Positions 1 through 35,888 of a DNA stretch of 35,888 nt are shown one piece after another. Under the pieces are notes generated by a model that searched no databases, was not told the DNA's origin, and was given only the letters and a program-made list of their open reading frames with translations. Origin of the DNA: Clostridia bacterium (GTDB lineage Bacteria > Bacillota > Clostridia > UBA1212); assembly GCA_017444825.1 (NCBI GenBank), contig JAFSVU010000011.1, positions 1 to 35,888 on the forward strand, in the 5' to 3' direction. Positions within the stretch are counted from its first letter, which is position 1. Every line of letters begins with the position of its first letter. Made by a program: the position numbers and the translations under genes.

Positions 1-114
1 GAAAGCAAGAAATCAACCAAAAAGAAGATCGTTGATTTTATGATGGATGTGGATCTCTTTAAAAAGTTGATTTATGAAACACTTCCTTCTGCCAAATTGA
101 GTGAGCTAAAGTGA
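1..114 (+). CDS. C-terminal fragment of an unidentified protein
   Basis: An open frame runs from the first base of the window to a TGA at 112-114 and encodes 37 residues, rich in lysine at the start and ending in LPSAKLSELK. The upstream part of the gene lies outside the window. It is more AT-rich than the genes that follow. I do not recognise the family from so short a tail. It is called as coding because the frame is open throughout and a promoter for the next gene follows shortly after its stop. It may still be a chance frame. Confidence 0.45.
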   Translation, partial: ESKKSTKKKIVDFMMDVDLFKKLIYETLPSAKLSELK

Positions 115-159
115 GACCTAATACATTAAGCGATTGCCCTGGATGATCCATGACGTTTA

Positions 160-188
160 TTGATATTTTGAGGGAAATGGGTTAAAAT
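160..188 (+). promoter_or_regulatory. Putative sigma-A promoter for the acidic membrane protein
   Basis: TTGATA (160-165) and TAAAAT (183-188) are separated by exactly 17 bp and lie about 75 bp upstream of the start at 265. This matches the housekeeping promoter pattern in five of six positions in each box. It sits between the stop of the partial upstream gene and the next gene, which supports independent transcription. Confidence 0.55.
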
Positions 189-264
189 CAAGAACGTACG
201 GCAATTCAATCCGCGGGCACAAGACCTGCGGGTAAGCGGATAAGCTTTTATGAAGGAGAAAAAT

Positions 265-1611
265 ATGGCTTTCGGCAAGAAAAATACCGAATCACCTGTA
301 CCGGATTTTCCCGAAGAGGACGAGGATCTGTTTGACCTCATTGTCGAGCTGGAAGACGGTGAAACGGGTGGCGCAGACGAGGAGACCACCGAATCGCCTG
401 CAGAGGCAGAAGTTACAGAAGAGGAAATAAACGAAGAGGAGACTGCTCCCGAGGAGGGCGAGATCCCGGAGGTCGAGACCCCGGAATATGAACCGGAATT
501 GGACGCGGATCCCGGCAAAGAGGAAAATGACGGCCTTTATTTCGGCGACCCTGAAGACGGCGAGCCCGAAGAAGACGCGGCTGAGGACGTGCCTGAGGAA
601 GCGGTTGAGCCGGAAGAAACCCTGCCGGAGGAGACTGTAGACGCCGAAGAGGCTGACGAAGAGGCCGGGTATACCGAAGAGGCGGAATACACCGAAGAGA
701 CGGTGGTGTTTGAAGAAGAGGGAGAGTCCGAAGAAGAGGTCCCGGAGTATTTCAAATACGAGGAAGAGGAGACCGGAGCGGATATCGACCCGAACTTTTT
801 CGACGAACAGCCTGTCTACGACAAGCCCCGGGAAGAGACGGCCAGAAGTCTTTTCAATGAGTCATATGACGCGGTCAGCGAGACCGATATGGATTATCCC
901 TGGGATGCAAGAGGAGAGCTTCGGATCACATCGGACGACGACGATTTTGAGGATGCAGACGGCACCCAGAACCAAAGAAACGGAAAAGAGATCCCCGAGA
1001 CCGACAAGGTCAAGGCTGAAAAGCTTGAAGACCTCATGCATCAGAGAGGCACAAGGCGCGCAGACTACGCAGCCGAAAAGCTTTCGGGCCTTCTTGGCAT
1101 AACCAAGGAAAGCGACACAAAATATGATTCCATTGCCGGCATGAAGCTTTCGGTCTGGGCAATGATCGTGCTGGCGGTGTACTTTATCGACGTGGTGCTG
1201 CTCAACGTAATCGTTTACAAGGCGATCTACCGTCTGGTGGAGGGCATCATGAAGGTCGTGGGATCGGAGTCCCTCAAGCTCGACACCGCAGGCTCCCAGA
1301 CGCTTTACACCATCATTTCATGCGCCATAGCGTTTATTTTCGGAGGTCTTCTGATATTGGCGCTGGGCAAGGTCACCGAGGCCCTTCTCAAACAGCTGGG
1401 TACGAAGAACAGCAGCGCCCTTATCTCCAAGTCCCTCTTGGCGCTTATGGTACTGTTTGTTTTCATAGGTCTGATCGTTATGATAGCCACCCGCTCCGGC
1501 CCTCTCAGCCTGGTTGCCTACAGATGGATCGGCCCATTCCTCGCCTATGCCGGCGGCCTCGTGTTCTTCACATTGTCGAACATCGGAAAAAACAAGGCCA
1601 AAAAGCAGTAA
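265..1611 (+). CDS. Acidic, low-complexity protein with C-terminal four-helix membrane domain
   Basis: 448-residue protein. I chose the ATG at 265 because AAGGAG (253-258) sits 6 nt upstream; an in-frame ATG five codons earlier has no such site. Residues 1 to about 250 are dominated by Glu and Asp with Pro, Thr and Ala (runs such as EEEGESEEEVPEYF), so this part is almost certainly disordered and strongly negative. After a short basic linker (MHQRGTRRADYAAEKL) come four hydrophobic segments at roughly residues 296-322, 347-370, 390-410 and 419-441, with a Lys-rich end (KNKAKKQ). No enzyme motif is visible. The layout suggests a polytopic membrane anchor presenting a long acidic arm, most likely cytoplasmic because no signal peptide precedes the arm. 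Family and function are unknown to me. It is monocistronic by position, followed by the infC promoter. Confidence 0.85.
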   Translation: MAFGKKNTESPVPDFPEEDEDLFDLIVELEDGETGGADEETTESPAEAEVTEEEINEEETAPEEGEIPEVETPEYEPELDADPGKEENDGLYFGDPEDGEPEEDAAEDVPEEAVEPEETLPEETVDAEEADEEAGYTEEAEYTEETVVFEEEGESEEEVPEYFKYEEEETGADIDPNFFDEQPVYDKPREETARSLFNESYDAVSETDMDYPWDARGELRITSDDDDFEDADGTQNQRNGKEIPETDKVKAEKLEDLMHQRGTRRADYAAEKLSGLLGITKESDTKYDSIAGMKLSVWAMIVLAVYFIDVVLLNVIVYKAIYRLVEGIMKVVGSESLKLDTAGSQTLYTIISCAIAFIFGGLLILALGKVTEALLKQLGTKNSSALISKSLLALMVLFVFIGLIVMIATRSGPLSLVAYRWIGPFLAYAGGLVFFTLSNIGKNKAKKQ

Positions 1612-1683
1612 ACGATCAATAAAATAACCAATGTCAAACAGCTGTCGGACCGCCGCAATGTGGATCGATCTTAAAAAAAGTCC

Positions 1684-1712
1684 TTGACATGGGTATTTTT
1701 TTGAGTTATCAT
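1684..1712 (+). promoter_or_regulatory. Putative sigma-A promoter of the infC-rpmI-rplT operon
   Basis: A perfect TTGACA (1684-1689), a 17-bp spacer and TATCAT (1707-1712). The predicted transcript starts near 1719 and carries a leader of about 135 nt before infC, as expected for an operon controlled at the RNA level. Confidence 0.75.
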
Positions 1713-1718
1713 TACACG

Positions 1719-1832
1719 GCAATAAAGCAGAAGTGCAGCTTCTCACCTTGGTCGCAGGCGCGGGCGGGTCAATAACGGCTTAAGATTTAAGTGTGCTGCA
1801 GAACTGATTTTTTTGCGACACACTTTATTTTT
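1719..1832 (+). promoter_or_regulatory. Probable ribosomal protein L20 leader with attenuator
   Basis: The infC leader holds a hairpin AGAAG/CTTCT (1729-1743) followed by the CTCACCTTGG element that I associate with Firmicutes L20 leaders. It ends in an intrinsic-terminator-like stem, AAGTGTG (1789-1795) with CACACTT (1819-1825), followed by TATTTTT. In Bacillota, L20 binds such a leader and promotes premature termination to balance infC-rpmI-rplT expression. The position, the terminator and the gene order support this assignment; the Rfam L20_leader covariance model was not run. Confidence 0.65.
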
Positions 1833-1852
1833 ACTCACGGAGGTGTTGCGTC

Positions 1853-2365
1853 ATAGCAAAGGATGATTTACAGGTTAACGAAGAGATAACCGCAAAAGAA
1901 GTGCGCCTGATTGATGAAAAAGGCACTATGGCGGGTATTGTGGATATTGATACTGCGCTCAAGTACGCAGAGGATAAGAACCTTGATTTGGTTAACATTG
2001 CGCCTACGGCGAATCCTCCTGTGTGCAAAGTGATTGATTACAACAAGTACATATTTGATCTTAACAAAAAGGAAAAGGACGCCCGCAGAAACCAGAAGGT
2101 CATTGAAGTAAAGGAAGTCAGACTGTCGCCCGGAATCGACGATCACGATCTTAATACAAAGATCAAGAACGCCATTGGTTTCTTAAAGGACGGCGATAAA
2201 GTCATGGCCGTGGTAAGATTCAAAGGGAGAGAAATGAGCCGTACCTCCTCAGGCGAAGAGGTAATAAACAAATTTGCTGAAGGTGTTGCCGAAGTCGGTG
2301 TTATGGATAAGAAGCCGAAGCTGGAAGGCCGCAGAATGTCAGTAATAATCTCACCCAAGAAATAA
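1853..2365 (+). CDS. infC: Translation initiation factor IF-3 (rare ATA start)
   Basis: 170-residue IF-3, the normal length. It binds the 30S subunit and checks the initiator tRNA and start codon. The N-terminal domain (about residues 5-75) carries the family pattern VNEEITAKEVRLIDEKG and the linker KKEKDARRNQK; the C-terminal domain ends EGRRMSVIISPKK. The first in-frame ATG is at 1922, which would remove part of the N domain, so translation must begin earlier. GGAGGTG (1839-1845) lies 7 nt before an in-frame ATA at 1853, giving the expected beginning (ATA)-AKDDLQVNEEI; no ATG, GTG or TTG lies in frame with that site. Use of ATT, ATC or ATA as infC start codon is known and allows IF-3 to repress its own translation. 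First gene of the operon with rpmI and rplT. Confidence 0.95.
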   Translation: MAKDDLQVNEEITAKEVRLIDEKGTMAGIVDIDTALKYAEDKNLDLVNIAPTANPPVCKVIDYNKYIFDLNKKEKDARRNQKVIEVKEVRLSPGIDDHDLNTKIKNAIGFLKDGDKVMAVVRFKGREMSRTSSGEEVINKFAEGVAEVGVMDKKPKLEGRRMSVIISPKK

Positions 2366-2445
2366 AACGATGCTCCGAAGGAGCAAATACAAGACCGTGC
2401 AGTGCGGCAGATACTGCCCGGGATTCGAAAGGAAGATGTTTCACT

Positions 2446-2643
2446 ATGCCAAAGTTAAAAACACACAGTGCTTCTAAGAAGCGATTCAGGATCACCGCGA
2501 ACGGAAAAGTCAAGATGAGCCACGCCTTCAGACGTCACAGACTCGTCACAAAAGACAGAAAAGTTAAGAAGCAGCACAGAGAGAGCCTCTATGCGGCAGA
2601 CGCCAATGCAGCTACAGTTCGCAAGATGCTGCCGTACGTTTGA
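2446..2643 (+). CDS. rpmI: 50S ribosomal protein L35 (bL35)
   Basis: 65 residues, the usual size of bL35. It has the family start MPKLKTHSASKKRF and a highly basic body (HAFRRHRLVTKDRKVKKQHR). It lies 80 bp after infC and 19 bp before rplT, the standard infC-rpmI-rplT order. The 80-bp gap to infC contains a small hairpin (GCTCC-GAA-GGAGC, near 2372-2384) and a GGAAG ribosome-binding site. Expression is expected to follow the operon leader through L20. Confidence 0.97.
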   Translation: MPKLKTHSASKKRFRITANGKVKMSHAFRRHRLVTKDRKVKKQHRESLYAADANAATVRKMLPYV

Positions 2644-2662
2644 TTCGGGGAGGTACTGAGAA

Positions 2663-3010
2663 ATGGGAAGAGTTAAAAATTCAGTTGCTACAAGAGCAAG
2701 ACGCAAAAAAGTTATAAAGCTGGCTAAAGGCTATTTCGGAAGAAAGAGCACAGTTTTTAAGACAGCCAACCAGGCAGTTATCAGATCCGCAAACTACGCT
2801 TACCGCGACAGAAGACAGAAGAAGAGAGATTTCAGAAAGCTCTGGATCACAAGGATCAACGCAGCCGCCAGAATGAACGGCACCACCTACAGCCGTCTTA
2901 TGAACGACCTTAAGAAGAGCGGCATCGCACTTGACAGAAAGATTCTCGCCGATATGGCAGTTTACGATAAGGAAGGCTTTGCAAAGCTCGTAGCGCAGGT
3001 CAAAGCTTGA
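2663..3010 (+). CDS. rplT: 50S ribosomal protein L20 (bL20)
   Basis: 115 residues, typical for bL20. The basic N-terminal extension ([28 protein letters not shown]) threads into 23S rRNA early in 50S assembly, and the globular C-terminal part ([20 protein letters not shown]) follows. GGGGAGG lies 10 nt upstream of the ATG. As last gene of the operon it encodes the likely effector of the leader upstream of infC. A strong terminator follows immediately. Confidence 0.97.
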
Positions 3011-3023
3011 TCGGTCAATTGAT

Positions 3024-3066
3024 ACGCAGAATGGCTTCGTAAAAGGCGCTGTTCTGCGTTTTTTCT
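3024..3066 (+). terminator. Intrinsic terminator after rplT
   Basis: ACGCAGAA (3024-3031) pairs perfectly with TTCTGCGT (3052-3059), followed by a T run (TTTTTTC). It closes the ribosomal protein operon. The next gene begins only 17 bp later with no clear promoter between, so some readthrough is likely. Confidence 0.85.
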
Positions 3067-3082
3067 TTGGTTACAGGTAAAA

Positions 3083-3874
3083 ATGGTCATAACAAGCACA
3101 AAAAACGAACAGGTCCGGGCTTTGAAAAAGCTGGAGCTCCGCAAGTACCGGGAGGAGACCGGGTCTTTCTTTATGGAGGGGCCCCACGGTGTCCTCGAGG
3201 GACTTCAGAACGGGGCGAGGCTTTTGAGGCTTGTCGTCGATGCCGATACGGCGGATGATGAGTGCAAAAGGCTTGCGGAGAAGGCTTACAGGGAGAACGT
3301 TCCGGTGACAGAGCTTTCCGCCCAGGTGTTCAGGTTCGTGTGCGACACCGAGACTCCACAGGGGGTCGGGGGTGTTTTTGAGCTTCCGAAGCCCTTTGAC
3401 GTGAGCAGGGGAGAATGTGTACTGCTGCTGGAAAACCTCCAGAACCCGGGCAACATGGGCACCATTTTGAGGACCGCGGATGCGGCGGGCTTTTCGGGGG
3501 TCATCTGCTCAAAGGGATGTGTCGACGTGTACAACCCCAAGACCGTGAGATCCACCTCAGGCTCTCTTTTCAGAATTCCGGTTAACCAAAGCAAAAGCGG
3601 CGGGCCCGAGATCGCTATAGCCCTTAAGGCGAAAGGCTTCAGGGTAGTGGCGGCCCATCCCCGCGGCGGAGTAAGTTACATAAACGAGGCTTTTCAGGGC
3701 AGGATCTGCATCGTTATCGGCAATGAAGCAAACGGCGTTTCAAAAGAGATGCTTGATGCGTGCGACGGATCGGTCACGATCCCTATGCCCGGCGGTGCGG
3801 AGTCGCTGAACGCCTCAGTTGCGGCGGCACTAATGATATATGAGGTCGCCAGAAAAAAAGGCAGGCTGGAGTAA
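3083..3874 (+). CDS. TrmH (SpoU) family RNA 2'-O-ribose methyltransferase
   Basis: 263 residues. The N-terminal part (residues 1 to about 95, starting [15 protein letters not shown] and containing FFMEG) resembles the substrate-binding domain of SpoU methylases. The C-terminal SPOUT knot domain has the three classical motifs: [19 protein letters not shown] with the N/R pair of motif 1, [10 protein letters not shown] of motif 2, and [17 protein letters not shown] of motif 3. It transfers a methyl group from SAM to a ribose 2'-OH in rRNA or tRNA. The target nucleotide cannot be told from sequence. B. subtilis has a similar gene (ysgA) close to its infC-rpmI-rplT operon, so the neighbourhood is conserved. 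The stop overlaps the untranslated leader of the next gene with a 25-bp gap, suggesting one operon through 6414. Confidence 0.92.
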
Positions 3875-3899
3875 GGGCCTGCGGAAAGAAGGAGAAAAA

Positions 3900-4403
3900 A
3901 TGGGATTATTGGCAATTTGGCAGGAAAATCTTGATGAAAGCCGTTTCAGCAAACAGCAGATCGACTCATTCATAAAGGATTACTTTGACAAGGAAGAGGC
4001 GGCTTACGCAAAAATTCTTGCGGCAGGCGAGAACAAGATCGAAGGCACAGTGGAGGAAATTGGCGAGAAATATTCGCTGGCTCCCACTGAAGTTGCGGCA
4101 TTTATCGACGGTATCAACACCTCCCTCGAGGAGCAGATCGACGTTGACGCCCTGGAAGAGGACACCGCGGTGACACTTTCCATCGTCTGGGAAAAGCTTT
4201 ACTACAACATGTGCAAGGCAAAGGCGCCCTGGCTCTATGAGCTCAAGGAGTGGGACGGTATTTTCGACGCCGACAAGCGCATGGAGATCAGAAACCAATA
4301 CAAAAAGGACATGCAGGCCGTCAGCCACAAGGTGGGCCGCAACGATCCCTGCCCCTGCGGAAGCGGTAAAAAGTACAAGAACTGCTGCGGAAAAGATCTG
4401 TAA
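3900..4403 (+). CDS. SEC-C domain protein (C-terminal zinc motif)
   Basis: 167 residues. The ATG at 3900 is preceded by GAAGGAG at a good distance; an in-frame upstream ATG lies inside the methylase gene and is rejected. Residues 1 to about 140 are a mostly helical, charged region without a family I can name. Residues about 143-162 form a SEC-C zinc motif, [20 protein letters not shown], the same module found at the C terminus of SecA. In other small SEC-C proteins the motif binds zinc and helps protein or ribosome interactions. Function beyond that is not inferable. It lies between the rRNA methylase and a phosphatase in a tight run of genes. Confidence 0.85.
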
Positions 4404-4428
4404 ACAGAAACCATAAAAGGGCTGCAAA

Positions 4429-5238
4429 ATGAAATTTCAAAACCAAAGGATCATAGAGACGATCCGCGAGGCCTCTAAAATAATGACTGCGGCGCCAAGG
4501 GGCTGCCCCGAGGAGCTGATCCACCAAAAGGGCGGCACCTTTAACTATGTGACCGAGTACGACGTTGCGGTCCAGCGCTTCCTCGAGGAGAAGCTGCTTG
4601 AGATAATTCCCGGAGCGAAATTCCTTGCGGAGGAAGAGGGCGAGGACAAGAGGGTCATTGGCGAGGGGTACACCTTCATAATCGATCCCATTGACGGCAC
4701 CAGCAATTTCATCCACGGTCTGGGCGAGTCCGGCATATCGGTGGCGCTTTTGAAAGACAAAGAGCCGGTGTTCGGCGCTGTGTATCTGCCTTTTGCGGAC
4801 GAGATGTTTGCGGCGGAGGCGGGAGGCGGAGCTTTCCTGAACGACAGGCCCATACACGTGAGCGGTCTTCCTCTTGAGAAGGGGCTTGCGCTTTTCGGGA
4901 CGTCACCTTATATGCGCGACAGGCTGTGCGAAGCGACAATGGACCTCATGCGGGGACTGTTTATGCACTCCGTTGACGTGAGGCGGTTCGGTGCGGCTTC
5001 TGCGGACCTTTGCTACGTCGCCTGCGGAAGGGCGACCGCTTTCTGCGAGATGTCCTTATCGCCCTGGGACCACGCTGCCGGAGACCTGATCGTAAAAGAA
5101 GCGGGTGGCTCGGTGACTCAGTTTGACGGGTCAGACCAGATATACGAACGCAACTGCTCGATGGTGGCAACAAACATGGCGGCAAAGGAGCAGGTTCTTG
5201 AGATCTGCCGCAAAATTGCGGAAAAGTACGATCTGTAA
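4429..5238 (+). CDS. Inositol monophosphatase family protein
   Basis: 269 residues, the normal length. Metal-dependent phosphatase of the IMPase/SuhB/CysQ group. Visible motifs: FLAEEEGED around residue 65 (metal-binding Glu), IDPIDGTSNFIHG around residues 85-95 (the DPIDGTxN signature), and SPWDHAAGDLIVKEAGG around 212-228 (the WDxAAG signature). The substrate may be inositol phosphate, 3'-phosphoadenosine 5'-phosphate or fructose-1,6-bisphosphate; these cannot be separated here. It lies 25 bp after the SEC-C gene and 27 bp before the propeller glycosidase-like gene. Confidence 0.93.
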   Translation: MKFQNQRIIETIREASKIMTAAPRGCPEELIHQKGGTFNYVTEYDVAVQRFLEEKLLEIIPGAKFLAEEEGEDKRVIGEGYTFIIDPIDGTSNFIHGLGESGISVALLKDKEPVFGAVYLPFADEMFAAEAGGGAFLNDRPIHVSGLPLEKGLALFGTSPYMRDRLCEATMDLMRGLFMHSVDVRRFGAASADLCYVACGRATAFCEMSLSPWDHAAGDLIVKEAGGSVTQFDGSDQIYERNCSMVATNMAAKEQVLEICRKIAEKYDL

Positions 5239-5265
5239 CGCAGCAGGCGAAAGGCGGAAAACACC

Positions 5266-6414
5266 ATGGCCGGAGAACTCACACCTTTCCTCAAACAATA
5301 CTTTGACGTTAAGACCAGGCTTTCTAAGTTCATGCTGAAGGATGACTTTGAGACGAAGAAGACGGTCTCGATAATCGAGGTGCTTCTCGACAGGGCGCTG
5401 AACGTATATGCGGGTGCGTCCACGGAGGGAAGATTCGGTACTGCGCCGGGCCACACTCTCGAAAATTACTTCGGCAGGGCGGTCTCGTACCTTGAGGAGC
5501 TTGAAAGAGGCGGGTTTCCGCTAAAGGGCAGGTGGACGGAGCCGGGAATGGCTGTGGTGGACCACTGCTTCGTAGAAAAGGACGGAAAGCTGCACCTTTT
5601 TTACAACAGGGACCACATTGGTTATGAGTGGGATCTTATGCCCGCCAATACCATTGGCCATGCAGTGACGGAGGACCTGAAAAACTGGACGGTGGAGACG
5701 CCGGTGATCTCTGCGGACAAGGACCTTTTTGAGGACTACCAGGTCTGGTCGCCGGGGATTGCGGAAAAGGACGGCGTGTACTACATGTACTACACCGGGG
5801 TGAATATAAATGCGTGCCAGGCGATATGTCTTGCGACTTCAAAAGATCTCTATAAATGGGAAAAATACGAGGGCGGACCTGTGGTGAGGCCCGGAAGCTG
5901 GGGGCATTGGCGTGAGGACAGCTGGTCCGACTGCCGCGACTCTATGGTTTTCGTTGACGGTGACGGTACGGCGTATATGTATTACTGCACCTCCGCGGAG
6001 ATCGACGGAAGGTTCGGCCCTGCGGTGGGGATAGCTTCCTCGAAAGACATGATACACTGGGAGGACAGGGGCGCCTACAGGTTTGAGATCTGCGACGTGT
6101 CTCTTGAATCGCCGTTCGTTATGAAGAAAAGCGGGAGGTACTACATGTTCTACACGAACTGCAGCCACGGCACTGCCTACGCGATATCGGATGACCCCGT
6201 GAAGGGCTGGAAAAGCCTCGGAATGCTGATACCCTGGACCGTAAAGCCCCTCTGCCCCGCCAATGTACCCTCCTGCGCGGAGGTTTTCCGGTTCAAAAAC
6301 CAATGGTACATATCAAGCTGCCTGAGAGAACCCGGCTGCGAGCAGTATCTGGAGATATTCGAGATCGAATGGACTGACGACGGAGAAGTCATACCGGGAA
6401 AAAGAGTTGAGTAA
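5266..6414 (+). CDS. Five-bladed beta-propeller glycosidase-like protein (GH32/43/68/130 type)
   Basis: 382 residues with no signal peptide, so cytoplasmic. Repeated blade-like strings fit the five-bladed propeller of GH43, GH32 and related clans: DGKLHLFYNRDH, EDLKNWTVETPVI, YQVWSPGIAEKDGVYYMYYTGVN, SKDLYKWEKYEGGPV, DGTAYMYYCTSA, SKDMIHWEDRG, SLESPFVMKKSGRYYMFYT. The acidic residues in DYQVWSPG and SLESPFV are in places where this superfamily keeps catalytic or transition-state residues. The first 75 residues are helical and unlike a propeller. Exact substrate family is not assigned. Last gene of the run starting at 3083; a terminator follows. Confidence 0.82.
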   Translation: MAGELTPFLKQYFDVKTRLSKFMLKDDFETKKTVSIIEVLLDRALNVYAGASTEGRFGTAPGHTLENYFGRAVSYLEELERGGFPLKGRWTEPGMAVVDHCFVEKDGKLHLFYNRDHIGYEWDLMPANTIGHAVTEDLKNWTVETPVISADKDLFEDYQVWSPGIAEKDGVYYMYYTGVNINACQAICLATSKDLYKWEKYEGGPVVRPGSWGHWREDSWSDCRDSMVFVDGDGTAYMYYCTSAEIDGRFGPAVGIASSKDMIHWEDRGAYRFEICDVSLESPFVMKKSGRYYMFYTNCSHGTAYAISDDPVKGWKSLGMLIPWTVKPLCPANVPSCAEVFRFKNQWYISSCLREPGCEQYLEIFEIEWTDDGEVIPGKRVE

Positions 6415-6443
6415 AAACAGGAATAAATGTGAGTATTAAAATT

Positions 6444-6480
6444 GCGGGCCCGCTTTTCGGACCCGCTGATTTTATTAAAA
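6444..6480. terminator. Bidirectional terminator between convergent genes
   Basis: GCGGGCCCG (6444-6452) pairs with CGGACCCGC (6458-6466) apart from one mismatch. T-rich sequence follows on the plus strand and A-rich sequence precedes it, so it can stop transcription from both sides. It separates the plus-strand run ending at 6414 from the minus-strand gene ending at 6475. Confidence 0.7.
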
Positions 6481-6813
6481 AATGGATTTAAATATTTTGC
6501 TTCCGAGCTTTGAGAGGACGCCGGATCCCGGACCCCTCAGACGGTTGGATCTCGAACCGGTGGCGTATCCGATGAGACCGCTGGCAACGCTGCCGACAAT
6601 GGTCCCGATGAGCTGCATGTTCTGCTGCCGCTCTGCGGCCTCTCTTCTTTCTTTTTCGGCTTCGGCTTCCTGCTGCCTTCTCAGCTCCGCTTCCTTTTGA
6701 AGGCGTGCTTTTTCGGAGGCCACTGTGGGTCCCAGGGGAGCGCCGCAGCAAGGGCATATGCAGTTGTCACCGATTTCGACATAAGAGTCACAGTAATTGC
6801 AAATCAGTTTCAT
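6475..6813 (-). CDS. Small zinc-ribbon, coiled-coil, glycine-zipper protein
   Basis: 112 residues. I place the start at 6813 because AAAGGAGG (complement of 6823-6830) lies at proper distance; an upstream in-frame ATG has no such site. Order of parts: zinc ribbon MKLICNYCDSYVEIGDNCICPCCGAPLG with two CxxC pairs in the first 25 residues; a Glu/Arg/Gln-rich helix (about residues 32-64); a glycine-zipper-like hydrophobic stretch LIGTIVGSVASGLIGYATG (about 68-88); and a basic tail. This layout suggests a metal-binding sensor or adaptor that inserts in or sticks to a membrane. No family name is certain. It has its own promoter and stands alone, divergent from the sugar isomerase gene. Confidence 0.82.
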   Translation of the reverse strand: MKLICNYCDSYVEIGDNCICPCCGAPLGPTVASEKARLQKEAELRRQQEAEAEKERREAAERQQNMQLIGTIVGSVASGLIGYATGSRSNRLRGPGSGVLSKLGSKIFKSIF

Positions 6814-6864
6814 CTCAAACCAGCCTCCTTTGACAGATATGCGGGGCACTTTGCCCGAGTGGAT

Positions 6865-6893
6865 ATTGTACTACTTTCAATGCTTGATTACAA
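6865..6893 (-). promoter_or_regulatory. Putative promoter of the zinc-ribbon gene
   Basis: Read on the minus strand: TTGTAA (complement of 6888-6893), 17-bp spacer, TACAAT (complement of 6865-6870). It lies about 50 bp upstream of the start at 6813. Confidence 0.55.
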
Positions 6894-6913
6894 TTGAATT
6901 CGAAACCGCAGAC

Positions 6914-6942
6914 TTGCCGAAACCGGTCATTTGGGGTAAAAT
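6914..6942 (+). promoter_or_regulatory. Putative promoter of the 6977-11334 genes
   Basis: TTGCCG (6914-6919), 17-bp spacer, TAAAAT (6937-6942), about 35 bp before the ATG at 6977. The -35 box is weak. It is back to back with the minus-strand promoter at 6865-6893. Confidence 0.4.
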
Positions 6943-6976
6943 ATGAGGGCCTAATAAACCAAAGGGAGCGAAGACT

Positions 6977-7759
6977 ATGATAATCGGAACCTGCGGAGCC
7001 TGGGACGAGGGCTCGCTGAGAAAAATCAGGGATCACGGCTGCGGCTGTGTCGAGCCGCCGCTCTTTCTTGTCGCAAAAGACAGCGACGAAAAGCTTAAAA
7101 GATCCAGGGAAGTGTGCGAAGAGATCGGGCTTAAGTGCCTGACGTTTAACGGCATGCTTACGGGCGAGATGATGCTCCTTGGCGGAAGACCCTGTTACGG
7201 GCCACTGGAGGAATATCTCGACAAGGCTCTTGCCAAGGCGTCCATCCTTGGCGGAAATATTATTGTGCTTGGCTGCGGACACCAGCGGACCAGGCCCGAA
7301 GGCATGGACGTTGAGACAGCCACCGGAAGATTCTGCGATATCTTAAGAGACTTGGTGCTGCCTGTCGCCAAAAGCCGCGGCTTTACGGTGGCCATAGAGG
7401 AGCTTCGCAAAGAAGAGTGCAACTTCATAAACTCCGCGAAAGAGGCTTATGAGATAGTAAAAAAGATTGGCGACGGTTCGCTGAAGCTTCACATTGATTA
7501 TTTTCACACCATGCTGGGCGGGGCCACCCTAGAGGAGATAGCGTCCTACGGCGATGCCATTGCCCACGTGCATCTATCCAGCCTCAAACACTTCAGGGAA
7601 TTCCCCAAAAAGGATGACGTGGAGGAATTCGTCGGGCTGAGAAAGGCCCTTGAAAAAGCGGGCTATAGCGGCGCTGCCACCTTTGAGGGCGTTATGCCCG
7701 GGGACTACTGGGAGACCCTTAAGGAAGCCGTGGAGACCATGCGGGCCGCGGGATATTGA
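6977..7759 (+). CDS. Xylose-isomerase-like TIM barrel protein (sugar phosphate isomerase/epimerase family)
   Basis: 260 residues. Sequence features fit the AP endonuclease 2 / sugar isomerase TIM barrel: GGNIIVLGCGHQRT in a central strand, FTVAIEELRKEECNFINSAKEAYEIV where an acidic metal ligand (Glu) is expected, LKLHIDYFHTMLGG with Asp and His ligands, and IAHVHLSSLKHFREFP with a further His pair, then AATFEGVMPGDY near the end with a final Glu. These are the usual divalent-metal positions of ketose epimerases and isomerases. The substrate is unknown. GGGAG lies 9 nt before the ATG. First of three genes probably cotranscribed with the radical SAM and YfhO-type genes. Confidence 0.85.
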   Translation: MIIGTCGAWDEGSLRKIRDHGCGCVEPPLFLVAKDSDEKLKRSREVCEEIGLKCLTFNGMLTGEMMLLGGRPCYGPLEEYLDKALAKASILGGNIIVLGCGHQRTRPEGMDVETATGRFCDILRDLVLPVAKSRGFTVAIEELRKEECNFINSAKEAYEIVKKIGDGSLKLHIDYFHTMLGGATLEEIASYGDAIAHVHLSSLKHFREFPKKDDVEEFVGLRKALEKAGYSGAATFEGVMPGDYWETLKEAVETMRAAGY

Positions 7760-7805
7760 TATTGGTTATTGTTTACGATGACGGAAAGACCTTGAAAGGG
7801 GTTAA

Positions 7806-8843
7806 ATGATGGGAAATACGATTTTTAATGAGTTTAATTCGGTCAAAAAAATACTGCATTACCAGGACAAGCTGTCCAGATTTCTCGACGCCGGAAAAAC
7901 GCTGATCGTCACGGAGTTCGACCTGACGAACCGCTGTAACAACAACTGTCCTCTGTGCGTGGGCGTTAAGGAAAACGGCAGCGAGCTCACCTGGGACGAG
8001 ATAAAAATGATCGTCGAGGGCTTAAGAAAAATGGACAACAAGGGCGTTATAATAAGCGGCGGCGGCGAGCCTCTGCTTCACCCTGACTTCATAAGGACCC
8101 TGGAGCTCATTAAAAACTCGGGCATGCAGATAGGGCTCAATAGCAACGGCCTGGCCCTGGACAGGGAGAAGGCTCTCGCCATTGCAAAGTATTGCACGTA
8201 TTTCCGCATCAGCCTTGACGCCGGCACCCCGGAGATGTACAAGCGCACCCACGGAATGCCTGAGAAGAGCTTTGAGAAGGTATGCGAAAACATGCGGCTA
8301 ATGGCGGAGGTCAAAAAAGAGACCGGATCTTTAGTCTCCTTCACCGCGGGATTTCTTACGAGCAAGGTGACCTCCTGCGACATGGAGAAGTTCGTGGTGC
8401 TCTGCAGGGACAGCGGGGTAGGCGCCGCCCAGTTCAGACCCTTCACCGGTGACGAGACCGACATCACGGAAGAGTACAAGAGACTGAAGGAAAAATACGA
8501 GACGGATGACTTTAAGGTCAGGGCGTCTCTTCAGAAATACACCAGGTTTGAGAAGGGCCCCGAAAAGGATTACCGCCGCTGCCACGGAATGTTTTTTTCC
8601 ACAGTCGTTACGGCGGACGCGAAGGTGTTCGCCTGCCTCCACCACAGACAGGAGCAGGATTTTCTCATTGGCGATATGAGAAAGGAAGGGAAGACCTTCG
8701 AGGAGGTCTGGAATTCGTACAGAAAGTGGCAGGTGTACGAGAACATCGATCTTTCAAAATGCCCGCCGTATTGCAGAAACGACAGTTTTAATTCGGCCCT
8801 CGAGGAACTTACGGGGGACTGCATCCACAAAGAATTTCTTTGA
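7806..8843 (+). CDS. Radical SAM protein with Cys-rich C-terminal (SPASM-like) region
   Basis: 345 residues (a second ATG directly follows the first; either could be used). The radical SAM cluster motif is clear at residues about 44-51: FDLTNRCNNNCPLC, a CxxxCxxC. Next come GVIISGGGEPLLHPDF (GGE motif for SAM binding) and SNGLALDREK. The C-terminal part has extra cysteines in RRCHGMFFS, VFACLHHRQEQDFLIGDM and KCPPYCRND, resembling the auxiliary-cluster region of SPASM or twitch enzymes. Such enzymes modify peptides, proteins or sugars. No precursor peptide gene is visible next to it. It sits 46 bp after the isomerase and 34 bp before the YfhO-type gene. Confidence 0.9.
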   Translation: MMGNTIFNEFNSVKKILHYQDKLSRFLDAGKTLIVTEFDLTNRCNNNCPLCVGVKENGSELTWDEIKMIVEGLRKMDNKGVIISGGGEPLLHPDFIRTLELIKNSGMQIGLNSNGLALDREKALAIAKYCTYFRISLDAGTPEMYKRTHGMPEKSFEKVCENMRLMAEVKKETGSLVSFTAGFLTSKVTSCDMEKFVVLCRDSGVGAAQFRPFTGDETDITEEYKRLKEKYETDDFKVRASLQKYTRFEKGPEKDYRRCHGMFFSTVVTADAKVFACLHHRQEQDFLIGDMRKEGKTFEEVWNSYRKWQVYENIDLSKCPPYCRNDSFNSALEELTGDCIHKEFL

Positions 8844-8877
8844 AGACCCGGCAGATTTTTTCCGGGGATCATAACCA

Positions 8878-11334
8878 ATGGACGACCTCAGAAAGGAAAA
8901 CAAATACGCATTTATAGGCCGCACGGCGCTTCTTGCAGCAGTCGCGGCTTTTGTGGCGATCCTTCCTGCGGTCATCATGGGCAGAGGCATGCTGCTTCTC
9001 ACGGACGATTTTACCTGGCAGCAGCAGATATTCAGCTTTTACAACGTCTTAGTGACCAGAACGCAGCCCGCCTGGAGCTGGGTGATAGATCTGGGTTCGG
9101 ACCCGGAGGCATCCCTCAGCTTCTACAACCTCAGCAGCCCGTTCACCCTCATATCGGCAATGTTCCCCGCCTCCTTCGCGCCGTACCTCACTGCGCCGAT
9201 GCTCATACTGAAATACGTCACAGCGGCGGTGGGCGCAGTGCTTTTTGCGAAAAAATTCGTTAAAAACCAGTCCTTCGCAGCCCTCTGCGGCCTTCTCTAC
9301 GCCTTCTCCGGGATCCAGACCGTAAGTCTGCTGTTCCCCTTCCACGACGCGATGGCTCTTTTCCCCTGGCTCCTTTATTCACTGGAAAAGCTGATCGAGG
9401 GAAGGCCGGTGGTGTTTGCGTTCACGGTGGCCCTTTGCGCCATGACGAACTATTACATATTCTTCGGCGAGGTCATATTCCTGCTGATCTGGTTCGTTTT
9501 CAGGGTTCTTTTGATGACGGGGCCTGCCCGCGGCAAGCTGATCTTGCTGGGCAAGACCGCTCTTGAAGGGGTGATCGGAACCGCGGCGGCGGGGCTGGTG
9601 CTGGTGCCGGCGTTTTTGGCGGTGGCGGCAAATCCAAGAGTTGGAGCTCATGAGACCGGGATCCTTTATCACGTTACCCGGTATATAACGATCATGCAGG
9701 CGTATTTCATGCCGGCGGACGTCATGGGTATGAGAAACTACCTGTTCCAGAAGGGCTGCAGCTCCTGCGCCATGTCGTTGCCGTTTGTCGCAATGGCATT
9801 GGTTTTTGCCTACATTAAGAAGAATTTCAAAAAGCCTCGGGCCTACCTTCCCGTGGTGATCATAGTTATCTCGCTTGTGCCGGTGCTGAACAGCGCTTTC
9901 TCGGCGTTTAACACGAATTATTACGCCCGCTGGTTCTTCATGCCCGCATTGGTGTTTGCCATGATGTCCTGCGTGGTCCTCGACAGGTTCTCGGAGGACG
10001 GCGGGGAGGAGTCTTTCTCGAGTAAGGACTTGATCTTCGGGGCCAGGCTGAATCTTGTCTGCGTGGTGCTCACCATGCTGGCGGAGGTGGCTCTGATACT
10101 GTGGTACAAGCTAAGGGGCGTAACCACTCTCATATCCGGCGTGAACATGACTCTGCTCATAATTTACGGTGTTTTCGGGCAGCTTTGCGCCTTCGGATTT
10201 CTTTTCACCGTCCGCAAGGTCAAGCCGGAGAAGATATACAAGCCTCTTATCGCCTGCGTTCTTGCGGCGGGGGTACTTACCACCGGAGCTGCGGCAGTGA
10301 GGTATTCAACGGGGACCGGCACATCCGAATACTACGAGCCGGGCATCGTGAACAGCGAGGGTGACATTGGCGCGGAAAAGGCCAAGGCGATCATAACGTC
10401 TTCTGGGGAACTTGCCAATGTGCTCCCAAACGACAAAAACTACAGGGTCAGGTATGACTGGCACGAGGAGGGCGAGGATTATTTCGCGGATTCCTTCGAC
10501 AACGTCTCCATGCTGACGGGCATTCCGTCGGTGAACTCGTTCATTAGTACCATTGACGGCGGGCTGTTCACGTTCTACGACCTCATTGGAACCGGCAGGA
10601 ACGTGACTACCGCGGGAAGCTTCCCTGAAGAGCAGATGGCGCTGCTTTCCGCAAAATATTATCTGACTTCGAATCCTGCGGGAGGGCCTGACGGCGGCAA
10701 GAAATTCGGTGAATACAGCTACCCGGACGGCACCGTGGTATATATCTACGAATACGACGATTTCATCCCAATGGGATTCATGTATACGTCTTACGTTACG
10801 CCTTCGGACATCAGATCTCTCCCCGAAGACCAAAGAGCGCTTGCCATGCTTTCGTATGCGGTGCTCGAGGAGGAAGACGCGGCGGCGCTTGCCGGAAACG
10901 GCATAGTCCTGACCCGCGGGAATATCGGAGATCTGCAGGAATTTGATACTGCGGTGGCTGCAAGAAAGCGGTCCGCGGCGAAGGCTTTTGAAATGTCGGA
11001 CACAGGCTTCGAGGCGTATTACGAGTGCGACGAGGCGGGTATAGCTTTTATCAGCACGGCTTACTCGAAGGGCTTCAAGGTCACGGTAAACGGCGAGAAA
11101 GTGGAAACTTATTCTGCGGGAGGGCTCCTCGGGGTGCCGCTCAAGGCCGGAACCAATGAAGTCCTGGCGGTCTACGAGACCCCCGGCGGCAATGCGGGCA
11201 TGGTACTTACGGGCTGCGCGGTGGTATTGGCGTCGGCGGAGTGCATAGTGATCGTGCTCATCAAAAAAAGCCGGAAGAGAAGGACTGCCAAGGCCCCTTC
11301 CGATGCCCCGGCGGAGACCCCTCCGGAGGCTTGA
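8878..11334 (+). CDS. YfhO-family multipass membrane protein
   Basis: 818 residues. After a short cytoplasmic start there are about a dozen hydrophobic segments between residues 15 and 485, then an extracytoplasmic domain of about 290 residues (around 485-775, including VPSVNSF-like ISTIDGGLFTFYDLIGTGRN and YDDFIPMGFMY), one more membrane segment (about 778-800) and a basic tail. GRGMLLLTDDFTWQQQ after helix 1 and FYNLSSPFTLISAMFP are typical of YfhO-type proteins, which resemble GT-C glycosyltransferases and in B. subtilis and Listeria are linked to glycosylation of (lipo)teichoic acid. The C-terminal strings GFKVTVNGEKVETYSAGGLLGVPLKAGTNEV are also typical. The start codon lies inside CCAATGG and lacks a strong ribosome-binding site, which suggests coupling to the gene before it. 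Confidence 0.88.
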   Translation: MDDLRKENKYAFIGRTALLAAVAAFVAILPAVIMGRGMLLLTDDFTWQQQIFSFYNVLVTRTQPAWSWVIDLGSDPEASLSFYNLSSPFTLISAMFPASFAPYLTAPMLILKYVTAAVGAVLFAKKFVKNQSFAALCGLLYAFSGIQTVSLLFPFHDAMALFPWLLYSLEKLIEGRPVVFAFTVALCAMTNYYIFFGEVIFLLIWFVFRVLLMTGPARGKLILLGKTALEGVIGTAAAGLVLVPAFLAVAANPRVGAHETGILYHVTRYITIMQAYFMPADVMGMRNYLFQKGCSSCAMSLPFVAMALVFAYIKKNFKKPRAYLPVVIIVISLVPVLNSAFSAFNTNYYARWFFMPALVFAMMSCVVLDRFSEDGGEESFSSKDLIFGARLNLVCVVLTMLAEVALILWYKLRGVTTLISGVNMTLLIIYGVFGQLCAFGFLFTVRKVKPEKIYKPLIACVLAAGVLTTGAAAVRYSTGTGTSEYYEPGIVNSEGDIGAEKAKAIITSSGELANVLPNDKNYRVRYDWHEEGEDYFADSFDNVSMLTGIPSVNSFISTIDGGLFTFYDLIGTGRNVTTAGSFPEEQMALLSAKYYLTSNPAGGPDGGKKFGEYSYPDGTVVYIYEYDDFIPMGFMYTSYVTPSDIRSLPEDQRALAMLSYAVLEEEDAAALAGNGIVLTRGNIGDLQEFDTAVAARKRSAAKAFEMSDTGFEAYYECDEAGIAFISTAYSKGFKVTVNGEKVETYSAGGLLGVPLKAGTNEVLAVYETPGGNAGMVLTGCAVVLASAECIVIVLIKKSRKRRTAKAPSDAPAETPPEA

Positions 11335-11339
11335 ATTTC

Positions 11340-11368
11340 TTGACTTGAAGCGCAAAATTATATAAAAT
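11340..11368 (+). promoter_or_regulatory. Putative promoter for the M24 peptidase-rsmD-coaD genes
   Basis: TTGACT (11340-11345), 17-bp spacer, TAAAAT (11363-11368). A small hairpin GGGAC/GTCCC (11381-11400) lies in the predicted 5' leader, upstream of the ribosome-binding site. Confidence 0.6.
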
Positions 11369-11428
11369 TTCAGTTTATCCGGGACTCACAAAAACGTCCC
11401 GTACAGTTTAGGATCGAAGGTGATTTTT

Positions 11429-12511
11429 GTGGAAGAAGAGAGAAGAGTTGTTCTCGGTATCAGGAAGTATCTCAAGGAGAACGGGCTTGACGCCATCATA
11501 GTCAGTTCCTGGCAGAACGTTTATTATTGCAGCAGTTTTACCGGCTACGGCGACGCACTGCTTCTCATAACAGGGGATAAAAAGTTTATTATCACCGACT
11601 CCCGCTACTACGTGCAGGCCGGGAAACAGGCGGGCGATTATACGTTGGTTAAGAATTCCTGCTGGAACCTTAAGGCGATGACCGACCTGATAGCTCAGGA
11701 GGGGGTTAAAAAAGTTGCTTATGAGGACTTGGCAGTTCTTCACACGATGTTTGTGAACTATTTCGAGCGTCTCGGAGTTGAGCTTTCCGGCGCGGGAGAT
11801 CTGTTCCTGAAGTCAAGGATCATTAAAACTCCCGAAGAAATAGCAAAAGTTGAGGCGGCCTGCGATCTTGCCTCCGCGGCACTTGAGAGGACCTTTAAAT
11901 ACATAAAGGCGGGCATCACCGAGATAGAGCTTGCCGCGAGACTCGAGTACGAGATGAGGACCGCTGGCGCGGACAAGCCTTCATTCGATACGATCATAGC
12001 TTCCGGTGTGAGAGGCAGCATGCCCCACGGAACCGCCAGCGATAAGGTGATAGAAAAGGGTGACGGCGTCACCATAGATTTCGGCGCATTCTTCGGTGGA
12101 ATGTGCTCAGACATGACAAGGACCGTATTCGTGGGAGAGCCATCCGCAAAAATGCGGGAGATCTACGAGGTCGTGAAAGAGGCACAGCAGACAGCCATTG
12201 ACGGATACAAGCCCGGAATGAAGGGTAAGGACCTTGATAAGCTGGCAAGAGACGTTATAGTGGATCACGGCTACGGCGAGTATTTCGGCCACAGTCTCGG
12301 CCACGGGGTGGGCATTGACGTCCATGAGGGCGTGTCCGTATCTCCGGGGAGCGAATTGGTTCTTGAGAAGGGCATGATATTCAGCGTTGAACCGGGCATC
12401 TACGTTCCGGATCTCGGCGGCGTGAGGATCGAGGATCTTGTTACCATTGGCGACGACGGAAAGCTCCGGATGATAACCAAGGCCCCGGTAAGAGATCTGC
12501 TCATTTTCTGA
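11429..12511 (+). CDS. M24 family aminopeptidase (Xaa-Pro peptidase type)
   Basis: About 360 residues, normal for bacterial aminopeptidase P-like enzymes. Two in-frame GTG codons can serve as start, 11420 and 11429; I prefer 11429 because AAGGTG ends 6 nt before it. The N-terminal creatinase-like domain includes ITDSRYYVQAGKQAGDY. The C-terminal pita-bread domain shows the five metal ligands of the family: two Asp in IDFGAFFGGMCSDMTRT (about residues 217 and 228), His in FGHSLGHGVGIDVHE, Glu in FSVEPGIYVPD, and Glu in GGVRIEDLV. It cleaves the N-terminal residue from peptides, usually before proline, in the cytoplasm. It lies 10 bp before rsmD. Confidence 0.93.
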   Translation: MEEERRVVLGIRKYLKENGLDAIIVSSWQNVYYCSSFTGYGDALLLITGDKKFIITDSRYYVQAGKQAGDYTLVKNSCWNLKAMTDLIAQEGVKKVAYEDLAVLHTMFVNYFERLGVELSGAGDLFLKSRIIKTPEEIAKVEAACDLASAALERTFKYIKAGITEIELAARLEYEMRTAGADKPSFDTIIASGVRGSMPHGTASDKVIEKGDGVTIDFGAFFGGMCSDMTRTVFVGEPSAKMREIYEVVKEAQQTAIDGYKPGMKGKDLDKLARDVIVDHGYGEYFGHSLGHGVGIDVHEGVSVSPGSELVLEKGMIFSVEPGIYVPDLGGVRIEDLVTIGDDGKLRMITKAPVRDLLIF

Positions 12512-12521
12512 GGAAAAACCG

Positions 12522-13109
12522 ATGGTCAGAGTCATCGCGGGAACCTGCCGCGGCAGAAAACTCAAAACGCTGGACAGCGATGCCACAAAGCCCACCCTCG
12601 ACAGGGTCAAGGAGGCCATGTTCAGCATGATCTTCGACATCATTCCGGGGGCGGCGGTATTCGACATGTTCTCGGGAAACGGCAGTCTGGGGATAGAGGC
12701 CCTCAGCAGGGGTGCCGAAAGATGTTTTTTCTGCGACATATCCGGAGACTGCTGTAAGATCATAAAGGACAACCTTGCGGCGCTGGACCTGACAGAGAGA
12801 GCAAAGGTCATAAAGGGTGATTTTTCCGAGGGGATCTCAGCCATGGCCCGGGAGAAAGTCAAGGCCGGCATACTGCTTCTTGATCCGCCCTACAGAAAGG
12901 GACTTGTTGAACAGGCTCTTTCGTCCAAAGAGATGAGAAGGATATGCTCAAGCGGGGATGATGACGTTTTTCCGCCCGGGAGAACGGTCGCGGTATGCGA
13001 GCACGCAAGAGAAGATGAACTTCCTGACAAAATCGGAGGTTTTGCCAAAATAAAGACAAGAAGCTACGGAACGGTCTCCGTTACGCTTTACGAGTACGCG
13101 GGAGAGTGA
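12522..13109 (+). CDS. rsmD: 16S rRNA (guanine966-N2)-methyltransferase
   Basis: 195 residues, standard RsmD size. Starts with the family string [15 protein letters not shown], followed by [17 protein letters not shown], the SAM-binding loop [19 protein letters not shown], and the catalytic LLLDPPY at about residues 119-124. It methylates G966 of 16S rRNA in helix 31. The rsmD-coaD pairing is common in Bacillota and is kept here, with the stop next to the start region of coaD. Confidence 0.95.
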
Positions 13110-13117
13110 TTTTTCCT

Positions 13118-13615
13118 ATGGAAACGAAAAAAACAAGGGTCGGAATATACCCCGGAAGCTTTGACCCGTTGACGAACGGTCATTTGGATATTATAATTAG
13201 AGCGTCCCGGTTGTTTGACTTGCTTATAGTCGGCGTGCTCAGAAATGACGCGAAAAAGACTCTCTTTTCGATGGAGGAACGGGTCGATCTCGTGACCAAG
13301 TGCACCGTCGATATTCCGAACGTCAAAGTCGAGATGTTTGAAGGCCTTCTGGTGGATTTTGTGCGTGAAAAAGGCGCCGATACGATAGTGAGAGGACTCC
13401 GCGCCGTATCGGATTACGAGTATGAGCTCCAGATGGCGATGCTGAATAAGCACATGAGCCCCGAAGTCGATACGATATTCTTCATGACCGACATTAACAA
13501 CTCCTTCCTGAGCTCCAGTCTGGTCAAGGACGTGGCAAGGCACGGCGGAAATATCCACGGACTGGTGCCGGAGATCGTTGTCGACGATATCTACAAAAAG
13601 TTAAAGATCAGCTGA
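13118..13615 (+). CDS. coaD: Phosphopantetheine adenylyltransferase
   Basis: 165 residues, the usual size. I use the ATG at 13118; a GTG that overlaps the rsmD stop is also in frame (four codons earlier). The nucleotidyltransferase motif [14 protein letters not shown] contains the TxGH signature (T19 and H22). Further family blocks are [19 protein letters not shown] and [13 protein letters not shown] near the C terminus, equivalent to the ISSTxVR region. It makes dephospho-CoA from 4'-phosphopantetheine and ATP, the penultimate step of coenzyme A synthesis. CoA supply is relevant to the two acyl-CoA ligases later in the window, though they are far away. Confidence 0.96.
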
Positions 13616-13701
13616 GGAAAGACAGTTCCGAAACTGAAAAAGGATAGATTGGTTATAAGATAAAAGCCCGCCAAGGCATGATTTTAACGGAGGATACAGA
13701 A

Positions 13702-14493
13702 ATGGCAGAAAACTATGGAAACGAGAGACCTGCAGGAGATGGCAAAAGCCTGTCCGTTACCGGCGAGAGAAAGAAGCTCGACGGATACAAAGATACTCTT
13801 GCGGCTTTGGTAGCGATCGTGAACTCTATGAAGGAAACGGCTATTACCCGCAAAGGCCAGATAGACAACCCCGAGAGACTTAGGGAGCTTGCAAAAGCCC
13901 TCGAAAGAGATCTGCCTGAGACCATCGAATCGGCCAATAAAGTTCTTGTAAACGCCGAGAATATCACTACCAGCGCGAACAAGGTAAAGAAGTCCCTTGA
14001 GAAGCAGTCCGAGGAGCTGGACAACGACATTAAGAAGCGCAAGGCTGCCTGCGAAAGAGAGTGCGAGGAGGCTTTGAGACTGGCCAATGATCAGGCCGGA
14101 AGAGAGGCCGACAGAATGATCGAAGAAGCCAGAAAGACCGGAAACGCCATTATCGACAAGGCCAAGGAGACCGCCGCGGGACTTATTGAGGACCACGCGA
14201 TCACCGCCGCCGCGAGAGACGAGGCTGCACGCTATCTCGACGCAAAGAAGAGAGAAGCAGACGGCTACGCCACATCCGTTCACGAAGAGGCCGACACATA
14301 TGCCGAGAGCGTACGCAGAAAGGTTGAGGCCGACAAGGAGCTTGCATACCAGAAGCTGAAGGACACAGTAAACGCAAACCTCCAGATGATCGACGCGGCT
14401 TACGTGAACCTTGAGAACGGCATGAAGAACGCCTACATTAACATCAACAGGACCCACCAGGAATTTGTTGAAAAATACGCAAACAAGAAATAA
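13702..14493 (+). CDS. Coiled-coil protein, function unknown
   Basis: 263 residues. The ATG at 13702 follows GGAGG (13689-13693). Apart from about 20 polar N-terminal residues, the protein is one long predicted helix rich in Ala, Glu, Lys and Arg, with heptad-like spacing (KKRKAACERECEEALRL, EADRMIEEARKTGNAI, EADGYATSVHEEADTYAESV). It has no membrane segment. It resembles stator-like coiled coils such as ATP synthase subunit b/E/H-type or DivIVA-like proteins, but I see no diagnostic motif. A separate transcript is likely: a gap of 86 bp precedes it and a strong terminator follows it. Confidence 0.85.
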   Translation: MAENYGNERPAGDGKSLSVTGERKKLDGYKDTLAALVAIVNSMKETAITRKGQIDNPERLRELAKALERDLPETIESANKVLVNAENITTSANKVKKSLEKQSEELDNDIKKRKAACERECEEALRLANDQAGREADRMIEEARKTGNAIIDKAKETAAGLIEDHAITAAARDEAARYLDAKKREADGYATSVHEEADTYAESVRRKVEADKELAYQKLKDTVNANLQMIDAAYVNLENGMKNAYININRTHQEFVEKYANKK

Positions 14494-14523
14494 CTCCGAA
14501 ATTCACCGGGTTATGTGACTTCA

Positions 14524-14567
14524 GGAAGCAACTCTCCGGATCCAAAGAGCGGTTGCTTCCTTGTTTC
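14524..14567 (+). terminator. Intrinsic terminator after the coiled-coil gene
   Basis: GGAAGCAAC (14524-14532) pairs perfectly with GTTGCTTCC (14552-14560), followed by TTGTTT. Between here and rsmE lie two further short hairpins: GGGG-ATG-CCCC (about 14574-14584) and CCGGAAA/TTTCCGG (about 14583-14602). These may be extra transcript ends or part of the rsmE leader. Confidence 0.8.
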
Positions 14568-14627
14568 TCAAAAGGGGATGCCCCGGAAAGCGGCTTTTTC
14601 CGGAAATGACCCTTAAATTCAGGCCGC

Positions 14628-15365
14628 ATGAGATTTTTTGTTCCCGATACGAATATCGACAAAGAAGCAAAAAAAGCATTCATTACCGGCGGTGACGTGA
14701 ACCACCTGAGGACCGTGCTCCGCGCGGAAAAGGGCGATGAGATAACTCTCTGCGACACCGGCGGGACCGTTTACACGTGCGCCATATCCGAGATCACAAA
14801 AGACAGGATCGTCTGTGTGATCATATCTGCGGAGGACTGCCCCTCCGAGCCTTCGGTGCCTGTTATCCTCCTTCAGGGCGTGCCGAAGGGCGAAAAAATG
14901 GAATTCATAATCCAGAAGTGCGTTGAACTTGGCGTGAGCGGGATCATCCCCGTCATGACCGAACGCACCGTGGTGAGATTTGAGAAAAAGCAGGACGCCG
15001 ACAAAAAAGTGGAGCGCTGGCAGAAGATAGCCGGCGAGGCCGCAAAACAGTCCGGCAGGGGGATCGTCCCTAAGATCGGGGAGGTCGTAAAGTTCAAAGA
15101 CCTGTTCGGTGAGCTTGACGGCGGACTCCGGATAATACCTTACGAAAACGAGCGGGAGATCTCGTTGAAGAACATTCTGAAAGAGAACCTTCCGGCGGAA
15201 AAGATCTATCTGTTCATAGGGCCGGAGGGCGGGTTCTCCCTTGAGGAAGTGGAGAGGGCCGCCGGGGAAGGGTTCAGACCCGTGAGCCTGGGACCGAGGA
15301 TACTCAGGACCGAAACTGCCGGCATGGCTGCGCTCGCGGCGATAAGATACGAACTTGGCGACTGA
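14628..15365 (+). CDS. rsmE: 16S rRNA (uracil1498-N3)-methyltransferase
   Basis: 245 residues, normal for RsmE. The N-terminal PUA-like domain has NHLRTVLRAEKGDEITLCD. The SPOUT domain has LLQGVPKGEKMEFIIQKCVELGV, TERTVVR, the SAM-knot loop FIGPEGGFSLEEVE at about residue 197, and SLGPRILRTETAGMAALAAI at about 219-238. It methylates N3 of U1498 in 16S rRNA. It begins the run that continues into the envelope cluster, with a 36-bp gap to the next gene. Confidence 0.95.
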   Translation: MRFFVPDTNIDKEAKKAFITGGDVNHLRTVLRAEKGDEITLCDTGGTVYTCAISEITKDRIVCVIISAEDCPSEPSVPVILLQGVPKGEKMEFIIQKCVELGVSGIIPVMTERTVVRFEKKQDADKKVERWQKIAGEAAKQSGRGIVPKIGEVVKFKDLFGELDGGLRIIPYENEREISLKNILKENLPAEKIYLFIGPEGGFSLEEVERAAGEGFRPVSLGPRILRTETAGMAALAAIRYELGD

Positions 15366-15401
15366 GCGTTGACGCCGCCGGGCTTTTAGAAGGAAAGAAA
15401 A

Positions 15402-16523
15402 ATGAACGAACTAACCAATGATAAACGGGACACAAAAAAGGACGCGAAAAGGATCGCCCTCATTGTCGGCAAAGTGGCCGTGAGGCTCCTTGCCGTCGTT
15501 CTTTCGGTGGCCATTGCGGCTCTTGTGACACTAATGTCAGCCATATATATCATCTCCAAGAGCGACAAGGAGGTCGTGAAAGAGCTTTTTGTCACCACCA
15601 TGCTTGATACGGGAGCTCTCGATTTTTGCGCCCGCATGTTCCTCTCCGATGAGGAAGTAAACGCCATTGTCGCTAAAAACCAGATCCTTGTTCCCGAAGG
15701 AGAAACGGATGCCACCCTCATAGTTATCGAGGGAGAGGCGGAGAAGGACCCCGAAAAGAAGAGAGAAGAGGAAGAAAAGGACAAGGAGATCGGAATCGTC
15801 TACAACGAGGAAGGCATCTGCCTTATCGATATTGTAGGAAAGTCCTACGTCGGGAAACTGATGTTCGTAAAGGATCCTTCGAGAGTTAAAGTTGCGGGCC
15901 TTCCGGAGTACGGCGAGGGTATCGTGGGAAAATCCACGGAGCAGATGGCCAGGGAGGCCGACGCCCTTGCGGCTATAAATGCCGGAGGATACCGGGAAAT
16001 GTCCGACTACAGGACAGGCGGCATACCCGAGGGCCGTGAAGAGGGCGGACTGGTCATAATCGATGGACAGCTTCTCTGGGGCAACGAGCGGACCACCTAC
16101 GAAATAATAGGCTTTGACAATAACAACATCCTCCACGTGGACAGAATGACTCCCATCCAGGCAAGGGAGATCGGCATCCGCGACGGCGTCAACTGGGGCC
16201 CGATACTTGTCAAGAACGGGGAGCCCTGCGTTGTTCCCACCACCGGACTTGAGGTCGGATTCCACCCCAGGTCTGCCATTGGCCAGAGAGCGGACGGCTC
16301 GGTGATGTTATTGGTTATTGACGGAAGACAGTCTCACAGTATGGGCGCATCGTACACAGATCTTATCGAGATATTCATGCGTTACGGGGCAGTCAATGCG
16401 GCGAACCTTGACGGAGGCATGTCCTCATACATGTATTACAACGGCGAAGTCATCACGAGGCCATACATGCTTTTCTTCAACGGAAGGCGGACGGTCTCCA
16501 CGAGTATAATCGTTACGAAATAA
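15402..16523 (+). CDS. Membrane-anchored phosphodiester glycosidase family protein (NAGPA domain)
   Basis: 373 residues. Residues 1-25 are charged and cytoplasmic, residues about 26-50 form a membrane anchor (VAVRLLAVVLSVAIAALVTLMSAI), and the rest is extracytoplasmic. The C-terminal domain (about 185-373) matches the NAGPA type: AINAGGYREMSD, GGLVIIDGQLLWGN, VNWGPILVKNGEPCV, HPRSAIGQRADGSVMLLVIDGR and NAANLDGGMSSYMYYNGEV. In bacteria these proteins often accompany exopolysaccharide or cell-wall glycan genes and are predicted to cleave glycosyl-phosphodiester bonds. The stretch around residues 108-128 is a Glu/Lys-rich linker. It heads the envelope cluster that runs to 21548. Confidence 0.88.
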   Translation: MNELTNDKRDTKKDAKRIALIVGKVAVRLLAVVLSVAIAALVTLMSAIYIISKSDKEVVKELFVTTMLDTGALDFCARMFLSDEEVNAIVAKNQILVPEGETDATLIVIEGEAEKDPEKKREEEEKDKEIGIVYNEEGICLIDIVGKSYVGKLMFVKDPSRVKVAGLPEYGEGIVGKSTEQMAREADALAAINAGGYREMSDYRTGGIPEGREEGGLVIIDGQLLWGNERTTYEIIGFDNNNILHVDRMTPIQAREIGIRDGVNWGPILVKNGEPCVVPTTGLEVGFHPRSAIGQRADGSVMLLVIDGRQSHSMGASYTDLIEIFMRYGAVNAANLDGGMSSYMYYNGEVITRPYMLFFNGRRTVSTSIIVTK

Positions 16524-16553
16524 AGCGCCGGTCTTAAGGCGGAGATCATTGAA

Positions 16554-17945
16554 ATGGCAAAGAAAGTCGGAAAAAAAGGAAGTTTGTTCTGGAAGCTTTT
16601 CGCGGTGTGGCTTGTGGTGCTGGCCGTCGCGGCAGGGCTGCTTCTTAACTACGGAATAAAAGTAATGGAGGACTACGACGCCTCCCAGAGATATCCATCG
16701 GAGAATGCAAGAGAACTGGCCAATGTCATTGCCGGCGGCGACTACACCATGCTTTTCAGCGGAGAGTCCCTCAGCAATTCCATGACCATCGAAAAAGAAG
16801 AGTACGAGAGAAGGATCTCGGAGGCTGTCCGCGAGAACGGCGGCTGCGACGTGCAGAAGGGCTTTTCCGCTGACGCGAGCAAGAACCCCACGTTTATCAT
16901 CACGGCAGGCAGTAAAAAGATCGCAACTGTGGTCTACGAGAGGCTGGAGGAGAAATCGGAGTACGGCTTCGACAAGTACGGGTTTAAGTCTATAACACCA
17001 TTCACCGAGGGTTCCTACGCCGTGAAGCTGCTGGTCCCCGAAAACTGCGACTTCTACCTTGACGGCCAGCTGATGCCCGAAAAGTACAGAACAGGCAAGT
17101 CTGAGACAAGGACCGCGGCGGCTGACGACATTGAAAAGACCGGGGACGAGATACTGAACTATTACTACGTCGACGGCCTGATGAAGGAGCCTACCTACAG
17201 GATAGTCTACAGGGATACCGGCAGGGATGCGGACATAGTCTGGGACGATACGTATAAGGCCTTCACCACCGTGACTTACGATATCAGCGCGGAAGCACCG
17301 TCCAACTACAAGGTGTATATGAACGACACCGAAATATCTGCGGACCCGAGATTCGTACAGAAAAACGACATCCCCGTCGAAGCTCTGAGCGGCCTTGAGG
17401 ACTACACCGATGAGCCTGTCACTATCGTCACGTACCACGTGTCGGGACTTCGCTACAAGGGCGGGGAGAGCTTCAGGTTCGTCGATTTTAACGGGGATCA
17501 GATCATAGCGAGATACTCCCCTGATGATGAGCTTTACTACGCGGAGGCGGGAATAACGCCAAAGGATCTCTCGGTCTACGGTGTGAACGAGGATTATTTC
17601 ATAACGAGGGCGATTGCCTACGCGAAATTCGTGAACAACGACAAGTCCTACTGGGAAGAGTTCAGATCTTACCTCCAGCCCGGCACTCCGATGGCAAAGG
17701 AGATGGATTCGTTCTGGGTGACGTTCACGCCCCACAACGAGTACTGGATCGAAAACCAGACGCTGGACAGCGTGATAATGTATAACAACGATCTGATATT
17801 TGCGAAGGTGTCCTTTGATTACTGGATCAAGGGGTACAACCACCAGACCGACAACGTGGCGAAGTACCCGACGACGGTCAATTTCAGGTATGCGAATATC
17901 GGCGGACGGTGGATGATAGTCGATTATTCACTGGGAGAAGGATGA
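16554..17945 (+). CDS. Single-pass membrane-anchored extracellular protein, TcaA-like layout
   Basis: 463 residues. A basic start (MAKKVGKKG) and a single membrane helix at about residues 11-34 place the rest outside the cell. The body has beta-rich segments such as SYAVKLLVPENCDFYLDGQLM and NYKVYMNDTEIS, which resemble small Ig- or PEGA-like surface domains, and the C-terminal end (TTVNFRYANIGGRWMIVDYSL) resembles an NTF2-like fold. TcaA-type proteins have a similar order, but this is a resemblance in layout, not a proven homology. It lies 30 bp after the NAGPA gene and 20 bp before the lipoprotein gene, so it very likely shares their transcript. Confidence 0.82.
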   Translation: MAKKVGKKGSLFWKLFAVWLVVLAVAAGLLLNYGIKVMEDYDASQRYPSENARELANVIAGGDYTMLFSGESLSNSMTIEKEEYERRISEAVRENGGCDVQKGFSADASKNPTFIITAGSKKIATVVYERLEEKSEYGFDKYGFKSITPFTEGSYAVKLLVPENCDFYLDGQLMPEKYRTGKSETRTAAADDIEKTGDEILNYYYVDGLMKEPTYRIVYRDTGRDADIVWDDTYKAFTTVTYDISAEAPSNYKVYMNDTEISADPRFVQKNDIPVEALSGLEDYTDEPVTIVTYHVSGLRYKGGESFRFVDFNGDQIIARYSPDDELYYAEAGITPKDLSVYGVNEDYFITRAIAYAKFVNNDKSYWEEFRSYLQPGTPMAKEMDSFWVTFTPHNEYWIENQTLDSVIMYNNDLIFAKVSFDYWIKGYNHQTDNVAKYPTTVNFRYANIGGRWMIVDYSLGEG

Positions 17946-17965
17946 TAAACTGAATGGTGATATTT

Positions 17966-18583
17966 ATGAAAAAAACATTGGTTAAAATAATGCTGATCGC
18001 TGCCGCGATGGTTCTTGTATTGGTTTTTGCGGCTGCATGCGACCCCGGAACCACACCCCAAACCAGCCCGGATGCCACTTATGACAGCGGCATTTCGGAT
18101 CCGACGCCCGGGGCCAAAAAGGCTTTTCTTTACATCGAAATAGACGGCGCCGTGATCGAGTCCGGCGTCACCGTAAAAGCATTTCTTGAGAAGCTTTCCG
18201 AAAAAGGGGTCGAGCCCGTTGCGACAGACGAGGCCGAGAGCTGCATGTTTGACGGAAAAGACGTGACCTATCATTTCAGCTTCGGCGACGTGTTCACGTT
18301 CCCTCAGGAGAGCGGCAGGCCCGTCGAGGACAATGTGGTGGACGAGATATACGTGACCTCCGAAAACGTGACGGCAATGGACGGCGTCAAGGTGGGCGAC
18401 ACTGTGGCCAAAGTCAAAGAGGTGTTCGGCGAAAGCTTTTTCACAGACGGAAGCAGGCTCATATACAATAAATCCGGCTCTGTGGCAGGTAAGGACACCG
18501 AACCCTGCATTTACTTTTACATTGAGGAAGGTGTGGTGACCGGCATCGGCCTTCTCGCCAACCTTTATCACGTCGAAGCATAA
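17966..18583 (+). CDS. Putative lipoprotein, function unknown
   Basis: 205 residues. I choose the ATG at 17966 because GGTGAT lies just upstream and the product then starts with a clean lipoprotein signal: MKKTLVKIM, a hydrophobic core and the lipobox FAAAC, with the cysteine at about residue 26. An in-frame ATG four codons earlier is possible. The mature protein begins with a Thr/Pro/Ser linker (DPGTTPQTSPDAT) and then a compact domain with DGVKVGDTVAKVKEVFGESFF, like small surface domains that measure or bind, not enzymes. It lies in the envelope cluster, 8 bp before the MBOAT gene. Confidence 0.83.
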   Translation: MKKTLVKIMLIAAAMVLVLVFAAACDPGTTPQTSPDATYDSGISDPTPGAKKAFLYIEIDGAVIESGVTVKAFLEKLSEKGVEPVATDEAESCMFDGKDVTYHFSFGDVFTFPQESGRPVEDNVVDEIYVTSENVTAMDGVKVGDTVAKVKEVFGESFFTDGSRLIYNKSGSVAGKDTEPCIYFYIEEGVVTGIGLLANLYHVEA

Positions 18584-18591
18584 CCGGTATT

Positions 18592-20124
18592 ATGGTATTC
18601 AGCAGTCAGGTATTCGTTTTTATATTCCTGCCCGTGGTCTTCATCCTGAACACGGCGGTCATGGCCGTCGGCCGCGGGCGCAAAGGGTTTACAAAAGCGT
18701 CAAACTGGCTGCTTTTAATATCCAGCCTTATATTCTATTCATGGGGAGAGCCTCTGGCGGTGCTTTTGCTGATCGGAGAGGCCTTTCTTTGTTTTGCGGC
18801 GGGACTTCTCATCGAGAAAAGACCAATGCAAAAGAAACTCTGGGTCGCCCTCAGCGCGGTATTGGTTCTGGGAGCCCTTTGCTTCTTTAAGTATTCCGGG
18901 TTTATTGCGGGCCTTTTGGGACAGCTCTTCGGGAAGCCGGATCTTGGCTCGGAGCTTAAGGCTGTAGCGCTGCCCCTTGGCATTTCTTTTTTCAGCTTCC
19001 AGCTGCTCTCATACGTTATCGACGTCTACCGGGGAGTCACGCCGCCCTGCAAAAACTATTTCAGGATGCTTCTCTACACAGCCTTCTTTCCCCAGCTCGT
19101 GGCCGGCCCTATCGTGAAGTACAAGGACATTGCCGCGCAGCTTGAAGAGAGACGCATCGATGCCGAAAACGTCGCCAAGGGCGTGAGGCGGTTTGTTACG
19201 GGTCTTGCCAAGAAGCTTATCATCGCCAATACCGTGGCCCTGATAGCAGACGCGGTCTTTGATGCCGATCCAAAGAGCCTCAGCGCAGGTGCCGCGATCC
19301 TCGGGGCGGTCTGCTACATGATTCAGATTTATTTCGATTTTTCCGGATACTCCGACATGGCCATAGGCATGGGCCGCATGTTCGGCTTTAAGATCAACGA
19401 AAACTTCATGCACCCCTACGCCAGCCTCTCTATCCGGGAATTCTGGCACCGCTGGCATATATCGCTGTCCTCCTGGTTCAGGGATTACCTCTACATACCT
19501 TTGGGTGGAAACCGCAAGGGGCGAGCGAGGACTGTCCTTAACAAGCTCATAGTGTTCTTTTTGACCGGCCTCTGGCACGGCGCGGGCTTCACTTTTATTA
19601 TCTGGGGCCTCTGGCACGGTCTGCTCCTCCTCATAGAGGAATATGCCGGCGCGGCCTTTGGCGTCATCAAGGGAAAAGGCGGCAACGCCTCCCGATTCGA
19701 AAAACTCGGGAAAAATCCGGTGTTCAGGGCCGTAACGACTGTTCTGCGGCTCCTGTACGTTCTGGCGGCTGTTTTACTCGGCTTTGTTCTTTTCAGAAGC
19801 GCCAATGCATCCGCCGGCTTTGCTCTCATCGGAAGGATGTTTTCAAACACGTGGACGCTTCCGGCGTCGGTGCAGGTGAACCTTACTCCGTTTATGATAT
19901 TCGTGCTGGTGCTCAGCGTGATCGCGTCGATGCCCTGGGCTGAATGGGCGGGAAAGATTGGCTCAAAAAAGAGCTTTTCCGGGATCGCGGGTTTCCTTTC
20001 GGGGAACGCCGGAAAAACATTGGTGCTTGCGGTCTCGCTGGTGCTGACCCTTGCACTCTTTGCGGTCTGCGCAATGTTCCTTGCCTCATCCGCATACAAC
20101 CCATTTATCTATTTCCGGTTCTGA
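18592..20124 (+). CDS. MBOAT family O-acyltransferase (AlgI-like)
   Basis: 510 residues with about eleven hydrophobic segments. The MBOAT core is clear: ISFFSFQLLSYVIDVYRG, FFPQLVAGPIVKY, YFDFSGYSDMAIGMGRMFG, REFWHRWHISLSSWFRDYL (about residues 282-300), YIPLGGNRKG, and LTGLWHGAGFTFIIWGLWHG (about 324-345) with the conserved catalytic His. AlgI and related enzymes pass acyl (usually acetyl) groups across the membrane for addition to polysaccharides. The next gene codes for an AlgJ/AlgX-like partner, the standard pairing. No strong ribosome-binding site precedes the ATG; it starts 8 bp after the lipoprotein stop, so translational coupling is likely. Confidence 0.94.
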   Translation: MVFSSQVFVFIFLPVVFILNTAVMAVGRGRKGFTKASNWLLLISSLIFYSWGEPLAVLLLIGEAFLCFAAGLLIEKRPMQKKLWVALSAVLVLGALCFFKYSGFIAGLLGQLFGKPDLGSELKAVALPLGISFFSFQLLSYVIDVYRGVTPPCKNYFRMLLYTAFFPQLVAGPIVKYKDIAAQLEERRIDAENVAKGVRRFVTGLAKKLIIANTVALIADAVFDADPKSLSAGAAILGAVCYMIQIYFDFSGYSDMAIGMGRMFGFKINENFMHPYASLSIREFWHRWHISLSSWFRDYLYIPLGGNRKGRARTVLNKLIVFFLTGLWHGAGFTFIIWGLWHGLLLLIEEYAGAAFGVIKGKGGNASRFEKLGKNPVFRAVTTVLRLLYVLAAVLLGFVLFRSANASAGFALIGRMFSNTWTLPASVQVNLTPFMIFVLVLSVIASMPWAEWAGKIGSKKSFSGIAGFLSGNAGKTLVLAVSLVLTLALFAVCAMFLASSAYNPFIYFRF

Positions 20125-20141
20125 CCGGGGGAGGAACTTTC

Positions 20142-21548
20142 GTGAACAAAACGTCAAAGATAATATGCATAATATTTACCGCGGTGTTTGTTCTTGCGGC
20201 GCTGGTGCCTCTTGCCGGTATGATATTTACGGGGGGCAGGGTAAACGACGCAGAGCAGAGGACTCCCGCCTCTTTCCCGGAGATCGTTGCCGATGGAAAG
20301 TTGAACCTTGACTTCGGCAGCGGCTTTGAGGACTGGTTTGCGGACAGGTTTGCCCTGAGGAGCGAGCTTGCGGACGCCAATGGAAAAGCGATGCTGTCGA
20401 TCTTCGGCACGTCGCCCGAGGACAGCGTTGTGGCCGGAAAGGACAGCTGGCTCTTTTATGCCGATACGGTGGCGGACTACTTGAGAGAGGAAAGGCTTAC
20501 AGATGCGGAGCTTCAGAGGCTGGTAAATTCGATAAAGCTTGAGAGCGATTATGTCAGATCTATCGGAGGCGTTTACGTTTTCGCCGCGGCGCCGAACAAG
20601 AATTCGATATACCCCGAGATGATGGGACCGCTTTTCTCGCAGAATGAGGGAAATTCTCTTCTTGAAAGGCTGAACGCGGCACTCGCGTCTGAGGGCGTTA
20701 TGGTCTGCGACCTTAAGCAGGTGCTGACAGATAACAAAACAAGCGGGCAGCTCTATTACACCGGGGACAGCCACTGGAATCTGTACGGAAGCATATTTGT
20801 GCGGGACGCGCTGCTTGAAAAGATCGGGAGCGCTGCGGGCATAAACGTTTCCGGGGACGGACGGGCCAAAGAGACTCTCTCGGATGGGGAACGGGAGGAC
20901 GATCTTCTTAAGATGGTAAGGCCGGGGGAACCCAAGATGTTTGAGAGGTTTTCAAACGACAGCTCGGCTGTAAACTATAAGGTGAAGGGCAGGATGGCGA
21001 GCCTTGACGACATGCTCATCGAGACCTCCTGCGAGGGAACGCCTCTCCGGCTTCTGATGTTCAGGGATTCCTTCGGAAGGGCTCTTATACAGCCACTGGC
21101 CAATACCTTCTCCGAAGCGGTGTTCACAAGGGGCGTGCCCTTTGATATTTACGGGAAAGCCGGGCTTTACGACGGTGAACTGCGGACCGTTGTCGTCAGG
21201 GAGATCGTGGAGCGGAACCTGACGGATCTTCTTAAAAATGCGCCGGTGGTGCCTGCGCCGTCCGTAGCTGAAGGTTCAGAGGTATTGAAATCGATGACCT
21301 GCTGCGAAAAGGAAATGATCTCGGTAGAGAAGGGGACCGGGAGCCACGGGCTCGTGAGAATTTGCGGCATTGCCCGGGGAGTGGATGATAGCTACAGCCG
21401 TGTCATAGTAAAGGCCGGCGGAGTATATTACGAAGCATTCCCCTTCTGCGACGCGTCATCGGACCTCAGGGAGGAGGCTGGGTGCGGATTTACGCTCTGG
21501 ATTGTCAGTGAGAGCGACGTTGAGATCGAAGCGGTCTACGCAGGCTGA
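20142..21548 (+). CDS. AlgX/AlgJ-like SGNH-type acetyltransferase partner (DHHW family)
   Basis: 468 residues. The start is GTG at 20142, with GGGGGAGG (20127-20134) 7 nt upstream; a longer frame to the left overlaps the MBOAT gene and is rejected. One N-terminal membrane helix (about residues 5-27) anchors an extracytoplasmic domain. Catalytic signatures of the AlgJ/AlgX/DHHW group are present: TGDSHWN with D209 and H211, and MFRDSFGR with the likely nucleophile S310. VAGKDSWLFY near residue 99 is also typical. The protein would take the acyl group exported by the MBOAT and transfer it to a surface glycan. The last 130 residues form an extra C-terminal domain of unknown role. Confidence 0.9.
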   Translation: MNKTSKIICIIFTAVFVLAALVPLAGMIFTGGRVNDAEQRTPASFPEIVADGKLNLDFGSGFEDWFADRFALRSELADANGKAMLSIFGTSPEDSVVAGKDSWLFYADTVADYLREERLTDAELQRLVNSIKLESDYVRSIGGVYVFAAAPNKNSIYPEMMGPLFSQNEGNSLLERLNAALASEGVMVCDLKQVLTDNKTSGQLYYTGDSHWNLYGSIFVRDALLEKIGSAAGINVSGDGRAKETLSDGEREDDLLKMVRPGEPKMFERFSNDSSAVNYKVKGRMASLDDMLIETSCEGTPLRLLMFRDSFGRALIQPLANTFSEAVFTRGVPFDIYGKAGLYDGELRTVVVREIVERNLTDLLKNAPVVPAPSVAEGSEVLKSMTCCEKEMISVEKGTGSHGLVRICGIARGVDDSYSRVIVKAGGVYYEAFPFCDASSDLREEAGCGFTLWIVSESDVEIEAVYAG

Positions 21549-21564
21549 AAACTTTTGAGATAAC

Positions 21565-21617
21565 AAAAAAGCTGCCGCCCCCGGATGATACACACCGGAG
21601 GGCGGCAGCCTTCGTTT
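21565..21617. terminator. Strong bidirectional terminator
   Basis: GCTGCCGCCC (21571-21580) pairs perfectly with GGGCGGCAGC (21600-21609), extended by CCGG/CCGG. Six A bases precede it (U run on the minus strand) and CTTCGTTT follows. It serves both the envelope cluster and the minus-strand phosphatase gene. Confidence 0.9.
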
Positions 21618-21642
21618 AGCGGCATTGGTTAATACTTTAACC

Positions 21643-22365
21643 TTAAATCTTTAACACGTTCTGGTATCTTGTGGGGAGCCCCTCCTTGTAAAGGTGACTG
21701 TCGTTTGAATGCTGCAACATCTTCGGGATCACGTATCCTTCGCTGTTTACCGCAAATTCCACCACGCATACGCCGCTGTGGCCGATGTCGAAGTGGCTGG
21801 CAAAAAGCGGGTAGGGGATGTCGAGGATGGTGCTGAGGAAGGCGATGCCAAAGCCCTGGTGGCAGAAGAGAGCGACCCTTTTTTCGTTTGGCTTAACCGG
21901 CGTGTACAGCCCGTTCTCCCAGTCGTGCTCATAGCCAAGGTTACCCAGAAATTCATCGGCGGTCTTGCGGAAAAGCTCGACTCCGGTCTTGAAATTTGTG
22001 CCCTCAAACAGCGGTGAGTCCGCCCAGTTGCGGCCGAGAGCCAGCACCTCCGGCCTGTTGAAAAGCCTGTTGTATTTTGCGGTGAAAAAGGCCCACGTAA
22101 CATTAGGTGTCTCGTCGTACCTGACGGTGAAGTGGTGCCAGGCGTGGTCCTCCATTGCCCAGTCGCACATGACTGGCTTTATGTTGAGCAGCTCGTACGT
22201 GGGTTTTGCGGTGAGGTAGGCACGGGGAAGACTCGACGTGTATATCTCGTCAAGGCCGTAAACGCCAAGCCTTTTTGAAAGGGCATCCGCCTGCCTGAAG
22301 CCCTGGGGCGTAAGTGTGTTGTTGGGATAATCCGGATCGCCGTGGCGAATAACGTATAAGATCAT
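21643..22365 (-). CDS. Histidine phosphatase superfamily protein
   Basis: 240 residues. The N-terminal MILYVIRHGDPDYPNNTLTPQG carries the RHG motif with the phospho-acceptor His at residue 8, followed by GFRQADALSKRL and SSLPRAYLTA, the usual second Arg region. EDHAW supplies the likely acidic catalytic residue and LFCHQGFGIAFL the second catalytic His. Family members include phosphoglycerate mutases and broad phosphatases; the substrate is not clear, and the insertion around FFTAKYNRLFNRPEVLALGRNW is larger than in minimal phosphatases. It has its own TTGAAA/TATAAT promoter and GGAG ribosome-binding site. Confidence 0.92.
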   Translation of the reverse strand: MILYVIRHGDPDYPNNTLTPQGFRQADALSKRLGVYGLDEIYTSSLPRAYLTAKPTYELLNIKPVMCDWAMEDHAWHHFTVRYDETPNVTWAFFTAKYNRLFNRPEVLALGRNWADSPLFEGTNFKTGVELFRKTADEFLGNLGYEHDWENGLYTPVKPNEKRVALFCHQGFGIAFLSTILDIPYPLFASHFDIGHSGVCVVEFAVNSEGYVIPKMLQHSNDSHLYKEGLPTRYQNVLKI

Positions 22366-22424
22366 AGCACTCTCCTGAAAACATGATTTTGTCAGCCGTT
22401 TTGCATTATTATCATCGCCCGGTC

Positions 22425-22453
22425 ATTATAACTGAAAAGCCGGGTTTTTTCAA
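22425..22453 (-). promoter_or_regulatory. Promoter of the histidine phosphatase gene
   Basis: On the minus strand, TTGAAA (complement of 22448-22453), 17-bp spacer, TATAAT (complement of 22425-22430). The leader to the start at 22365 is about 50 nt. Confidence 0.75.
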
Positions 22454-22509
22454 TCGGTCCTCAGCCGGTCCTCAATAGTTCCCGGGCCGGTTTTGAAGCC
22501 AAGGAAACA

Positions 22510-22538
22510 TTGAAATTAGCGCAATGAAAAAGTATAAT
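22510..22538 (+). promoter_or_regulatory. Promoter of the aminotransferase gene
   Basis: TTGAAA (22510-22515), 17-bp spacer, perfect TATAAT (22533-22538). The transcript should begin near 22545, directly before a 17-bp palindrome. It is divergent to the phosphatase promoter, with the same two boxes. Confidence 0.8.
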
Positions 22539-22551
22539 TGCAAAGACGATG

Positions 22552-22568
22552 TGACATTGGCAATGTCA
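22552..22568 (+). promoter_or_regulatory. Perfect 17-bp palindrome, candidate operator
   Basis: TGACATTG-G-CAATGTCA is a perfect inverted repeat with a single central base. It begins about 7 bp after the predicted transcription start of the aminotransferase gene, a position typical for repressor sites. It is too compact to be a terminator. The binding protein is unknown. Confidence 0.55.
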
Positions 22569-22603
22569 TAACAAAATACCATGCAGCGTAAGGAGATGAG
22601 CTG

Positions 22604-23824
22604 ATGCTATCCAAAAACTACAGTAAAAACGTTAACGCAAGGTCTGTTATAAGGGATCTTTTTGAATACAGCAAGGCGCGTGCCGCCCAGATCGGTGCGG
22701 ATAACGTGTTCGACTTCAGCATAGGAAATCCGAGCGTGCAGCCTCCCGAGTGCGTAACGAAGGTCGCGGCGGAGATTCTCGGAAGCGAAGACCCGGTGGC
22801 TGTACACGGCTACCCCAGCGCGGAGGGCATTCCGTGGGTCAGGAAGGCCATTGCCGATGAGCTGAACGCCCGCTTCGGAGAGAGTTACACTGAGAAAAAT
22901 ATATTCATGACCATTGGCGCTGCCGCGGCGGTCACATGCTGCGTGAAAGCTGTCAGCGACAGCGGAACCGGCGATAAGATAATCACGTTTGCACCATATT
23001 TCCCGGAGTACAAGGTCTACGCCAGGAGCGCGGGGGTGACCCTTGAGGTCATTGACGCCGATATCGAGAACTTCCAGATCAATTTTGAGGCTCTTGAAAA
23101 GGCAATAGACCGTGACACCAGGGCTATCCTCATCAACTCTCCGAACAACCCCAGCGGTGCGGTCTACAGCGAGGCTACTTTGAGAAAACTTGCGGCTCTT
23201 CTCGAGGAGAAGCAGAAGGAGTACGGCCGCAGCATTTACATCATTTCGGACGAGCCCTACAGAGAGATCGTTTTCAGAGGCTTTGAGGTGCCTTACGTGG
23301 CCGGAATATACGCCAATACCCTCGTCTGCTACTCATACAGCAAGGCGATGTCCATCCCCGGCGAGAGGATTGGATACGTGGCGTTTACCGACAGGTGCGA
23401 GGACGCCGACATTCTTCTTCGGGTGCTTGCGGCTACGGCAAGGGATATGGCCTACGTCGGAGTACCGGCGCTCTACCAGCTGGTGGTTGGAAAGTCCACA
23501 GGGGAGACTGCCGATCTTTCGGTTTACCAGGAGAACAAGGATATACTCTACAAGGGTCTCATTGACGCTGGTTACACGTGCGTCGAGCCAGGCGGAACGT
23601 TCTACGCCTTCCCAAGGTCCCTGGAGCCCGATGCGGTGGCGTTTTGCGAACGCGCCAAGAAGTTCGAGCTGGTGCTGGTTCCCGGCGACGGTTTCGGGTG
23701 CCCCGGACATTTCAGGATCGCTTTTTGCCAGCCGAAGGAGAAGGTGGCGAGGTCGATAGAGAAGTTTAGGGCGCTGGCGGAGAGCTATGGTGTCAAAGGG
23801 AGTGCCGCCCAAAGTAAAAAGTAA
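22604..23824 (+). CDS. PLP-dependent aminotransferase class I/II
   Basis: 406 residues, fold-type I. Landmarks: FDFSIGNPSVQPPECV near the N terminus, INSPNNPSGAVYSEATL (the NPxNPTG-like substrate motif), IISDEPYREIVF (Asp and Tyr contacts to PLP), and YSYSKAMSIPGERIGYVAF with the PLP-binding lysine at residue 247. It moves an amino group between an amino acid and a 2-oxo acid; the specific pair cannot be told. AAGGAGATG precedes the ATG. The last residues, from about GSAAQSKK, are encoded by the left edge of a dispersed repeat, so the natural end of the protein has probably been replaced. Controlled by the promoter and palindrome just upstream. Confidence 0.93.
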   Translation: MLSKNYSKNVNARSVIRDLFEYSKARAAQIGADNVFDFSIGNPSVQPPECVTKVAAEILGSEDPVAVHGYPSAEGIPWVRKAIADELNARFGESYTEKNIFMTIGAAAAVTCCVKAVSDSGTGDKIITFAPYFPEYKVYARSAGVTLEVIDADIENFQINFEALEKAIDRDTRAILINSPNNPSGAVYSEATLRKLAALLEEKQKEYGRSIYIISDEPYREIVFRGFEVPYVAGIYANTLVCYSYSKAMSIPGERIGYVAFTDRCEDADILLRVLAATARDMAYVGVPALYQLVVGKSTGETADLSVYQENKDILYKGLIDAGYTCVEPGGTFYAFPRSLEPDAVAFCERAKKFELVLVPGDGFGCPGHFRIAFCQPKEKVARSIEKFRALAESYGVKGSAAQSKK

Positions 23825-24040
23825 AAGGTAAGAGGTAATAGGGGCCCACGTCGACCACATTTCATCGAGGAACGATTCTGCACGAAGTGCAGCCAAGTGA
23901 CGAGATGCAAGGTGCGAGACGTGAGCGGGTGCCGGACAAGGTAAAAAGTAAAAGGTAATAGGTAAGAGTGGCTGGCGCGAGGAGTGCCGCTCAAGTAATA
24001 AGTAATAGATACAAGGTAAAAAAGTTCAAGGTAATAAGTG
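23798..24040 (+). repeat. Dispersed intergenic repeat, copy A
   Basis: A core of about 91 bp (23849-23939) is nearly identical to 28946-29035, with about four differences. It contains a perfect 6-bp hairpin CTGCAC-GAA-GTGCAG (23878-23892). On both sides lie arrays of degenerate 7-bp units of the type GTAAAAA/GTAATAG (23811-23840, 23939-23966, 23995-24040). The block starts with GGGAGTGCCGCC, as does copy B. It spans the end of the aminotransferase gene and the leader of the next one. Confidence 0.9.
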
Positions 24041-24051
24041 GAGGAGTTTTT

Positions 24052-24741
24052 ATGAAGAGATCGGAAGTTAACAAGGCTCTCAAAGAGCTTGAGGCAATGT
24101 GTGAGAAGTGCAGGTTCAAGCTGCCGCCTTTCTGCAGCTTTACGCCGGAGCAGTGGCAGACCCTTGGCCATGAATACGATGAGATCCGCGACTGCATGCT
24201 GGGCTGGGATATCACGGATTACGGCCTTGGCAAGTTTGACGAAGTCGGATTTTCCCTCATCACCATCAGAAACGGAAACAGGCTTATGCCCGACAAATAT
24301 CCGAAGGTCTACGCCGAGAAGCTTCTTTTCCTCAAGGACGGGCAGTATTCGCTCAACCATTTTCACTGGTACAAAACAGAGGACATTATAAACCGCGGCG
24401 GCGGCAACGTGCTCATCAGAGTGTACAATTCCCACGAGGATGAGAGCATTGATTATGAGAGCGACGTGACGGTGCACACCGACGGAAGGACCTACACGGT
24501 TCCCGCGGGCACCCAGATCAGACTCACCCCCGGCGAGAGCATCCACATCACCCAGAGGCTTTACCATGATTTTTCGGTGGAGGCCGGCAGCGGGGACGTG
24601 CTCCTTGGCGAGGTTTCCCAGTGCAACGACGACAATAACGATAACCATTTCGATCCCCCGGCAGGCAGGTTCCCGAAGATCGAAGAGGATGAGCCCGCAT
24701 ACAGGCTGCTCTGCAACGAGTATCCGGCGGCGAAGGATTGA
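24052..24741 (+). CDS. D-lyxose/D-mannose ketol-isomerase family protein
   Basis: 229 residues, close to the usual size for D-lyxose isomerases. I place the start at the ATG at 24052, with GGAGGAG 6 to 12 nt upstream; the frame is open further left, but only through the repeat. A cupin-type metal centre is visible: LNHFHWYKTEDIINRGGG with H103, H105 and E110, and QRLYHDFSVEAGSGDVLLGEVS with H172. WDITDYGLGKFDEVGFSLITIRNG is also characteristic. It would interconvert D-lyxose and D-xylulose or D-mannose and D-fructose in the cytoplasm. Confidence 0.88.
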   Translation: MKRSEVNKALKELEAMCEKCRFKLPPFCSFTPEQWQTLGHEYDEIRDCMLGWDITDYGLGKFDEVGFSLITIRNGNRLMPDKYPKVYAEKLLFLKDGQYSLNHFHWYKTEDIINRGGGNVLIRVYNSHEDESIDYESDVTVHTDGRTYTVPAGTQIRLTPGESIHITQRLYHDFSVEAGSGDVLLGEVSQCNDDNNDNHFDPPAGRFPKIEEDEPAYRLLCNEYPAAKD

Positions 24742-24769
24742 CGTTTTACGTTTGAAGGGATTTTAAAGA

Positions 24770-26764
24770 ATGGGCGTTTTGCTGCTTATTGTGTACATAA
24801 TGCTGGGAACGGTGGTCGGCGCGGTGGTGTTTGCGTCGGAGGACTCCTGGCTTAAAAAGGTGTGGCTCGGAGGCGTCATCGGAATGATGCTCCTTATGTG
24901 GTCCCACGTGCCTTTCTCGTTTTTCCTTGGTTTCACGGTGCTTTCCCACATTCTCGGATTGGTTCTTTCACTGGTGATCGTGCTGGGGATCGTTCTTCTG
25001 AAGGCGGTCTTCGTGCAGAAAACGGGACGTTCGGAAGGTGAGATCGCGGTCGGTTTCCGGGAGGCGGCCCTGATCCCGTTCAAGAAGTTTTTCACTAAAT
25101 TTACTAAAAAAGACGCTTTCATGCTGGCCTTTACGGTGCCTTTCCTGGTGCTGGCGATCGTGCTCGTGGTCTCCCATACTCTGAACTATGACGACGGGGC
25201 CTACTACACCGGCCAGTGCACCTACGGGGACATGAATATGCACCTCGGTTTCATCACGAGCATCGCAAGGCAGCACACTTTCCCGCCGACCTATTCCCTG
25301 ATGGGGGGCGTGGAGCCTTTAAACTACCCGTTCCTTTGCGACACCGTTTCGGCTTCTGTGCTGCTCTTTGGTTCGTCCCTCAGGACTGCGTATATGCTGC
25401 CGATGATATTCGCGTTTTTGTTCGTGTTCATGGGCGTCTGGTACCTTGCGGAGGGGATACTCGAGAAACCCGGCAGGACTGCGCTTGCATATACGTTTTT
25501 CCTTCTTGACGGCGGTCTCGGCATTTTTTACTTCCTGGACGGCACAAAGAAAAATCCGGAGAATTTCACCAGAATATTTACGGCGTTCTACAACACCCCC
25601 ACAAACCTCGTTGACGAGAACGTGAGATGGACCAATGTGATCGCCGACATGCTTCTCCCCCAGAGGGCGACACTGTTTGGCTGGATGTGCCTTTTTGCGG
25701 TGCTTTTCGTTCTCTACAAGGCGGTCTTCAGAGAAAAGAGGAGCTATTTTTTGGCGGCGGGCATATTGGCGGGTCTCCTTCCGATGATCCACACCCACTC
25801 GTATTTTGCGGCGGGTCTCGTTGCCATCCCCTGGATAGTCGCAAGCCTTATCCGCGACAAATTCAACAAAAATACAATAATCGGCTGGCTCATGTTCGGA
25901 GTTCCGGCATTGCTGATCTCGGTGCCGCAGCTTCTGACATGGACCTTCAATGCGGTGGGCGGCGACCATTTCGTGAGATTCGTTTTCAACTGGTCCAACA
26001 GCGAGGCGGGCGACAGCTGGATCTGGTTCTGGGTGAAGAACCTGGGCATCGCATTCCTGCTGATCCCCACGGCATTCCTCAGCGCCGAAAACAAAAAGAA
26101 GCTTGTCTACCTTGGGCCCTTCCTCATTTTCATTGTGGCCGAGCTCATCGTTTTCCAGCCCAACCTGTACGATAACATTAAGCTGTTCTTCGTCTGGTAC
26201 CTGTTTATGGCTGTTATGATCGCTGACTTCCTTGGCAAGTGCTACGAAAAGCTGAAGGGCATAAGAGGCGTCAAGCTGGCCGCGGGAATTCTGGTGCTCC
26301 TGATGACAATTTCCGGCGCGCTAACTCTCGGAAGGGAGGTCTACTCGGGTACCCGCGACAAGGAGAAGAACACAGGACCTGCATACCAGCTCTACAACGA
26401 AGCCAATGTGTCCGCCGCGGAGTGGATCGAAGCCAATACTGAGCCGGATGCCGTATTCCTCTGCTACAACAACCACAACAATGCGATCGCCTCTCTTACG
26501 GGCAGAAACATCTACGTGGGCGCCGGCACCTTCCTTTACTTCCACGGGGTGAACTACCAGTCCCGGGAGCAGCTGATGAGGCAGATGCTGACCAATGCGG
26601 AGGTCTTTGAGGCCCACAAGGAAGAGGCCGACATTGACTACGTGTACGTGGGGGACTACGAACGGGGCAACTTCGGCGCGTCTCTGATAACCCAGTATTT
26701 CCGCGATAATTACGAAAAAGTGTACAGCGACAAGGGAATCGAGATATTCAAAATACGGGGGTAA
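24770..26764 (+). CDS. Large multipass membrane protein, GT-C glycosyltransferase-like
   Basis: 664 residues with about 13 hydrophobic segments over residues 1-530, then a soluble C-terminal part of about 130 residues. An extracytoplasmic loop after the fourth or fifth helix has TLNYDDGAYYTGQCTYGDMNMHLGFITSIARQ, which matches the acidic loop that holds the catalytic Asp in GT-C enzymes using lipid-linked sugars. The tail has AAEWIEANTEPDAVFLCYNNHNN and SLTGRNIYVG, as in other GT-C-like bacterial proteins. A glycosyltransferase for a surface glycan is likely, but the donor and acceptor are unknown. It lies 28 bp after the isomerase gene. Confidence 0.85.
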   Translation: MGVLLLIVYIMLGTVVGAVVFASEDSWLKKVWLGGVIGMMLLMWSHVPFSFFLGFTVLSHILGLVLSLVIVLGIVLLKAVFVQKTGRSEGEIAVGFREAALIPFKKFFTKFTKKDAFMLAFTVPFLVLAIVLVVSHTLNYDDGAYYTGQCTYGDMNMHLGFITSIARQHTFPPTYSLMGGVEPLNYPFLCDTVSASVLLFGSSLRTAYMLPMIFAFLFVFMGVWYLAEGILEKPGRTALAYTFFLLDGGLGIFYFLDGTKKNPENFTRIFTAFYNTPTNLVDENVRWTNVIADMLLPQRATLFGWMCLFAVLFVLYKAVFREKRSYFLAAGILAGLLPMIHTHSYFAAGLVAIPWIVASLIRDKFNKNTIIGWLMFGVPALLISVPQLLTWTFNAVGGDHFVRFVFNWSNSEAGDSWIWFWVKNLGIAFLLIPTAFLSAENKKKLVYLGPFLIFIVAELIVFQPNLYDNIKLFFVWYLFMAVMIADFLGKCYEKLKGIRGVKLAAGILVLLMTISGALTLGREVYSGTRDKEKNTGPAYQLYNEANVSAAEWIEANTEPDAVFLCYNNHNNAIASLTGRNIYVGAGTFLYFHGVNYQSREQLMRQMLTNAEVFEAHKEEADIDYVYVGDYERGNFGASLITQYFRDNYEKVYSDKGIEIFKIRG

Positions 26765-26839
26765 TATACAAGAAATTTGTGAAAAACAGCTCCAAAAGGC
26801 TGTTAAGCTTATTTCAATCTAAAAGAGTATAATGATAAT

Positions 26840-27000
26840 TGCTAAGGGGCGAAAGCCCCAAGTGAAAAAAAGATAATTACGGCCAAAATCCTCCTTTTGT
26901 TGTGGCTAAAAACTCCTTTCTTTTTCATAATCCGTAATTATCTACCCCTTTTCCCTTTTAAAAGCAAGCGGTTGGTAAGGCACGACCGCTTGTTTTTTAG
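26840..27000 (+). ncRNA. Candidate small RNA with two anti-Shine-Dalgarno motifs
   Basis: A perfect TATAAT (26828-26833), with only a poor -35, predicts a start near 26840. The transcript would contain a GAAA-capped hairpin GGGGC/GCCCC (26846-26859), a 12-bp perfect stem AGATAATTACGG (26871-26882) with CCGTAATTATCT (26932-26943), and end at an intrinsic terminator at 26965-26998. Inside the long stem, CCTCCTTTT (26890-26898) sits in the loop of a small hairpin GCCA/TGGC, and CTCCTTTCT (26913-26921) follows. Both strings match the anti-Shine-Dalgarno end of 16S rRNA. No open frame is present. AAGGGG (26844-26849) could alternatively pair with CCCCTT (26945-26950). Confidence 0.5.
26965..26998 (+). 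terminator. Intrinsic terminator of the candidate small RNA
   Basis: CAAGCGGT (26965-26972) pairs perfectly with ACCGCTTG (26985-26992), followed by six T. Upstream, AACAGC (26785-26790) and GCTGTT (26799-26804) form a weaker hairpin after the GT-C gene. Together with a hairpin GTGCCG/CGGCAC (27002-27017), these account for most of the 357-bp gap between 26764 and 27122. Confidence 0.88.
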
Positions 27001-27041
27001 TGTGCCGGGCACGGCACAGTTCTTGCGGACCTCTTTTCCGG

Positions 27042-27070
27042 TTGTTAATTAACGACCGCTGAGGTATAAT
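27042..27070 (+). promoter_or_regulatory. Promoter of the first acyl-CoA ligase gene
   Basis: TTGTTA (27042-27047), 17-bp spacer, perfect TATAAT (27065-27070). It lies downstream of the small-RNA terminator and about 50 bp before the start at 27122, so the ligase has its own transcript. Confidence 0.75.
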
Positions 27071-27121
27071 TTCACCGTGTGGCGCGGCGAAAAGCGGGCC
27101 GGGCCTTAAGTGAGGAGATCA

Positions 27122-28900
27122 ATGTCTGAAAATAGTAACCAATGGGATAATTTTGAAATTGAGAGCGGAAGCTCGGAGGCGAAAGACAAAGCTCTTAAGA
27201 CGTGGAAAAAGTATTTCGGGAATGATGATTTTTTTCTCAAATACCCTAAAAAGACGATCTATGAGCTGATGGCCGGAAACGCGGAAGCGTGGCTCTGCGA
27301 GCCTGCCATTGATTTCGAAGGGCGTGTCATCCGCTTCAATGAATTCCTTAAGAAGATCGACGAAACGGCAAGGGCTCTTAAAGCGGCGGGAGTAGGCATT
27401 GGCGATGCGGTGACGGTTTCGATGCCCAACATACCGCAGGCGCTTTACTGTTTTTATGCGTTAAGCAAGATAGGCGCGGTGCCGAGCATGATCCATCCGC
27501 TGTCGGCGTCGGGGGAGATCACGCAGTATCTTACGATCTCAAAAAGCGTGATGCTGATGACGGTCGATCTGTTTTTTGACAAGAACCTGGCGGCGGCGAA
27601 CGACTACGCCGAAAAGACCGGCAGGAGTATCAAGGTCGTCGTGACGTCCGTTGGCGATGAGCTTTCGGGGATCAAGAGGCTCGTTTACGAGGCGGCGAAC
27701 AAGAAAAAGGTGTCGCAAAAGGAGCTTCCGGAAAATGCGGTCACCTGGAAACGGTTCATAAAAAGCGGTGAGGGCACAAAAGCCCCGACGTACGGCTTCA
27801 AGAACGGGAAAAAGGAAGACGAGACCGCGGTGATACTCTACAGCGGGGGCACCACAGGGACGCCAAAGGGGATCCTGCTGACTGACCTTAACGTCAATGC
27901 GGAGGCGATACAGACACTTACGGTGAGCGGTGAGACGAGGGAACCGGGGCTCAAGATGCTTTCGGTGATGCCTCTTTTCCACGGTTTCGGCCTGGGGATC
28001 GGCATCCACATGCCCCTTGTTTACGGGGTGGAGTGCGTGCTCATGCCGAGATTTTCGGTGGACGGCTACGCAAAGATATTAAGAACGAAAAAACCGAATT
28101 TCATCCCGGGCGTTCCCACGCTTTTTGAGGCGCTCCTTCGGACCAAGACTCTCGAAAAAACAGACCTTTCATTTTTGAGAGGCGTTTTCTGCGGCGGTGA
28201 CACCCTTCCTCCTGACCTCAAGGACAGAGTGGACGATTTTCTGAAAAATCACGGCGCAAAGGTCCAGATCAGAGAGGGCTACGGCACCACCGAGTGCGTG
28301 ACAGCTTCATGCCTCACGCCAAAAGACTACAACAAGCGGGGCAGCATAGGCATCCCGTTCCCCGACACGTATTACATGATCACGAAGACCGGAACAACCG
28401 AGCCTGCAGCGACGGGCGAAGAGGGCGAGATTTGCCTCCGGGGCCCCTCCGTAATGCTTGGATACGCCAATGACGAGGCAGAAACCGCCAATGCCCTCAG
28501 AAGGCACGACGACGGGCTGGTGTGGCTCCACACCGGTGACCTTGGTTATATGGACGATGAAGGCTTCCTTTACTTCAGGCAGAGGCTTAAGAGGCTTATC
28601 ATCACGTCGGGATACAACATTTATCCCACCCAGGTGGAGGCGGTCATTTCGTCACATCCGGCGGTGCATCTTTGCTGCGTCATCGGCGTGAAGGACAGCT
28701 ATAAGATGGAGCGTGTGAAGGCGTTCGTGATGGTGAGACCCGGCTTTGAGGCAGGGGACGAGCTGGCGGACGACATTAAGAGGTATTGCCGTGAGCGGAT
28801 GATAAAGGTCGCGGTGCCGAAGGAGATCGAGTTCAGAGAGGATCTGCCGAGAACGCTGGTGGGGAAGGTGGATTACAGGAAGCTGGAAGAGAATGTTTGA
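27122..28900 (+). CDS. AMP-dependent acyl-CoA synthetase/ligase (first copy)
   Basis: 592 residues. The ATG at 27122 follows GAGGAG; a GTG four codons earlier overlaps that site and is rejected. ANL-superfamily motifs in order: VILYSGGTTGTPKGILLTD at about residues 237-255 (P-loop for ATP), REGYGTTECVTASCLTP, WLHTGDLGYMDDEGFLYFRQRLKRLI with the hinge region, GYNIYPTQVEA, and RTLVGKVDYRKLEE with the catalytic Lys at about residue 582. It activates a carboxylic acid with ATP and loads it on CoA. The acid is unknown. The first 50 residues are charged and variable. A repeat block follows its stop directly. Confidence 0.92.
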   Translation: MSENSNQWDNFEIESGSSEAKDKALKTWKKYFGNDDFFLKYPKKTIYELMAGNAEAWLCEPAIDFEGRVIRFNEFLKKIDETARALKAAGVGIGDAVTVSMPNIPQALYCFYALSKIGAVPSMIHPLSASGEITQYLTISKSVMLMTVDLFFDKNLAAANDYAEKTGRSIKVVVTSVGDELSGIKRLVYEAANKKKVSQKELPENAVTWKRFIKSGEGTKAPTYGFKNGKKEDETAVILYSGGTTGTPKGILLTDLNVNAEAIQTLTVSGETREPGLKMLSVMPLFHGFGLGIGIHMPLVYGVECVLMPRFSVDGYAKILRTKKPNFIPGVPTLFEALLRTKTLEKTDLSFLRGVFCGGDTLPPDLKDRVDDFLKNHGAKVQIREGYGTTECVTASCLTPKDYNKRGSIGIPFPDTYYMITKTGTTEPAATGEEGEICLRGPSVMLGYANDEAETANALRRHDDGLVWLHTGDLGYMDDEGFLYFRQRLKRLIITSGYNIYPTQVEAVISSHPAVHLCCVIGVKDSYKMERVKAFVMVRPGFEAGDELADDIKRYCRERMIKVAVPKEIEFREDLPRTLVGKVDYRKLEENV

Positions 28901-29137
28901 GGGAGTGCCGCCCCAGGTAATAAGTAAAAGGTAATAGGGGGCCAACGTCGACCACGTTTCATCGAGGAGCGATTCTGCACGAAGTGCAGCCAAGTGACGA
29001 GATGCAAGGTGCGAGACGCGAGCGGTGCCGGACAAAGTAATAAGTAAAAGTTAAAGGGGTGCCGCTTTTAGTTAGAGCGTGTGCCGGACAAAGTAATAAG
29101 TAAGAAGTAAAAGGTAAAAAGCGCCAGGTAAAAGTAA
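28901..29137 (+). repeat. Dispersed intergenic repeat, copy B
   Basis: The same repeat as at 23798-24040. The core (28946-29035) carries the hairpin CTGCAC-GAA-GTGCAG (28975-28989). It begins directly after the TGA stop with GGGAGTGCCGCC, and has heptamer arrays at 28917-28936, 29033-29055 and 29090-29137. The motif GTGCCGGACAAAGTAATAAG occurs twice (about 29024-29043 and 29081-29100), so the right side has been partly duplicated. The block fills most of the 290-bp gap before the next gene. Confidence 0.9.
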
Positions 29138-29190
29138 GATAATATAGGCAAAAAATACAAGGGGCCATAAGGGAAAAGGAGAGGTTGGCG

Positions 29191-30882
29191 ATGATTTCGC
29201 GGATAAAATGTTTGGTTAAGAAGTGGAGCAGGGCTTTGGCAGCGGCACTTTCGATATTGCTTGCGGCTGCGACGCTTTCTGCCTGCTCGCTTGGAAGAGG
29301 CTGGCGAAACGGGAAATGGGAGGTTAAAGATATGAAAAACGGTGAGGTTCCGGATGCGGAATTCTGCGAGGATTTTAAGGTTTCCAATGTGTTCTCGGAC
29401 AACATGGTGCTTCAGAGAAACGAGCATGTGCGTGTCTGGGGATTTGCGGACGAGTCGCAGAACGGAAAGAAGGTTTGCGGTGAGTTTAAGGGCGTGACGG
29501 CGGAGGCCTTTGTCGAGGACGGCGAGTGGGTGCTGACATTTAAGCAGCGGCTGCAGGCGGATCCGAAAGGCGCGGAACTTAAGATATACACCGACAAAAA
29601 AGAGGTCGTTTTCAAGGACGTACTGGTGGGCGACGTGTACATCGTTTCGGGGCAATCCAACGCGGAGTATCCCATGGGTATTCACTGGATGTTCCTTGGC
29701 GAGAACGACGACCGCTGCCCGAGGGATTCGATAGATGCGGAGCTTCCCATAAGGCTTAACTATAAAGGACAGAATTATCAGAACGGCGTCAAGGTTAGGG
29801 GCTCCGAGGAGCTGGCGAAGGACATTGACGACGGACTTCCCGGGTGGCAGTATGCGACGGCGGACAATCTCGAAGGGTTCTCGGCCATTGGTTATTTGTT
29901 TGCCTATCACTACGTGAAAATGACGGGCGGCGCGGTGCCGGTGGGGCTTGTGGAGCTTGACGGAAGCGGAAGACCTCTGGGATGCTTTGTGCCCAATGAG
30001 GTGGCTGACAAGTACGGAACGGATTTCTACAGCTCGACCAAGGGCTACTACGTTACCGAGGGTATCAACGCGGAGTGGGGCAGGTTCATGTTTAACGAGT
30101 ATTTCCACCCGTTCGCCAAGATGGCCATTAACGGCTTCCTCTGGTACCAGGGCGAGAGCGATCTCCTTGACGAGACTACGAAGCGCTACAACGACGCCTT
30201 CATCGGCATGGTCGAGCATATGAGAGACACCCACAATCTGATCAACAGGGATTTCCCGGTCTACTTTATCGAGTTCCCGGCTATATTCACCCAGGATCCG
30301 GAGTATACGGGCACCGACAACTGGGCGTTTCTTGACGTGGGCAGGATCCGCGCGACAATGGGCTCCCTGGTCATGGAGGGCAAAAACTTCTACCAGATAC
30401 AGTCCTCCGACCTCTGGACCGACAGAAAATACTGGAACAGCCTCCATCCGAACTGCAAATATGAGCAGGGTCAAAGGGCGGCAAAGATCGCCTGTGCGCT
30501 CAACGAGGACGGCGGGCAGCAGCTCAGCGAGGCTTCGGGGCCTATTGTCGAGAGCATTACATATTCATCCGACCTCAGAAAGGCAACTGTGAAATATAAA
30601 AACGTGGGCTACGGCCTCACCACCGCCAATGGTGACCGCTACGTTAAAGGCTTCAACGTGCTCGTTGCGCGCCACGTCATCGGCGCCGGAGTCGAATGCA
30701 AGGCGAAGATCGTGAGCCGCGACACTGTGGAAATCACTGCGGATATTCCGTTCGTGGGAGTCTGCTACAACGCCATCACCACCTGGGTGTACGGCGAGGA
30801 TATCACACTGACCAATTCGTCGGGCGTGCCCGCCGGTGCATTCCTTCATAATTATCTTGGTGGCGGGGTTAAAACAACTTGA
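29191..30882 (+). CDS. Exported sialate O-acetylesterase family lipoprotein
   Basis: 563 residues. The ATG at 29191 is 6 nt from AAGGAGAGG. Signal peptide with basic start and hydrophobic core, ending in lipobox LSAC at about residue 31, so it is probably lipid-anchored outside the cell. Two beta-rich parts flank a SGNH hydrolase domain: VYIVSGQSNAEYPM at about residue 152 (GQSN block with nucleophile Ser), GFLWYQGESDLLD at about 318 (block with Gly and the QGES signature), and SLHPNCKYEQGQRAAKIA at about 417 (catalytic His). The family removes O-acetyl groups from sialic acid or other glycans. The TGA stop lies inside the -35 box of the T-box promoter. Confidence 0.9.
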   Translation: MISRIKCLVKKWSRALAAALSILLAAATLSACSLGRGWRNGKWEVKDMKNGEVPDAEFCEDFKVSNVFSDNMVLQRNEHVRVWGFADESQNGKKVCGEFKGVTAEAFVEDGEWVLTFKQRLQADPKGAELKIYTDKKEVVFKDVLVGDVYIVSGQSNAEYPMGIHWMFLGENDDRCPRDSIDAELPIRLNYKGQNYQNGVKVRGSEELAKDIDDGLPGWQYATADNLEGFSAIGYLFAYHYVKMTGGAVPVGLVELDGSGRPLGCFVPNEVADKYGTDFYSSTKGYYVTEGINAEWGRFMFNEYFHPFAKMAINGFLWYQGESDLLDETTKRYNDAFIGMVEHMRDTHNLINRDFPVYFIEFPAIFTQDPEYTGTDNWAFLDVGRIRATMGSLVMEGKNFYQIQSSDLWTDRKYWNSLHPNCKYEQGQRAAKIACALNEDGGQQLSEASGPIVESITYSSDLRKATVKYKNVGYGLTTANGDRYVKGFNVLVARHVIGAGVECKAKIVSRDTVEITADIPFVGVCYNAITTWVYGEDITLTNSSGVPAGAFLHNYLGGGVKTT

Positions 30883-30908
30883 CAAGAATTTCAAGGCTGT
30901 GGTACAAT
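30879..30908 (+). promoter_or_regulatory. Promoter of the T-box-controlled operon
   Basis: Perfect TTGACA (30879-30884), 18-bp spacer, TACAAT (30903-30908). The -35 box overlaps the stop codon of the esterase gene, so the two transcription units are packed without spacing. Confidence 0.8.
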
Positions 30909-30914
30909 CCGCTC

Positions 30915-31206
30915 GTATATGCGTCAAAAGCGACGACGGAAAAAAGTAGCGCTTAAAATGGCCGGTAGAGAGCCTGCGGGTGGTGAAAGCAGGTGGCATT
31001 TTTCCCGTGAAACTCGTTCCCGAGCTGCCCGCGCGAAGGAGATCGGTCGGCATTTACCTGATGATCTTTGTGTAGAACGGGCCGTAAGCAGGCGTTAACT
31101 GTGAAAAGAGTGAGTCGGAACATACGTCCGGCTAATTAGAGTGGTACCGCGTGGATCTTTCCTCGTCTCTAAGTAGCGATAATGCGAACGGAGACGAGTT
31201 TTTTTA
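30915..31206 (+). promoter_or_regulatory. T-box riboswitch, probable leucine specificity (CTC specifier)
   Basis: The leader has all main T-box parts. Stem I: AGTA of the S-turn (30945-30948), a helix AAAATG/CATTTT, AGAGAG followed by the distal hairpin CCTGC/GCAGG, then the 3' side GTGAAA-CTC-GTTCCCGAGC. The specifier CTC (31013-31015) follows GAAA and precedes a purine and GAGC at the same distance as GGC in the B. subtilis glyQS leader as I remember it. The T-box itself, AGAGTGGTACCGCG, is at 31138-31151; its bulge TGGT would pair with a tRNA ending in A-CCA, as tRNA-Leu does. A terminator follows. In this class, uncharged tRNA stabilises the antiterminator and turns genes on. Confidence 0.9.
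31172..31206 (+). terminator. T-box regulated terminator
   Basis: CTCGTCTC (31172-31179) pairs perfectly with GAGACGAG (31191-31198), followed by seven T. It competes with the antiterminator formed by the T-box sequence at 31138-31151. Confidence 0.9.
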
Positions 31207-31238
31207 TCATTAAAGGCAGCAAAGGAGGCGCCCCGGCA

Positions 31239-32951
31239 ATGAGCAAGATATTCGGTGAAGCCGATAAAAAATTACACGATATGACCCTTGGCGATCTTCT
31301 GGACCGTACTGCTGAAGTTTTTCCGGACGTCGAGGCGATCTTTTACAACGACAGACCTTTCCGCAAAACTTACGCGGAGTTCAGGGATACCTGCAACGTG
31401 ATCGCAAGAGGGCTACTCGCTATCGGCGTTAAAAAAGGAAGCCACGTGGCGATCTGGGCCACCAACTACCCCGAGTGGATACTCCTTATGTTTGCCACAG
31501 CGAAGATCGGAGCCACATTGGTTACGGTCAACACGAACTACAAAATATACGAGGCGGAGTACCTGCTTCGCCAATCCGACACGGACACTCTTGTGCTCAT
31601 GAAGGGCCTCAAGGACACCTGCTACACCGATATAATCAATGAGCTCTGCCCCACACTGAAGGACAGCAAGCCAGGCGAGCTTGAGTCGGAGGACTTGCCA
31701 ATGCTGAAGCGGGTCATCTATATCGACCGCATCGAGGACACTCCCCACGGCATGTACCATTGGTCCGAACTGGAGCAGGAGGCTGAAAAGGTCAGCGAAG
31801 AGGAGCGCAGGGCGCTTCAGAAGACAGTCATGCCGAATGACGTGGTAAACATGCAGTACACCTCGGGCACCACGGGATTCCCCAAGGGCGTTATGCTGAC
31901 CCACAGGGGTATTTTGAACAACGGGAAGTGCATTGGCGATAACCAGAAGCTCTCCGAGAAGGACCGCGTCTGCCTGCCTGTGCCGTTCTTCCACTGTTTC
32001 GGCTGCGTGCTGGGTATAATGGCCTGCGTGACTCACGGATCGACGATCGTTCCGGTGGAGCGCTACCACCCGGTGAGGACCATGAACGCCATCAGGGACG
32101 GCCGCTGCACTGCCACCTACGGAGTGCCTACAATGTACATCGCGATGCTGGAGCACCCGGATTTTCCGAAATACGACTTTTCCAACATGCGCACAGGCAT
32201 CATGTCCGGCTCCCCTTGCCCAATCAAAGTTATGCAGCAGGTTGTGGATCTTATGCACATGACTGAGATCACGATCCCCTACGGTATGACGGAGACGTCG
32301 CCGGTCTGCACCATGACCAATACCGAGGACAGCATCGAAAAGAGAGTCACAACGGTTGGCCGGGGCATGCCCTTCCTCGAGGTGAAGGTGGTGAATCCCG
32401 AAACCAATGAAGACCTGCCGCCAAACACCCCCGGCGAAGTGGTGGTGAGAGGCTATTCAGTCATGAAGGGCTACTACAACATGCCTGAGGCAACCGCCAA
32501 TGCCATTGACGCCGACGGCTGGTACCACTCGGGAGACCTGGCCTCTGTCGACGAAGAGGGATATTTCCACATCACAGGCCGCATCAAGGACATGATCATT
32601 CGCGGCGGCGAGAACATTTACCCCAAGGAGCTGGAGGAGTTCTTCTACACCCATCCGAAGGTACAGGACGTGCAGGTCATTGGCGTGCCCGATTCAAACT
32701 ACGGAGAAGAGGTCTGCGCGTGCATAGTGCTGCGTGAGGACGTCAGGGAGAATGAGAGCGAGGAGGCGCTCAGGGAAGAACTGATGAATTTTGCATTGGC
32801 GAATATCGCCCGCCACAAGAAACCGAAGTACATCTGGTTTATGGACGAGTTCCCGATGACGGCCAGCGGAAAGATACAGAAGTACAAGATGAGAGAGATG
32901 GCGGTCGTTCACTTTAACCTGGGCGATGCGGCCAAGATCGAGACAGCGTAA
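31239..32951 (+). CDS. AMP-dependent acyl-CoA synthetase/ligase under T-box control (second copy)
   Basis: 570 residues. The ATG at 31239 follows AAAGGAGG (31221-31228); the frame is open further left but that part lies in the T-box terminator. ANL motifs: MQYTSGTTGFPKGVMLTH at about residues 205-222, IPYGMTETSPV, GWYHSGDLASVDEEGYFHI, GRIKDMIIRGGENIYPKELEEF and TASGKIQKYKMREM with the catalytic Lys at about 545. The sequence looks like the ACSF2/FadD/YngI type that activates short- to medium-chain or branched acids. It is only distantly like the ligase at 27122. The Leu-type T-box upstream implies a role in leucine supply, for example activating isovalerate. It is followed at 32 bp by the thioesterase gene. 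Confidence 0.94.
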   Translation: MSKIFGEADKKLHDMTLGDLLDRTAEVFPDVEAIFYNDRPFRKTYAEFRDTCNVIARGLLAIGVKKGSHVAIWATNYPEWILLMFATAKIGATLVTVNTNYKIYEAEYLLRQSDTDTLVLMKGLKDTCYTDIINELCPTLKDSKPGELESEDLPMLKRVIYIDRIEDTPHGMYHWSELEQEAEKVSEEERRALQKTVMPNDVVNMQYTSGTTGFPKGVMLTHRGILNNGKCIGDNQKLSEKDRVCLPVPFFHCFGCVLGIMACVTHGSTIVPVERYHPVRTMNAIRDGRCTATYGVPTMYIAMLEHPDFPKYDFSNMRTGIMSGSPCPIKVMQQVVDLMHMTEITIPYGMTETSPVCTMTNTEDSIEKRVTTVGRGMPFLEVKVVNPETNEDLPPNTPGEVVVRGYSVMKGYYNMPEATANAIDADGWYHSGDLASVDEEGYFHITGRIKDMIIRGGENIYPKELEEFFYTHPKVQDVQVIGVPDSNYGEEVCACIVLREDVRENESEEALREELMNFALANIARHKKPKYIWFMDEFPMTASGKIQKYKMREMAVVHFNLGDAAKIETA

Positions 32952-32983
32952 AAGCTGCTCCGAGTCGAAAGGATTTTGCGAAA

Positions 32984-33757
32984 ATGGCGGAAGTTTTGGC
33001 TACTTATTCGGAATCATTCAAGGCGTCACTTTATGACATTGACGTTGCCGGCAATCCCAAGCCATCAAGGCTTACGGAGCGCATGCTTCTTGTGGCGAAC
33101 AACCACCTGGACATTCTGAACTGGTCCTGGACTCACCTTTACAACGATTACGGTGTCGCGCTGGTGCTCATTGAGGTGTCTCTCAAGCTCACGGGCAAGT
33201 TCAAACTTGGGGAAATGTTGAAGATCACCACCTGGACCTCGAAGAAGCTCTACCCCATGCTGATGCGCTGGTTCGTGATCGAAAACGAGGCGGGCGAACG
33301 CGTCTGCGAAGCCATAATGAACTGCGTCATGATCGACATCAACACCCGCTCCATAACCAATGCCACAAAATACGGCCTCTCTCTGGTGGAGGACGATACG
33401 CCGCCAATGGAGGTCGCCATCAAACGCCCCCGCTTCGTTTCTGAGGTAAAAGAGGGCGAGAGGCCCTGCGATTTCAGCCTGAACAAGAAGGTCCTGTGCA
33501 GCGACCTTGACTACAACGGCCACATGAACACGGCAAGGTACGTGGAGCTGGCCGAGGACCTCGTGGGCCGCGACTGGCTCATGTCCCACGAGATAGACGA
33601 GATCAGCGTCCGCTACGAAAAAGAGACCCCCTACGGCGAGACCATTGAAACGGTCGGCTTCGATATAGGGGATCCCGAAACCAATGGCGGCCTGGTGGAG
33701 ATCGCAGGGACCGCGGGCGGGGTCAAGAGGTTTTCGGCGAAGCTGATTTACAAATAA
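32984..33757 (+). CDS. Acyl-ACP thioesterase
   Basis: 257 residues, the normal size of bacterial acyl-ACP thioesterases (FatA/FatB-like double hot-dog). The first hot-dog covers residues 1 to about 140 (ERMLLVANNHLDILNWSW, VLIEVSLKLTGKFKLGEMLKITTW). The second begins near 165 with the catalytic signature CSDLDYNGHMNTARYVE (Asn and His). It hydrolyses acyl-ACP to free fatty acid. It lies 32 bp after the T-box-controlled ligase and should share its transcript. A thioesterase releasing an acid and a ligase turning an acid into its CoA ester could work in series. It ends 6 bp before a converging minus-strand gene, with no terminator in between. Confidence 0.93.
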   Translation: MAEVLATYSESFKASLYDIDVAGNPKPSRLTERMLLVANNHLDILNWSWTHLYNDYGVALVLIEVSLKLTGKFKLGEMLKITTWTSKKLYPMLMRWFVIENEAGERVCEAIMNCVMIDINTRSITNATKYGLSLVEDDTPPMEVAIKRPRFVSEVKEGERPCDFSLNKKVLCSDLDYNGHMNTARYVELAEDLVGRDWLMSHEIDEISVRYEKETPYGETIETVGFDIGDPETNGGLVEIAGTAGGVKRFSAKLIYK

Positions 33758-33763
33758 TAAGCG

Positions 33764-35203
33764 TCAGCGGATATATACTTTTTCCCTGTTCGTCAGATAT
33801 GACTTTTTGTTCCCTTGGCGTTGTTCGAATAAAAAGCCCTGGGAAACCAGATTGTCTATTATATTTTTCCTGAAAAATGTTGAGTTTGATATCGCCAGAT
33901 GGTCAACGATCTCTTTTATACTCCTTTCAACCCCGTAACAAAATGACAAAACGGATATGTCGAACCTTGTCGGATTGTTGATCTTTTCAAGGGTCGCTAC
34001 GGAGTCATCGTCAATATTCACGCCGTCGTCATTGGTCAGGTCCGGAAGAACGATATGGAAGGTATTGTTTTTCGAGTATATGAACGGCTGATGTCTTTTG
34101 TCGTACGGTGAGTAATCCTCCATTATTTTTTCAAACCCGGTTCCCTTTGCCTCCATTGCTTTTGCAAGAACAAAGACTTTCGAGATCAGCTCGTTTCTTC
34201 TTCGGGATGCGAAAGAGCTCAGGTCATACGTTGGCGCCAGACTTTCGTTGCTTTCAAACAGTGAGCCCGGAGAGGAAATGACCAGGCGGTTCGAAAACAT
34301 GTCAACGTTAATTTGTGTTCCCGAGAGCAGATAGTCTCTGTGGGTGAGGGCATTGATTATTGCTTCAAAGAGGGCGCGGCCGGGATACGCATCCACGTCG
34401 ACACGACGGTCTTCAAGCTTGATAAATCCCTTGTTCATTCGAACGGTCACAAATTCGGTAATGAAGGCGTAAGCGTCAATAAGGTTCCCGTCAAAGGAAT
34501 TCGATGTAATGATCGCATCGTCGCCTCTTGTGCTTCCGCGGTACATTGAGCAAACGACAGTCGTTTTTCCCCCGTTATAGTTATCTCTGAAAAAGAGGGC
34601 GCCATTGGTCAGTTTCCCGTCAACAAAAAAGCCAATGGACTCCAGCTCCTTGATCGGCAGGTCCCTGTTTGTACGGGCCTTGTAAAACGAGGCGTATTTT
34701 GTGAAATCGCCAATGTCAAAATCAACGTCGGTCAGGGAACTGTCAAAAGCCGGATGGTCCGATGCCAGCACCATCATACGGATCTCTTCCTCGCTGGCCG
34801 CGTTTGTGAAGCCGTCACGCCTGACGAATATCATGGGCATACCGCTGTACTTAACGACGAGGGGCTTCTTCAGGGCCTTGTGGATCGTGATCTTTATGAT
34901 AAAACGGACGGAGCCATTAATTTCGTAGGGAATGACAGCGGTCTCATATGACGGACAGATGGCCATGTGGTTGCTTATCTCGTTGTAAAAATACAACTTT
35001 TCGCTGTCCAGCTTTTTCTGATCATAACCAATGAGCTTAAAAGTTTTGTCTTCGACTCCCAGATAGATCGCGCCGCCGTTTGAGTTGGCAAACCCGGCAA
35101 CGGTTTTGAGCCATGAAAGAGAATCATCCCTGTTAAGAATCGACTTGCAGTCAAATTCATTGTTTTCTACGTAAAGATTGGGAATAATATCGGTCAGAGT
35201 CAT
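33764..35203 (-). CDS. AlbA_2 (Schlafen-type) / ATPase-like DNA-binding regulator
   Basis: 479 residues. The start at 35203 has AGGAGGG at good distance; a longer frame would begin inside the promoter. Order of parts: an AlbA_2 domain (about 10-130) with FDCKSILNRDDSLSWLKTVAGFANSNGGAIYLGVED, which fits the E-K-AFANS-GG-I-GV-D pattern; a middle region; a GHKL-like ATPase part around 285-400 (RALFEAIINALTHRDYLLSG, VDMFSNRLVISSPGSL, GTGFEKIMEDY); and a winged-helix C terminus (about 420-475, SIKEIVDHLAISNSTFFRKNIIDNLVSQGFL). Such proteins are often called transcriptional regulators or ATP-binding DNA-binding proteins. The promoter is covered with repeats, suggesting self-control. Confidence 0.9.
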   Translation of the reverse strand: MTLTDIIPNLYVENNEFDCKSILNRDDSLSWLKTVAGFANSNGGAIYLGVEDKTFKLIGYDQKKLDSEKLYFYNEISNHMAICPSYETAVIPYEINGSVRFIIKITIHKALKKPLVVKYSGMPMIFVRRDGFTNAASEEEIRMMVLASDHPAFDSSLTDVDFDIGDFTKYASFYKARTNRDLPIKELESIGFFVDGKLTNGALFFRDNYNGGKTTVVCSMYRGSTRGDDAIITSNSFDGNLIDAYAFITEFVTVRMNKGFIKLEDRRVDVDAYPGRALFEAIINALTHRDYLLSGTQINVDMFSNRLVISSPGSLFESNESLAPTYDLSSFASRRRNELISKVFVLAKAMEAKGTGFEKIMEDYSPYDKRHQPFIYSKNNTFHIVLPDLTNDDGVNIDDDSVATLEKINNPTRFDISVLSFCYGVERSIKEIVDHLAISNSTFFRKNIIDNLVSQGFLFEQRQGNKKSYLTNREKVYIR

Positions 35204-35230
35204 AAACGCATCCCTCCTGTTTTCAGTAGC

Positions 35231-35259
35231 ATTATACTTCAAAGTTACTTCAATGTCAA
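35231..35259 (-). promoter_or_regulatory. Perfect consensus sigma-A promoter of the AlbA_2 gene
   Basis: On the minus strand, TTGACA (complement of 35254-35259), 17-bp spacer, TATAAT (complement of 35231-35236): a perfect match to both consensus boxes at ideal spacing. It lies inside the repeat array at 35236-35322. A promoter this strong in front of a regulator gene would normally need repression. Confidence 0.88.
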
Positions 35260-35322
35260 CTTCAAAGTTACTTCAATGTCTACTTCAAAGTCACTTCAAA
35301 GTCTCTTTGAAGTTTTTGAAGT
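35236..35322. repeat. Tandem array of ACTTCAAAGT-type repeats over the promoter
   Basis: On the plus strand, ACTTCAA begins at 35236, 35247, 35259, 35270, 35282 and 35293, giving spacings of 11, 12, 11, 12 and 11 bp, about one helix turn. Each is followed by A or T and then GT. Two inverted units (CTTTGAAGT ending at 35313, TTGAAGT at 35316-35322) lie at the upstream end. The array covers the -35 box, the spacer and the -10 edge. It is best read as a multi-site operator. Confidence 0.9.
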
Positions 35323-35350
35323 AAATGCCTGCAAACCTAAAATTTGGGAT

Positions 35351-35386
35351 AAAAAAAGGGCACGGATCCTGTTTGATGCCGTACCC
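35351..35386 (-). terminator. Intrinsic terminator after the XRE regulator gene
   Basis: On the minus strand, GGGTACGG (complement of 35379-35386) pairs with CCGTGCCC (complement of 35358-35365) with one G-T pair, followed by seven T. It separates the XRE gene from the AlbA_2 gene. Confidence 0.82.
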
Positions 35387-35428
35387 TAATGAATAATAAT
35401 TTAGTCGGAAAGAGGTTTGGTTCAGCGC

Positions 35429-35779
35429 TTACTGCTGCTTCTTTTTTACTTTTTTTGATTTTACCGTGTCTGACTCAGTTGAAACGGAAGCCTCTCTTAT
35501 GTCAGTAATAATATCGTTAATATGCTCAACAACTTTAAGAGGGAGGCCGTTAACTGAAAGACGCGGTATATCGTCCCTTCCCAGAAGATAATCAGTCGTA
35601 ACGCCAAATCTGTCAGCAATACGAATCAGAACCTCGATAGAAGGCAGAATGTTATCGTTTTCCCAATTAGACACAGACTGTTTTGACACAAAGAGCTCAT
35701 TGGCAAGGTCGACCTGGGTCATACCGTTTGCTTCCCGGAGCTGCTTTATTCGTTTATCCAAAGAAATACCCTCGAGCAT
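35429..35779 (-). CDS. XRE-family helix-turn-helix transcriptional regulator
   Basis: 116 residues from the ATG at 35779, preceded by AGGTGA 7 nt upstream. An in-frame ATG 11 codons earlier (35812) has no ribosome-binding site. The HTH occupies about residues 7-62: LDKRIKQLREANGMTQVDLANELFVSKQSVSNWENDNILPSIEVLIRIADRFGVTTDYLLG, the usual Cro/C1 pattern. The rest is a short linker ending in a Lys-rich tail. It probably binds the repeated CAATACTAT sites upstream of its own gene. Common as self-regulator in accessory regions. Confidence 0.93.
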   Translation of the reverse strand: MLEGISLDKRIKQLREANGMTQVDLANELFVSKQSVSNWENDNILPSIEVLIRIADRFGVTTDYLLGRDDIPRLSVNGLPLKVVEHINDIITDIREASVSTESDTVKSKKVKKKQQ

Positions 35780-35840
35780 AACCAAGTCACCTATTTTTGC
35801 AATAAAATTCATACTTTTTCAAGCTGACAGTAAAATATTA

Positions 35841-35888
35841 CAATACTATTCTATCATTTTCACTTGACAAATTAGCAATACTATAGTA
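35841..35888. promoter_or_regulatory. Candidate operator region of the XRE regulator
   Basis: CAATACTAT occurs twice, at 35841-35849 and 35876-35884, 35 bp apart. The second copy is part of a palindrome TACTATAGTA (35879-35888) that is cut by the window edge. A perfect TTGACA on the plus strand (35864-35869) lies between them and could drive a divergent gene outside the window, with its -10 box just past the end. Confidence 0.5.

Follow-up and report, generated by a model that had tools for sequence, protein, structure and literature searches.

Small RNAs (sRNAs) that bind Shine-Dalgarno (SD) sequences in low-GC bacteria typically have C-rich motifs in loops or in unpaired stretches (PMC4132741; PMC4409812). 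The closest described systems are of this kind, and each shares features with the RNA that we describe here. The CiaR-dependent csRNAs of streptococci are monocistronic, with stem-loops at both ends and unpaired anti-SD and CAU sequences, and their promoters have a direct-repeat-like box (NTTAAG-N5-TTNAA-) immediately before TATAAT (PMC3091779). In RsaE/RoxS (RF01820), a stem-loop and the linker that leads to the terminator hold several C-rich regions (PMC4409812). LhrC of Listeria (RF00616), which is controlled by the LisRK two-component system, has a redundant CU-rich motif in loops and between stems (PMC4132741). FsrA, SprD, and RNAIII are also C-rich and SD-binding (cited in PMC4132741), and we would expect a similar mode of action. 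The RNA described here has several conserved, unpaired C-rich anti-SD motifs and ends in a terminator. Our best reading is that it represents a previously uncatalogued family within this functional class, independent in sequence, that would act much as RoxS/RsaE, LhrC, and the csRNAs do.

The source is an uncultured rumen bacterium of the Clostridia. Within the window (the whole stretch of DNA that was analysed, 35,888 nt), the sRNA locus occupies intergenic space between two ordinary genes. Its features are:

24770-26764, plus strand: upstream neighbour, a gene for a 664-aa membrane protein that keeps its place beside the sRNA at every locus.
26802-26818, plus strand: promoter box NTTAAG-N5-TTCAAT (here GTTAAG-CTTAT-TTCAAT), with 0-1 mismatch in 6 genus genomes and in G006, a genome from a second genus of the family.
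26828-26833, plus strand: -10 element TATAAT, just 5' of the start quoted in the earlier note, identical in 7/7 loci.
26839-26998, plus strand: predicted sRNA transcript of about 160 nt, with its start placed by the position of the -10 element and its 3' end by the terminator (fold z -4.81; orthologues in 6/6 genus genomes).
26839-26865, plus strand: 5' hairpin, GGGGC/GCCCC plus outer UUGCU/AGUGA, with a hairpin in every orthologue.
26871-26882, plus strand: 5' arm of the closing stem, AGATAATTACGG (covariation).
26890-26898, plus strand: anti-SD motif 1, CCTCCTTTT as DNA (CCUCCUUUU as RNA), in the unpaired loop; UCCUCCU in 6/6 genus members.
26899-26906, plus strand: conserved unpaired GUUGUGGC (alignment).
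26913-26921, plus strand: anti-SD motif 2, CTCCTTTCT as DNA (CUCCUUUCU as RNA); AAACUCCUUUC in 6/6 genus members.
26913-26928, plus strand: region of motif 2 running into UUUUUCAU, which is present in 6/6 genus members.
26932-26943, plus strand: 3' arm of the closing stem, CCGTAATTATCT (covariation, RNAalifold).
26945-26959, plus strand: CU-rich linker, the third C-rich region, CCCCTTTTCCCTTTT as DNA (CCCCUUUUCCCUUUU as RNA).
26965-26998, plus strand: intrinsic terminator, CAAGCGGUUG/CGACCGCUUG then UUUUUU (covariation).
27042-27070, plus strand: separate promoter of the AMP-dependent ligase gene, TTGTTA-17-TATAAT (sequence).
27110-28900 or 27122-28900 (two start positions are given): downstream neighbour, the AMP-dependent ligase gene.

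The earlier note had proposed an intergenic structured sRNA with a TATAAT, stems, a terminator, and no open frame, and both the sequence and its fold confirm this. The plus strand of the region folds at -50.3 kcal/mol, as compared to -31.6 +/- 3.9 kcal/mol for 200 dinucleotide shuffles (z -4.81; 0/200 were as low), while the minus strand folds less exceptionally (z -2.0). Only chance-sized frames cross the region (28 aa on the minus strand and 51 aa on the plus strand). We rejected coding on either strand, as the frames are broken by indels: loop lengths among relatives differ by numbers that are not divisible by three, which argues that the sRNA is not coding. The inner part of the 5' hairpin (GGGGC-GAAA-GCCCC) is at 26846-26859, and every orthologue forms a hairpin at this position, with differing sequence. 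The closing stem is a perfect 12 bp (11-12 bp among orthologues) and encloses a 49-nt loop. The terminator stem (26965-26992) is followed directly by six T, and the linker consists of two C runs with T between, conserved in 6/6 genus members.

A DNA search detected the sRNA in 6/6 genus genomes examined, with the same gene order, and it always sits between the same membrane-protein gene and AMP-ligase gene. (The genus-mates are MAGs labelled Mageeibacillus sp. UBA1212/UBA1243, Ruminococcus RUG12790, and yak-rumen Clostridia.) In the core alignment, 8 of 20 pairs changed on both sides while remaining paired, as compared to 2.4 in shuffles; these counts rest on few, related sequences and so are supportive and not a probability. 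Overall, 95% of the alignment cells were paired, and this fell to 23-49% if the partner was slid by 1-3 columns. Both the closing stem (5/12 pairs changed on both sides; 93% of cells paired) and the terminator (3/8 pairs; 97.5% paired) covary, and RNAalifold independently predicted the same two stems. Among the genus members, the most distant ones show joint changes in the two arms of the closing stem at several positions. The earlier note's reading as a structured sRNA is supported by the covarying stems and by the conservation of the loops that resemble the 16S tail. No other part of the transcript is as conserved as the unpaired loop (mean pairwise identity of 0.77, versus 0.68-0.73 for the closing stem and 0.55-0.57 for the flanks). 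The elements, their strand, their conservation, and their covariation are direct observations, and we are highly confident that the sRNA gene is real.

Two structural details of the earlier note were not borne out. It had placed CCTCCTTTT in a hairpin loop of its own, but this motif is unpaired in the 49-nt loop, and the covariation supports the outer stem only. It had also suggested a switch between two shapes, in which the 5' hairpin gives way to a pairing with the tail. This alternative pairing is just 4-5 bp long in 2/6 distinct sequences and is not conserved; its energies range from -4.8 to -12.7 kcal/mol across sequences.

The promoter box is probably the site of an activator. All copies have the form NTTAAG-N5-TTCAA(T/G)-N9-TATAAT, with the -10 element always 9 nt past the box (7 loci); the second half-site is TTCAAT in the genus and TTCAAG in G006. 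The mean pairwise identity of the box plus the -10 element is 0.81, versus 0.55 for the 60 nt upstream, and no genus genome has a perfect box anywhere but at the sRNA. In its layout, with two TTNAA half-sites spaced by 11 bp immediately 5' of the -10 element, the box resembles the activator sites of OmpR-family response regulators and comes near to the CiaR box of the streptococcal csRNA genes (PMC3091779). Reading the box as a direct repeat is tentative: the half-site repeat is weak, with 3/5 positions identical. The rule for CiaR boxes is (N/T)TTAAG-N5-TTTAAG, with invariant G positions, 10 nt before TATAAT (PMC3091779). The sRNA's box fails this rule, as TTCAAT lacks the invariant third T (it has C instead) and the final G, and the spacing to the -10 element is 9 instead of 10. 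The G006 box retains the final G that is missing in the genus.

The bacterium itself encodes only two OmpR-family regulators. Some 110 nt before the ATG of one of these (G000:C56, about 26500-27320) is a near copy of the box, GTTTAGCTTTTTTTCAG, with a TATAAT after it. This box scores 12.0, versus 27.4 at the sRNA, with p 3.7e-5 per position, or about 0.015 by our own correction for 200 positions before two genes; it was found after the fact, and the match includes a T tract, so it is a lead and not a result. We also considered a wider regulon for the box, but apart from this regulator, the other near matches that we read precede unrelated genes. In two sister genomes (G001:C17 and G004:C140), a box with 2 mismatches plus TATAAT lies at the end of a membrane-protein gene, and the gene for a thiamine-pyrophosphate-type enzyme comes directly after it. 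At G004:C157:42550-42581 (minus strand), a box with 1 mismatch plus TATAAT stands before a highly structured leader, which precedes genes for a TetR-type regulator and an ABC transporter. It is conceivable, though we doubt it, that a two-component-controlled sRNA that blocks ribosome-binding sites (RBSs) converged here on the csRNA/LhrC design, with one OmpR-family regulator driving both itself and the sRNA via the same box. Two-component control of RoxS would be a parallel (PMC4409812).

Beyond the genus, we found one diverged copy, in G006. The covariance model gives a weak match there (26.8 bits), which is within the range of chance matches in other genomes of the class, so the case for this copy rests on its box, position, and architecture together. 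The match adjoins an orthologue of the same upstream membrane-protein gene, and its promoter box has zero mismatches. A 5' hairpin is followed by a stem-loop in which UCCCCC occurs twice, and then by a linker with CCC and a terminator; the loop carries UUCCCCCU and UUUCCCCCUUUUUU, and the linker is UUUUCCCUU. Elsewhere in the family and the order, no copy was found by model, box, or syntenic site, and the syntenic site in the order's other families has no such RNA. Among 58 relatives, the only match of the DNA search beyond the genus was 23 nt long and is the antisense of an ordinary SD sequence. The extra covariance-model matches in the order and in 391 genomes of the class were rejected as terminators or low-complexity sequence without the box or loops, and we found nothing convincing outside the family.

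We think it likely that this is a free-standing, trans-acting sRNA of a new family that blocks RBSs. It would be transcribed from its own promoter, with the conserved activator-like box, and ended by its own terminator. The closing stem and the two end hairpins would present a loop of about 50 nt and the linker; together these hold three CU-rich stretches similar to the 16S rRNA 3' tail. By pairing with target mRNAs at the SD region, the stretches would keep ribosomes away, so that translation of the targets would be repressed in trans, perhaps under the control of an OmpR-family two-component regulator. Transcription, repression, and this control are all inferred. The 3' tail of 16S rRNA is ...ACCUCCUUUCU, and loop motifs 1 (CCUCCUUU) and 2 (CUCCUUUCU) equal stretches of it. 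The earlier note had recognized both of these motifs but only part of the third stretch, CCCCTTTTCCCTTTT (26945-26959). The CAU in UUUUUCAU is a possible anti-start element. Because it stands 3' of the CU motif, there can be no single continuous duplex from SD to start codon; in this placement the sRNA differs from the csRNAs, whose unpaired region is complementary to SD and start codon. It also differs from them in having one copy per genome, an added long closing stem, and a host from the Clostridia.

The loop does prefer RBSs. Across 356 genes predicted on some 436 kb of its own genome, the mean duplex energy was -15.7 kcal/mol to predicted RBSs, -13.5 kcal/mol to coding windows, and -13.8 +/- 0.5 kcal/mol for shuffled loops. 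This modest preference is real but small and generic, as expected of any anti-SD-like sequence. The earlier note had also proposed a trans-acting translational repressor and had named two AAAGGAGG sites as its matches. The conservation pattern and the anti-SD content fit a repressor; the two sites (the one near 6823 is properly at 6824-6831, minus strand) are ordinary, generic SD sequences. AAAGGAGG occurs three times in the window (one being the complement of the sRNA), versus 1.8 expected by chance, so the complementarity to two SD sites is not evidence by itself. Target prediction gave no tested target that is conserved between genomes: genes with an RBS matching GAAAGGAGTTT before the ATG were not shared, and the match of the best-scoring neighbouring RBS (29191) is lost in the sister genomes. 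SASA-type esterase genes in the window (29191-30882), and a relative in G003, have strong SDs that are complementary to the sRNA loop; in other sister genomes, the RBSs of the orthologues are not complementary to it.

If the sRNA acted globally, by competing with the 16S tail for strong SD sites in general and damping translation when induced, then a match of both loop motifs to that tail over 8-9 nt and a fruitless search for a specific conserved target are what we would see. We nevertheless consider global action improbable, as the parts of the loop that are not anti-SD (GUUGUGGC and UUUUUCAU) are conserved too, which suggests that particular partners exist. Also, the known sRNAs with C-rich motifs act on defined targets (PMC4409812, PMC4132741). 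That conserved GUUGUGGC, which lies between the CU motifs and is not accounted for by SD pairing, might instead point to a loop that serves to bind a protein or to titrate another RNA, with no action on RBSs. This seems quite improbable given three separate unpaired CU-rich, anti-SD-like stretches, as several such stretches are the hallmark of sRNAs that pair with RBSs.

That six genomes keep the sRNA in one place between these two genes would also suit a cis element, either a leader or attenuator of the AMP-ligase gene or an RNA derived from the 3' end of the upstream membrane-protein gene. We judge this to be very unlikely. The sRNA has its own conserved promoter and terminator, and the AMP-ligase gene has a separate promoter, which argues against a leader. 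Furthermore, G006 keeps the RNA with no AMP-ligase match following within the stretch of G006 that we examined, and conservation is higher in the box than in the gap that separates it from the upstream gene. Finally, a 6S RNA in diverged form, or some other housekeeping RNA, would have a similar length but is almost certainly not the answer, as the genome's own 6S RNA lies elsewhere (C49:92816-93016, 56 bits, over the cut-off), three sister genomes also have one (over the cut-off in two), the locus has no RF00013 match, and no Rfam family reaches threshold at the locus or in the orthologues.

By the tests that we made, the sRNA does not belong to the catalogued families in its class either. 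No Rfam family explains the structure: at both thresholds used, only weak matches were found at the locus or in the orthologues. Against the RsaE/RoxS model, the sRNA scores 20.3 bits (E 0.48; the gathering score is 79), and it has no CCCCUUUGUU duplication and no ResD-like site that we recognized. Against LhrC (RF00616), it scores 16.5 bits (E 7.6; the cut-off is 110), and LhrC, unlike the sRNA, is multicopy with UCCC motifs. No family for FsrA, SprD, or RNAIII is above threshold at the locus either.

To our knowledge, little is known about the regulatory RNAs of uncultured rumen Clostridia, and this sRNA adds an uncatalogued, covariation-supported family from them. It suggests repeated origins of the anti-SD design within the Firmicutes, with a two-component system possibly linked to each. 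With its narrow range (one family) and strong conservation, it is a usable case for how such RNAs originate and choose targets.

Elsewhere in the window, at 30924-31173 on the plus strand, is a strong T-box leader (124.8 bits). The genes that follow encode an AMP-dependent ligase of the acyl-CoA type (about 31236-32951) and an acyl-ACP thioesterase, which is an unusual client for a T-box. From the alignment, its specifier may, tentatively, read ACU (Thr).
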